Assembly (NCBI GenBank): GCA_010093705.1
Contig: MU006107.1
Location: forward strand, 468,044-532,043
Length of the DNA stretch: 64,000 nt
Origin: Patellaria atrata CBS 101060
Lineage: Eukaryota; Ascomycota; Dothideomycetes; Patellariales; Patellariaceae
Direction: 5' to 3'
Of the stretch, positions 1-64,000 are shown piece by piece. The notes beneath the pieces were generated by a model. The model worked only from the letters and a program-made list of their open reading frames with translations, was not told the DNA's origin and made no database searches. Every line of letters starts with the position of its first letter. Position 1 is the first letter of the stretch. The translations under genes were made by a program, and so were the position numbers.

Positions 1-2039
1 GTGGACCGGGGATGGTCAAGATTCGGAGTATGCATTCATCGATTTCGTCCACGATTGCTTCTTAGATGCATCATCAAATACTACACCTTCATCATTTTAT
101 AATGCAAGAGCGTACGCCACGGCTATCGCAGAACTCATTGAGATCCATGGCTGCCAGCAAAGTAAAGCAACAGAGGTCGAAGAACAGCTGAGAGCGGCCC
201 GAAGAAGTACAAACGCAATTTCCACTGCAGCATTTCTATCAGCATATCATGTCCCCTGTGCGAAATCAAAGACAGCCGCAAGGTTCTGCGGAGAGCTGGT
301 TGCTGACCTGACCAGTCCAGATGCAATGAAGCCACATGCCCAGGGACTTGAGAAACTCGTTTTATTGAACTGCTTGATTCAATCGGAGAGTGACCTACGA
401 ACAACGATTGCAAAGCAACGAATAATCTTTCTTATCAAGAATTTGGCATTACGGTTGAAGGAACAGTCCGTCCCGGATCCAATGAAAGCTGAAATCTGCA
501 GAGCGTTTGCAGTTTTGTTACCTCTCGTGAGAGATGTGTACGGGTCTCATTGGACCGATCTCTTTGATTTTTTAACACAAACATGGCTGAAAATACCAGC
601 GATCGATAGCCCAGGCACAAGAGTCACCGAAAGCTGCATCCCTTTATTACATTACTCACTTAAATTATTTAGTGTTCTTCGCTCATTAAAAGATAGCGAC
701 GATGCTAATGATGATCTGGCTGACGTCTGGAAAGAATATGAAGACAGTGCAACAAAAGGACTATTGCACTGTCTAACCCAGTCTCAGCATATTGAGGATG
801 AGTCTCATCAACCGATGAAGATCACAAACGAACTGCTGGCACGCCAAATCTCCCATCTACCAAGTAATAACCTACCCAGTTCGAAAGACTTATTCCCTCT
901 TCTTTATGTCAATTCTCAGCCATTACAAATGACTGCCTACAATGCATTGCACAAAACAATACCCGCGGCGCAAGAACAGATATCCTTCGATGCTGCACTT
1001 GATAATCGATCCGCTAAACTTCCCGAGGAGTTGCTTTCACTGATACTGAACGCTCCTACGATGGCTTCCCTTGATACGATAGATCTTGAGCGGAACGTAC
1101 CTCTACCCCTTAGGGGATACCTTCTTAGCTGGCTTCTCGTCTTCGACCATTTTCAGTATTCTGTAAGGTCTCTTAAAGCGTTCTTTCTATTGGTACTAAC
1201 TCAGTTATTAGTCCTTCAAGGTGAAATCTGATTATTTCTCGGTAATCAAGGAAGGCGATTACCTACAGCAACTCCTTGATTTCATCTTTGATTTCCTAGG
1301 CCACTCTCGAGGTCGGCCTATTGACGTGTCGAAGTTCAATATATCCTCCTATTCTCCTTCTGAAAGCGCTGCCGAGAACTGCGAAAAGGACATTCAGCAC
1401 TTTCTAACGCACCTCTACTATCTGTGTCTTAGTCACCTTCCCTCGTTAGTGAAAGGGTGGTGGATAGAGTGCAAATCACGGGCAACAGTACTTACCGTCG
1501 AATCGTGGACCGAGAAGTATATATCGCCTCTTGTTATCACGACTACTTTATCAAGCGTTAGTGAATGGGCAACCCACCAAGATACCACCGTAGATGATGG
1601 GACTCTCAATGTCAGAATTTCATACCGCGCTCGTGAAATCACGGCATCTTACGAGGTTGACGAGCAGAACATGCAAATCCTCATTGCACTACCTTCCACA
1701 TACCCGCTCCACACGGCAGCAGTTCGGGGCATCAACCGCGTTGCCGTTGATGAGCGCAAATGGCAGGCTTGGCTCAACAACGTGGCTGGGGTGATTGCGT
1801 TTTCGAATGGAAATGTTGTTGATGGGCTTGTAGCTTGGAGGCGGAATGTGACGGGTGCATTGAAGGGTCAGTCAGAGTGCGCGATCTGCTATTCGATTAT
1901 CAGTGCCGAAAAGACGCTTCCAGGAAAAAGATGCGGAACGTGTAAAAATCTGTTTCACGCGAGTTGTTTGCTCAAGTGGTTCAAGACTAGCAATGCAAGT
2001 TCTTGTCCGCTGTGTAGAAACCCTTTCAACTACGGCTAG
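1..2039 (+). CDS. LTN1/RKR1: E3 ubiquitin ligase listerin, C-terminal part (gene starts before the window)
   Basis: Listerin is the E3 ligase of the ribosome quality control complex; it binds stalled 60S subunits and ubiquitinates the nascent chain. The frame is open from base 2, so the 5' end lies outside. Exons are 2-1162 and 1212-2039. The 49-bp intron has GTAAGG and a CTAAC branch site; acceptor TAG at 1211 gives the family-like join around FQYSSFKVKSDY. A later acceptor at 1220 would also keep the frame. About 662 residues are visible: HEAT-like helical C-terminal region, then a terminal RING of the listerin type (CAIC, CGTC, H..C, CPLCRN) ending four residues before the stop. The gene runs convergent to RPA190 with about 200 bp between stops. 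Identification is strong from the RING context and length. Confidence 0.9.
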
Positions 2040-2233
2040 AATGTATCAAAGATGGGAGATGATAGTGAGAGACAGGGGGGAGGTAGATATAAATCATTGT
2101 TCTTAAACTTATTCGCGTTTCCTTGCTGTAAATGCTCCATCAGACGTTCCTTTCCGAAGTGCCAGCGCACGCAACCGATAACCTTATATGATAACAAGCT
2201 CGATACTATATATACAAAATGGTATGTTAAACA

Positions 2234-5200
2234 TTATACACTTCTAACCGGCATCAAAATATCAAAGCTGCCAGTACCAACGCCGCTTAACTTCCCTGCA
2301 ACAATTCTCGCGCTCGGATTCCTCAGATCGTCCCAATCCTCTTCAAGCACTGCGTCTTTCAAAAAGCCTACAGTAGTCTCAAAGCTCATCTTCATGAACG
2401 GTGACACGCTGCTTCTGATTCCCATACGATTAAAAGCCCTATAGCCACCCCCCTTTGTCATGACATCTCCAATGAGATTAAGGTGACGATTATCCACATC
2501 GATGGAATGGGAGCGGAAGACAGCCTGCATCTCCCTCACAATAGTAGCACGGCACGCTTCAACACCATATAGACGTAGCATAGCGGCGATATCATTCGTA
2601 AAAATCATATGTGGGTTGATGATATCCTGGTAATCACGCATGGCTAGGAGGTTGGTACCCTCAGTGACCACGACGAGTTTCTCTTCATTCTGGGAGTTCT
2701 TCTCGGTGCTGGCAATGCAACTAGTCAGGCCTGGGATAGCTTGTATTACAGCTTTTCGACAGCATGCCTCGACTAGACTGAGCATAAGTAGTTTGGCTGT
2801 CTCGACGTCGTATTCGAGGGAGATTTCGCACCAGCCGGCAGATCGGTGGTCGAATTTAAACGACTTGAAATCTGCATTCTTTTCAAGTATGCGGACCTGA
2901 CACTCAACAGCAGACTCTCTCGCTGAACACTTCTTTCTGGGCCGATCTGGAATCTGGTCTGGTTCAGATTCCGATCCTGACGCGGTATCGGCATCAGAAG
3001 TTGCTCTAGGACTTCTGCCATAACCCTCATCAACCTCATCATCGGTCTCAGGTGTCGATTCTCGAAAATTGTGGGCCGCAATTGCCTCTTCCTCTTCATC
3101 AGGATTTTCATATGACACGTTTTCTGCACGGTTTGCTCTCTGCTTATTGTCAGTGGCGTCATCATCACCACCGTCACTCTCATCACCAGCCTCATTCTCT
3201 ACATCTGGACGCACAGCCTCCTGTTCTATCGTGCCAGCGGAGGCACCAATATCTGGAAGTGCATCCGTCTTTGCCGCTGTCTTTAGGGTTTTCTCCTCCC
3301 CTTTCTTCTTCAACTCTTTTCTTATAAGCCTTTGTAGATCAGGGCAAAACTTCTTTTCCAACGTGCGCATGACATCCGTAACTACTATTCCGTACTCGTT
3401 ACAATACTCTTCTGCGGGGAAGAAATCGAGCCGGATTTTGTATATCTTAGCTAGGGCATACGCTGTACCCCGACCTACAATCTCCGTTACCGTAACCTTA
3501 TCAATGATCTCAGCAAGTGAAAGTCTGCTAAGACCTTTAGCAAAACGATCGGCATGTTCTTTCGTAAGCTCTTCATTAAGGAATAGTGTCATAGAAGGGG
3601 TTGAGATGTTAGCGCTGGCGGTCATGACAATCTCTCGTAGACGAGGGATACCGAGTGTGACGTTTTTCGCAGAATGGCCAGCCAAGTGGAAAGTATTTAA
3701 TGTCATCTGAGTGGAAGGTTCTCCGACTGACTGTCCCGCGACGACACCAACAGCTTCCCCAGCTTCAACTAGAGATTTGAGATAATTGACGTATAAAGCT
3801 GCTTCGAACGCTTTCCGGCTAAGCTTGCCTTGAGAACTCTTCTTTTTGTCCTTAAACATCCCGTCCTTATTCTCGTCACAGTACTAGATAAATGTGAGCG
3901 TGATATACACAAGCGAGACAAAGTAATTACCTTTTTAAAAGAAAGATAAAACTCTTCAGAAGTACTACCGGCAAATCTGCTAGGCGTATATAGTGCAGTA
4001 ACTGGGTCCATAGCAGCTAGATCTGCAGTCTTTTTGAACTTCTTGACTGCGGACTTGTTCCATTCTACAGCTTCGTCACACCTTACTTTGTCAAAATTCT
4101 GAACGAGGTCAAGCGACTCTACCAAAGATTTGAAATTTTCGGCCATGAATTTGAAGTTACTCAGATACCTCTGCTTCGTGACATCAAGGCCATCCTCTCC
4201 GTATAGAAATTGGATCATCGAACCGTCAGAATCGCGAACCGAAGTGTCATAGTGAACATTAAGCCCTTCCATTCCTTTGATCAAACACCGCTGGAGATAA
4301 CCGGAACGCGATGTTTTCACAGCCGTATCAATCAAACCTTCTCTTCCGGCCATGGTATGAAAGAAGTATTCTTGCGGCCTTATACCTGTCAAGAACCGAT
4401 CGGTGATATAACCACCAGCACGGATACTTGTTTCAAAGGGTCTGAAACATGGTAAAGACTTCCCGCTGACCATAACGGGGACCCTTCGACCTTCCAAAAC
4501 TTGCTGCCCCAGATTGCAGGAAATTAGATTAGCATTGACCGGTGACCCCTTAGCACCAGACCCAGTCATAGTTTGCATCTGATTCTTCGGAAATGCCTTG
4601 ATGAGTCCGTTAGGGAGACATACTTTCGTGACCGACGAGGATAGAGTAGCAGTTTGTGAGTTCGTAACTGCGTCGAGACCTGAATGCTTAGTATCGTCCC
4701 TTAATACTTCTTCTAGCCTGCGTAGAAGTTCAGGATCGTCTGAAACTGGATTCTCCTTAGTGAGAGACACATATTTTATTCCAACCCGGAGTCCCAAGTG
4801 GTCCGCATCTTGAAGTGTTTGCCGTCTTTTGAACTCCCCTTCACCAGTAAGGATCAAATCTTCTACACCGCAGGAGAATGCACGCATGTGAAGCAACTTT
4901 GTGAGCAACCGACCAAGAACACTCAGTAGCCTTCCAGCAATGGTATGGCCGTAAGTTTCATAAACAGCATGTATAATACTGTTGTCGGCGGGACCGATCT
5001 GCTTTTTGTCTAAGATACCAGTCATCATTTCCCCATCGGAGAATATGACTATACCCTCCTCGTTGCCATTAACTGTCCATCGGTCGGCGGCTGTAGACGA
5101 CTTCGAGGTCAGATTTAAACCCATTTGACCTGCGGGAATAATGTTCTTTAGAACGGTTGACACAACTTGTTTCCCAGTCCAGAGCGGTCTTGGTTTATAT

Positions 5201-7481
5201 ATTGAGGGCTTGTCCATAATCAGATGTCCACTTGTAGTGTGACCATCTTCTGGCCTGAGTGCGGCATAAAGGAGTTGCTGATAATCCTCTCGCTCGTAGA
5301 ATGTATCTCGTGTCGTGAGCCAGACACCCATCGAGATGTGATCCTGAATAAGACCTCGTAAAGGCTCACCGGCAGTAGCAGAGAGGTACTGGTGATCCGT
5401 ATCGGCTATAGTTACTGCCTCCGCTCTTGCAACCTCGTTTTGAGGGAAATGCATATTCATTTCGTCACCGTCAAAATCAGCGTTGTATGTTTTACAGTTA
5501 GCATAGTGCATGCGAATAGTCTTTTCACCAGGTAACACCTTTGCGCGATGTGCCATCATGGAAGGCTTGTGTAAAGTAGGCTGTCGATTCATAATCACTA
5601 CATCGCCGTTGTTAAGATGTCGATGCACCTTCTTATTACGAGCCCCTGAAACATGATTATCCGAGGGAGCAAGCAGTTGATTTGCCAGCGCTTGACGCTC
5701 TTCTGCGTTCTTTTTGGCTAAAATAATGACCTGGCCATTTTCGTTTTCTATGGCAACTGCGCCAGGCCACCTTTCTGGTCCGTTGATAACGGCTTCTTTT
5801 AGTTCATAGAAATTGTGATTGGTGACCGGTTCAGCATAAGTCAACTTCTTTGCAAATACTGGAGGAACTCCGATTTCGTTCGTTTCAATATTGGGATCAG
5901 GCGATATGACACTGCGAGCCGCAAAGTTTACTCTTTTCCCCATCATATGTTTTCGAAAAAGTCCTTCTTTCTTCTCTAGCAATTGCTTGATCCCGTCTTC
6001 ATTTTTCTTCCCCGCTGCGCCCTGAACAGGATTTCTGTCTCTGTCGATCAAAGAATTGACGGCATCTTGAAGATGGATCCAAGCGTTTTGCAAGTCGTCG
6101 AACCCGCGTTTTCGAGCGTACTGAGTAGCTGGAGCACTATCCCTGTGAATCTCCTTATGGATCTGGTTCATTGTTTCACAGCACATCAGGACGTTCTTAT
6201 AGAGTGAATTCGCCTGCGCCTCAGCGATCTCATCCTCGCCAGTTTTCGCTTCTGGGCGATATTTGTTAGGAGGAACAAGCATGGTCCGAATAAAGAACAT
6301 ATCAGCAGAAACAAGGCTCAGCTTTTTGGACCTGAAGCTAGGGCGAGACCCATAAACAAGAGCGAAGACCTCCTGATCCCTCTCAAATAGAAAGGAAAGT
6401 GCTGCGTGCACTTCACCAGCGCTCATAAACTCTTGCTTCGCCTCTTCTTTCTTGAGGTTTGTAGACGTGATATTAGAAGCCTCCATCGCAATAATGTCCC
6501 CTTCCCCCTCAACATCTTGCATCTCCACGTCTTCATCTTCACTCGAGATTAAGGGACTACCCATGTCGGCCACCCCTTCATCAACACTGATGCCGTTTTG
6601 TTGTTCCTTTTTCTTGGGTGCGTGGTCCCTTAAGTATATTAACATTGGATTCTCAGCTTTGAAGCCTCCTTGGATCATGGCATTCCTAGCTTTTTCACCC
6701 AATGGCTTCCGGAAGATCTTAGCATAACGGTCTTTACGGTAACCAGGAGAGATACCTCTGCAAGTAGCGCATTTCCTAGGCTTCGTAATATCTGCCAGAA
6801 ACTCCTTTATAACTTGCCTGCGCTCCTGCGCGACTGTTTCGATCTTTTCCCCCGACCAATCAGTATGCAGACCTGAATTTCCAGCCTCCCTTATCGTGCG
6901 TTTCACGAACTGATTTCTGCTTTCTATAAGACTGCGCGCGTCTTCTTCTGACTCTGAAACGTTGTCCCCTCCCTTTTCAGCAGTATGCATCCCCTTCAAT
7001 TGCATGTCCTCGATCGTCTGAGCTTCGCTTATCAGGCCATGCCGTATCAGTCGCAGTTTGCAAACATAACGATTGACCTCAATCCTTGACAATTGTAGGC
7101 GATGACAGTACACACACTTGGCGCGGAGCAAGCGGAGGCATTGGTCCATAAAGGTAGGGTGGTAGACAACTTGGGGTAGCTCAATATGACCACAATGACC
7201 TGGACAAGAGAATTTCCCTAGCTTGCATGTCGAACACCTACTCCATGCAATGTGTTAAAGCCGGTTTGTTTTTTTTTGGGTGGGGCGAATTGTTCTTACG
7301 GGTGATCAGCGAAGGAGCCAAGCGCAGAATCGTAGAGCCCTCCCGGTACTGGGTGAAGTAGTGAGTCGAAAGTGGACGGGTTTGTTATTCTCTTGACTGA
7401 CAAAGCTCTGATCTCTTCGGACGGCAGAAAAGAGAATTCAACGGCTGACAGCGCCGACGCAACAGGTTGGGAGATGTTCAT
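2234..7481 (-). CDS. RPA190: DNA-directed RNA polymerase I largest subunit
   Basis: Catalytic subunit of RNA polymerase I, which transcribes 35S rRNA in the nucleolus. Exons on the minus strand are 7481-7300, 7237-3931 and 3883-2234; introns of 62 and 47 bp have GTAAGA/TAG and GTAATT/TAG borders. The product is 1,712 residues, as expected for the family. The N-terminus [16 protein letters not shown] resembles known Rpa190 starts; the clamp zinc motif ([17 protein letters not shown]) is formed across the first splice. The catalytic [12 protein letters not shown] motif lies near residue 640, with the bridge-helix/trigger-loop region [17 protein letters not shown] in exon 3. The acidic, low-complexity insertion in exon 3 (about 3000-3250) fits the Pol I jaw. 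It is divergent from PRP3, sharing a short promoter region. Confidence 0.97.
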
Positions 7482-7833
7482 GGCTGCAGTACTTCCGCCA
7501 ATATTTGTTTAAGCTGGGAAAGTTTACTGCGTGGGCAAACAGCCCCAGGTGTCGGTATAGGTTATGGTTGATTATCAGTTCTATGCGCATCTTGAATACC
7601 AAAAATTGTTTCGTCAGGATCTTTGCCAAGAGCGAGCTATTGCGGAACATTCCGAAGCGGACCACAGTCCCTACCGTACTGTAGTCCTACGTAGGGTCGA
7701 CTTCCACTTTCTTCGAAACTCACGTTCACAAACTACACATTCCATCAACCGCCTTGCCTTTAGAATAGGAAACTTATCACTCGGATGGAAAGCTAGTCGC
7801 CAACCCATACTTCGACCCAAGAAACTCCTGAAG
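7482..7833. promoter_or_regulatory. Divergent promoter/5' UTR region between RPA190 and PRP3
   Basis: The 352 bp between the two start codons must hold both promoters. An ATG at 7564 is in frame with PRP3, but the 90 residues it would add do not look like a Prp3 N-terminus; I treat it as UTR. No specific factor site is claimed. Confidence 0.6.
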
Positions 7834-9414
7834 ATGGTTGAAAAGCGCCCAAATCCCGATGTAACGCAGAATGGGGAGAATAAGAAGCCTCGCCCAAACG
7901 GGGCCGCGCCAGACCCTCAGAAGATCATCGCCGAAGCAAAAGCACGAGCGGAGGCAGCTAAAGCTCGTCTCATGGCTGGAAAAGGCAGTATCGCATCTTC
8001 GACATCAACCCCAACCCCTGTGCAGTCCAGTATGGCGGCGAAACTGGAGGAGATCAAGGCACGCGTTGCTGCAGCTACGAAAGGAACTAAACCAGCGCAA
8101 CCTACAAATATATCCCAACTACATCCAATATTGTTCGGGACTCAGAGCGCTACGTCGATCGCCGGTATAACCTCAGCAAGTATACAAGCCAGTAAAGGAG
8201 TATCGGGGAAACCGTCAGCTAGGGCCAAAGATGTAGTGTCAGGAGAGCTTGAAGAAGAGAAGAAGAACCCATATTTGGATGATTCTGGGTCGGCACAAGC
8301 ACCCTCCAGGAAGTCCCGACCGTTAAAATTTCATCAGAAAGGGGTCTTTATAGCGCAAGCAAGTAACCGACGGAGATTCCAGGCAATGGACGACATGAAA
8401 CGGCGGATTGCAGAATCAGCAAAGACCGCAACTCGAGACGATGACAACACCTGTTTCTTAGTTTCAGCTCCGGAGACTGATGTAGAGTGGTGGGATGCTG
8501 GTATTATCGATAGCTACGAACATCTCTTCGACCCTCTTAAGCTCAAAATCGGTACGGACGATTCACCGATCACGATATATATACAACATCCAGTCCAATT
8601 GAACCCCGCGCAGGACATCCTCGAATTTAAACAGAAACCACTTCCCCTGACGGCTAAGGAGGCTAAAAAGGTTCGCCGGCAGCGTCGAATGAATGATCTT
8701 AAGGATCAACAGTTTCGCGTCCGACTTGGTTTACTCCCACCAGACCCTCCGAAACTTACAAAATCAAACATGTTCCGCGTATTAGGGGAAGAAGCAGTTA
8801 AAAATCCAACCGCGGTCGAAGCGATGGTAAACAAGCAGGTGGCGGACCGGCTTGAGAGACACGAGACAGCAAATGAGGAGCGGAAGCTCACAAAGGAACA
8901 GCGACACGAAAAGTTACAGATGCAGCAAAAGAAGGATGCTGACAAAGGGCTGGTTGTGTCGGTTTATAGGATTGAGAATCTCAGCAATCCGCAACATAGA
9001 TATAAGGTTGATATCAATGCCAAGCAGCATAATATGACGGGTATCACAATACTACATCCGAGCTTTTGTCTGGTCATCACTGAATGCGGAGAATATTCGA
9101 ACAAGCAATACAAACGGTTGATGCTTAACCGTATACGGTGGGAAGAGCAGATGGCGCCGCACGAAGTCAGACAAGGGAACAGAGAAGCATTAGCCTCGTT
9201 CTTGGAAACGACGGACGAGGAAGGCAACCTCAAAGATCTATCATTGAACAAATGTACGCTAGTATTCGAGGGTACGGAGCAAAACCGGTCGTTCAGGAAT
9301 TGGAAGTCAAAGGTATGTGAGACCGACAGGGAGGCGAAAGAGACATTGAAGAGAGCAGGTATGGAAAATATGTGGACTCTGGCAAAAAGTCAAGGCAGTT
9401 TGAGCTCAACATGA
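7834..9414 (+). CDS. PRP3: U4/U6 small nuclear ribonucleoprotein Prp3
   Basis: Prp3 is a component of the U4/U6.U5 tri-snRNP and holds the U4/U6 duplex before spliceosome activation. Intronless, 526 residues from the ATG at 7834 (MVEKRPNPDVTQNGENKKPRPNG). I chose this start because the upstream in-frame extension from 7564 is unlike the family. An Ala/Lys-rich helical segment and charged linker precede the PRP3 domain (roughly residues 170-390: NPYLDD, KPLKFHQKGVFIAQ-type and LGLLPPDPPKLTKSNMFRVL segments). The C-terminal DUF1115-type domain contains HNMTGITILHPSFCLVI and the RIRWEEQ segment. Nothing appears broken. Confidence 0.93.
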   Translation: MVEKRPNPDVTQNGENKKPRPNGAAPDPQKIIAEAKARAEAAKARLMAGKGSIASSTSTPTPVQSSMAAKLEEIKARVAAATKGTKPAQPTNISQLHPILFGTQSATSIAGITSASIQASKGVSGKPSARAKDVVSGELEEEKKNPYLDDSGSAQAPSRKSRPLKFHQKGVFIAQASNRRRFQAMDDMKRRIAESAKTATRDDDNTCFLVSAPETDVEWWDAGIIDSYEHLFDPLKLKIGTDDSPITIYIQHPVQLNPAQDILEFKQKPLPLTAKEAKKVRRQRRMNDLKDQQFRVRLGLLPPDPPKLTKSNMFRVLGEEAVKNPTAVEAMVNKQVADRLERHETANEERKLTKEQRHEKLQMQQKKDADKGLVVSVYRIENLSNPQHRYKVDINAKQHNMTGITILHPSFCLVITECGEYSNKQYKRLMLNRIRWEEQMAPHEVRQGNREALASFLETTDEEGNLKDLSLNKCTLVFEGTEQNRSFRNWKSKVCETDREAKETLKRAGMENMWTLAKSQGSLSST

Positions 9415-10074
9415 GTTATCTCAGACGATAACAGACTTACTGACAGATTAATATGCGACCCATTCGTGTATGAAGGGTCACGATGCTCCTTTTCTCTCTT
9501 TAGGGCGACGTCCTAGATCCGATCTAATAGCCATTAAGCCGTACTTTTAGATGCGGTAGCAAACTGCGGTTCAGGCCGCGAAGGAAAACGATGAAAGCGA
9601 AGTGTACATTTAACTTAGGGAACAAGGAAGCAGATATATACTGGTATTCTTCTGAGAAGACTTTGGTGTTATTGAACAAATTATAAGGAGCGAGAAGATG
9701 ACTAGTCGAAGCACACAGAGAGGAGCTTCTAATAGGAACGGAGGAATTACTCCGTACTTTGTACCTCCGTACTTGTAGATTATCTTCTGCTGTTCAATTT
9801 TCAAGCATGGGTATCATCCAGCACGTGGGCGGTGAGGAGCAGGTGTTGTATTTACAATCTAGTTAAATCTGATTGGTTTATAGTAACATCAATGGCGTCA
9901 ATATCATGGAACATGCGGAACTGCATGCGAATATTATTCTTCATTGTTCACCCCCATAGTTCGAACTTATCATCCTTTTAAGTCCTATATCTCACTACAC
10001 CTCCCCAGTGGGCCCCTCCAATTACCTAATCTCGTAGAAACTTTGGTGAACAAAATCCACACATTTGGGCCAAA
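9415..10074. other. Intergenic stretch, no gene seen
   Basis: 660 bp holding the PRP3 3' region and the promoter of the b561 gene. The short ORFs show no protein-like composition. A near-palindromic cluster of TACTCCGTA/TACGGAGTA-like words lies at about 9730-9775; such words recur in the window (15.19, 17.2, 18.6, 23.6 kb). Function unknown. Confidence 0.6.
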
Positions 10075-11101
10075 ATGGCATCAGCAACTGGTATTCCTGA
10101 TCAGAACCCTTCGACCATTGGTCGTGGTGAAGATGAGCCTTTGCTAGGAAGAGCAGGAGATGCCAGTCAACAGGAAGGAAAGCCGCTATACTACAATCCT
10201 TTTCTAGGTGAGTGCCCTTACGCCCTCTACATGTTATTAAACAGATCAAAGGAAGCGCTAAAACTAAAGGCTTATGAAAGGTACTGCCGTGCTTGCTCAA
10301 GCAGGTATATGGATCGTACGTCCTCCTCCCCCCGAAAGATTTCCAACCCCCCCCCCCCCTCCCCTTCCCTTGGCCGAATAGCACTAATAAGGATTTCCAG
10401 CTTTTAGGTATAGTCTGGGGCGGGATCTTCTCCCATGACTTGATACTCTTCTCGGCGCATCCTGTAAGTTAACAGCGTCTCTACAATCCAGGCATTTCTT
10501 GTTTCCTCTGAACTCGTCACAGACGCTCACGCCTCACAGTTGCTCAATTCTGTAAGTACTTCAGCATACTACCATACATGTCATCGCATCTGATCACGGA
10601 CCCGTGCCATATAAGACCGGCATCCTCTTCAGCACTCAAGCCATTTTGCTCCTCCAACCTACCCATACTTCCTCCCAAAAGAGGTCCGGTACCTACGCCC
10701 ACCTGATCTCCAACGATCTTGCCATCTTGCTACTCATCGCCGGCTTAATCGTCATCGAATACAACAAGTTCAGTCATGGTGGTGCTCATTTCGAATCCCC
10801 TCATGCCGTCTTTGGCTTGATGACGTATATACTCCTCGCTCTTCAAGCCACCGTGGGTGTTACCATGTACTTCGTTCCGAGCCTGTATGGCGGCATAGAC
10901 AACGCGAAGAAAGCGTGGAAGTATCACCGTATGAGTGGCTACCTAACGTTATTGTTCATGCTCATGACCGTCGCGGCGGCGACACAGACCACCTACAACA
11001 TTGCAGTTCTGCATATCAACCTTTGGGCGGTGTTGGTTGCCGCCGTTTTGACGTGGATGGGAGTGCTGGCGCGAGTGAAAAAGCAGAAATTGGGTCTGTA
11101 A
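10075..11101 (+). CDS. Cytochrome b561-domain integral membrane protein
   Basis: Predicted multi-pass haem-binding protein of the eukaryotic b561 type, moving electrons across an internal or plasma membrane. Exons are 10075-10207, 10408-10463, 10540-10551 and 10616-11101, giving 228 residues. The third exon is only 12 nt (Leu-Leu-Asn-Ser), and it restores the family motif HPLLNSTGILFSTQAILLLQ. The last acceptor is AAG (10615). Hydrophobic spans follow: IVWGGIFSHDLILFSAHP, GILFSTQAILL, LAILLLIAGLIVIEY, the AVFGLMTYILLALQAT helix and the last two segments near the C-terminus. Candidate haem-ligand histidines occur in SAHP, ESPHAVFG and KYHRMSG. Intron 1 contains a run of 13 C at 10347-10359. 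Electron donor and location cannot be told. Confidence 0.82.
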
Positions 11102-12797
11102 GTATGGTTATGTGTGGTTCTACGAAGACAGAAGAAGCGACTACAGGCATCTCTAGAGAAATACTCAGGTGGAATGCGAATGTGGTCCTCGAACCACAGA
11201 TGAAGATACGGACGTGCTTAGCACTTATCCCCGATATCATATTGTCATGACACTATACCTCCGCGGATTGAGCACTATGCTATGTCCACAGCTTCAACTG
11301 GAGCATCCTTTCTGCAAAATGCTGAAGTAGGATGCATAATGAATCTTTGTGTCAGAACGGCGCGTTTGATAGTATACCCTTCCGATTGATAGATGGATGT
11401 AAAGCACCGACCCTTTATGATCCAGAAATATCGGATAAACAGATCCCATCATATAGCTGGTCATCTCGTCGCTGACAAGCACTGATTTCTAAGCGTGCAC
11501 CATTTCTTAAATGTGCAACGTAAGATCTTTCCAGTATATGGTTCGACAATATATCCACAAAAGATTTCACGCAACAGAGTCTGCACATTAATACAAGAGC
11601 ACCATACATTCATTTATTCATTGAAGGTATAAGGTGTGATGCGCAAGTCCACCCTATTGCAACTATGTCCCAGACTTGGGATGATCTGGATTCCAGTCTA
11701 AGCCAAATGGTGCCGAACCCACACGACGATATGCTAATGCCGCGTAGAACACCTAAATTCTCCCAATTCTCCCAGTCCGTAAATGCGTCTCCACTTCGAG
11801 CGTCCAGATATCCCTATATTTACAATGTCAAGTCTGTATGACTTTGACGAGAAGAAAATGATTTACAGGAAATAATAAGCACCCTGCCCTCGGAAAGGAA
11901 ATTCGCCGAATGCAACATACGGTAAAAGATCCATACCACTCCTACGAGCGCGATGATAAACAAACAGCCCCTCCGGAAATGAACTGTGAACAGTCAAAAC
12001 AGTAGGGGCTCCTCCGCGCCAACAAAACCGAAACTCCCTGCCACAACTACGGACAGGAACTGCAAACCCCCATTGGAGATTATCCAATTGTTAAGGGCGT
12101 ACCGAAAAAGACTATTGAGAACTTTGATGCGGTCGCCTGCACTACATCAACGGTACGAAATGATGCCGCAAAGTATGCTACAAGTACAATTAGCCGACTT
12201 AATAAAGAGCTCATGCCTTATATCCACGATAAATGCGGTAACAGACAAAAGTGTCAAGGACCATGATCGAAAGTACTATAGAATAAGACGCTGAAGCCAC
12301 ATATTCCAGGAAATTGCCCCGGACATCGGCTTCATACTGGGTATAAAGGTAAAAATAAGGTATAGGAAAAGGCGGGCACAAAAATGATGTTAGAGAAAGA
12401 AGAGTCCGGATATGAGATTGAAGCGACCCGAAACAAGATACAGAGAAGATCAATCTGGAATTCCCCGTTCTGAGATTCTGTTAAATTCTAATAGAAAGTG
12501 CAGAATGATATATAGTGTCCCAAAGTTCGAATGTGGTAAAAAAATATAGTCATCGAGAGGAAAAGGCATGAGGATATAATATCGTGCGATATAAGATCAT
12601 GTCTAAGGGTGCGTAAGCGCGGTCCAAGCGTTTAATATCCGGACGATAACGATAAATATAAGGAGTGGTGCATGCACCTCGTTGAATTTAACCAGAATTT
12701 GACATTTCAGAAAATCCTAGTATGACGGCTCAAAACTTGTGTAAAAACGGTGGTATCAAGCGTTAAAATCGCACCAACACTCCTCAACGAATCAGGA
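11102..12797. other. Convergent intergenic region, no gene recognised
   Basis: 1.7 kb between the b561 stop and the stop of the minus-strand polyQ gene. The short ORFs lack any recognisable domain or conserved-looking composition. It probably carries the two 3' UTRs. Confidence 0.5.
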
Positions 12798-13717
12798 CTA
12801 GCGTTTTGGCGAAGACGGGGCTGATACCCTTTCAGGAGCTAGCGGTACGTATTGTGCTGTCCCTGGTTGTCGCAACTCCGCTTGGACCGAATGTGCTTGA
12901 CCGGTGCGGGTGCTGGTACTGATGTCACCACGATCGTGATGCTGGGCATGCCATTGCTGGCTCTGCTGATCTGGATGTTCCGAGATTGTATGACTGTATT
13001 GTCTGTTCGGATTAGGCTCGTAGCTACCTCTTGTGGAAGTGTCACTGCGAGTTCTAGTGTGTCCCCGTCGTCCCGGCGTTGACGCAGATGAGGCGAGTTG
13101 AGAAAAGGAGGGAGATGTGTACTGGGGGGTTGAAGTTGGTAATGGAGCGGGTTGATGTGCTCCTTGTGCTTTCCTTTTCTTCGGAGAGCTGGCGTGTTCT
13201 GATTCAAATAGATGAGAAGATGCATGAGGGGAAGATCTCTGCACTGGAGCTTTACCTGAGGGTGTTGCAGGCGGATGATCTTTTGCTTTCTCCTTCTCGG
13301 ATGAAGGGGGTACCCAGTGATGAAAATATATGTCTGGTGAAGGCGGATTCGGCTCCTGCGCGGCAGTATGCGTTTGGTGCAAGGGATGAACTGCCGGAGG
13401 TATAGTTGGGGGTTGGTGGATCTGCATTTCGTTGGTTGTCAGACGCGGGAGCGTTGAGTGGGTTGACTTGGTACCGGAAAGTTGTTGGCCTACCAGACTA
13501 GATGCTCGAGTACGGTTTGCAGGGGACAGAGAGTATGCTGAACTTGCAAATGGGCCTGGTTGAGGAAGTGGAGCTGCCATCTGCTGTGTCGGAATTAAGG
13601 ACGTACCGGGGACGGATTGGGGTGATGTCTGTGGACCCCCAAAAGCAGACGACTGGAGTACGTTGGCGATGCGGGATTCTCTCCTCATTTCTGGAGATTG
13701 AGCTTGGTTGAGCGCCT

Positions 13718-13748
<31 letters not shown>

Positions 13749-14174
13749 AGCTGCCTGAAGTTGAGCGGCATATTGTTGGAGCCATTCGAGACTGACATTT
13801 GCAAGGTTTGCGCCCCCGATTCCAGCGAAAATCATCGGCACAAGGTGTGGCGGAACGCCGCCCTGCATCGATTCCCTTAACATTGCTTGCTCAATCCTCC
13901 GTTGCTCTAGCCGATACGACTCCTGCTGCGTCCTCAGATCTTCTTGCTTCATTTTCAGATCTTCTTGCCGCGTCTTTTCTTCCTCTTGCTTCCTCTTCTC
14001 TTCCTCAGCTTTAGCAGCAAGCCAATTACGCATGCCGTCCTCGGCACCTTGCCACTGCGTAGGTGGAGCAGGCAGCTGACTCAAACCCGTTGGTATGGGC
14101 GGTGGTCCTCGACCTCCAGGATCTGGCAAGGTCATCGCCGCCGGCGGCGGGAGACCTCTATGAGGCGTGCTCAT
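12798..14174 (-). CDS. Conserved fungal protein with coiled coil and polyglutamine tract, function unknown
   Basis: Single-exon, 458 residues from the ATG at 14174 (MSTPHRGLPPPAAMTL). An in-frame ATG at 14327 would add 51 residues of poorer quality, so I prefer the downstream start. It has a Pro-rich N-terminus, then a highly charged Glu/Lys/Gln coiled coil (about residues 60-105, EEEKRKQEEEKTRQEDL...), then a hydrophobic block (VPPHLVPMIFAGIGGANL) that looks conserved, then a run of ten Gln and a long Ser/Pro/His-rich disordered tail. Composition suggests a nuclear scaffold or transcription-associated protein, but no DNA-binding domain is visible. It is preceded by 6.5 kb without another gene. 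I do not recognise a named orthologue. Confidence 0.75.
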
Positions 14175-15510
14175 CTTGATAGAGGTACTGGCCGGCAGTG
14201 ATAGGACAGATCCGCCGTTCAACCTCGGGGGGAAAATCTTTGGTGAAGAGGAGAACGGCGGCGAGAATTCATGTGGAGACTTGAAATCAAATTCTAATTT
14301 TGCTGGGTTGGAAAGTGTGAGCAACATGAGTGCTAACTAATTGTTAAAGTCAAATGGAAGATAGACTATAATACATCGGAATAGTATGAGAGGTGGCTAG
14401 GAAGGGGAAGGGAATGGGATTGGGATTGGATAGAACAGGTAGGTCTGGTTGGCAGGCATAAGATGGGGGGAAGAAAGAGGATATGGGGACATACATAAGA
14501 GAAGCTCTATATGGAGCAAGGCACCGGGAAGGAGACTAAATACGGCCAAATACGGCACAGACCGTTACCGTCAGAAGTGGATGATACAAGTAGGTAGTTG
14601 CTGCAATCCGCCTAGATATCTAGGAAGCAGGGACTTGATTCGCCAACAACGTAGGGCTATAGACGAAGGAGGGTTGTTGAAAGTGGTCAACAATAATCCA
14701 GCAACCGCCGAGCAGTATCCGCAATAATGAAAAAGGTCGCCTAGAGAAGAAGTGGTCGCGTGGGGCAAAGATGATCAAGGACGATCAACGGGGTCTGGAA
14801 TGGCGAAGGAAGGAAGGAAATAGAAGTGAAAAGGTAACGATTGTACAAGAGAACGTATGTATTCGGTTCGGGTTGACAGCTTTCAGGGCATGTGGGCAAG
14901 AGTGAGCGAAAGTAACAGGTACCTCATCGTATGCAGGCACGGCCAGCGGTACGAAGAGGACTAGAAGAGGCGTCAAAAAATTCCTTGTTACCTAGACAAG
15001 TTGGAAAAAAGAATGATCGACGTATGAAATGGAAAAGATGATAGAAGGAAGAAAAAGATGGATGAACGTGGGGAGGGGAGTTTTGGGAATTTGGAGGTCT
15101 GTGAGAAAGCCCGGATGGAAGATTTCCAGGGAAGACCCCTCTAAAAGTCTCTTGTCAGCAACTATTTCCCATATTCCCTACTTACTACAACGGAGTAGGT
15201 AACTTACGGAAATACCGAAGGTACTTGCTAACTGCTGGGGAGAAAAAGGTACAAAACCTGTCTAACAACTACCTAGGAAAGGCGGATCAAGGCCAAAAGG
15301 TTCATAATGGGGCCTCATGGTTTTGCTGGGGCTGGACTCAAACTGTGGCGTAGCAGTAGAGACACGGCTGGATCGAGTAGACCAGAATTAACTAGTACCG
15401 ACCTAGAACTATTTTAGTATAGTAACAGCTACCTTATTACTTATTACAGTACAGTAACGTACCTTTAAGCCCAGGTACTGACGGGAGGTGACGGTAAGAT
15501 ACTCCGACTA

Positions 15511-15543
15511 CTGGGTGCTAGCTGGGTGTTAGCTGGGTGTTAG
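15511..15543. repeat. Tandem repeat, 11-bp unit x3
   Basis: Three copies of CTGGGTGYTAG in direct tandem. The first copy differs by one base. Confidence 0.8.
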
Positions 15544-16910
15544 CGGGGCATAGAAGTCGAATGACTTCAGGACCGGAAGAAACATCCTTTCTCGTTCATC
15601 TCTCATACAGTTATCATCACCCCAAGATACAGTACATTTCATCCTTTTGGCTTCTCTCTTCTTATGATCATATCTCCTCGTCATCCCTTGTGTCAGGAAT
15701 CATAGCAATTGTAACTCGTCAGTAACTAGTGACTCAGATCTGACCATCTAGATAACTACAGTACTGCCATTACAGTACTTTCGGAGCTATCTCTTCAACC
15801 TCAGCCCACTTTACTAAGTTACCTCGTCTTCTCTCACTTTCCCCCGTCAAGGGCGTCACGGGCGTTAAGGCCTGTTCAAGGACTTGCGTGATATGGCGGC
15901 ACCAACTTGGTGGGACCAGCCAAGCAAAAGTCCGCAAAAGCCTGAAAGGATGCCCTATCAAATCCCATTATTCCATCGTCTGATTTATACGGATTATTGT
16001 ACGGATTGCACCGAGGGCAATGTTCGACAAGTTGTCCCGTTACGTCAACGCGTCCTTTGTTGAACCGCCGCTTCACCAGAGTGTTCAACGTGTCTAACAA
16101 TTCCCAAGTCGTGAGACTTATCACCGACGTTGTTAGAGGGTGGCATATCCTGAATCGAAGGGGATTGTCCAAGAAGGGTACGGTACTGTAATAACCGTTT
16201 CCGATCATCGTTGCCTGAAGTAGAACTCTTCGCCGATTTGCTACAACTTTTGCTACATCAGTATACAGGTTCCCCCCCCCCTCCCCCACTTCAGAACTGT
16301 CACAGCCACTACCTGACTGGCATACAACCAGCTAATCGAGATACTTGCTTCAAGCCTTCAAACCTTCAAGGTCGTCGCATTTTACTCGCAGTGTACGACC
16401 GTTGGCGCTACTTGCAGCATGGCATCGTGTATCAGCGGGCTCAATAGCATCCTACGATGTTGTACGGTACCGTCGGTACAGTAATAATAGACTTGTATGT
16501 ACAGAGGTACAAGAACAGGTATCGTATCACTCTTGCTTACTGTAAACTGTAGGATTGGTGCCCTGGAGCCTAATGTGAATTATGTGATGATATCACCCCG
16601 TGTTAATCGTCCGTAATTGTATTTATCCTAGCTGAATCTGGGAAGATGTTCACAACTTTTGTTTTGTTGCTTCAGGTCGGGTAGCAATATAAGGTAATAG
16701 ATAATATACCCAGGTACATCCATAAAGTAAGGTACCATGGGAGATACGGTAGCTTTCTGGTAATATAAGTTTCCTTTTGAATTAAGGCTCAGGTTGAGAA
16801 GGCCCCACTTTTTAAACGTTCCCGCCTGTGGCTGTTTCCGTTTCTTTGCGGCGCTCGACCTCTCGTGGAGTCGTGGGATTTTACAGCTTACCTTACCTTA
16901 TCCTTTAAGG

Positions 16911-16943
16911 AAAAAAAAAAAATAAAAAATAAAAAATAAAAAA
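16911..16943. repeat. A-rich low-complexity tract (A5-6 T periodic)
   Basis: A run of A followed by repeated AAAAAAT units. It is flanked by loosely inverted CCTTACCTT / AAGGTAAGG words, so a hairpin is possible. Confidence 0.7.
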
Positions 16944-18341
16944 CTCAAGGTAAGGGATTTAAGGGTGAGCACGTTGACCGGGGCCCTAGTACAATTAGCC
17001 GCAAATTCGAGACCCAGCCCAGCGAAACAGCCTTCCCGTCACTCCGTGCCCTGGACTGCCCTCCAACCTGGTCTTCAGTTCGCTGTGCATCAGGACTTGC
17101 AGGCAGGCCGACGCTTGAGCCGCCGTTAACGTCCGGCAGGAAGCGAAATCAATCTTCAAAAGTCTAAAGCACAAGCCTCGAAACCGTATTCCGCAAGCCG
17201 CACGGAGTATTCCATCATTTCCCTGATCCTCATCTCGATCGGGCGGTACCGCGGTAGGGGAAATCGTGAATGTGCACTATGGAACCTTGACGTGCTTTCT
17301 TTTAGAGAGATGAAGGAGCATGTTGACTGTTTGAACTAGTTTTGCCCCAATTCCCTAAATGGGGTTCCATGAATGAACCACAGATTACTTTCGGATGACT
17401 TTGCATATACTCGAAAACCTGAAACATGTAATCCATGTCTTGGATAGTCCTTTTCTATTCTATCTGCGTGAGCCACGGATGCTAAGATATGGTCCTGAAC
17501 AGTACTTCGTAAGTGAGGATGCATCCAGGGCGGCAGCTGGAACAACGATGCCAGAACTACCTACGAAGGATCACAAGATCATAAGCTCAGTAATAGTGAC
17601 AGGTAGATCGTAGAATCAGGCAAAGTTGCTGTTTCCGAACCGTCTTGCTTAACGAAAGGCTAACAAATTCGTCTCAAAGCACTTCGCCGTAGCGGGTGAT
17701 AGGTTGACAACTTACCATATCGAGCTGTTCAGCCCAGACAGTGAGACAGTGGTATTCTGCTGATCTGGCGATCAGTTTAGATGACATCGGATGCGGGGTA
17801 GTAAATCAGAATACTGCTACTCTGTACTTCTGAGGCTGATACGGTATCGTACAGAGACATAAGAAAAGACATTCTTCATATTGCTCGTACTATATAGGAC
17901 TACCAAAATATGTCAACCTTTGTCATTTGTAGTCAAGCGCCCTAAAATCAACTAGAAAGCGAAAAAGGAAAGTCTGAAAAGGTCTCTAAGGGGTCTAAAG
18001 TGTCGGAGGGGAGTCCAATAAGGTATCTGCAAGGTAATTCTTGACTAAGTCTGAACTCGTCGCTTTCAATTCCTCTGGATTTGTTCCGACATCAGAAGTA
18101 TAACCGTAGAACGATTGTGAATAATTCGGGTTGCGCAATCACCGAGAGCCTGGCGCAAGACCTCACAATCATGAAGGAGAATTTTCCCGTCTGCAACCAC
18201 AGTGCACACCTGCACGAGGCTGAGTTTTCCCCGACAATTTCACGCCTCATGACAGGACTCTTGCAGTTCCTGTTCGGGTAGAAAGATCAAGGTGAAACTG
18301 TGGCGCTCGAAACCTGGCGGGGGGGATCTCTTGAACGAAAT

Positions 18342-18363
18342 TTGATTTCTTGCAAGAAATCAA
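18342..18363. repeat. Perfect 22-bp palindrome
   Basis: Half-site TTGATTTCTTG followed immediately by its exact reverse complement, with no spacer. It lies in the gene-free region. Confidence 0.8.
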
Positions 18364-19516
18364 CAAGTCTTGTCAGCCACTCAAGCCCTTTTCGATCCAA
18401 ACCTGGAATTACTTTGAAAATATGCTGCTGTGGCGGTGAAGTCTTCTATCCGCTTAAGGCTATTCTGCTATCTTAACAGCCCGAGGGCTATAACCGCGCC
18501 CCATCTTGTCCACCTCGCCGTATGACCATCCGTCGGGTCCAAGGATCCAGTGTTGAAAGACTGCAAGACATGCAGCATGTGATAGTTGTAGATCTTCGTC
18601 GTCTCGTGTTAGAACTACGGAGTATGCTGTCCTGTTACTTCTCGGCCGTGCACCAATAAGGATGATGACATAATTTGCACATCGCTGCCATTTCAATGGA
18701 TATGCATATCGCGTCACTTCAATACAAAGCTTTGACTTGTTTCCAGGTGACGACTAGAACTAGAGGTATTGCCGAGGGTGTGCTGACGACGATGGGTATG
18801 TAAGATCGGGAAATTTAAGGCAGATTCCCGGACGGGCGAGTCTTAAAACCTGCTGGATGTACAGTGACTGTATGTTGTTAACCTGTTATGACTTAAAGGT
18901 ATGAGCCTGTTTGACTGTGGAGCGGCTGAACAAGTCTCGCCTATGCATGGAGACGTGATTTGGATCGTGCATAAGATTGCGACGTCCGGTCTTCTGTACA
19001 AACTGTACGTAGGACATTCAAAGACGAATAATAAACGCTGATGCACGGAGGGATAATTGTTGAAGTTGACTTCTAGCTCTTACCTGATGGAGAGGTACTG
19101 TACAATAAAATACAGGGTTCTTTTAGAACGGTGCGACGATCACGGATACAATCGCCTTATCTATCGAGGCGCCGATCACTGCTACCGAGGACTGGGATCC
19201 AACGGATAAGCTCTCCAGAGAATGTCAAGTTTAGGAGAGGTAGCGATCGCGTTTAAGTCGGCGAAGTAGGTGATGTACAACCCAGGTGCATCTAAATAGT
19301 ACAACTACTTAACGGAAGTCGTATGGAGGATGAACGATGATCTGCGGTAGAGCTCCAAGAGTTCGCTAGAGATGGAAAAATTCAGGCCCGCGGTTGTATA
19401 GTACCTCATAGTATCCGGAGTGATACAGGTCTCTACAGCATCCGATTTGAGGCCTGGGTTATGTTTTATGTGACTTCGGAAGAAAGCTTGTAGCCCTACT
19501 AGGTGATTTAATCAGC

Positions 19517-19543
19517 ATTATTATTATTATTATTATTATTATT
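19517..19543. repeat. ATT trinucleotide microsatellite, 9 units
   Basis: Uninterrupted ATT repeats in non-coding DNA. Confidence 0.9.
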
Positions 19544-20712
19544 ACCTTGAGGGAGAAACCAAATTTACGGTCAGCAAGCAGCCTAGAATTTCACCTCGGC
19601 CCCTCCCGAAACCCTGGGAATAGGTAATGGGAACGAAGGGCGTGTTGGCGCAGTTCGCAAAGACGGTGGTGACATAGTTCTGGGTTCGGGGAAGCGTGGA
19701 AGTATGAGAAACTGGGTCGAAGCGTGCGCCGATCCTCGTGTTGAGGATGATCCCGTCTTTACTCGTTCGCAATGCGGGCCAAACTCACCACGTAAATTTG
19801 TCTTCTCCACCGTCTCTGATGAATTCCATGATTGCCCACAGTAGCTCTAGTAACGAAGTATTATTGTGTTCTTAACGTTCCGAAAGAAGCGTTTTGTAAG
19901 GTGAATGATGACTGGTGACAATCTAAGACGGGCGGGCTGGGGTGGTGCTGATAGTCCATTCTTGTATTATTAAGATTAAGTTATTGTAGCATCTTCCCGG
20001 CCTCGATGCTCTCCTTCATTATTGTAGAGTACAGCACAGTACAGATATCCTGAGATATCATTACAAAACATCATTATAGCCTCCGTTTATCCATGCAGTC
20101 AATAGAGCGGTAAGAAATTCTTCTACAACGTCATAAGAAATGTGGTATCTTGAAAAGCAGTCCGAAAACGCCTGAGTAAGACTACTGCATGGAAACTTAA
20201 GCGAAGGAGCGCAAGTAGGAAATGGTAGAAGCTTGCTCTGGTCAAACCTAACGAGCAATAATAATAAGCCTTTCGAGAGAAGAAACAAGGCAGTGGCAAA
20301 GTGTAGGCAGACAGAAACAGAATCATTAGAGATGCCGTCGTTTGGAAGAATCCGATAGACAGTTTTGACTTTTGACAGAGAAGAAGTCGCCAAGGAAGGG
20401 GATTTTCTGTTTTGGGCTAACGGAAGGAGCGACGGTCGAAGCCACCCGATAATCGCAAGCCACTGATCTCAGCGATCAGCAAAGCCGCATCGGTTTCCAT
20501 TCCACCCTCCAATGCTCTTCTCGAAGTCAGAAAAGAAAACTCTTCGAATGTTCCACGCTTCCAACGCCTCAGTAAGGACAAGTCCTGTCGGGGTACAGTA
20601 CAGAACCTCGCTTGCCCTAGGAATTATTGCGAAACAAAAGCAAAGTTTAGGCGAACAGGTGGACGAGGATGAGGATGGGATACACCTCAGTAAGGTACCT
20701 ACCTTACGGCAT

Positions 20713-23252
20713 TCATGATGCTCTGATCTTTCTTCTTCGCTCTTTCCACTCCGCTTTCGCCACTCTCATTAGAAGGTCTTCGTCTTTGATCGGAATCCAG
20801 GATGTAAGAACCTTCATAGCGTTCTCAAAGTCTGAATCGAGCAAGATCTCCCTTGTAGCATCTATCAGAGCAGCTGAAGTAGCATGAAGCACATCGAGAT
20901 CCGCCTTGAATGAAGAAGAGGGGTTACATGAGTTTGAGCCGTCGCCTAGGAGCATGAAGACGTCCCAAACACGAAGCTGGGCCGGAAAAGGTATCGAGTA
21001 ATTGAAAAGAGTTAGGTACCAGCGGGTTCCATATGCGGTGGAAGAAATGTCTAGCTCCTCCTATTTTATCATTGTGTTAGCAAATCTGACTGAACAAACT
21101 CGACCTGCATCGGTCTGTACTGTAGATAAACCAGACCAGCTGAGGGACAATAACAAAATTTCGTGATCGGTGAGTATCATTAGCACTCACCAGCTGCTTT
21201 GCTACATCACGTCCAGCCAACCAATTCTTCTCAAAATCTTCCAAAGCCTCCATGAGACCCCCGAAGCCCGATGCGTAGAGACGATCTAAACCCCGAAGCT
21301 GCCATAGTCTCACAAGCATGACAAACGCATTCTCTTCATCATAATAGCAAAGGAGTGTAGCAGCGAGCGCTGCCATTCCCTGCACGTAACCGGAGTCAGG
21401 TAGATAAATTGATAGCGCGTGCAATACACGAAAGAGCAGGCGTTGACTACACAAACGTTAGCATGACTGAATGGAAGATCGTGTTATAAGGAGGATAGCC
21501 TTACCCTCCGCGATATCTACGTCTAAACATTATGTGGCTATTAATTGTTCTAGGAACGTCGGTATCAATCTGTCCGTCGTCAGGAGAGTCCTCATATTGA
21601 AGTTTGTAGAATGCCGCGATTAATTCCTCATCGGTCGGGCTATCTTTTGACTTCTTTGCGCTTGCCGAAAGGAATGCGTGCCAGGCCGATGCCCGCCAAC
21701 GGTCCGGTATGCCTTTCCATGTTCGAGAAATCAGCTTTGGATCCGTAGTATCAAAGTCAAAGATCATTCCACCACCCTTTGCTGCGCTTGCTGTTGCACG
21801 ACCCATTTTCTGCCATTTATCTTCCCTTTCCCATTCTTTCCTTTTCATCTCCAACGCAGCCTTACCGCCCTCTTCCTGCTCTGCAATATCTGCTAGACCA
21901 GGGGGTAAAGTAAGCATGTCACTAGCTTCATCCATTAATCTACGACTACGGTTGTGTGGCAGTTTATTTGACGCGTGACGGATACGACTCATGTTGGAAG
22001 ACGCATTACTTCGAAACGAGTAAAGTGACCCTGCTGGCCTGGATAAGCGTCGTGAAGTAGTGTCTGGCCTTGCATGACCTCCAGGAGTCCTTGCGGAACG
22101 AGATGATCTTGTCATCGAAGCGGCACGCCTTATGGTGCGTCTTCTCCTTGGGCTATCGGAGACAAGTTGGAGGGCGGTGGAGACTCTTTGAAGTGGAGGT
22201 GTGTCGGAGAAATTCGATGAACCTCTTGATGTAACCTTCCTGGGTACGATAAAGCCGTAGCGATCAACTTCCTTTCCATTAACATCTTCCCAATCTTCAA
22301 TACCACCAGCTGTTTCAGTTGGCTCTTTCAGAATCAAACTCTCCCTCTTACTAGTAGTGACACTCGGAGTGTGGTGGAAGTTCTCACTGCTAGGATTCAT
22401 TTCAGCAGTTAAGGACGTGTTGTGAATTGGAGGATTGCGAGTCGTGTCTTCTTCAATGACCGTTCGACTGAGAGATGACGTCCTGAATGAACTCTCTTCA
22501 TCGTCCAAGTCCCCTGCTTTTTCATCTCCGTGTTCGTACATCAGACGGACTTTCCTTGACGTAAGTACTTCATACGCAGACAGCACGCGCGAGTTATTGA
22601 CTCCTGTAGACCTTGATGGAGGTAGAACTACGAGACCATCCTTTGGACTTGGTTTGGACATGTGTTTATAACGGGTTACCTTCTCACCTCCTAGAAACAT
22701 GCTACCCCTCTTCGAGAATTCTATCTTCTCCGGTGAGCTAATCTCATCAAAGCTACCAGTAGGTATTGTTGTCGTGATACCCTTGAACTCTCCAGTGTGC
22801 TCATCGAATAAAGACCGCCCTACTTCCGTTTCTGAGACAGACCGTAATTGCGCCGCTGCAGTATCAAATGTTGATGAACCTGGTTGAGATGCGTCTTGGA
22901 CTATAATAGTGGGCAGACTTGGAGGTTTTCTTAAACCTAGGGATGATTCAATAGTTCCGGCCGTAGATGCGGCAAACGCTGAATCTCTCTTCGCTTCTTC
23001 TCCAGATAGATGAGATGTTGTACCAAATGACGGTGTCTTCGGTTCTGCAGATGTTCTTGGTCTTCGAACAGAACTAAACCACGCTCGTAGGCCCGACGAG
23101 GGTTGTCGCGAAGGGGATGTTAATGTGGACGACAAAGGTTGGCCTTGACTCGCCGCGCGCAAGTTGGGTCTGTCATCGGTGGCCATGGAACTGTGCTCTT
23201 CATCTTTCATTGTCCTCCGACTGGACATAAACCTGACTAGGGATGAACGCAA
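20713..23252 (-). CDS. TBC-domain Rab GTPase-activating protein
   Basis: Predicted Rab-GAP acting in vesicle traffic. Exons on the minus strand are 23252-21505, 21446-21191 and 21060-20713; introns of 58 and 130 bp have GTAAGG/TAG and GTGAGT/TAG borders. The product is 783 residues. The first ~430 residues are Ser/Thr/Arg-rich and disordered. A TBC domain spans roughly 510-740: SRTWKGIPDRWRASAW, DTDVPRTINSH (arginine finger region), YVQGM (glutamine finger), then TAYGTRWYLTLFNYSIPF and LRVWDVFMLLG. Both catalytic fingers are present, so it should be active. The C-terminus is a basic helix. It resembles the long fungal Gyp-type proteins with an extended N-terminus; the Rab target cannot be inferred. 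Confidence 0.88.
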
Positions 23253-24557
23253 AACCAGGGTCTAAAGTTGGGTAGGAAGATGGTTAGGGATTGCGGTGGA
23301 TAAGGAGGATATTTACGTCGCGTGCAAACCAACGCGGGCGTACTGAAACCATGGGGACTTGTGACAGAGGCTAGAATGCTTTTTGGTACGATTAGCTACC
23401 CAAAAGTTTCCAGCGGTAAGGTTGATATTTGAACAAGTCAATGAACTAAGGTACTGTAGTAAATTTGTTAGAGGGGAAATGGTGTTGGTTGGTACGCGGT
23501 TTCGTTCGTTTCAGGGTGCGGCTCCCTTTCGCGAGGATCACAACTGGAACGGCTATCGCACTCGTCTACTGCACATTATCACCAGGGGTTACAATTATTT
23601 TAAAACTAGAGCTCAAAATCATACTACAGTACTCCGTACATAACCCTAAAGTATCCGAAGTATAAAACCTTTATGGCTACTACAGTATCTATGCTCCATG
23701 ATTCCACTTATTTGTCTATGCAATATAGATTAAGAGAGTACAAGTAAAGGGGACTCTAAAAAAGGGGCATATTAGAAATATTCCATTTGAACCGGAGAGA
23801 GATTAAGCGGCGAATATCTAATTAACGTTCATGTCCGGAGTACTCGTTCTGTTTTATGGTTAGGCAGTCCATCAGCAGCGGGCTCTTCACATGAGGTGCT
23901 TGAAGACATGTACTTCAATAATCGTAAGGCATCCGATATCTTCGGTCATTCATGATTTCAAAGTGCAAATCGTTGCTACTCCCAGTTGGTTCATTGAAGT
24001 TGGACTACGACGAGACAACAGTTATGTCCAGAGGATTTACGGCTCTGGCTACGGATCTGAAGTTAGCTATCCATGTTCCCGTAGCGAATCGTGTCTATAG
24101 ATAGGTTTAAATTTTGCTTAAGAGGAAGATCTAAAGGAAGAAATGTGAATAGATGCCTGTATTCAGACTCCGTCATTCATATGACGTCGACATCTCCGAT
24201 TGAGCGATAATATTATAGACGAACTGTTTGCTTGATGGAACAGCTAGAAAATGATGGATTTATACGACGAGATTGAAGAACTCTTTAGATTATAGTCCTC
24301 AGAATGATTGTAGGAGCTGATAATACTTGGAGGGAAAAAAAAAGGGGGATTGAGACACTTTAGTGTGCGGGTATTAAAGACGTTGCTACACTCGAAGGGA
24401 ACTGCAAGAGGAGAGGTGGTAGGAGGTATAAGAATGGTGCCTTCGCAAACACGCTGCAGTAGGATTTTCGAAGAACTTCTCAGTTGGAAGGCATCCCGTA
24501 GGAAATTCACAATGTTTATTCAACATATAACACGGGTTTACCATTCCAAATACGGGA
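23253..24557. other. Intergenic, no gene seen
   Basis: 1.3 kb between the TBC gene start and the AlkB-like gene stop, both on the minus strand. It is AT-rich towards 23.6-24.3 kb. Short ORFs only. Confidence 0.5.
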
Positions 24558-25983
24558 TCATTCCTCAATACGTTTACTCCAGGGAGGTTCGCCGTCATCG
24601 TCAAATTCAGCCCATTTGAAGAAACCACACCTAATTAGAGTAAGTGAATAGTTCATTACCAAAGGCATAACTTACCCTTCTTTTCCAGGGGCGTAATTCA
24701 CATGACACATCCACATATACCTTCCTCGGCTCTCTCTCTTTTTCTGTACGCACCTAAGGACTGTAGGTACCCCACATTTGCATTTGGGTGTAAATCGAGG
24801 ATGCAAGCTCTCCTTGTAGCATCGGTATGTAACGTTGAGTCGCTTGTTCTCGGAGATTGGATGAGGATCTATCGCTTGGGCGGGGGCAATACTATGTTTC
24901 CAGTCTTCCTGCATTTCTGCGTGCATTACAAGTAATGAGTTATGTGGTAAGTGGATTGATATTTGACCCTCTACGTCCGCACGATCGCTCGCAACGTTTT
25001 TTTCTTTGAGGTCTTGTTCTCCTCTTCCGACTACTTTACGGATGCGAAATTCTCGAGAAACTCCTAGGCTTAGACTACCTATCACGGCGCGAGGACCAAG
25101 GTACGTTAGTTGATCAGAATGGTATCCAACGCTATCCAGGGTTTTGATTAGTCTTAGTTGAGATTCAACCTTTAATAAGAATGACGTTACCTCTCAGTTC
25201 CGCCATCATAACAGTTTACAAATGCAGCATTGGGGATCCACTCTTTTGGTGACTGGTATTTCAGCTTTTTTCTGCCTGGGTAATATTCCTGTATACGACG
25301 CTGAACTTCGGCGTTCACTGTAGTCTGCACCCTCCTAGAGACTCTTCTCAGTTCAGGGGTCGTCCTACGGACGTCCTGATGAAGGGTTAGCCTAGCAGAT
25401 ATAATGAATATCGAGATCATACCTTCAAATAACTTCCGTTATAAACATAATCGGTCTTTTGTGCTTCAGCCTCATCTAGCGTATTGACATAAAAGCAAGT
25501 CGTATGTGGGCTCTGCACAATGTTATTAAATAACTTGAAAGTCTCCCGCGTGTAAGTCGAGGATTCTGCTAACAGCTCCCGTAACAATGCGTCAGCTTCA
25601 TCTGATGGTAGGAAATTATGAATGATAGAACACGGCGTATGAGCCTTGATGTCATCTGGTGCGTACAAATGCAGTGTTTTTCCCTTTCTAGTCAGTGCTT
25701 TCTTAACTCTAGGTTCAGTAGATGGCTCGAAAGCTCTCTTAATTTGATAGCACGACAAGGAAGCTTGATAACCATTGCCGACAGCTCTTCGTTTCTTAGA
25801 AGAGACGGCAGCGGTTGGACAGGACAAATTCTTAGTGGCATCTTCAACGGAGCCTTGGGCAATTAAGAGGGCTTCGAGAAGAACCTCCTGACGGATACCA
25901 GGGTTAAGGGATTCCAGCAATGCCAACTTGAAATCTGTACATTCATCATCCTCAGTTGTAGTTCCAACATTTTTTCCCAACAT
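24558..25983 (-). CDS. AlkB-family 2OG-Fe(II) dioxygenase with N-terminal CUE and C-terminal GRF zinc finger
   Basis: Likely nucleic-acid demethylase removing alkyl lesions from DNA or RNA by oxidation. Exons on the minus strand are 25983-25423, 25375-25191, 25131-24676 and 24630-24558, giving 424 residues. Domains: a CUE-like ubiquitin-binding helix bundle at about 17-53 (DFKLALLESLNPGIRQEVLLEA); an AlkB core at about 95-355 with iron ligands H253 and D255 (YHSDQLTYLGPRAVIGSLSL) and H328, and the 2-oxoglutarate-binding RLNVTYR (R346, R352); and a GRF-type zinc finger at about 364-415 (CKCG, then C, then GCGFFKWAEFD). The last residues of the finger are formed only after removing the final intron. 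All catalytic residues are present. It is divergent from PEX7. Confidence 0.9.
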
Positions 25984-26355
25984 GATATTTTACTTTACGG
26001 TTTGGATACGATAGGGGTGTAGTCTATGGATTGATAAGATCTGATGGGAGGTGGTCGGGTGTGGAAGAGAGTTTTATTACCGTATATAACCCAAGTCAAC
26101 CTTTCTTAGTAATGACTTAAAAACTCAAACCTCGGCATCAGGTCGGCATCGGACGAACATGTCTTTTAATGTATAAAAGTATGTCTTCAAACTTTCAGTA
26201 GACGTTTTCCTACCATGCAATAATGGTGGCGCAAAGGCAAACACTGAAGGAGTCATGAAACACCATTCCTATAACCACCATCCACCGTCCTCATCGCCTT
26301 TGATCATCACTCCCAAGTTACTGTGGTCGATGGTGGGGTAGCTGCTATCAACATC
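25984..26355. promoter_or_regulatory. Divergent promoter region between the AlkB-like gene and PEX7
   Basis: 372 bp separate the two start codons. No recognised motif is claimed. Confidence 0.5.
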
Positions 26356-27485
26356 ATGCTTGAATTCCGAACTCATGGTTACAATGGCTATAGCGTCAAG
26401 TACTCGCCCTTTTTTGACTCCAGGATAGCCGTAGCAGCATCTGCAAATTTCGGCCTGGTGGGCAATGGCAGGCTGTATATACTAAATCTCACGGCGGACG
26501 GTATCAAACCTGAGAAATGGTACCTTTCCCATGTTCATACTGTATTTGTTAGCTAGGCTAGACCGAACACTAACAAATGCTACTGTGTAGGTTTGATACA
26601 CAAGACTCACTGTTTGACCTTGCCTGGTCTGAAGCCCACGAGAACCAACTCCTCACCGCATCAGGCGATGGAAGCATCAAGCTTTTCGATATTTCCCTCT
26701 CCGAATTCCCCATCGCCAACTGGTCAGAACATGCGCGTGAGGTCTTCTGCGTCCAATGGAACCTCGTTGGGAAGGATTCTTTTCTCTCGTCTTCTTGGGA
26801 CGGCTGCATTAAGATCTGGAACCCACACATGCCAGCCTCTATAGCAACACTCCCTACCCATAGCTGCACCTATTCGGCCCAGTTCAGTCCACATAGCCCC
26901 AATATCCTGAGTGCAGTGAGTTCGGATAGCCATATGAGAATCTTTGATCTCAGGACTCCCGCATCGGCTTCAAACCATCTCACGCTCTCGATACCAATCC
27001 ATACACCACCAAAAGCACAACCGGGCGCCCCTCCTGCCGTTGGTATACCGCCCAGTGAGGCTCTGACCCACGACTGGAACAAATATCGTGAAACGGTATT
27101 GGCCACCGCAGGCGTAGACCGTCTCATACGAACTTTTGACATCAGGGCACCAGGTCAAGGTCCAGTCGCTATTCTACCGGGCCACGAATATGCTGTTCGA
27201 AGACTAACTTGGAGTCCACATCTCTCAGATGTTCTCCTCAGCGCTAGCTATGATATGACTTGTAGAGTATGGACAGACGGGAGCGCCGTAGGCGTGGGAG
27301 CTCAAGGTGTGAAAACTGATCCTATGGCACTGGGAGGAGGACGGGAGTTGGGGCGAATGGGACGTCATACTGAATTTGCGACTGGTGTTGACTGGTGTTT
27401 ATTCGGAGCAGAAGGCTGGTGTGCGAGTTGTGGTTGGGATGAACGATTACTTGTTTGGGATGCAAGGGCTATTATGACTTCATAA
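26356..27485 (+). CDS. PEX7: Peroxisomal targeting signal 2 receptor Pex7
   Basis: WD40 receptor that carries PTS2-bearing proteins such as thiolase to the peroxisome. Exons are 26356-26519 and 26591-27485; the 71-bp intron joins EKW to FDTQDSLFDLAWSE. The product is 352 residues, the normal family length. The start MLEFRTHGYNGYSVKYSPF is the conserved Pex7 N-terminus; an ATG 33 bp upstream in frame was set aside. WD repeats are visible by SGDGSIKLFD, FLSSSWDGCIKIW, ILSAVSSDSHMRIFD, ATAGVDRLIRTFD, LLSASYDMTCRVW and SCGWDERLLVWD. The gene converges on CHL1 with about 220 bp between stops. Confidence 0.96.
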
Positions 27486-27707
27486 GCGACAACTAAAAGA
27501 TTTCATTTGTTAGACTTGTCATAATTAGGCTGAAAAGGATAGACAATGGGAGAAAGATGGCAAAGGTCCATTCCCCAACCCTTCTCCAACACTGTATGTG
27601 ATTACTCTGAAATGCTGACTGGGTATCGAGATAGGACTCGCGCACAAACACTGGAAGTTACGATCACGTCAATCAGAACTCTATTTGTACGCTTGGTTAC
27701 TACAAGA

Positions 27708-30585
27708 TCAGCCTGCTCGAGTCTTGAAGAATTGATCCAGTGATCTTGTCATATCCTCCAGCTTCGCAGGTTTCCTTAGGCTCCCCTTAATCCAACCTGG
27801 TAGTTTTCTTTGAGTCCTATCAGCACCGTATCTTCTGTCTATGAGAATGATTGCCGCATAATCGCCCTTATGTCTAATTGCCCTTCCTATGCATTGATTT
27901 ACGGCCCTCATACAGACGTTCTCATAGAACTCCCTTGCAGCCTCTTTGCCCTCTGCTGCGGATGCAGCTCTCTTAATGATATGATCGGATTTCGCGCACC
28001 ACTCCGCCGAATGCCGATTTGGAAATGGGAGCCCGACAACGAGAACACCACGACCGAGGGAATCACTGAAATTGATCCCTTCCGAAAGGGAACCACCAAT
28101 TACTGACAATAGAAGGGCACCCTGACTTGGTAGAGGAGAACTCACAATCGCCGCAGAATATGCGCCCAGAGTGGCGTCTACCCCCATAGCCTTCGAATTC
28201 TGCGAGTTAGATGACACATCCCGGCGGGATTCGAGAAAAATCGGTTTGATGTCGGACAAAGCTTGAAAAAATGACTTTGATGAGCCAGTAGACCTCTTCC
28301 AAATTGTGACACACTTATCTAGATATGCGTAACTTGGGAAGAAGACCACAACGCCATCTGGTATTACTTTTATAACCTGAAGTATGGTGTTACCTAACTG
28401 CTGAATCTATGGAGGGAACCCACTTAATTAGCATGTTCTTGGGTTTTAGTAGAACATTATTCTGGTAGAGTCATAACTTACTGTAGAGTCTATGTTCCTT
28501 TTCTCGAATGTGAAATTAAATTCCATCCCATTTTGCCCCTGGGTGACTGGCGAGACAAAAAGGTTGGCCGGCGGTATAACGTGACCACAGGACAGGGTCA
28601 TTAGACGAGAACGCGGTAAATAGGAGAAGAGATATTGAGTATAGTCTTCCATCTGATTCCAATTAGTTCAATAGATAGCAAGGCTTCTATTGTTATATCT
28701 TACGGGTGACATAGTCCCTCCAGCTAGTATTACAGCTCTCGCTTCCTCGACGACAAATTTGAAAGCATGACTTGGATCCAGTAGCATATATTTTAGTTCC
28801 ATATCATTTCCGTGCTCAGTTCTTGAGAAAAAGAATCTGCCTTCCTCGGACGGATTCATGAGAGCAAGTAAAAAGGACTGGATATGTGTGAGCAGAGGTA
28901 CTCCACGAGGTGAAGTGTTTTGGACTCCGGCAATAGTTGACGAGGATGCCTTCGCCGTCTCATGAGACTTTTCTTCCAGTTGTACGATGTATCCATCTAC
29001 CTTTCGTGCTAGCTTACTGTCTTGTATGTATTTGGTAAGTTTGAAGAGGTTGATTTGATCAAGTCCCTTGCCTGTCATAATGTCACCAGTCCGAAGGACA
29101 CCCTCGGCGGGCTTGCTATCAGCTTTGTTACGTAGGTACGAGATGAGGGAGTCAAGCAGGCGTACAATTTGAGTTAGATAAACCCGATTTTTCCCTTTCA
29201 GATGGTTCCGAAATTTCTGTAAGTAGGTTCCGAGCTGCGCACGAGAGCGTTGAAACTGCGACATCAAAACAGTTATGGAATAAATACCAGTGATTGCATC
29301 CATTAGATTATGAGCTTCGTCGATTACGACTACGTGGTCTTTCAGGGAAAGATTAAGAGCGTCTCTTGCTGATTTTTGTAGCAGTAGAGGATATGGTAGA
29401 GAAACGATCTATAGACTTTAGCCAGTGCCTCTGTGATCAATCACGATTCCCATACCTCACAGGATTTTACAGCCGGCCTTGAAGCATAATAAGGGCATAT
29501 ATCTAGCTTTTTACCCAGTTCTCCGAGATCCTCAATATCCCGAACACTCGCCAACGCATGATCCCGGAATTCATTCAAGAGAGTTTCACTGTCCTTACCA
29601 GGTAAATATGGACATCTACAATCTTCAGACGTCCCAGGTTGTTGAATTTCCAAACATCTCTCGTTGATCGCCGTTGCATTTCCAAGTTTACTCACTTTGG
29701 GGTTGATGCAAAGCGTTTTCCTAGATCCTAATGTCAAATACTTGAATTCTTCAACAGAGCATTCCTCCATCGAATTTATTTTCCTGGTGGTATCCCGATT
29801 CGGGGTTAAAGCCGGAGGCATTTTGACCCTGCGTAGCTCATTCGAAAATTGGGTAAGTTGCGAGTGTGTTCTAGAGCAGTAGAAAACCTTGATCTCGTCT
29901 ATAGCTCCATCTTTCTCCTGTTTATCATTATGATCAACCACCATGCCTAGCTTTTTCATTAATGCCTGAGTTTCGGCGGAAAGACCGCTCTTTGCGTTCG
30001 CTTTTGGAGACGGATCTACATCTGCATCCCCATCACTTTCATAATCATCTAACATAAACTGTTCATCATCCAATCCTGAGAGCTCAGGGCCAGATGTTTT
30101 CTAGTACCCATTAGCATAGTAGATCGACACAGTAGGTAATTCTTTGATTACATTTCGTTTTGGGTGTAACTCCGCATTCTTGCTTCGCTCTGTCATACGC
30201 CGCTCCTTTGTACGAATCATTTCCAATCGGGCTTCAAGATCCGCTCGTTGCTGGAGAGCTCTTTCTTTTCTTTCCTTACGCGCGTGCTCTTTGATCCAAT
30301 CGGGCTCGTTGTTGTCTTACAATATCATTAGCCTACTGGTTCTAGTCGAACAGTAGAGACGCGTAGCAAACCTTCAAGATCTCGGGAGATGCCATCCTCA
30401 AAAGTTTGGCGCTTATGATCTCGCAGCCATGTCAGGGTGCTGCATATAAGACTTAGAGATTTCCCTGTGCCGGTTGGAGATTCGAAGATGCCGACCTTGC
30501 CGTCCTTAATGCATTCGTACACCGCGGTCATGAACTGATTCTGGACATCATAAGGATTGTACGGATGGTAAAATTCACGGACCAT
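27708..30585 (-). CDS. CHL1: ATP-dependent DNA helicase Chl1 (DDX11 family)
   Basis: XPD-like superfamily 2, 5'-3' helicase needed for sister-chromatid cohesion. Six exons on the minus strand are 30585-30372, 30315-30152, 30100-29456, 29408-28704, 28652-28482 and 28406-27708, giving 865 residues, close to the usual length. Motifs: N-terminal [15 protein letters not shown]; Walker A in [27 protein letters not shown] (motif Ia); iron-sulfur cysteines in exon 3 (C in [22 protein letters not shown]); [14 protein letters not shown] (DEAH box); [43 protein letters not shown] (motif VI). Intron 1 has the weaker borders GTTTGC and AAG; it is needed to read through to [15 protein letters not shown]. 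It is divergent from the carrier gene, 234 bp away. Confidence 0.95.
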
Positions 30586-30819
30586 TGTGTAAGGTAGTGG
30601 GTAGCTTGAATATTAAAGCGGTCATGCTGATAGCGGGCAGGGTAAGATGCGCGTCAAATCCTTTCGACGCGTCTTTCGACACCTGGTCACGATATATTCC
30701 TTGGCACATGGAGGGGTTCCGAACCCCCACCACCTTCGATGCTACATTTAGCATTCCTACCATAAATTACACATCTGGTCGTCTATGATTTAGTGTTAAC
30801 AGTACCTTATTAAATTACC

Positions 30820-32138
30820 ATGACCGCCGACTTTTGGGCTGGCTACATCAGTGGTGCAGCGGGAATTTTGATCGGTAATCCCCTCGATCTTCTTAAAACC
30901 CGACTGCAGGCCGGTAGTGCTAGTAGTGGCGTATCCATAACAACAGCTTCGTCCGCATCGCAGTCTTATAGAAATCAGTTCGAACAGGCCGGTACGCTCT
31001 TAAGAGGTAGGTCTCGAAATCTGATTACGTATACTGAAGATTGTGGAAGCGGAGTTATGATATAATTACAGGTTGGATCAGCTCTAGTTCTATGAAGACG
31101 GCGCTGGGCGTTATTCTGCAGTAGAGACTTGACTATATATCTACCTTACCTTCAAAGCATCCACTAACTCTTTTCCTTTCTTGAAACAAGGTGCTACAGC
31201 TCCGATTCTTGGATATGGTGCGCTTAATGCGTTGTTGTTCTACACCTACAATCGGTCTTTACTACTTCTGAATCAACCGTTCTCGTCGATGGTACCTCAA
31301 GTCGATCATAGAGTTCTCAATTCCGGTGGGATTGATAGGCTTTCTATAACATCATCTCCACCAGTTCCAAACCTATTGCAAATATGGATGGCGGGCGCTC
31401 TGGGTGGTTTAGCAACTTTTATCGTATCTGCCCCTACGGAGCTTATCAAGTGCCGAGCTCAGGTTGCAGGTCCAGGTAGTAACACGAGCTCGGTTAGTAT
31501 CGCCCGGAATATCTGGAAATCGGAAGGTGTGAGGGGTTTATATTTTGGAGGGTGTGTGACAGCGATTAGGGATGCAATTGGTTATGGGTTCTAGTACGTT
31601 GACCCCCAATCTCGTACTGTCTCCGTGCTCGTTGAATGGGCAACAATGGAAATAGACGAGGTTGCTAAGCCCAAGGCCTAGTTTTTGGTCTTACGAACTC
31701 AGTATGCGATCAGTCAGTTCACAGAGTGATACAGAACGCGAGAAAACGTGGAAGATTTTGTTGTGCGGGGGACTGGCTGGAATTGTTACTTGGGCCTCCA
31801 TATTTCCCTTGGGTAAGTTCCTACAAATTCCCTATTAGACAATCAATATACTTACAACTGTATTGAAAGACGTTGTCAAGACACGGGTACAGACACAAAG
31901 ATATCCTTATGCGCAAGCAACATCAGCTTCAGAGAGGGAAGGTTTGCTGGGGTTCGAGCAAAGAAGTGGTCAGAGGGACGGTGGTCGAAGAGGGGCGCTT
32001 GAAATCGCGCGACTGGCCTACAGCGCTGAAGGATTACCCGTGTTTTTCAGAGGACTCGGGGTCTGTAGTGTGAGAGCATTCATTGTGAATTCCGTTCAAT
32101 GGTTCGTTTACGAGTGGATGGTGGGTGTCCTGTTATAG
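30820..32138 (+). CDS. Mitochondrial carrier family (SLC25) protein
   Basis: Inner-membrane solute carrier. Exons are 30820-31006, 31191-31593, 31682-31812 and 31870-32138, giving 329 residues. The three carrier signatures are all present: NPLDLLKTRLQ, APTELIKCRAQ and FPLDVVKTRVQ (the last is created by splicing at 31812/31870). It begins MTADFWAGYISGAAGILIGNP and ends in a final helix (QWFVYEWMVGVLL). Introns 1 and 3 use AAG acceptors (31190, 31869). Between the first signature and APILGYGALNALLF the usual EG..gLYRG segment is short, so an extra small exon inside the 184-bp first intron cannot be ruled out. Substrate is unknown; the sequence leans towards the ornithine/carnitine-type branch. 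Confidence 0.85.
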
Positions 32139-32445
32139 GTATTAGTAACGAGTCAAAGACCTTCTCATGCCACGATCCCAATTCTAGCAAGCAAAGCGGA
32201 ATTATCGTTTCCAGAAAATAAAATTTCGATCTCTAGAAGATGGAACCGCAATTTGAGAGTACATAAAGGAGTTTTTAGTTAAGAATCAATAAGTAGGCCT
32301 GGAAGATCTGGTCGTAGTCGATGATTCGATTGAACTTGAATGAAGAAACTTCCTTGAACTTTTGAATACAGCCGATAGGAAACCTGGGTGACTTTGTGTC
32401 ATCAATCAAGGAGAATCAAGGGAGAATGTAAGAGGTAAATGACCT
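32139..32445. other. Convergent 3' intergenic stretch
   Basis: Between the carrier stop and the RRM-protein stop, 307 bp. Nothing seen except presumed 3' UTRs. Confidence 0.5.
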
Positions 32446-34448
32446 CTACATGATTTGGTCTTGAGTGAGGCCACCTGTTTCGGTACCTTCCATGGCATCT
32501 CCATTTCCGAGGTTAGAGTACTTCACGTAGGAGAGTCCAAGAGGACGACCGCCATATTGATAGCCGGAGAACTTAGCTAGAAGCTGTTAGGTCTTCAACA
32601 ACAATGTACTTTTATGCACAACACGTACAGATTGCCGTCTCTGCATTATCAGCAGTATCGAATTGGACAACGCCAGTACCGCGTGATCGACCGTTCGGTT
32701 CATACTGGACCTCAGCACGCTCAACTTTGCCGATTGTGGTGAAAAGCTCGACAAGGTCCTCATTGCTGGTAGACCACGGAAGCTACGATGTGTTAGAAGT
32801 TGCTGAAATTAATGAAGTGCTCCATAACTTACGTTTCGAACGTAGATGATTTCAGAGCGTTCGCCCCCAGAGGTGGCAAAATCGGTGAAGGGATTGGGCG
32901 GGTTGGAAGCTCCAGCATCGAAACCACCAGCAGCGCCAGCAGCACCAGCAGCAGCACCGTAGCCACCTCCAAAACCTCCTCTACCACCATAACCGCCGCC
33001 AAATCCTCCTCTGACTCCACCAAATCCTCCACGGCCACCACCATAACCTCCGCGGCCACCAAAGCCGCCACCGAAGCCTCCACGACCAAAGCCCTGGGAG
33101 GAAGTAGCGAAGCGGTCTTCGCGTACTTCTAAGGCGCGTCCTTGCCAATCATATCCGTTGAACTGCTGAATGGCGTTACGGGCATCCTCGGCGGTTTCGA
33201 ATGCGACGATTCCAGAACCTTTGGGGCGACCATCAGGGGCGACGTGAACATCTGCGCGGATGACAGAGCCAGTAATGGCTGTAATGCGGTTAGTGTCAAG
33301 CTAATCCGAACGGATCATTGCTTTCTGCGCAAAGGTAACTGAGGGAAAGGATGCTCGAGTGTAACTTACCAGCCTGGCGGAAAAGATCCTTCAGATCCTG
33401 CCAACCGACAGTATAGGGAAGCTAAGAGATGTTAATTCGTTGATCTAAATTATGTTAACACATTTGCGAGGAAAGGAAACAAACGTTGGAGACGTAGATT
33501 TGGCGTCCACCACCTGGAGCGCCTCCACCATAACCGCCTCCGTAACCTCCACCACGGCCCATACCGCCCTCAAAACCTCCACGGCCGCCGCCTGGAGCTG
33601 TAAAGCGGGGTTCAGTTTCTCGATCCTGTAGAAAGGTTATAAATCTGATGATAGGAACAAAACGAGACATGAGGTAAAATTGTCTCTACGGTTCGTGACT
33701 TACTTCGCGTACGTAGACTAGACGACCCATGAGGTTCTGGTTGCTGAGTGTATTGATCGCATTTTGTGCTTGCTCTCTCGTTGCGTATTCCACAATTCTG
33801 ATCCACGATGTTAGCGTTTGAAATAAACACGAAGGTAAGGTAGAGAATCTTACCCGCATCCCTACATAGACCCGCGGACAACCGGTCCCATCCGTCAATC
33901 CAACGTCCAACAAAAACCAAAGAAAGAACCAAAAAGAACCAGCCATAATCATGCGCCCACCTTCGACATTCCATTGGGAAGAAGCAGAACATCTGCGAAA
34001 AGGACCTCTCCGGCTGTGGAAAGCTTTATTAGTGATATAAGATAGAGTGCGGGAGAAATTGTGAGTTACCCGATCTCATGAAATCTTTAAGATGATGCCA
34101 CTTGACATCGTAGGACAAGTTGCCAACATAGACGCGGCGGTCTTGCTGGGACGATTCGCGAAGTGACTGCATCATTTGCTCCTTTGCGACAGATCTATCT
34201 TCGGGGTTACGAGTTGACGCTCCACGACCCGCACCGTATGAGCTAGAATATCCACCTGTAGCACCAGTAGCAGTACCTGAAATGGGTGACCTTGAGCGGC
34301 GATCGCTTCGGCGATAATCGTCACGGCTTCGAGAACGGCTGCGTGGAGAGTAGGATCTCCGAGTGCGACGTGGACTTCGAGAACGACGACGGGGAGAGCG
34401 AGACCTCTCGCGCTGGTAGTTATAAGAGTTAGAGGTTGAAACCGCCAT
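32446..34448 (-). CDS. GBP2: SR-like RNA-binding protein with three RRMs (Gbp2/Hrb1 type)
   Basis: Predicted mRNA-binding and export adaptor. Nine exons on the minus strand are 34448-34070, 34013-33961, 33861-33854, 33797-33704, 33625-33485, 33421-33370, 33278-32833, 32782-32629 and 32576-32446, giving 485 residues. The N-terminus is an RS domain (RSRSPRRRSRSPRR...). RRM1 (RRVYVGNLSYDVKW... GIVEYA), RRM2 (RQIYVSNLPYTVGW... GSGIVAFE) and RRM3 (EIIYVRNLPWSTSN... GVVQFD) are separated by Gly/Arg-rich linkers; the long one is at about 32930-33090. Exon 3 is an 8-nt microexon that restores SKGCGIVEYA in RRM1. The symbol is by architecture; Hrb1 is equally possible. Confidence 0.9.
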
Positions 34449-37400
34449 GATAGGGATGTTCGCGTGAGCGTGGGGTAAGGTGTTATATTATGTTTTGAAT
34501 AGGAAAGTGGGAATGTAGGTAGTGAATTATGCAGAGATTGATGTCAAGCGGACACACGGGGAGCTCAACGTGCATGCGGTCGTTTGTAGTGAAAACCCGG
34601 CCGCGGCCGCGGCAAATCAACCCGCCACCCGAACGGGAAGCACGAGGCTCGCGACTTCCCCATCACGAACGACCGGACGCGGGGTGTGAGGGCAGGCGCG
34701 AACGACAGTTAACGATCGCAAACCATCGCCGCGATCCTCTTTGCTCCACATTATCGGATGTGTTTTGTCGTGGAAGTATTGAGTGGACGAATTTTTGGAG
34801 GCAGTTGGTGGAATAACTAAACTTACAGTATGAGGACGGTAGGTATCCGAATCTAGAGGAGAGAAAGCTGGTAAGCGCAAGAAAACAGCGACCGCCTTGA
34901 ACCTGAGCCTCCTCAGGTGATGACACTCAAGCAGACAAACAAACAACAAGCAACAGGACAGGCGTGAAGGACCAAGAAGCCCAATACACCAAATAGAAGA
35001 CAACGGGGAGAAGAGGGAGAACAAAAGGACACTTACCCATTACAGCACTGGAAAGAGGCAGTTTTGTAGGTGGAAAAGACGGAGCTCGCTTTTCTGCAGG
35101 AAGGCTGCTGGGGAAGGTGTCGACAAGGGTTCACAAGCGTTTGGGACGAAGAAAATCTGGCAGAAGCAGCACGACTACGGCCGATTGACGACGCCAATTG
35201 GGTGAGTTGGTTGCAAAAAAAAAAAAATATGTAGACGAGGAAGATACGGCTGGGCAGCTGAGTTAGCGGACGGACTCCGATCGATACGCCTGTCTTTTCT
35301 TTTCTGCTAGTTATGCTGGCAGTGCTGGATGCAATAACATGCAGTGTCAAGACTCTTATTTTCTTTCTTCGCACAAGGTTGCCTTTTTGCCTGTTTTTCT
35401 TTTTCGCTAAAGAGCCTCCTCAACGAAGAACGCCAGTTGCTCGAACGGGTGATCAACGAGGGTAGTAAGCCCTGAAGATGCTAAGGGACCGTTGAGCGAA
35501 GTCTTCAAGACGTTGTTTTGGCCCCTTCCACGTTCTGAGCGTCTGGCACTGTTACGATGAGGAACGACCTTGCAGCGCGTCTTCAACACCAGGCCCGCCA
35601 GTTGCCGATGCGGGGGCTCAATTATGAGAGGATGTCTCATTCATTCGTCGCCTCCACATGCACTATGGGCGCCACTGATGGTCTTGCTGATGAGAGAGGG
35701 GGGAAAGGGTCCAGTGAACTTACTGTGAAGTACAGTAGTATCTCCGTAGATGGACGCGTGAGGAGCCGCGCGGATCGTTCGACTCGTGTTGAAATGGAGG
35801 GTTGGGTCCCGAGACAGCGGATTGGGGATTACGGGAAATTCAAGGCGGTGTCTGCTGCAAGATGGACGGATTGACACGAATTGGGAAAAGGCAAGATGTC
35901 TGATGTACTGTGTAGTTCTGCGAGGAGATGAAGTTGTTGCAGTGCAGTTCAAGCTTGGCTCAGCCGAACGCTAATTCGTTTAGCAGACGCCTCGTAAGAT
36001 TTGTGGGAACCGAAGAGCAGGAGCACTTTAGATTTTGTATAGTAAGCGAGTTATGGTTCCTTCTTCATCGTATCAATTACTTTCCACTCCCAGCTCCTAG
36101 CTCCGACGTTAATTTAAGGGTATTAGGCTTATGTGAGGTTTCTCTGGAGGTACAGTACAGTATGAAATACGGCCTGATGATACCTATACCCTACCCAATA
36201 TCCCCTACCACCAATTCTTTTTCCCCATTCCCCAGGCAACTCCATACCTATCGGTATGCGGGTGCGGTAACGACCACGAGCAATCAAAAATAAGGTACAT
36301 TACCTCTCTTTGCTCTGCACGATCCCAGCCAATTCATCCCAGCTTCTGCGTTTCTCTTCAATCTCCAAACGAGAAATCTCTCCACTTCTCTGCCGGTGTT
36401 ATGCTGGTTTCGCCTTGCAACTAATGCCGCCTCCTCTCGATAAGGACGAAACATTACTGTAATCGTCCAAGTCAATTTGATTCCGACATGACGGTACAGC
36501 AGAGGGCGAGATTCGGTGGCAAACATAATAAAAACGACCAATTGCTTTTAGAAAACCGGATTAGTCGGTGTGCGCATCCCTATTGGCACAACAAGGCCCT
36601 CTCACAGGGAAATTCAAAACTGACGAGAACCAATCCCTCCATTTTCTACCATCACATATCATTATCGATGCCTCCACCACCTCCAATCATACTCTTCTCG
36701 AAGCCTTGTCGGATCACGTTGTCGTTAAAAGCGGCTGCAGCTTATTGCGCATTCACCGTTTAATGAACGAAGTACTGGTATTCTCCATCCTTTGGATATC
36801 GTAAAATACCATTCGCCATATCTAACCGCAAGGCTATTTTGTGAATCTTCAGCCGCGGGAGCATGAGATCCGATTTGCAGATACGGTATGACGAATTACG
36901 GTGAGACTCGTAAGGCTCGGAGACCAGCCGGAGAATAAGATCCTTAAAGGTACCTTCCATATACTTGTATTTAGATCACTTCTGATATAGAGAGATTATC
37001 TAAGGATAATCTAGGTACCCTTAGGAATAAAGGGATCAGAGCACCATGTGGGGGTTGAGGATTGAAGAAGCTCTTGGAGCGAACATGAATACCCGGCCTT
37101 GGTATTATCATCAGATTCTGATTGTTCTACAGATTGATAGATCTGTCCAGTCTTTTTTTGTGCTACTGAACGTAGGACAAGTTGGCGATATCGGATTGTA
37201 TGTATTTATTACAGTACGACCAACTAGCCACAAGCAAACAGCGTTTTAATCTGTCCCTGGTATGTATTATGAAACGACGATTTCATATACGAGACACAGA
37301 TATATACAAGGAAGGTCGTCTAACTATTACCATAGCAAGAGTTTTAGTTTGAGTACTGAGATGGCCAGTCGCTTAATTAGTGCCGTATATCGTAACCGAC

Positions 37401-40054
37401 CGCAACAATTCTGATACGACTTGAAAGATGGAGAATATTCCATATTTACGAATCGAGAGATATCATAAGTTTTGAAGAATTGGCACGGTACGTGTTTATC
37501 AAGGGGAGAGATGACTTGATGCTGTAGGCAAACTATTACCCAATTGAACAAGACTTTCGAGACGCAAGGCTTCGTGGAGAGATATAGAGCAGAATGTAGG
37601 AGCAAGGCAAAGATATGTACACATCAATCTGATCTTTTCTTAATCGAATAGGTAGGGGTAAGGCTTCTCATACAACTCTGAAAGTTCTAGAAGCCAAAAT
37701 CACCGCAATCAATTCAATAGTGACGTCAAATGTTAACCGATTTATGATATATGAATACATTGAATCTCAATGAGACGTACAAAGAAAGAAGAGTATAAGG
37801 CAAGCCGGCAAGCTAAAATACAACTTAAGCATGAGAGGTGTGCGAAAAGTGGTGATAGTGGAAGAGAGAGTTTTAAAGTGTGATTTGCGTGATCAGACCG
37901 ATAACTTATTTCAACGCCATTGGATGCTATCCCGACTTCCAACCCCTTTACCCACTGATAAGAACTCTGTGTAAGAGTACGCTTGCTTCGCATTGTCCGT
38001 AGACGTTTACTGTGCTCTTTTATTGCTTGAACTCCTGCGTTACACCCGATCCGCTGGATATAAATCGCATGTCAAGGCTCGACTTGATATAGTCTATGAA
38101 ACGACCAGTCATTACTTATGGATGCCGAAAATCTACCATAGTAGTGATTGAGGACCACCATTCTGCCCTACTTCTATGCCCGCTTGGTTTAGGGGTGTAT
38201 TGGTAGCCGGATGGATGTTAACTTTCTCGGACCATCGTATCGGACTGTGTCGTGGGAACAGCGACTCACATTGTTTTGATGCGGAGCCGGATCTGCCACA
38301 GGATATTCGTAATCAGGAAATGCAAGCAAAGGCAAAGAGATTGCATTGTCGTCTCGGACGCATCATAACCGATGCCACTCCCACGAGAAGCTAGTGAGTT
38401 ATGGGAGATCACCTCACAATGGGAAGAAGTCTGTACTCTCCGAGTTGACATTCAGAGCGTTGCTGTGCAACAGCATCCATTCGATAGTGTTGCGTAACCT
38501 GTAAATCACGGTAGCCACTGACCGCGTAATTGCAACGGTGACGGCTTTACGCAATGTGAGATATAAATGGCCTCCCAACCTTTCAATCTATATGGAACAT
38601 GAGCGTCTCTAAATCGTTGGTATGATTATGGGATTCAGTCACGTATTTTCCCTACTTTGCGTATCCGTATGGTCCTCGTCTTTTATTTATGGTCGGAATA
38701 TACCAAGTAGATAAGTTTGATGTTAGCATTCGCAAGACGGTGAGTCGATCTCCTCGATGACCTCACGTATGGTGGCAATTTGCGCTTTTTTTTTTTCTCT
38801 AATATCTTGACGACCAATAGCAAGGGAATAGTCATTCCGGTGATGGAGGTAGAGAATATAACTGTCTTGTGTAAAAAGGGGAAAGAGTACGGCGCGAGCA
38901 CTCTCAAAAAATGAGTGGGAGAAGTACTGTTCCGACTCGAATGTTGAACTTGCCATAGGTGCTGGTAGAAATTGAGTCCCTGTTTAGAAAATCTTAGATA
39001 GAACCGAAATTAGACATGAGAGTGAAGCACCAGTGCAAGGCAGAAGAAATCATTAGGCTACTACGATTATAATGGCTGCCAACACCGACCAACCTCATGA
39101 TAGAGTTACCTCACCGAGAACAATATCTTGAAAGAACGAGCTCTAGAATCTCGAACTAGTAAAGGGTGGCCATATCGATTCAACGGGTCCGAGTAAAGGT
39201 CAGACTACAAAGAGATGCCATCCATAACATTAAAATATTCAAAATACAACCGTTGTGCGTATGGTGTTACTTTTGTGGACTTCTCGGTATCTATGTGAGA
39301 AAGACCACTTGAATACACTAACCGGAGACCTTCCTCAAAAACATTTGATTTCGCTGAGTCCCAGTTGCAAATGGGTGAGGAATAAATGTAACCGGTAGCC
39401 AACTAACATCATTGGTGACTAGCTCTGGGTTCATCGTCAGGTGAGGGTATAGGTCCATATCTGCCACCTTCCCTCCACTTTGAGCTACCTCGCAAAGAAC
39501 CTGGACGTTGAAAAATCTCTCATCTCTGTTCTGAACCCTGTTGTACTGTAGCAACTGTCTGTATTCTAGAAATGCGTAGAAGCGTCTTTGTATCTACTGA
39601 CTTATTGGATCCGAGAACATGACCGAAGAATGGCATTAATTGTGACCTATAGATAATATCCTATAATTCATCCCGAGAAAATGTCTCAATGGGGTAGTAG
39701 AATATTTACCGTTGAAGTTTAGTGGTAGAAAACGCTGATGGGAACCAGACATTCTAGGGGTATCTTCTGCCTTATCCAATATTCTCTTAGCCTTCGTCCT
39801 TGCATTAAGGTCTTGCCCATGTTAGTATGTATTAATGGAAGAACATTACCGAATCAGAATCGTTGTTTATAATGACTATAATTGGGAAAGTACGGCAAAT
39901 AAGGATAGAGCGCAGTTGATATATCTTAAATGACGATAGGGCATGATGGACATAACAAGTTGAATGAAAAGTATATTAAGAATATAATAAGGGAATCGGT
40001 ATTTGATTCTCAAAATCACTCCCTCTTTATAGTTAGAGATAAATACAAGTCCAC
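34449..40054. other. 5.6-kb gene-poor region
   Basis: From the RRM-gene start to the first AA9 gene. The first ~1.5 kb is GC-richer and could be an extended promoter (poly-A run at about 35217-35228). Beyond 36 kb it is AT-rich with only short ORFs. A minus-strand stretch at 39318-39554 has protein-like composition (VTNDVSWLPVTFIPHPF), but no family is recognised; it may be a gene relic. Confidence 0.45.
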
Positions 40055-40855
40055 TTAACCAGTCCACACAGGAGGTCCAGGCGGGACATATGCATTAGGT
40101 TGAATACTTCCAAGGTTCACCAATATTCCGGGATCATTGCTCTTATATGCTCCGGGAAATGATACAAGGGGACCCGGTGTTCCGTTCCCCCCTCCTGTAA
40201 CCTTGATTTGTGAACATGAAAGATAGAATTGAGCTTTGTTCGCTTGCATAGCCATGTGCAGAGCAATATGCTCTACACGAAGGAGGTATTCGCCGTCAGG
40301 GGTACTGCTTGGAATCGTAGCATCTACCGTAACATAGTCATCTAAGAAACAGGTAAGATTCAACTATACTCTCACGGTAAATGAACGTCTAGACTCCTTA
40401 CTCTGACCTGGCCATGTCATCTGTTTGTTATTGTCTACTGTCGGCATAGTCGTCTTAATCTTAAACCAAACGGCACCAGCGCCGTCCCAAGTCGATGCTG
40501 ACTGGCCCGCAGGGACTTTGGCAAGATAGTATTGGGTCGGTCCAGGATGATTGACCTGTTGCGTCGAGACGTAGTGGATAGTTGCGCCAGCAGGGACAGT
40601 CATGATACTTCCAGCATTTTGCGATTGATAGCAACGAATGTCCCCATTTGTTGGATTTTCAATACCCTGTTTGCTTTGCGCATTCTTCGTCATGCGTGTC
40701 GCGGCCCAGTCTTTCTCCTCAGCCCTTCCATTGACGACAAGTCTTGGAAATGTATCTAGAAATGTTAGAATTTTCCATCTATAGAGAGTTAGTATCCACA
40801 TACAATGAGCTTGGACCGCTGAGGCAGCTAGTAGTAGAGTGGTGATGAACTGCAT
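40055..40855 (-). CDS. AA9 lytic polysaccharide monooxygenase (230 aa)
   Basis: Secreted copper monooxygenase cleaving cellulose or related glucans. Exons on the minus strand are 40855-40804, 40755-40402 and 40341-40055, giving 230 residues. Signal peptide [16 protein letters not shown] is followed by the mature N-terminal histidine (H-Y-T-F-P-R), which is formed exactly at the first splice and would be the first half of the copper histidine brace. The second His lies in [15 protein letters not shown], and the axial Tyr region is [12 protein letters not shown]. It has no CBM1 and no long tail. Introns are 48 and 60 bp. The gene is intact although it lies in gene-poor DNA. Confidence 0.92.
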
Positions 40856-42431
40856 CTTGAATTCTTTATCGCAAAGATGAGAGGTCTGTGGCCAAAGTGC
40901 AGTTGCAAGCTATCTTATATCCGTTTTAGTGACTCGATTTCAGGATGAGGAAGTATAGATAGAGCCAGGATATAGAAATATTAATATGGTGTTGTTCTTG
41001 GTTATCTATTTTCTCTTTCAGAGTATCCCTAATTGGAAATGTATTTGAGGACAATCTGGGCATAACATGGATAAATCGTGGGGAAACCTTGTTAGTCTGC
41101 TTGATTACGATCAGATGGACACCTATTTTAATTTGAAAATACCTAGTATTTCTCAAAGACCTGGCCCGCGTAAGGATTCAAGCTATGACAGAGGTTACAT
41201 TTTTATTAATAGTGTTAAAACGGAGAATTAGAGGTAAGGTTCCTGATGTTGTCCTCAATACCAAGAATTTCGCAAAGAAGTTATTAGACTTGGGGGAGTT
41301 GTTGCAACATTTATTGAGAAAGGATATTCAAAAGACCTAGCGGATAGGACATGCATAATTTCTTGTTCTTCTGTTCCCAACTTGACTCGGGTAGACTACG
41401 CCAGAAGTTTTCTGGATATTTGACAAAACAGACACATGGATTTGCATAAGGGGAAGGACTATGCAGAGACACTCACCTCGTAATCCCCACCCTTTTAAAG
41501 CACCAGGATTAAAGGTCAAACTCCCCGTAATACTCTGGAATACCAAGACCGGCCCAAGTTCTTGACTAATTAGCACCCCTTGTCGGCTACGTCGAGCCTT
41601 AAACCTCTGCACTCTTGCTTTTAAGCCCGCTAGTGGAGAATCTGAATCGACACCCGGCCCTATAGACATTCTGAGAGCGAGGGAAGCGTCGCCGACGTCA
41701 TCAATGTACTTGCATTCTCGTGCGACAAGGGCTATTCGACTTCACGGTCATTTTGGCCGATCTGTAGATGTAATCTGCGTCCATATCCTCTACCAAGGCT
41801 CGTGGGTTGTGGTAGAGAGCTCACTTCTCATTCTAAGACGCAGAATCTTTACCATCAACAGAGGCAAAAAAGCCTGGTTTCCAAATTTCTAACAAGAACC
41901 GAATGGCGCACAGTCACAATGTTTCTGCAATCAACCCTTATGGGGAACTCAACGACATCCGCCTCTGTCTTTCAATCGACGACCCAGATAACCAGAGCTC
42001 ATGCTCGCACACCATCAAGTCTGGTTAGGGGCGTGCACAGAATATTCTCCTAGGGCGGAATATAGAGATATGATTCTGTCACGCGTTAATCTACATCTCC
42101 TAGTTAAATCTTGCATCCATTTCTTCGTATAACCCTTCTTTGGCTCGGTAGATATGACAGTGGTCTTTTATCTACTTCCTTGGGGAGTCTGATTGATATA
42201 CAGGAACTTCTTTGAGGAGGAAGGCGTAGATATAGATTTTATAGAGGAACTATGGGGTGTGGATGCCGGTGATGGAGAAGTCGAGGCCGATATATAGTTA
42301 CCGAGTGATTTTTTGGCTCGTAGGGCTAAGCTTCCTAGGTGCGGCCCTTCGAGGAGCGAGCTCCCTGTGCCCAGGATCACTTGGAGGTTGTAGTCTCCTA
42401 TGATCTGTTTGCTCTTCATCTCGACGTTGCG
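40856..42431. other. Gene-poor stretch, unrecognised short ORFs
   Basis: Holds the AA9 promoter and AT-rich DNA. ORFs at 41337-41669 (minus) and 42168-42419 (minus) have no recognised domain and lie next to the relic described below; they may belong to the same dead gene. Confidence 0.4.
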
Positions 42432-43177
42432 TTAACGAGACTCTTGAAATGATCGCTCATAAGTATCTCGGTTCTGCTCGATGAACGCCACATTTAGAAG
42501 TATGGCTTCTGTGTCGGCATAACCCTTCTTTGACAAGTAATCGAGCACTATATCATTTACACTTTGCTAGGTTGCCACTGGATGTGCGAAAACTTTGGTC
42601 TTCTTCGTCTCGTCTTCCCGTTGAGCTTGGTAGTTCTGCGCTCCTTGCTGGTAAAGTCCCAGCCGCCGTGCTCAAATAGAGGAGTATCGGGCTCATTTGT
42701 TTCCATCCGATCCTTGATGTCCTGTTTCTTGAATCTAGCCACCGTGAGCACGTCCAACTTTACAGAGGCAGCTTCCGAAATACTCGGATATGCTTCCGCG
42801 CATACCTCGGAGAGCAATTCGAGCGTATTGGTGTTCCCGATCTGTTGCATGCCAAAAGCCAACATTCCTCTCTATCTCACAACAGGACTCTTCGCCTTGG
42901 TGATTTCTTGTAATCCATCAGTGAAGCAGTAAAGCTCATTGACGAGCACTTCAAATTTCTTCTTGACGTGGACGACCCAACGAATCTATTTGACTCCTTT
43001 CGCTTTTGCTCCCTTACCGATGACTAAGAGTGGTTCGGAATGAAAAGGCCTGAGGGGTTCTCTGCGAGATCTTCGACCGAGCTCCAATTTGCCCGCTTTA
43101 GTGGATTTTGAGGGGCTAGGCCGGTGATAGATAGTCTTGTTACCGCCGGTTTCCGATTTGCTTGTTTGTGTCCTCAA
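42432..43177 (-). pseudogene. Degenerate gene relic with LisH-like motif
   Basis: Three minus-strand segments look protein-like but are in different frames or separated by stops: 43177-42986 (basic), 42865-42557 (MLAFGMQQIGNTNTLELLSE... RRRRPKFSHIQWQP) and 42559-42432 (VNDIVLDYLSKKGYADTEAI, which resembles a LisH dimerisation motif). The second and third segments would join through a frameshift near 42557. No intron with usable borders fixes the frame, so I read it as a pseudogene. The parent family is not recognised. Confidence 0.3.
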
Positions 43178-43404
43178 AGAGTGCAGCAGTCATTGTTAAT
43201 GTTCGGTGATTAATGGTTTGAATTGAGTTTGTCGTAATGTTGGCTACAAGTTCTCGTCAGTCATCTGTTACGGCCACGGACCATGAGGAAGTGCAGGAGA
43301 GGAATGGGGAAGAAGGGGGACCACTCGGAGGAACTGCGGTAAAACAAAAGTCACGTGATGCGATCGATACTTGAGTGCGAGCGAGCACCGTGCATAGGAA
43401 ACAG

Positions 43405-43425
43405 GACTGTGAAGAAGGAATACTT
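43405..43425 (+). repeat. Left arm of outer inverted repeat
   Basis: 21 bp (GACTGTGAAGAAGGAATACT...) exactly inverted at 44046-44066. A weaker match extends outward through GGAAA. Confidence 0.8.
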
Positions 43426-43430
43426 GAGTT

Positions 43431-43465
43431 AAGGAGTCAGCAAGTTATATCATAACTTGAAGTGC
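43431..43465 (+). repeat. Left arm of inner inverted repeat
   Basis: AAGGAGTCAGCAAGTT...AACTTGAAGTGC is inverted with few mismatches at 43852-43887. It lies next to the outer arm on the left but 160 bp from it on the right. Confidence 0.75.
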
Positions 43466-43851
43466 AAACCTTTACACGTTCTATCACGAAGCGGAAACCA
43501 AACCCTTCTTTCACATAAAGGAGGAGACTCCCCAGTGAGAAACCCTGCGCGTCGTTAGACTTGTCTTGTTCTGTCTTGACAGGTATAAACTACCGCCGTT
43601 TAATATAACCTCGTATTTGAAATCCTTTCTATCGGTGGGGTCGACTTTAATCTAAACCTTATCATTAAACATCCTAGATCGTTCTTAGGGCTAATAAAAC
43701 TCACCATTGATATAAGAGAACTCGTTGTTACAACGGGAGTCTATACTTATCGAGACAGAATAGGATAAGTCTAGAAACGCGCCTGGCTTCTCACTTAACG
43801 TGGTCAACCACTAGGGTAGTTTCCGCAAGTGATAGGGTTCGTATAACAAAG

Positions 43852-43887
43852 GCACTTCAAGTTATCGATACAACTTGCTGACTCCTT
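43852..43887 (-). repeat. Right arm of inner inverted repeat
   Basis: Inverted partner of 43431-43465. Confidence 0.75.
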
Positions 43888-44045
43888 GACTTCTTGGTGA
43901 TGCTCACAATGGGACAAGACGGGCTGTATGGAAACAGCGTAACAAGAGAAGTCAAGTTCAAAACCGTAACATCCGAATCTATGGTTAAGATTAATGGTAA
44001 GAATAACTACGAAGAATCTAAATACATGCTTAAAGGAGCGTCCTT

Positions 44046-44066
44046 AAGTATTCCTTCTTCACAGTC
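44046..44066 (-). repeat. Right arm of outer inverted repeat
   Basis: Inverted partner of 43405-43425, 21 of 21 bp identical. Confidence 0.8.
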
Positions 44067-44323
44067 TTATTTTCCCTGGCTAGCTGTGGTCAGTGGCCAA
44101 CACCTCTGTCCTCCTCTGGACACTGGCCATGTCACGTGACCTTAACTTCCGTCCTAGTTGTTCCGATCCGTCGCCTGGTGCTATACCCCCAGTGATGCAT
44201 CCCTATCATTTTGTGGCCGTAACACTTGTGTGAGATTACAGATTACTCAAAATCGTCGCTTAATTATTTAATAACAATTTTAACGAGTGTTTAAATATAT
44301 GAGAATAATGTTATAACGGGAGT

Positions 44324-44468
44324 TGTTAGTTAAACTGGATCTGCAGGTGCACTGAATATATCGCTTAATTCTTAAAAGAGTGGCTCTCTCTAGCTATTAT
44401 ATACTACAGGTATATACTAAAACGGATAGAATGTTATAAAATATGTCTTAGAAAAAAGCAAAAATGGA
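44324..44468 (-). repeat. Repeat family A fragment (TGTTAGAY-ended)
   Basis: Diverged copy of the family A repeat, reading TGTTAGTTAAACTGGATCTG onward. It is cut by the pogo-type insertion at the TA at 44469. Compare the complete copy at 62078-62369. Confidence 0.7.
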
Positions 44469-44470
44469 TA

Positions 44471-44526
44471 ACGTTATTGATTATCGAGCCGGCCAGATCA
44501 TCGAGTCGGCCACTTTCCGACCACGT
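44471..44526 (+). repeat. Left terminal inverted repeat of the pogo-type element
   Basis: Pairs with 46395-46449. The few mismatches near the tip (TTATTG against GGTTG) look like C/T changes. Confidence 0.9.
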
Positions 44527-44569
44527 CGCGACCTTCAACTCTAAACCCTACCACAACAAAACAAAAACA

Positions 44570-45991
44570 ATGTCTTCGCAAATCCAAGAATCTAAAATCA
44601 TCCTTGTCATCGAGGCTATCCAGGCAGCAAAAAATATGTCTATCCGAACTGCTGCGAAGACGTATAATGTCCCCCGAACGACCCTTACCGATCGAGTCAA
44701 CGGACGCGTCGCGAGACCCGAGAAACGAAACGCCCGGTACAATTTGACCCTCAACGAAGAAGAAATGATTATTAAGTACGTACTCGACTAAGATTCGCGA
44801 GGGTTTCCCCCCCGGATCGATAGCGTTGAAGATATGGCGAATCTCCTCCTCGCGTCGCGTCACGCACAACGAGTCGGCAAGAAATGGCCATACCGCTTTA
44901 TAGAACGCCGTCGAGAGCTTAAGACGCGTTTCTCTCGCGCATACGACTTCCAGCGAATCCTCTGTGAAGATCCTAAGTTGATTGAGGACTGGTTTCTACT
45001 TGTGGCCAATATGCGCGCAAAGTATAGTATCCAAGATTGCGACTTCTATAACTTTGATGAGACGGGCTTTGTGATAGGGGCTATCTGTGACAGTATAGTC
45101 ATTACACGTGCCGATCGACGTAGCCGAAGCTAGCAACTCCAACCAGGTAATCGGGAATGGGCGACTGTGATTGAGTGCGTGGCAAGCGATGGCTTTTGTA
45201 TCCCTCCATTCCTCATTGTCTAAGGCGTCAATCACCTCGCGTCTTCGTATACGAAATGTGACCTCCCCCCTCCTTGGGTCATTACGACGACTCCTAATGG
45301 CTGTACCGATAATGATACGGCCCTTGAATGGATTAGGCACTTCGATAAACATACTAAGGTCCGGCAACAAGGACTCTATCGGATGATTGTCCTTGACGGC
45401 CATGATAGCCACTTATCTGCCTAGTTTGAGAAATTCTATAAGGCTAACAATATTATTACGCTTTGCCTACCTGCACACTCCTCCCACCTTACCCAGCCTT
45501 TAGATGTTGGGTGCTTTAGTGTATTGAAATGGCTATATAGTCGGGAACTTAAGGAATATATCAAAGCTCATATCACCTATATTACTAAGACGGAGTTCTT
45601 TATTGCATTCAAAGCCGCCCACTTTAACCCAATAACGCCCCAAAATATCAAGGCTGGCTTCCGAGGTACTGGCCTAGTACCATATAACCCTCAAGTTGTA
45701 ATATCGAAGCTAGATATCAAGTTACGGACACCAACACCTACCAGCTCCCCGCTCCCTAAGGCTGACCTATGGGCCTCCCAGACTCCATATAGCCCAATAG
45801 AGGCCATTTCACAGTCCGAATATATACGAATTCGAATCTCTAGGCATCAAGGAAGCTCTCCAACTCATATTTTCGGCGATATCATGATTAGCGAAAGGTA
45901 CGGAGCTGATTGCCCATGAGATGACCCCTTTAGGTAACCGGGTACATACCCTTGAAAAGGCTAACGAGGCCCTTTCAAAATATCGCACCTG
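44570..45991 (+). pseudogene. Broken pogo/Fot1 transposase
   Basis: One reading frame with four nonsense codons: TAA 44789, TAG 45131, TAA 45221, TAG 45422. At least three sit where Gln is expected, as C-to-T changes would give. A helix-turn-helix DNA-binding region opens it (IQAAKNMSIRTAAKTYNVP). The catalytic acidic residues are visible in NFDETGF, LDGHDSH and QPLDVG. A one-base frameshift near 45893-45905 moves the conserved tail (ELIAHEMTPLGNRVHTLEKA) into another frame. It cannot make transposase. Confidence 0.9.
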
Positions 45992-46394
45992 ACTAAGCAC
46001 TCAGTCGGGTATATATGCTGTCCTCCTCTAGTCTCCTCTGGATCAGACACTTCAATCTACATTCTTCACTTTACATGCCCTTACCACCTTACACAAAACG
46101 ATGAAGAGCTAAAAAGACGCGCTTACGAGTTGGAGGTGCACTTACTGTAGAGGATGCACAGGATCTAATTGCTTAGAAGGACGCTGGTCGACAGAAATCA
46201 GGTGAGAAGTTAGTGGAAGGAGGTGATAAAGAAACTAGAACTATCGACTTTACGGCACTATAGGAAGTGCGGTAAGAGTGGCATAATATAAGAACCTGCC
46301 AGGAGGTTAAGGAGACGTTAGATGAAGTTAGTTCAATTGATTATAATTTGTTTTTAAAATATTGGGGTTGCGTAATTGAATTAGGAAGTTGCAG

Positions 46395-46449
46395 CGTGGT
46401 CGGAAAGTGGCCGACTCGATGATCTGGCCGGCTCGATGATCAACCACGT
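46395..46449 (-). repeat. Right terminal inverted repeat of the pogo-type element
   Basis: Inverted partner of 44471-44526, followed by the duplicated TA. Confidence 0.9.
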
Positions 46450-46451
46450 TA

Positions 46452-47055
46452 TAATATGGATCTGGATTTCCTGGATTTTTTGAGTATCGAATCCGAATCC
46501 AATCCACGACTAGTCGAATCCAAATCCACGTCAAATCGCGTTGAAAATCCAGTCAAGATCCACCTGAATCCAATCCACGGCCATCACTGCTTTCAGATGC
46601 TGGAGTTGCTCACATTTGTCACCGATACCTAACTGTAAAATCTTCAATTATATTGTAGAAATACCAAATCTGGGGATTGAGAGTTCAAGCCTCTACGAAC
46701 TAACCAGTCAAACATCTTCGGACAAATCTTAAATTCGCGACCAGGAGTTGTTATATATTTGGCGATAGAGTTTAGAAACACAACCAATCAGAACCAGCTA
46801 AGGTATATCAGTATATATTACGAACCACCTATTCTCCAGATGTCGTTTACACCTATATAGCTAATGTCATAGTAGTATCTTGTCTCGCCGACGCCCGCTC
46901 CATACTTTTGCGACTTTTACAACAGCGTGCATTAATCTACTAACCTCCACGGTGCGGTAAGATCTTAATCTACCGTTCGATATGTAATAACAGTTGTTAG
47001 GATAGCGATATGCTTCCCCTCATTTTCCAGTCGGGTAAATTGTCGTGTATTTGGT
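46452..47055. other. Intergenic, with AATCCA-rich degenerate repeat at 46460-46585
   Basis: The first ~125 bp repeats words such as CGAATCC and AATCCACG at irregular spacing. The rest is AT-rich without ORFs. Confidence 0.5.
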
Positions 47056-47245
47056 TATTGAAATTGAGGATCACGTAAGGTGGCTGAATGTCTGAAACGG
47101 CTGGAGGCCATAGCAATTGAAATGGCTGAATAGGAAATACTATAAGATGGAATGTCACCCACATGATAGTTTACAATCAATGAACACTTTACACTCTTCT
47201 ATCTACTATCTCAGCTCATACCTGTGTGTATTCAAACATTGGTAG
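47056..47245 (-). repeat. Transposon-derived segment upstream of the second AA9 gene
   Basis: Matches the reverse complement of about 56286-56779. The 56-kb copy carries an inserted B repeat, so the match is in two parts. A 25-bp block around GATCACGTAAGGTGGCTG is identical, and the block TACCTGTGTGTATTCAA is also shared. It ends about 120 bp before the AA9 start codon. Confidence 0.7.
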
Positions 47246-47367
47246 AGTCTAGTTCACTGGAATCTGGTGAATATATACGAGGCGAGTGGTTTAAGGAAAA
47301 TGGTTCCTCTCCTCAACGCATCTTAAAGTCAAATTAGGTTAGACTGAAGAGGATTGTACAATTCATA

Positions 47368-48397
47368 ATGCTTTGGCATACCCTCACCGTCGCGGCGTCA
47401 CTGCTCGCCAGCGTAGCCGGCCATGGAGGCATCAGCAAATACACTATCAACGGCATTGAGTATAATGGGTAACGTAGCCCCTGTTTCTCTTTAAGGATAA
47501 AATCTAAAAGCCCTCCAAGCAACATCCCCTATGCTCCTGATGCAGGTCAAGAGAGCATTCAAAGACGATGGTATCCCAACCCGATCGAAGATTTTCGCAG
47601 TCCAGCCATGACCTGTAACCGTGCTGGTGATGGACTTGCCGCCAAAAACCCTACCACTTACGCTCATATCAAAGCTGGGGATACTATCAATGTATACTAC
47701 GACCGTAATTACGAATGCAATGATCTACCCGACGGCTCTAATAAGACAGCATGCTCCTACTTCCAGCGCACATGGGTACACTGTGCGGGTCCAATCATGG
47801 TATACATGGCAAACTGTAATGGGCCTTGTGAAAAGTTCGACGGTAAAGGAAAGGTCTGGTTTAAGATTCAACAGGCAGGGTTAAAACCCGATGGTCGATT
47901 GAACACTTGCGATTTTGCACAGTGGGAAGCGACCCAACGGGGTAGGGAGCAGCATGGAGTTCTATACAAGGGTTGGCCCGTTGTAATCCCCCAGAATCTG
48001 AAACCAGGAAACTACCTGATCAGGCACGAGATACTGATGATCGAGTTGAACCCAGTTCAGGCATACCCGAATTGCGCAAACTTGGAAATAAGTGGCACAG
48101 GAGATTCGGTACCGCCTGAGGAGTATTTGGTGGAGTTTCCTGGCACTTACTCAATGAATGGTATGTGACTGTGGAGATGACGAATATATATGCGAAGATA
48201 TGTTTGCTGATATTCAAACAGAGCCCGGACTTGCCATTGCTGGGCTGCTGTATGGACCTGAATTGAGAAATGTCTCTGTAAGTGGGACAAATTTTGTAGA
48301 GTTTTTGCAAAAGCTAACTCACATGTAGAATTATACTCTTCCCGGCCCAAAGATTTGGGAAGGATTTGACCCCCAGGAATGGAACTGGACTTCATAG
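47368..48397 (+). CDS. AA9 lytic polysaccharide monooxygenase (291 aa)
   Basis: Secreted copper monooxygenase acting on cellulose or hemicellulose. Exons are 47368-47468, 47511-48160, 48222-48277 and 48329-48397, giving 291 residues. Signal peptide MLWHTLTVAASLLASVAG; the mature protein starts with His (HGGISKYTINGIEYNG). After the first splice it reads GPPSNIPYAPDAGQESIQRRW, as in AA9. The second copper His is probably in TWVHCAGPIMVYM; the axial Tyr region is QAYPNCANLEISG. A C-terminal extension (EPGLAIAGLLYGPELRNVSNYTLPGP...) is typical of larger AA9 members. The first acceptor is AAG (47510). It belongs to a different AA9 subgroup than the 40-kb gene. Confidence 0.92.
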
Positions 48398-48704
48398 CTC
48401 TCGTAAGGACGACAAGCTCTTCAAAACATGATCATTACAGATATATAACTCTATATAGTGCTCTAAGATTAAACACAGACCCTAAAACCTCTGAATAATC
48501 TGCTAAATGCATCATCCTTGACGTGATCTCAAGGATTTCTGCCTTGATATGCCTCTTAAAGCGGTTACTGGAATATACAATCTAATATTCGGGTTTAAGC
48601 ATTGAGAGAAGAGGGAATGATAATACCTGAGTATAGGATAGTGCGTAAGCTGTATTGTGAAGATGAGATACAAAATGAACGGAAGATGTGTACGATCTTC
48701 CAAG
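48398..48704. other. AA9 3' region, no gene
   Basis: 307 bp of AT-rich DNA. Nothing coding seen. Confidence 0.5.
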
Positions 48705-48905
48705 TGTTAGATGGTGGAGCTGTCGGAGGTGCTAGTGTCAGATTGCTGCAGTAGCTGAAAAGATGCATGGCTTGATTCTCAAAAGAGTGGTTCTATCTAG
48801 CTGTTATATACTGCAAGTATGTACCAAAAAGGACGGAATAGTATGAAATCTATGTCTTAAAAAACAGTAAAAATAGGTACCAACAGTAAGAACTAAGAGA
48901 TAGTC
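48705..48905 (-). repeat. Two abutting family A repeat fragments
   Basis: 48705-48735 (TGTTAGATGGTGGAGCTGTC...) matches one end of family A; 48736 onward (TGTCAGATTGCTGCAG...) matches the opposite-end portion and also 57541-57715. Confidence 0.65.
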
Positions 48906-49536
48906 CTATAACAAGATGTATGGCATAGAAATGGAAATTAGAAAAGAGATGGTGAAGAGGAAGAAAGACGGTTTTCCAACAATTTCCTTTATATGGAATA
49001 AAAAAAAACAGTGGGTTAAATTACTAAAGACTTCAATAAGCATATAAGGGCCCTGAAAAGGGATTTATGTATATAGGGAGTTGCGCCATAGCTTGAAAGC
49101 TGCATGCGCAGTATTGTAGATAATACAATATAATGGAAAAAAAAAATAAAAATAAAATCTAGTTATCTTTTGTAGAATCTATTCTTCTACTCTATTTACG
49201 TCTCCTGCATGCATTAGCCATCTAGCAGTAGAAATTTCAGTTCTTTCTATATATTTTAGTAACACTTGTTTACCTAACTTTGTGCAAAAAAGCTTTGTCA
49301 TTGTTAGATCTGATCTGAGTAGTTTTCTCATTTCTTTACGTTCTCTAGAGTAGTTAGAGCAATGTAAGATAAGGTGTGTTGTGTTTGAAGTGATTGGCAG
49401 TTTCCAAAGCACTTCCCTTCCTCATCTTTTCCAATCACCTTAGAGTAAGACTTAAAGAATCCAATACCAGTCTTGAGTTGGATGTAGGCCGCTTGGAGCT
49501 TTTTCTGTAAATTGGACTGTTGAAGTATGGGTCCCC
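48906..49536 (-). pseudogene. LINE-type retrotransposon, 3' end of the reverse transcriptase ORF (relic)
   Basis: Minus-strand reading from 49536 to about 49179 gives LQAAYIQLKTGIGFF, then GKDEEGKCFGNC and THLILHCSNYSRERKE, the cysteine/histidine tail that follows the reverse transcriptase in fungal (Tad-like) LINEs. A frameshift separates the two halves. Downstream (48906-49170) is an A/T-rich tail. Only this 3' piece is present here; an ORF1-like piece of a similar element lies at 54.5-55.98 kb. Confidence 0.6.
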
Positions 49537-49785
49537 TGTTAGACTGAAGATCTTGGTGGAAAGGATAATCAAGTATATCTCCTACTGCCTTACGCTAGTT
49601 GTTAGCATCATTCCTTTAACATAGCTGCCTAGTAGGTATCAACGCTGTTGCCTGCATGTTCTCAGTTGCCTAGTAGGCATAAACGCTGTTACCTGCATGT
49701 TCTCATGTATTTAAACGCTCTTTAGAACAGTCATTAAACAATCGAGCGATTATCTTGATCATTTTCAGCACCCTTACGTCTGACA
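49537..49785 (+). repeat. Family B repeat, copy 1 (249 bp)
   Basis: Begins TGTTAGAC and ends GTCTGACA, LTR-like TG...CA termini. It contains a ~40-bp tandem duplication (GCCTAGTAGGYAT...TGCATGTTCTCA). An inverted copy lies at 56464-56712. The 17-18 bp next to it (GAAGTATGGGTCCCC) are also shared by the other copy. Confidence 0.8.
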
Positions 49786-49914
49786 TGGACTTAGGTATAC
49801 TAAGTGAGCAATGCAACCGGTCTCTACAGATGCGCATATAATGTTTCCCCTGTTTCTTTTTATTAGACTCCCAATTCTTTATATGTGGTAATTGGCAATA
49901 ATAATTGGACTCAC

Positions 49915-50286
49915 ATCACTAATGATCGATGCGAAGGTGGCAGCATCAAGCTGCTTGATTTCGGACTTGTTCCACGCTTTTATACGTTCCTTGTAATCCC
50001 CAGTACTGTTCGGATCAGGAATGATCGAAACATGAACCGAAGGTTTGGGAGCCCTCCGAAAGGTAATTTGAGTGGCAAATTTGGTGCATAACCCGCTATC
50101 ACGAGGGAATGGTAAACGGGTTAGGCCTTCCAGAACAGAGCTCTTACCACTGGACTGGTCCCTAAGAACAACTAATTGGGGAAGATCTATGTATTCGCCT
50201 ACATTACAAGCGAATAAATTGTCAATCTTGTCGAGTAAGACAGGATCACCAATCTTCTTGTACGTGGTGTCAGGAGCAGAAGACAT
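49915..50286 (-). pseudogene. First exon of a dynamin-family GTPase, truncated
   Basis: 124 codons from ATG 50286 to a GTGAGT donor at 49914. The N-terminus matches fungal Mx/dynamin-like GTPases (KIDNLFACNVGEYIDLPQLVV, then SSGKSSVLEGL, RDSGLCTKFATQITFRR). The first Gly of the P-loop is Arg (VLRDQSSGKSS instead of GDQSSGKSS), a change expected from G-to-A mutation. No second exon exists; the B repeat and LINE debris start about 130 bp further on. It is therefore a dead 5' fragment. Confidence 0.75.
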
Positions 50287-50984
50287 TTTGTCAGTTGAGT
50301 TTCGATAGTGACCTAGTTCGTGTGTGGACTGGGGGTAAGTTAACGAGTTATTGGACCTGTGGTATGTTCAGACTTGCAGGACACTTGGTTCAGTTTTCTT
50401 CTTGCCTGTCAAGAATCTGTTGAGAAGTAGTACTGTAGGAATGATCCAGATAGAATAGAAAAACGCAATTGATGGACAGAATTGCTTTTGTAAAGATACA
50501 AACATGAAGACGGAAACTGATTGATGTGATGTTTTTGTAACATGAAGACGCAAGCTCAATAAGACTTTTGTTTTACGAAATACCCGCGCAAACTAGAACA
50601 TTATGTGCGCAGCAATATTACTATGCGAGTGGTAACTAAGCATAATTAAAGCTGCATTACTTTGTCGACGAGGAAACTGATAAACGATGTTATACATGTA
50701 AAGTTTTCTTTGATGATTGTTGCGGAGCCTTGGAAGGAGACAGACAAATTTAACGAAGCTAAGACGAAAAGGGATTAGCGACCAAGGGGCACGGCTAGCC
50801 TTAGTAAACAATCCAAACCATCCAAACAATTCAAACAATCAACCAATGCATAGACGCGTGTGAGTACGAAAGTACAGTGTTGGCATCACACTGCATATCC
50901 CATTCCTCCAGAACGCGCTGCTCCAAAGACTTACCAAAGTATTAGTTACAACCGACTAGCAATACTCCATATCCTCGCGTATCA
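50287..50984. promoter_or_regulatory. Upstream region of the PD-(D/E)XK-like gene
   Basis: About 700 bp between the dynamin fragment and the next gene, AT-rich. No defined motif is claimed. Confidence 0.35.
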
Positions 50985-52597
50985 ATGCAAATACTATCTT
51001 ACTCCGAGCAGGATCTAGAGCCCTCACGAATCCTCAGTTGGCTAAAGACCGTACAGACCTCACCAAAGACTCAGTCGCAAAGACCATTAAAGCGACGACG
51101 ACGCAACTCTGACACGGCCCTCATGAATATCGACAACAATGCCGTAATGGGTCCTCACCGTACGCCATCGCCGACGAAAAAGCGCAAAGTCGACCTGACC
51201 GCTGTGGATAGCTATGTGGACGTTGACCAAACCCCTCGCGCCCTTCCAAACCAAGTGATTATAAGGCCGGATGACAGCGCATCTATAGGTAGCTCAAGCT
51301 TATCAGCTAGCAGCTCGCGGCGATCTAGAAGTCCCAAGAAGATTGATCTCTCGTGCGCGATCGAGCCCATACTAGCTAGAGACTTTCCTTGGTCTGGCGT
51401 ACCAGATGGGTTCCCAGACGATTCCAAAGGTGAGTTCGTACCCAGTTGTACAGTATATTTAACAAAGTTAACATTATAGCTAGATCTAGTCAAGAGTATT
51501 ACTCTCTTCAGTCGAGGACTGAGAGTAATATCTGACGCTCTCAAGGTACGTGTAGAACTATCAGTCCACGTTGGGACAACAACATTCATACGATGTAGCC
51601 AGATCCCTCGTCTGATGCCGACCTTCCAAGCCCCGACGACTTTGCGTACACTTCACCCAGTACGCTTCCCGCGCCTTCACCGTATCCCTCCGAATGCGAA
51701 CATATACTTTACAATGCTCAATTCTACCAGCAAGATCATGGGTCAGAAGCGGCTTGGAACAGTGGTGTACATGACGCAGTACTCCGTCTAGCACTATGGG
51801 GCTTTAGAAAAGAGGTAATGTAGGGGTATCAACGATATATTGGAGATTATAACTCACTATTCCTTCGTAGGTCTACTATGTGAACTGGTTAGTTTTCTGA
51901 CACCCTCCTGAACCATCCCTATACTCATACCATACTCTAGTACTGTAGCGAAGATTGCCCCTACACGATTGATTCCACGCTTGGGAGAAGACACTCCATT
52001 ACCAGCTAAAATGGTCGACTTCGCAATTCATATAGAGCCCCCGGAGCGCTTGAAAGAGCTGATTGAGGAACACCGTAGGGGTAAGATGGATACTTCCATT
52101 AATCATACTCTCTATGGTCCCCTTTGCGCAAGACCGATCGGCGTCAATATCGAGACAAAGCGGACAGGTGAGGATTTGGAGGATGCAAAGTACAAGTTAC
52201 AGATCTGGTGCGCGTCACAATACGCGAAGATGGATGAGTTGATGGAGAGATGGAAGGCAGTAAAAGGCGATGATACAGATGGAGGGAATGAAGATGCTGG
52301 AGCGAAGAAACTTGAACTTCCACCTCTCTACAATATCATCGTGCAGGGTCATGACTGGAGCTTTCTTATAGCAGTGCGTCATATCAATAAAAGGGACCAG
52401 AAGGAGACAGTAAGTTCAATATCGTCAGGTATCTTTTACAACTTGGCTTATACCATCAGATTCTCTACTCCACGTTCCAGTTTGGTCACACAAGGAATCT
52501 ACTCGGGCTGTACCAAATCATTACCACGTTGCAGACTCTAGCGGAGAAGGTGCGGGAAACATTGGTACCTTGGTATGAGAAAGTGTTAGACGTTTGA
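50985..52597 (+). CDS. Fungal PD-(D/E)XK nuclease-like domain protein
   Basis: Exons are 50985-51429, 51484-51545, 51599-51814, 51871-51887 (17 nt), 51941-52409 and 52481-52597, giving 441 residues with no stop or frameshift. The N-terminus (MQILSYSEQDLEPSRILSWL) is followed by a basic, Ser/Pro-rich stretch with likely nuclear signals (KRRRR, KKRK). The C-terminal half has the layout of the fungal PDDEXK-like family: SECEHILYNAQFY..., then MVDFAIHIEPP (Asp candidate), then ARPIGVNIETKR (the E-x-K candidate) and YNIIVQGHDWSFLIAV. It ends in a helical region (LLGLYQIITTLQTLAEKV). Cellular role and real nuclease activity are unknown. It stands intact inside transposon debris. Confidence 0.75.
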
Positions 52598-52991
52598 AGG
52601 ATTGCGGGGCACGAGAACTTCCGCACGAGGCGAACCGGTATATCAGGGACTTGACCTCCAGAATCTTTGAGCGCTTGCAACCGAGGTATGCGGACTACAG
52701 CTGTGCTTCCCGCGGTGCTGCGCGGCCCCCGCTGTACGTTCCACCGTACTTCCCCGCCATGCTTCCCCGCCGAACTTGACGGCGACCAAACAGGCCCTGT
52801 GTAACAGGCTAGAGCCTAGTGGTATGGGATGCCCTACATCCGAGGATCAGCCAGTAATATTTCCCTCAAACCTACCCTCAGACTCTTCTCTTCTTCTTCA
52901 TCTTGATTGTAGATAGCATCTGGACTAGATAGTTGGAACACAATTACTAGAGGCCGCTCACATACAATCAAGATCATTTAAGTCATAAAGA
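52598..52991. other. 3' region of the PD-(D/E)XK gene and leader of the Gag relic
   Basis: A GC-rich block at about 52680-52790 is followed by a C/T-rich leader and the Gag start. I could not define a long terminal repeat here. Confidence 0.4.
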
Positions 52992-54518
52992 ATGGAACAG
53001 AATAACGAGTCTAATGCTTTAAGCATCCTATTTACAGAGATACAAAACCTTAGGAACGAGTGTACGGAGCTGCGTCGCCAGTTTAACGGACGACTCACCA
53101 CCTTAGAGCACCAGCAAACGACTTCCTAACCAGATCTCATAACAACCCCCGAATCTGATACTCCTCCCTCTCTCGCCGCGATCACACATGTCGTCGCGAA
53201 GCCGCGCCATAACCTCCCTCATCCTCCTAAATTTAGCGGTGATAAGTCACAATGGCGAGGCTGGAAGTTAGAGATGGAAGGCAAGATAGAAGAAGATGCT
53301 CAAGCTATTGGGTCCCTCCCAGCCCAATTACGTTATGTCTACATGCACCTTCAGAAAGCAGCAAAGATAAATATGACAACATTTTACGAGCTAGAAGTTA
53401 AAAAGGATTCACCTAACCCTTATCGGTTACTCGAACGACTTAACATCCTTTATGGAGAGCGGAACCGCAGACAAAAAGCCATCCAAAGCCTTCATTCTAT
53501 TCGCCAGCGGGATAACGAGACATTTATAGCTTTCTACCCTCGCTTTGAGAGGGAAATAGCTAATGCTGATGCTGAAGGTTAGGATGATGACTCAAAGATA
53601 TCCTATTTACGTAATGCACTGAATGAAAGGATGAAGGATAAGCTTGTGGGTATTCTAGGAAAGAAAAAGGATACCTACGAGGAATTTGCTCAGAGATGTG
53701 AAAAGATAAGCAATGATATGGAACTATTTGGGCAGTGGGCCAAGGTTAGAAGTAGTAGAAGTGCGCAGACCACAAATACTGAGACATCACACCGAGACAT
53801 GGAATGGGAACCCACCCCATCGGTACCCACTTCAACCCAAGTCAATAGCACACGCACCCGTAATAATAAGGATGGATACCCATCTAAAAGACCCGAAGAC
53901 CAAGTGCTCATAGGAAAACGGGCAAAGTGGGTTGATCAGGGAGAGATAAATGCTCGTATCCGGGAAAACCATTGCCTCCGTTGTGGTAGAGATGGTTGCA
54001 GGGTTAGCACCTGCCCACTAGCAGCACCAATTCGGCCAAAACAATCTACTCATGTTAGCACAGCAGTATCTCCTCGGCCCACTATTACCCAAGCCATGGT
54101 TGAGGAAGACGATAGCACTGAGGAAGATGCAAGTCAATAGGGACGCGCGGCAGCTCGGAGAGAATGGAAAGAAGTTGGAGAAACAAAGATGGATGGAGAC
54201 CCCTTTTTAGCGGATATTAGGCTCAATGGAACCGATTTTGTTACAGGACTCATTAACTCTGGCTGTCTTTGCTACGCTGCAATTAGTGAACAACTTTTCA
54301 AATCTTTGAAGCTGCCCCATTTTCGGATTGCACCAAGGAAGCTAGAAGAAGCTGCTGGAAAGAACGTAAGGTCCTCAACAACCTTAGATACTGTGACCTA
54401 TGCTTCAATCGATACAGATGGCCACCAACAAAAACGTATCTTCTTCTATTTTATACCAGGCCTTTGTCACGGGTTAGACCCGATAGGTATACGTGCCTTG
54501 GATGATCCAGCGGCTTAG
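52992..54518 (+). pseudogene. LTR-retrotransposon Gag and protease relic
   Basis: One frame from ATG 52992 with in-frame TAA 53127, TAG 53580 and TAG 54138. The first part is Gag-like (PPKFSGDKSQWRGWKLEME, FYPRFEREIANAD), then a degenerate zinc knuckle (CLRCGRDGCRVSTC), then a retropepsin-like start (DIRLNGTDFVTGLINSG). The expected catalytic DSG reads NSG (codon 54255-54257). No reverse transcriptase, RNase H or integrase follows; at about 54.54 kb the sequence passes into an opposite-strand LINE segment. It is a dead Ty3-like fragment. Confidence 0.8.
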
Positions 54519-54539
54519 TCATACTGTACTTTAGCAGAA

Positions 54540-55978
54540 CAGCATATGCTGTCTCAACACTTTCTTTCCTTAAGTTTAAGCTTCATGTATATGTAGCAAT
54601 ATACCTTTCAGCTCCCATCTGAGGTTAAGCCTTAACAGGAACCTCCATATACTTAACAACTTTAGCAGTAATGCCTGCTACCTGGATTTTTAGGTGCGCC
54701 AGGGTCTTTTTTCTGTTCTCTTCAGTCTCCACTGCAAAGACAATAGAGCCATACTTGGCAGTTTCTCTTTTCTCCCTTTTTGACAGCTATCTTGGCTTTC
54801 CGATAATTGTAAAAGAGTTAAAGGTTTCAATCTCTTCCTTTAATAATTACATGCCTTCTGCTTCTTAGAAGGGTTGAATGGGCACTCCATGGACAATGAT
54901 CTTTGCCCAGGGCTCTATCTTCTGTTCCCTTTGAAATTGAAAGAACTCTTGCCAAATGTGTTTATGCTGTTGTAGGAATTCAGCTGTGTAACATTCTATT
55001 GTTGTTAGATTGATGTTCTGTTTTTCTTTTGACCTGCTAATGGTTGCCATCACTGACTATCCTAGTTGCAGCTCTCTTTAAACTTTTGATTAACTTTGTT
55101 GCGAATGGAATAGGGTTCAAGTAGTTCTTTATTCTCTGTAACTAGAACTAACTGTCGCTTTTGCAACTATTACTTTTGCTGTTTAGCTGAGAGAGTTTTC
55201 TGAGGAAGCGTACTTGCTGTAATTTTGCCGGGCTGAGGTATGTTAGACCTGACTTTAGTCAAAGTAGCTTTCGGGGCTAGACTCTTCTCGGCCCCATCTT
55301 TGCTGTTGGGAATTGGAACCCTTGCCGTGTCTGCATAGGGTTTCTTTTAGGTAATCTCGTGCGTTACCTTCTCCTTAACAATGCTTAGATCCTCTCTAAT
55401 AGAGAGTAGAATGGCCCTCTCTAGTGTAAACGGTGTTTTTCCTTGTTGAATGGCTGTGATTGCTGCTTAAAGGCTTTGGATCTGAATCTGGGTTTCTAGA
55501 TTGGTATATGCTTGCATTGCTTTCTTAGCCATATTATATGCTTGGTCTAAGCATTCCTTTCCTCCTATACTATGCTCTCGATTTTGCATAGCTTTCTTTA
55601 CTTCTCTAGTAGTTTGCTGAGGTGAGGAGTTTGAAAAAGGTCTCTTTTGGCCTGGGAGTACTGTCTTTCTAGGGGACTGGGTTTGTGGTTGGAACTTAGG
55701 TTGGGCCAGGCGGATCTCTTCACTTGAATCTTCTGATAAGTCTGTATTATCGTCTGATATATATTGAGGTGTTGATGATCTTTGTGGAATTATTGTAGAC
55801 TGTTGTAGGCTTTGTTTTTGCTTTAGTTGAGACTTTGTGATTGGTTGTGGCTTTGATCGTTTTAACTTTAGTCGTTGTAACTTTAGTCGTTGTGATTTTA
55901 ATTGTTGTGACTTTAGTTGTTGTGGTTGTTGCTTCGTTGATGCTAGTTGCTTGGCTTTGTCTGTTGTTGGTTGTAGGG
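54540..55978 (-). pseudogene. LINE ORF1 (Gag-like) relic
   Basis: Minus-strand reading runs from a Gln/Lys/Thr-repeat N-terminus (about 55978-55850, with repeats of CAACGACTAAAGTT) through KECLDQAYNMAKKAMQAYTN and KQNINLTTIECYTAEF to WAKIIVHGVPIQPF and GKPRWLSKREKTAKYGSIVF. The last two are typical of the Gag-like ORF1 of fungal LINEs. Several stop codons replace Gln or Trp. The Gag relic cuts it on the left, and the CTAAC terminal module begins at 55979 on the right. Confidence 0.6.
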
Positions 55979-56004
55979 CTAACTACAATCCCTAAATAAT
56001 ATAT
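55979..56004 (+). repeat. Terminal module IV, truncated
   Basis: CTAACTACAATCCCTAAATA plus ATATAT, nearly identical to the first 26 bp of the module at 57195. It is interrupted by a family A repeat at 56005. Confidence 0.8.
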
Positions 56005-56271
56005 TGTTAGATGGTGAGGCTCGCTACTGGGTAAATGTATGCTTACTAGTTTAAAACAGTGGTGAAAACAATGGTATGGAACGGTAGCTTGAGACAGAAC
56101 GTCAAACCGTATTAAAACAGATCTCTGACAAGAGCACGGATCTGTGGTGTTTTATCTGTTCTCTTTCTGACCCAGTATCATTGTCAACTGTTCAGTATAT
56201 AGTCCGTATCTCTCTCAGTAGTTGCAAATCAAGCGATATATTCAGTGCACCTGCAGATCCAGTTTATCTAA
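56005..56271 (+). repeat. Family A repeat copy, 267 bp, complete ends
   Basis: Starts TGTTAGATGGTG and ends GATCCAGTTTATCTAACA, as does the copy at 62078-62369. The flanks are not duplicated here. Confidence 0.8.
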
Positions 56272-56463
56272 CATCACCCATACATAGAACAAGCAAGCAA
56301 TTGATTGAATACACACAGGTATAAGCTAAGATAGTAGGTAGAAGGGAAAGAGTGTTCAATTGTTATCCGCTATCTGGAGTGGGTGCCTGTGCATGTCTTA
56401 TAGTATTGCCTGCTCAATCACCTCACTTATCCTGGTCCCCGGACATCTGATATCCAGCCATCT
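56272..56463. repeat. Transposon-internal segment, also present before the second AA9 gene
   Basis: Its reverse complement matches 47083-47245 (shared word TACCTGTGTGTATTCAA). Confidence 0.65.
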
Positions 56464-56712
56464 TGTCAGACGTAAGGGTGCTGAAAATGATCAAGATAAT
56501 CGCTCCCTTATTTAATGACTGTTCTAAAGAGCGTTTAAATACATGAGAACATGCAGGTAACAGCGTTTATGCCTACTAGGCAACTGAGAACATGTAGGTA
56601 ACAGCGTTAATACCTACTAGGCAGCTGTGTTAAAGGAATGATACTAATAACTAGCGTAAGACAGTAGGAGATATACTTGATTATCCTTTCCACCAAGATC
56701 TTCAGTCTAACA
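56464..56712 (-). repeat. Family B repeat, copy 2, inverted relative to copy 1
   Basis: 249 bp, TGTCAGACG to GTCTAACA, followed by the shared 18-bp tail GGGGACCTATACTTCAAC (56713-56730). It is flanked by imperfect 21-bp direct repeats at 56443-56463 and 56731-56751 (19 of 21 match). Confidence 0.8.
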
Positions 56713-56751
56713 GGGGACCTATACTTCAACACATCTGATACCCAGCCACCT

Positions 56752-57194
56752 TACGTGATCCTCAATTTCTTCAGCAATTGTCTTAAATCTGAGGCATCTC
56801 GATAATCTGATAGATACATATCCTCTCTTATATATTCTTCGAGCCTCCTTTATCTCCTAGCCTATTGTTCAAAAGAATTATAGTTTCGGGTTCGACTCGG
56901 AAATCTAGTCTGCTTCGATACTGGAATAACATTACTAATGTTCTCCCAATCCTTCACTCCTATTCCTTCGTATGCAAGGCGCTGGTGCTGAAACACGCCA
57001 TCAAGCACCCACGCGTCCCTACGTTGCTCGCCCTTCGGAATGTGCTTTCGAAGCCTATCGGCAAGTGTATCAATGCTCAGACCGATTGCAATGACCATCG
57101 CTCCAAGAATTAGCACCACGATAATTCCCGCAAGACTGAAGTTCTGCTGCGATGAACTTATCCGAATGCGTTGCGTCGCACATTCCGCGAGTTC
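56752..57194. other. Repeat-flanked sequence without a gene
   Basis: Opposing ORFs at 56862-57119 are mirror readings of the same DNA and neither has a recognised domain. The stretch ends at terminal module I. Confidence 0.4.
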
Positions 57195-57302
57195 CTAACT
57201 ATAATCCCTAAATAATATATGCCATATATTATTTAATTGTGGCCCGTGCCTGGCGAAGACAGGGGGTATATATTATTTGCATCTTTCTCCAAAATAATAT
57301 AT
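57195..57302 (+). repeat. Terminal module I, arms AAATAATATAT
   Basis: CTAAC start (57195-57199), then arm X at 57209-57220, inverted arm at 57224-57235, a 32-bp connector starting near GTGGCCCGTGCC, inverted arm at 57268-57278 and arm X at 57292-57302. Same plan as modules II and III with different arm sequence. No open recombinase ORF follows, so it marks a dead or deleted element. Confidence 0.8.
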
Positions 57303-57540
57303 GCCCTAAACCATTGAATTTCGGGAATCTAAGTTGATAATATCCTGCGCGCAAGCTTCAAGAATCCATCGATGCGCTCGTAGCCTTGATATCTTACCTA
57401 ATTATCGAGATGCACCCTCTATTGTTGGTTCGCCTCAACCTTAGGTAGCTGGAGTGATGTTTTGGTTTTCCTGGTCCATGCACCTGAAGCGCCAAGCATA
57501 AAATGAGCCCCCAAATTACGGTACCACATACCTACCTTCC

Positions 57541-57715
57541 TGTCAGATTGCTGCAGTGGCTGAAAAGGTGCATGGCTTGATTCTCAAATGAGTGGTTCTA
57601 TCTATGTGTTATATACCGCAGGTGTGTACCAAAACGGACGGAATAGTATAAAATCTATATCTTAGAAAATAACGAAAATAGTATTAATAGTAAGAACTAA
57701 AAGATAATACTATAT
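57541..57715 (-). repeat. Family A repeat fragment
   Basis: Starts TGTCAGATTGCTGCAGTGGC and is closely similar to 48736-48905. Confidence 0.7.
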
Positions 57716-58035
57716 TAAATTAATAACCCTAATTACTCTAATACCGTAGTTTATAGCGAAATAAATAAACGAGATAATTATCCTAGTTATTAATATTCTA
57801 ATATACTCTTTTAACTTAAAGAGATCTAAAAGATCTAATTAAATTATATAATTATTTTAGTAAAAAACTTAATTTATTTCCTCTAATTAAAACCTTTAAT
57901 ATAATCTTTAATATCTATTATTTTAAGCTATTTAAGAAAGATCTAATACTTTTAAATATTAAATATTTTAGTTAATCTATTAGTTAATATTTATATTATA
58001 AATTTTTAACTAATTTTTATATTTTCTAATTAAAC
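57716..58035. other. Extremely AT-rich, RIP-like block
   Basis: About 320 bp made almost only of A and T, with TpA-rich texture and no coding potential. It ends sharply at the CTAAC of module II. Confidence 0.75.
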
Positions 58036-58144
58036 CTAACCGCAATGCTTAAATCAGTAAATGTATAACTGATTTAAATGTGGACCGTGCGCACCTGAAG
58101 AGCAGGGGTATTACTGATTTAAAAAACTTGCTGCAAATCAGTAA
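58036..58144 (+). repeat. Terminal module II, arms TTAAATCAGT
   Basis: CTAAC at 58036-58040; arm 58049-58058, inverted arm 58068-58077, 33-bp connector (GTGGACCGTGCGCACCTG...), inverted arm 58111-58120, arm 58135-58144. It is followed by a leader sequence sharing AAATCTTCA and CGATAGAA with module III. Confidence 0.85.
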
Positions 58145-61100
58145 AGGATAAATCTTCAAGTAAATGCAGATATAATTCGATAGAAAGGTAAAATCAACCT
58201 TACGCAATCAGCCGGTCAAATTAGATTTTTTATATCGCTTTTAGTTCCTTTAATACAGCCTGCGATATAAATCGCTGGTTAGGAATGTTGATGGGGTCAC
58301 TTTCTATCTATGCGTCCCTACTGGCGCTATCCCTCCAACCAATTAAAAGAAGAAGAAGGAGAAGAAGCGAAGAAAGTCCGAATAGAAGAAATAGAATATC
58401 TCCCTCTCTCTATTCTCCCTCTCCTTTGCTGTAACTCCCTTTTCATTAGGCTTATCAATATCAATGGATCAATTTAATACCCTTTTTATTCATATTCCAT
58501 GCTATCGTGTCGCCGTTTGTAAAGAATGTCACGTTGGTATAGTAAAGGCCAATATCGCCCGCCACCTAGACACTCGACACGCGAATTTGACGAGGAGCAC
58601 ACTGCAGGAAATCGCCCGGGCGGCTAGAGCGATCGAGGAGCTGGCGGAAGGTGAGGAACAGGTGGTATACCCGGGCCCGGACTCCGAGCCCGTGCCCCAC
58701 CTTGCTGTGTGGCGCGACGGGCTAAAGTGCACGCGGTGCGGTTATATCCGCCGAACTATACAGGACGTGCAGTCGCACTGCCGCGAGCAGCACGGCTGGG
58801 CGAACCCGCGGAAGAGGGGCCGCATGGCCAAGGGCTGCCGGGCCGAGGCCAACGCGATGTGGGTGGAAGGGGTGCACTGCCAGAAGTTTGCGGGAGCCGG
58901 CAAGCTAGGGAAGCTGTTTGAGGTTAAGAGCCAGGAGGAGAAGATAGACGCGGGGAGAGGTATACCGCAGGACGAGGGAGTCGAGATAAGCCAACAACTA
59001 GAAAGAATGTTTATCAAGGTGTCTAGACAGCTAGAGAAGGCGGAGGAGGATGCGTACTCGATCGTGGAGCCGGACAGTGACAGGTTCATCCCCAACACGT
59101 GGCTGGACAGATCAGGATGGGCAAAGCATTTTGCCGGTTTCGATCGCACTTGGCTGCGCTCATTGGTCCAGAGGCCAGGAAGGCACGAGAGCGCGCTGAC
59201 AAAGCTATGCTGGGCGGTTGAGAGTGTGATATATAAGGCCCAGCGGTCATCGACAGCTGAGGTTATGGGATTGCCATCCATGAATTACATCAATAGAAGA
59301 GAAGCAGGGAATGATACTAACGAGAAGCCGTTAAACACGCGGCAGGCCGGCTCAACGATGATTAGATATAGTCGGGTCTGGGTCGGCATGATTGGCTACA
59401 TCTGGAGGACATACAAGCTGGAAGCAGGCTTGCCGGCAGCGGGCAATGGCGTAGTAGAAGAAGACGGGGAAGAGGGAAGCGGGCATGAGCGTACTAAGAG
59501 GAGGCCAACGTACCGGCTGACAGGTAAGCAACAGGAATGCTTATCAGGGATTATTGATATAGTTAGAGAGGATAAGGATGAGGAGGATGGTGAGGGAAGA
59601 GAAGACGAAGAAGAAGTATACTATAAGCTCACGGCGGTAGAGGATGACGATTACAGCGAGGCTAGTGAGTATAACGTGGAAGACTTATTAGGAGAGGAGG
59701 AAGAAGCCCAGCTAGAGAGTAATACCTTAGCGTTCCTACTATCGCTGTTAGATCACCAGTTAAAGGATAGCGAGTATCAAAGCGCGCTTATCAGTGCCAC
59801 GGCTGCATTCGGTGTAGATGCAGACCAGGGCTGGAAAGGTGTGCTCGCATACACACCTACGCTCTCAGCAATCATCACGGTCGCCAGGATGCTAGTGCTC
59901 TACCAGGCAAGACAGACCAGAATCCGGAGCATCGAGGAGATGATAGGGAGGGATGGAATTGACGGAGAGAAGGCACAAGACCTGGCGCCATCTCACTTCG
60001 AACTGGTGAAAGAGATGACTGGCCGATTTATGACGCTGACGGCTTTTGGAGGCCAGCCTAGTCCGATGGACTCGTTACTACGGCTGCGAACGTATGGGTT
60101 CAAGATTAGGTTCAATACCAACGCTGAGGGTAAAGTGGACTGGGCGGGGGACACGCTACTGTATGGCCATGTCAAGTTCACCGTTCCAGAGCTGCGATCG
60201 ATGATCCATGGGCTGGTGGAGACAGCGCGGCTGGAACTGATGCAGGACCTGCTACTGCTAGACATGGATGAGGATGGCCAGGTTAAGGAAGGCTCGACAA
60301 CGGCGCCGGCCATATGTTGGGACAGCCTGGTGGACAATCCGGCGGAGATGAAGGCCGGATGGAACCTCTTTAAAGATTCCAGAAACACATTTGGAGGTGT
60401 CGACGGCAAAGAGTGGCTGTCAGGGCGCATGGTTAGGGAGCAGAGGCTGAGGCGACGGTTTATCAATAGCATAGCAAAGGACACGGCTGCTCCGGATGGC
60501 TACGGGATCGCTTGGAGGATAGCCCAGGTCAGGCGGTACCAGAAAGCAGGGAAATCGTTCCGCCAGAAGCTGCTTGTGCTGGCACATATGACCGGAGGGA
60601 TGCCAGCGCGGGGGACCGAGATCGTCTCAGTCCAGTACATGAACAGCCCCAACGGGGAGGGTAGAGGGTTGTTTGTGGAGGATGGGCTGCTCGTCTATGT
60701 CACCAGGTACCATAAGGGCATCGGAGCGAGTTCAAGAGCCAAAGTGATCCACCGCTATCTACCAAGGGAGGTTGGCGAGTTGATGTTCTACTACCTCTGG
60801 CTGGTCATCCCGTTCCAGGCCAAGTTGAGCATGGCACCGAGCGGGAGCGTCGCAAGGCAGCCCAGCGCATTCATCTGGGAGCCAGCGGGGGAAAAGACGT
60901 GGGAAGGGCCGCAGCTCAAGAAAAGAATGGGGAGAGCTGGAAGTCGAGAAGCCGAAGGGTCGAGCGAAGGTGATACTATAGCAGAAGATAAAGGTTTGGA
61001 GGAGACGGAAAGGTGGGATACTAACCGTATAGGAAGAGCGCTACAGCAAGTATCTATAAGGTGGCTAGGAGTTAAGCTTGGCATCTTAAGCTGGAGACAC

Positions 61101-61738
61101 TGCGTTAAGGCAATCTATCGCAGGTATATCAGCGACGAGACAGCCCAGCACGCGCTGATAGAGAGCGATGGAGAGGAAGAGGAAGACGAGGCGGACAATC
61201 CATTTGACATTGGCTTTGGGCACGGGTCAAAGACCGCAGAGGCTGTTTACGGCAGGACGGTTGACGAGTCCCCATTTAGTACCGCCAGTCAGCGCTCAGC
61301 CCTACGTAAGGTTAGCAAGAGATGGCACGAGTTTCTTAAGTTCCAGTCGACGCTAGAAGATGATGCTTATCGCAAAGGAAAGATAACAGCAAAAATAAAG
61401 AAGAAGGAAGCTATAGAGGGAGAGATGAAGAGGTGGAAAAGGTTACGAGCGGTTAATATCCGGGAGCAATTGAAGTTGCTGGTTGGGAGCGAGGCAGAGT
61501 TTAGGAGCGTCCAAAGACCGGCACTAGAGGCGATCATGCAACAGAAAAATCCCGTGGTCGTGGTGATGGGAACAGGCGCCGGGAAGAGTATGCTATTCAT
61601 GCTACCGGCATCGTGCTTAATAGGTGTGACAGTTGTCGTGGTCCCACTAATTTCGCTGAGGGCAGATATGAAGGCACGCTGCAGCCATGCCGGGATCGAG
61701 TGTGTCGAATGGGACAGCAGGAGGCCACAGGAATGGGC
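58036..61738 (+). mobile_element. Recombinase-helicase element 1 (5' part, truncated by element 2)
   Basis: Begins with terminal module II, has a ~430-bp leader and a single long ORF, and is cut at 61738 where the next element's CTAAC starts. The sequence lacks the nonsense changes that riddle neighbouring transposons, so it arrived late. The 3' end is not in place next to it. Confidence 0.7.
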
Positions 61739-61742
61739 CTAA
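58464..61742 (+). CDS. Zinc finger (OrsD-like) - tyrosine recombinase - RecQ helicase fusion, helicase truncated
   Basis: 1,092 codons ending in a stop provided by the inserted element 2. Residues ~20-110 hold two fingers of the pattern C-x2-C-x11/12-H-x4-H (CKECHVGIVKANIARHLDTRH; CTRCGYI...HCREQH), as in fungal OrsD-type proteins. The middle carries a tyrosine-recombinase signature: R716 (MPARGTEIVS), K751 (TRYHKGIG), R878-H879 (LSWRHCVKAI), H920 and Y929 (GHGSKTAEAVYGRT; His to Tyr spacing of nine as in integrases). The box II His position is Leu875. The C-terminus starts a RecQ-like helicase: VQRPALEAIMQQ, Walker A GTGAGKS (K1041), VVVVPLISLRADM. The DEAD/DEAH box and all later motifs are lost. 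The zinc finger-RecQ arrangement is known from subtelomeric fungal helicases; the recombinase reading is mine. Confidence 0.8.
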   Translation: MDQFNTLFIHIPCYRVAVCKECHVGIVKANIARHLDTRHANLTRSTLQEIARAARAIEELAEGEEQVVYPGPDSEPVPHLAVWRDGLKCTRCGYIRRTIQDVQSHCREQHGWANPRKRGRMAKGCRAEANAMWVEGVHCQKFAGAGKLGKLFEVKSQEEKIDAGRGIPQDEGVEISQQLERMFIKVSRQLEKAEEDAYSIVEPDSDRFIPNTWLDRSGWAKHFAGFDRTWLRSLVQRPGRHESALTKLCWAVESVIYKAQRSSTAEVMGLPSMNYINRREAGNDTNEKPLNTRQAGSTMIRYSRVWVGMIGYIWRTYKLEAGLPAAGNGVVEEDGEEGSGHERTKRRPTYRLTGKQQECLSGIIDIVREDKDEEDGEGREDEEEVYYKLTAVEDDDYSEASEYNVEDLLGEEEEAQLESNTLAFLLSLLDHQLKDSEYQSALISATAAFGVDADQGWKGVLAYTPTLSAIITVARMLVLYQARQTRIRSIEEMIGRDGIDGEKAQDLAPSHFELVKEMTGRFMTLTAFGGQPSPMDSLLRLRTYGFKIRFNTNAEGKVDWAGDTLLYGHVKFTVPELRSMIHGLVETARLELMQDLLLLDMDEDGQVKEGSTTAPAICWDSLVDNPAEMKAGWNLFKDSRNTFGGVDGKEWLSGRMVREQRLRRRFINSIAKDTAAPDGYGIAWRIAQVRRYQKAGKSFRQKLLVLAHMTGGMPARGTEIVSVQYMNSPNGEGRGLFVEDGLLVYVTRYHKGIGASSRAKVIHRYLPREVGELMFYYLWLVIPFQAKLSMAPSGSVARQPSAFIWEPAGEKTWEGPQLKKRMGRAGSREAEGSSEGDTIAEDKGLEETERWDTNRIGRALQQVSIRWLGVKLGILSWRHCVKAIYRRYISDETAQHALIESDGEEEEDEADNPFDIGFGHGSKTAEAVYGRTVDESPFSTASQRSALRKVSKRWHEFLKFQSTLEDDAYRKGKITAKIKKKEAIEGEMKRWKRLRAVNIREQLKLLVGSEAEFRSVQRPALEAIMQQKNPVVVVMGTGAGKSMLFMLPASCLIGVTVVVVPLISLRADMKARCSHAGIECVEWDSRRPQEWA

Positions 61743-61847
61743 CTACAATGCTTAAGTGTTTTAAGGTCTAAAACACTTTTTTTTTGGCGCCAAGATTCTG
61801 AAAACCGGGGGCTTAAAACACTTTCTTACTTTCAAAAGTGTTTTAAG
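61739..61847 (+). repeat. Terminal module III, arms AAGTGTTTTA
   Basis: CTAAC at 61739-61743 (its TAA is the stop of the upstream ORF); arm 61754-61763, inverted arm 61769-61778, 33-bp connector, inverted arm 61812-61824 (13 bp), arm 61835-61847. Leader words AAATCTTCA and CGATAGAAGGGT follow. Confidence 0.85.
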
Positions 61848-62060
61848 GTCAAAATCTTCAGATATATTGCGATGCAAACCGATAGAAGGGTGCAATTGAC
61901 CTAGGTGAATATTCTAATAAAGTCAGATTCGTTTATTAGCTAGTTTTTTGATGCTAGACTATCATGTTAACATATCAGGTTGGAATTCTTTGGATGAGGC
62001 AAATTTCCATCCGTGCGCACTGCCAAGGGCCTCCATCTCCTAGTCTAGGGGGAGAGCAAG

Positions 62061-62078
62061 CCTCCCTAGAAGTATTCT
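62061..62078 (+). repeat. 18-bp direct repeat, left copy, flanking a family A repeat
   Basis: CCTCCCTAGAAGTATTCT, repeated exactly at 62370-62387. The final T may instead be the first base of the repeat, giving a 17-bp duplication. Confidence 0.9.
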
Positions 62079-62369
62079 GTTAGATGGTGGAGCTATCGGG
62101 GTGTTGATTCTTGTGGTAACCAGGGGTAGTGAGCTAGTCGCTTATACCACCACAATTACGGTATCGTCGTAACCTAGGGTTTCTAAACTAACATAACACT
62201 ATCTTTTAGTTCTTGTGTTGGTGCTATTTTCGTTATTTTCTGAGACATAGATTTCATACTGTTCCGTCCGTTTTAGTACACACCTGCAGTATATAACAGC
62301 TAGATAGAACCTCTCTTTTGAGAATCAAGCGACATATTCCATGCACCTGCAGATCCAGTTTATCTAACA
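62078..62369 (+). repeat. Family A repeat, complete copy (292 bp)
   Basis: TGTTAGATGGTGGAGC to AGTTTATCTAACA, with TG...CA ends and 8-bp terminal inversion. It inserted in the leader of element 2. Confidence 0.85.
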
Positions 62370-62387
62370 CCTCCCTAGAAGTATTCT
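62370..62387 (+). repeat. 18-bp direct repeat, right copy
   Basis: Identical to 62061-62078. Confidence 0.9.
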
Positions 62388-62449
62388 CTCCCAGCGATCA
62401 TGCCTCTACGGAGCAGTTAGCAAGAAAATCAGTCAGAGTTATCATCATC

Positions 62450-64000
62450 ATGGATCAGTTCAACCAGCTTTTCGACTATGCATCAAGATACGGCATTATA
62501 ATCTGCAGAGAGTGTCGGATTGGCTGTTTACTGACGCAGTGTAGTACACATCTAGCAGCAAGGCATGCGCACTTGACCGCAAGAAGCAGGAGAGAGATGG
62601 TCCAGTTTGCGGCCGGCATCAAAGGATTTGCGATGACAGAAGATCAGGTGGTCTGGCCAGTGTCAGGTTCAGATCCGATCCCAGGATTAGCAATCTACAA
62701 GGATGGGCTCAGATGTACAGCAAAAGCAACAACAGAGGGACTGAAGGAGTGCGGATATATCAACAGGGATATAAGAAATATGAAGAGCCACTGTCGCAAG
62801 GAACATGGATGGGTCAGCAAGCAGAGAGGACGACCAGCTGACGGTCTGCAGCCAGATGGAGAAAAGTCATGGATTCAAGGCATACACTGCCAAAAGTTTG
62901 CAGGAGCCGGTAAGCTAGGAAAGCTGTTTGAGGTCAATAGCCAGGAGGAGGAGAAGAAGATGGATGCAGTAGGAAGAGGTGCACAAGAAGAGGAAGTTGA
63001 GATAAGCCAACAACTAGAAGAAATGTTCGCCAATATATCCAGCCAGTTGAAGAAGGCAGAGGAGAATTTATACTCGACCGTGGAACCGGATGAGAATAGG
63101 TTCATCCCCAACGCATGGCTAGACAGAACAGGATGGGCAAAGCATCTTTCCGCTTTTAATCGCGCCTGGTTACGCTCATTGGTCCAGAGGCCAAGGAGAA
63201 ATGAGAGGGCATTGGCAAAGTTGTCTTGGGCAGTTGAGACGGTGATATATAAGGCTCAAAAGTCATCAACAACCAAGGTGATGGGATTAGCATCTATGAA
63301 TTATATTAATAGAAGGGAGGCGGGTAATGATAGCAACGAGAAGCCGTTAAACACACGCCAGACAGGCTTAACGATGATCAGGTATAGCCGGGTCTGGGTT
63401 GGTCTGATTGGCTATATCTGGCGGACGTTCAAGCTGGAGGCAGTGTTGCCAGCAGCTGGCAATGGAGGTATAGTAGAAGAGGACGAGGAGGGGGAAGGCT
63501 GGGAGGAGGTTACTCAGAAGAGACCAATGTACCAGCTAACAGCCAGGCAACAGGAATGCCTATCAAGGATTATAGACATAGTTGGAGAGGATAAAGACGA
63601 GGATGATAGTGAGGGAATGCAAGAAGAGGAAGAAGAAGCATACAATAGACTATCAATAGTAGAAGAGAGTGAGTATTATAGTAAGGCTGGTGAGTATAAT
63701 ATAGAAGACATGTTAGAAGACGAGGAAGAAGCTCAGCTAGAGAATAAGGTGTTAGCATTTCTACTATCCCTATTAGATCACCAGCTGAAGGATAACGAGT
63801 ATCAAAGCGTACTCATCAGCGCTGCAGCTGTATTCGGTGTGGATGTCAACCAAGGCTGGAAAAGCGTGCTGGCATACACACCTGTGCTCTCAGCAATCAT
63901 CACGGTGGCCAGAATGCTGGTTCTTTACCAGGCAAGACTGACCAGGATCCGGAATATAGAGGAGATAATGGAGAGGGATGGGATTGAGGAAGGGGAGACA
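62450..64000 (+). CDS. Paralogue of the zinc finger-recombinase-helicase protein, 5' part (continues beyond window)
   Basis: Open for 517 codons from ATG 62450 to the last base. It begins MDQFNQLFDYASRYGIIICR; the start matches element 1 (MDQFNTLF). Finger 1 is present (CRECRIG...HLAARH). In finger 2 the cysteine pair is split by extra residues (CTAKATTEGLKEC) before GYIN...HCRKEH. From GIHCQKFAGAGKLGKLFEV onward it is closely similar to the upstream protein (for example RFIPN.WLDR.GWAKH and MNYINRREAGND), whereas the first ~140 residues are strongly diverged. The recombinase and helicase parts lie beyond the window, so activity cannot be judged. Confidence 0.85.
   Translation, partial: MDQFNQLFDYASRYGIIICRECRIGCLLTQCSTHLAARHAHLTARSRREMVQFAAGIKGFAMTEDQVVWPVSGSDPIPGLAIYKDGLRCTAKATTEGLKECGYINRDIRNMKSHCRKEHGWVSKQRGRPADGLQPDGEKSWIQGIHCQKFAGAGKLGKLFEVNSQEEEKKMDAVGRGAQEEEVEISQQLEEMFANISSQLKKAEENLYSTVEPDENRFIPNAWLDRTGWAKHLSAFNRAWLRSLVQRPRRNERALAKLSWAVETVIYKAQKSSTTKVMGLASMNYINRREAGNDSNEKPLNTRQTGLTMIRYSRVWVGLIGYIWRTFKLEAVLPAAGNGGIVEEDEEGEGWEEVTQKRPMYQLTARQQECLSRIIDIVGEDKDEDDSEGMQEEEEEAYNRLSIVEESEYYSKAGEYNIEDMLEDEEEAQLENKVLAFLLSLLDHQLKDNEYQSVLISAAAVFGVDVNQGWKSVLAYTPVLSAIITVARMLVLYQARLTRIRNIEEIMERDGIEEGET

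Follow-up and report, generated by a model that had tools for sequence, protein, structure and literature searches.

The DNA analysed, referred to here as the window, is a stretch of 64,000 bases from Patellaria atrata CBS 101060 (contig MU006107.1). By eye, its content looks fungal. Its first 31 kb contain thirteen stop-to-stop open reading frames (ORFs) of at least 200 aa, several of which resemble ordinary cellular genes by eye, and the part between 38 and 64 kb is rich in repeats and transposon remains. In this second part lie three palindromic modules (I, II and III), together with a partial one (IV), and two paralogous ORFs. Modules II and III each stand upstream of one of these ORFs, on the same strand, at 320 bp and 605 bp from the chosen ATG, respectively. 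The distance in element III falls to about 296 bp once an LTR-like insert is subtracted along with one of the two repeats at its flanks. This insert (62078-62369, TGTTAG...CTAACA) lies in the leader of element III and is flanked by direct repeats of 18 bases (62061-62078 and 62370-62387; 17 bases if the last T belongs to the insert), which is long for an LTR target duplication.

ORF II (P0001) extends from 58464 to 61742 on the forward strand and encodes 1092 aa from the ATG chosen here, within a stop-to-stop frame at 58395-61742. It comprises an OrsD domain (aa 7-111), a set of recombinase-like boxes (aa 716-929) and the start of a RecQ-type helicase (aa 1011-1090). ORF III (P0002; 62450..64000, forward strand) is a paralogue of ORF II, also with OrsD, that leaves the window before the recombinase-like region. 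The Pfam matches to OrsD have E values of 3.2e-22 in ORF II and 2.7e-20 in ORF III. In ORF II a match to DEAD (E 3.3e-7) covers the helicase, which is shortened by module III, and two more Pfam rows, ResIII and Mei5_like, stay below the cut-off. A PDB search with the helicase start placed RecQ helicases nearest (best chain E 9.3e-7). ORF II therewith holds OrsD (formerly DUF3505) and a RecQ-type helicase together in one unit.

The region between these two domains contains, in order, R716, K751, R878, H879, H920 and Y929. Tyrosine recombinases carry the ordered residues R, K, HxxR, H and Y; in ORF II, Leu875 takes the place of the first His of HxxR. When aa 401-1000 were shuffled 50,000 times, the box pattern turned up in 3 shuffles, a count that is only indicative because the pattern was drawn up with the protein in view and loosened once after a first version had missed. 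For this region Pfam, searched up to E 10, returned a weak match to Peptidase_M56 as the sole one (E 0.068, under the cut-off), profile searches in PHROGs and PDB returned no match, and the AF2 single-sequence model (pLDDT 36.9) is too poor for fold assignment. Judged by its motifs, the middle domain of ORF II appears tyrosine-recombinase-like. The link to a tyrosine recombinase made in an earlier, sequence-only reading of this DNA is therefore kept as far as the linked ORF, its finger-like motifs and the ordered boxes are concerned, and finds no integrase profile match in Pfam, PHROGs or PDB. DUF3435, the domain of Starship captains, had no Pfam match in the ORFs either. Such a profile result would suit an element of another helicase-bearing class, a DDE transposon such as AcademH or a Helitron, in which the recombinase-like boxes would be accidental, and helicase-bearing DDE elements are reported from fungi in the available portion of PMC10799480. 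We regard this assignment as very unlikely: the Pfam matches of both ORFs and of two separately scanned pieces of ORF II include no DDE, HUH or Helitron domain, the Academ-type DDE transposase domain (AcademH) being likewise absent from them, and between 54000 and 64000 the sole inverted repeat that meets the CTAAC boundary of a module from outside that module is a pair of 14 nt with 86% identity (I22).

Module I occupies positions 57195..57302 of the forward strand, beginning with the CTAAC start word, and its four arms are placed at 57210-57219 (+), 57225-57234 (-), 57269-57278 (-) and 57292-57301 (+); each of them can be read one base longer (11 nt). Module II (58036..58144, +) has its arms at 58051-58060 (+), 58066-58075 (-), 58111-58120 (-) and 58135-58144 (+). 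Module III (61739..61845, +) sits where ORF II is cut off, with arms at 61754-61763 (+), 61769-61778 (-), 61814-61823 (-) and 61836-61845 (+). An exact scan of the forward strand for the plan X, X', X', X (gaps of 2-15, 25-45 and 5-20; arm lengths of 6-10) gave, for k=6-10, matches that all fall within these modules in the 64,000 bases, those at k=9 and 10 in modules I and III only. Shuffling the window in blocks 20 times produced no match with arms of 7 or 8 and, at k=6, 0.2 matches on average with at most 2. Shuffled locally by dinucleotides, modules I, II and III each gave 0/1500 at k=7 and at k=8; at k=6 the counts were 5/1500 (I), 0/1500 (II) and 2/1500 (III). A scan for the register with up to two mismatches per arm recovered the three module sites on the forward strand and none on the reverse; three mismatches added two forward sites, 48984 and 57829, which is the chance level (mean 0.75 and maximum 4 in 20 shuffles). 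The four-arm plan is present in the 64 kb at exactly the three sites from which it had been described. Chance palindromes in AT-rich DNA are ruled out by the exact scan, the local shuffles and the register scan.

The register of the arms is nearly the same in the three modules. In a common 10-nt frame and counted from the C of CTAAC, arm X1 starts at +15 and X2 at +30 in each, X3 at +74, +75 and +75 and X4 at +97, +99 and +97 in I, II and III, respectively. The centre of the first dyad is at +27.0 in 3/3 modules, and the distance between the dyad centres is 63.0 (I), 64.5 (II) and 63.5 bp (III), close to six helical turns for a DNA helix of 10.5 bp per turn. A recount of the originally reported spacing, done by eye with the arms of that reading, corrects two values: the 13-15 bases to the first arm apply when CTAAC itself is included, the word being followed by 8-10 bases before the arm begins, and the two X' arms are 33-35 bases apart, not 32-33. 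In the common frame the first dyad measures 10-5-10 and the arms of the second are separated by 12-14 bp. These dimensions do not suit the standard tyrosine-recombinase core site to which the dyads had been likened, the typical core having two inverted arms of 11-13 bp and a spacer of 6-8 bp (PMC3212892, in the part of it available).

The arms change as a set from one module to another: in a common 10-nt frame, picked after the arms had been seen, their identity is 9.83/10 within a module versus 5.83/10 between modules, so the co-variation of the four arms holds. They are not wholly different words, since A1, A2, T4 and A10 are invariant in all 12 arms and position 3 is A or G, which points to a fixed frame around a variable core; the idea that the arms differ completely between modules has to give way to a consensus, AA[AG]T....[AT]A, common to all of them. 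The agreement of the four copies within each module is close but not full: in module II one arm deviates at one position of the common frame, and the word first proposed for this module, TTAAATCAGT, is matched at 8/10 positions by the fourth arm. Apart from the partial copy at 55994, the window has no further instance of the arm words of I and III. The module II 8-mer AAATCAGT is found at four further places in the window and its 9-mers at none. A closer look at the alignment showed identical arm columns of 59, 60 and 49% and identical non-arm columns of 53, 51 and 57% for I-II, I-III and II-III, respectively; the connectors, supposed to be constant, are hence no better kept (51-57%) than the arms (49-60%). 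As for the outer words, the start word is kept at four places and the connector word GTGG[AC]CCGTGC is confined to I and II.

The likeness of the arms within a module might also come from gene conversion or palindrome-associated repair, with no reader at all, given that inverted repeats can homogenise, as is generally known. This is highly improbable, for the spacing and register are fixed across the modules despite their differing arms and, within a module, the bases just past the arms differ in part.

The modules can also fold, and the arms could be nucleic-acid hairpins, formed in a leader RNA or in single-stranded DNA during a replicative step, instead of duplex sites. The folds of the single-stranded DNA have z-scores of -3.49, -3.29 and -5.25 (I, II and III), with 0/200 shuffles as good in each case, and the element encodes a RecQ-type helicase that would go with such a step. 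Such z-scores, however, are yielded by any strong inverted repeats, and an Rfam scan of 55900-62500 with E up to 5 gave seven weak matches, none of them at gathering score and none on a module. Moreover, hairpins do not require that stem 1 and stem 2 share their sequence, yet they do in 3/3 modules. Pairing alone would permit the two stems to drift separately, so the single word that both carry suggests one shared reader. We consider the hairpin explanation quite unlikely. A known RNA family was rejected as well, since Rfam gave nothing at gathering score in 55900-62500.

An outer inverted pair encloses the second dyad in two of the modules. In module II it was found by reading and is formed by TGAAGA (58096-58101) and TCTTCA (58153-58158) on the forward strand, paired in the RNA fold and unpaired in the DNA fold. 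In module III, TCTGAA (61797-61802) and TTCAGA (61857-61862), on the same strand, are the ends of repeat I3 and are paired in both the RNA and DNA folds. Module I showed no clear counterpart. Directly after module III comes the leader word AAAATCTTCANNTATATTG (61851..61869, +), and the 50 bases from 61852 differ from those starting at 58150 in element II by 15 mismatches.

What stays constant in the modules is a 17-base start word, CTAACYRYAATSCYTAA, given here as the consensus of the four sites at 55979, 57195, 58036 and 61739. All four are on the forward strand, and allowing up to two mismatches brings up no other site in the window. CCTAAC, as a putative telomeric target, resembles a permutation of the telomere repeat, but the shared word is only five bases long and no telomere-repeat array is present in the 64-kb window. 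The copy at 55979 opens the partial module IV (55979..56004, +), made of the start word and arm X1 of module I, which is identical to 57195-57220 at 25/26 positions and is cut by a TGTTAG...CTAACA LTR-like sequence at about 56005-56274 (by eye). The left flanks at 55979 and 57195 differ, and the match starts exactly at 57195. Module III cuts ORF II off: the TAA within its CTAAC serves as the stop codon of the ORF. With one start word and arm standing behind unlike upstream DNA at 55979 and 57195, and with ORF II interrupted by module III, the modules resemble the left borders of repeated units of mobile appearance, as the sequence-only reading had proposed, and an element end is favoured. The window showed neither a right end nor a target duplication or an empty site; the I22 pair is too short to be telling as a sign of the right end, which could lie beyond the window. 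A place at a chromosome end, with TTAGGG motifs, characterises the DUF3505-RecQ subtelomeric repeat family; the sequence TTAGGGTTAGGG, with up to two mismatches, occurs 4 times in the window versus 4.3 expected, and the window stops inside ORF III.

The position of modules II and III, about 0.3 kb upstream of the chosen ATGs and on the same strand (discounting the insert in III), would also be that of an operator: by binding the arms, the element protein would regulate the promoter of its own gene, and the module would play no part in movement; repeated palindromic sites suit a dimeric regulator. Modules I and IV, on the other hand, are without a gene of their own, since there is no ORF of at least 200 aa between 55979 and 58395, and a module that begins at the breakpoint of ORF II and at the point where the flanks diverge is expected of an end and less of an operator. 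A purely regulatory module is unlikely, and the operator and end roles can coexist.

The N-terminal segment of ORF II (aa 1-125; 58464..58838, +) contains two C2H2-like motifs, beginning at aa 19 and aa 89. This finger segment is the most diverged part compared between the two ORFs, with 56/124 residues identical (45%) versus 274/373 (73%) in aa 126-512. Other blocks are diverged as well: 25/40 residues are identical in 321-360 and 25/40 in 361-400, and block 241-280 has 14/28 synonymous differences. At identical residues, 37/54 codons differ synonymously in the finger segment versus 86/261 in the rest (Fisher 2.4e-6). Both paralogues retain all eight zinc-ligand positions in their fingers, and between the second Cys and the first His 1/11 residues agree in finger 1 and 6/12 in finger 2. 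The AF2 model of the fingers is weak (pLDDT 50.0). As the synonymous divergence of the finger segment is saturated, omega cannot be computed for it and no positive selection is shown; omega is 0.16 in the rest. The synonymous excess is not expected from amino-acid selection alone and would be given by exchange of the segment or by homogenisation of the rest, so that the divergence of the fingers points to exchange or older ancestry. The third-position GC shows no foreign sign (0.66 in the finger segment versus 0.60 in the rest of ORF II, and 0.51 versus 0.51 in ORF III). Altogether, these values fit a recognition segment with its own history, as seen in two genes only. A putative recognition code formed by the arm words is consistent with the two genes that have arms. 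It may tentatively be proposed, with a rather low chance of being right, that the elements form a recombinase family with a swappable address, in which the finger segment and the four-arm module change together, the catalytic parts stay alike and relatives ignore each other's ends. The 5' position of the finger segment and of the end module would let one recombination event swap reader and address together.

The explanation that we prefer, and whose chances we take to be about even, builds on the architecture and its register, on arms that change in concert, on the ORFs linked to them, on the interrupted ORF II and on the unlike left flanks. It holds that the modules serve as left-end recognition sites for a family of fungal mobile elements encoding one protein with OrsD (DUF3505), tyrosine-recombinase-like and RecQ parts. 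In this scenario the arms would be protein-binding sites and the finger segment their presumed reader, the protein of the element binding the four copies of its own arm word in two dyads about six helical turns apart. The bound protein would bend the end into one synaptic complex, an active recombinase would cut or exchange strands at or near the conserved CTAAC, the putative cut site, and the helicase domain would open the DNA. If the arms are read by the adjacent finger segment, this would be a natural eukaryotic recombinase whose address varies among relatives and whose layout is fixed. If the recognition-site explanation is true, it would also provide a concrete mobile-element mechanism for the DUF3505-RecQ repeats of chromosome ends, the role of which is discussed as unsettled in the accessible text of PMC7473861.

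Helicase and DUF3505 together are already known from Colletotrichum higginsianum, whose subtelomeric repeats DHX_G198, DHX-chim_G203 and DTX-chim_G199 combine the two and whose helicases were likened to RecQ genes at the chromosome ends of other fungi (PMC5576322). The unit described here is similar in joining both in one unit, on long repeats in that fungus, and differs in that the available part of the paper names neither a tyrosine recombinase nor a terminal arm module for those families; in contrast to those subtelomeric families, the present window is without a telomere-repeat array. A RecQ-like helicase is also shared with the telomere-linked helicases UTASa and UTASb of Ustilago maydis, for the second of which OrsD is mentioned as well (PMC10532341), and with the subtelomeric RecQ proteins of Agaricus bisporus, in the comparison of which no domain besides the helicase core was found (PMC7473861); the portions of these sources at hand describe them without a recombinase or four-arm ends. 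Subtelomeric RecQ genes are described from Mycosphaerella graminicola too (PMC4522978, in part). Among fungal recombinase elements the closest in idea are Cryptons, tyrosine-recombinase elements without terminal inverted repeats; unlike the elements here, CryptonF is described with GCR1_C and not with OrsD or RecQ, and with termini of 4-6 bp direct repeats and not four-arm modules (PMC3212892, available part). GCR1_C is absent from our Pfam matches, and this domain is C-terminal in Cryptons, the part that both ORFs lack in the window. Starships are likewise fungal mobile elements with a tyrosine recombinase (PMC12134995, in its accessible section). Among the literature matches listed and the portions of papers available, no OrsD-recombinase-RecQ element with four-arm ends was found.

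Relatives were sought with short exact patterns, by which distant ones are missed, and their lack says little because the collections hold prokaryotes, phages, plasmids and viral contigs. Two protein scans of IMG/VR matched 71 and 52 stretches, none of which was confirmed, and in genome_contigs 1/226 stretches was confirmed (L001), over aa 1000-1078 only. Two phage and three plasmid records matched the helicase part only. IMG/VR contains a single occurrence of the module III start word (L008), by eye without the arms, and none of the start word of the partial copy at 55979.

Several further features lie in the repeat-rich part of the window. Element II is flanked by inverted repeats, one of 107 nt (91%) and one of 40 nt (80%), at 57575-57731 and 62175-62330; they are related to sequences near 48770 and 44318 and perhaps represent one LTR-like family in opposite orientations. 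The stretch left of module II (57640-58035) is very AT-rich, as would be expected from repeat-induced point mutation. At 49540-49740 and 56490-56700 one stretch, including a 41-base tandem pair (56544-56625), is present by eye in inverted copies. By eye as well, 44530-45990 appears as a degenerate DDE-type (pogo-like) transposase sequence, and 47370-48400 holds a frame with the start MLWHTLTVAASLLASVAGHGGISKYTI resembling an AA9 polysaccharide monooxygenase. Finally, 46629-46655 holds CTAAC and, three bases further on, AAAATCTTCAATTATATTG, which is the leader word seen behind module III (61851); this site resembles a relic that has lost the module between CTAAC and the leader word.
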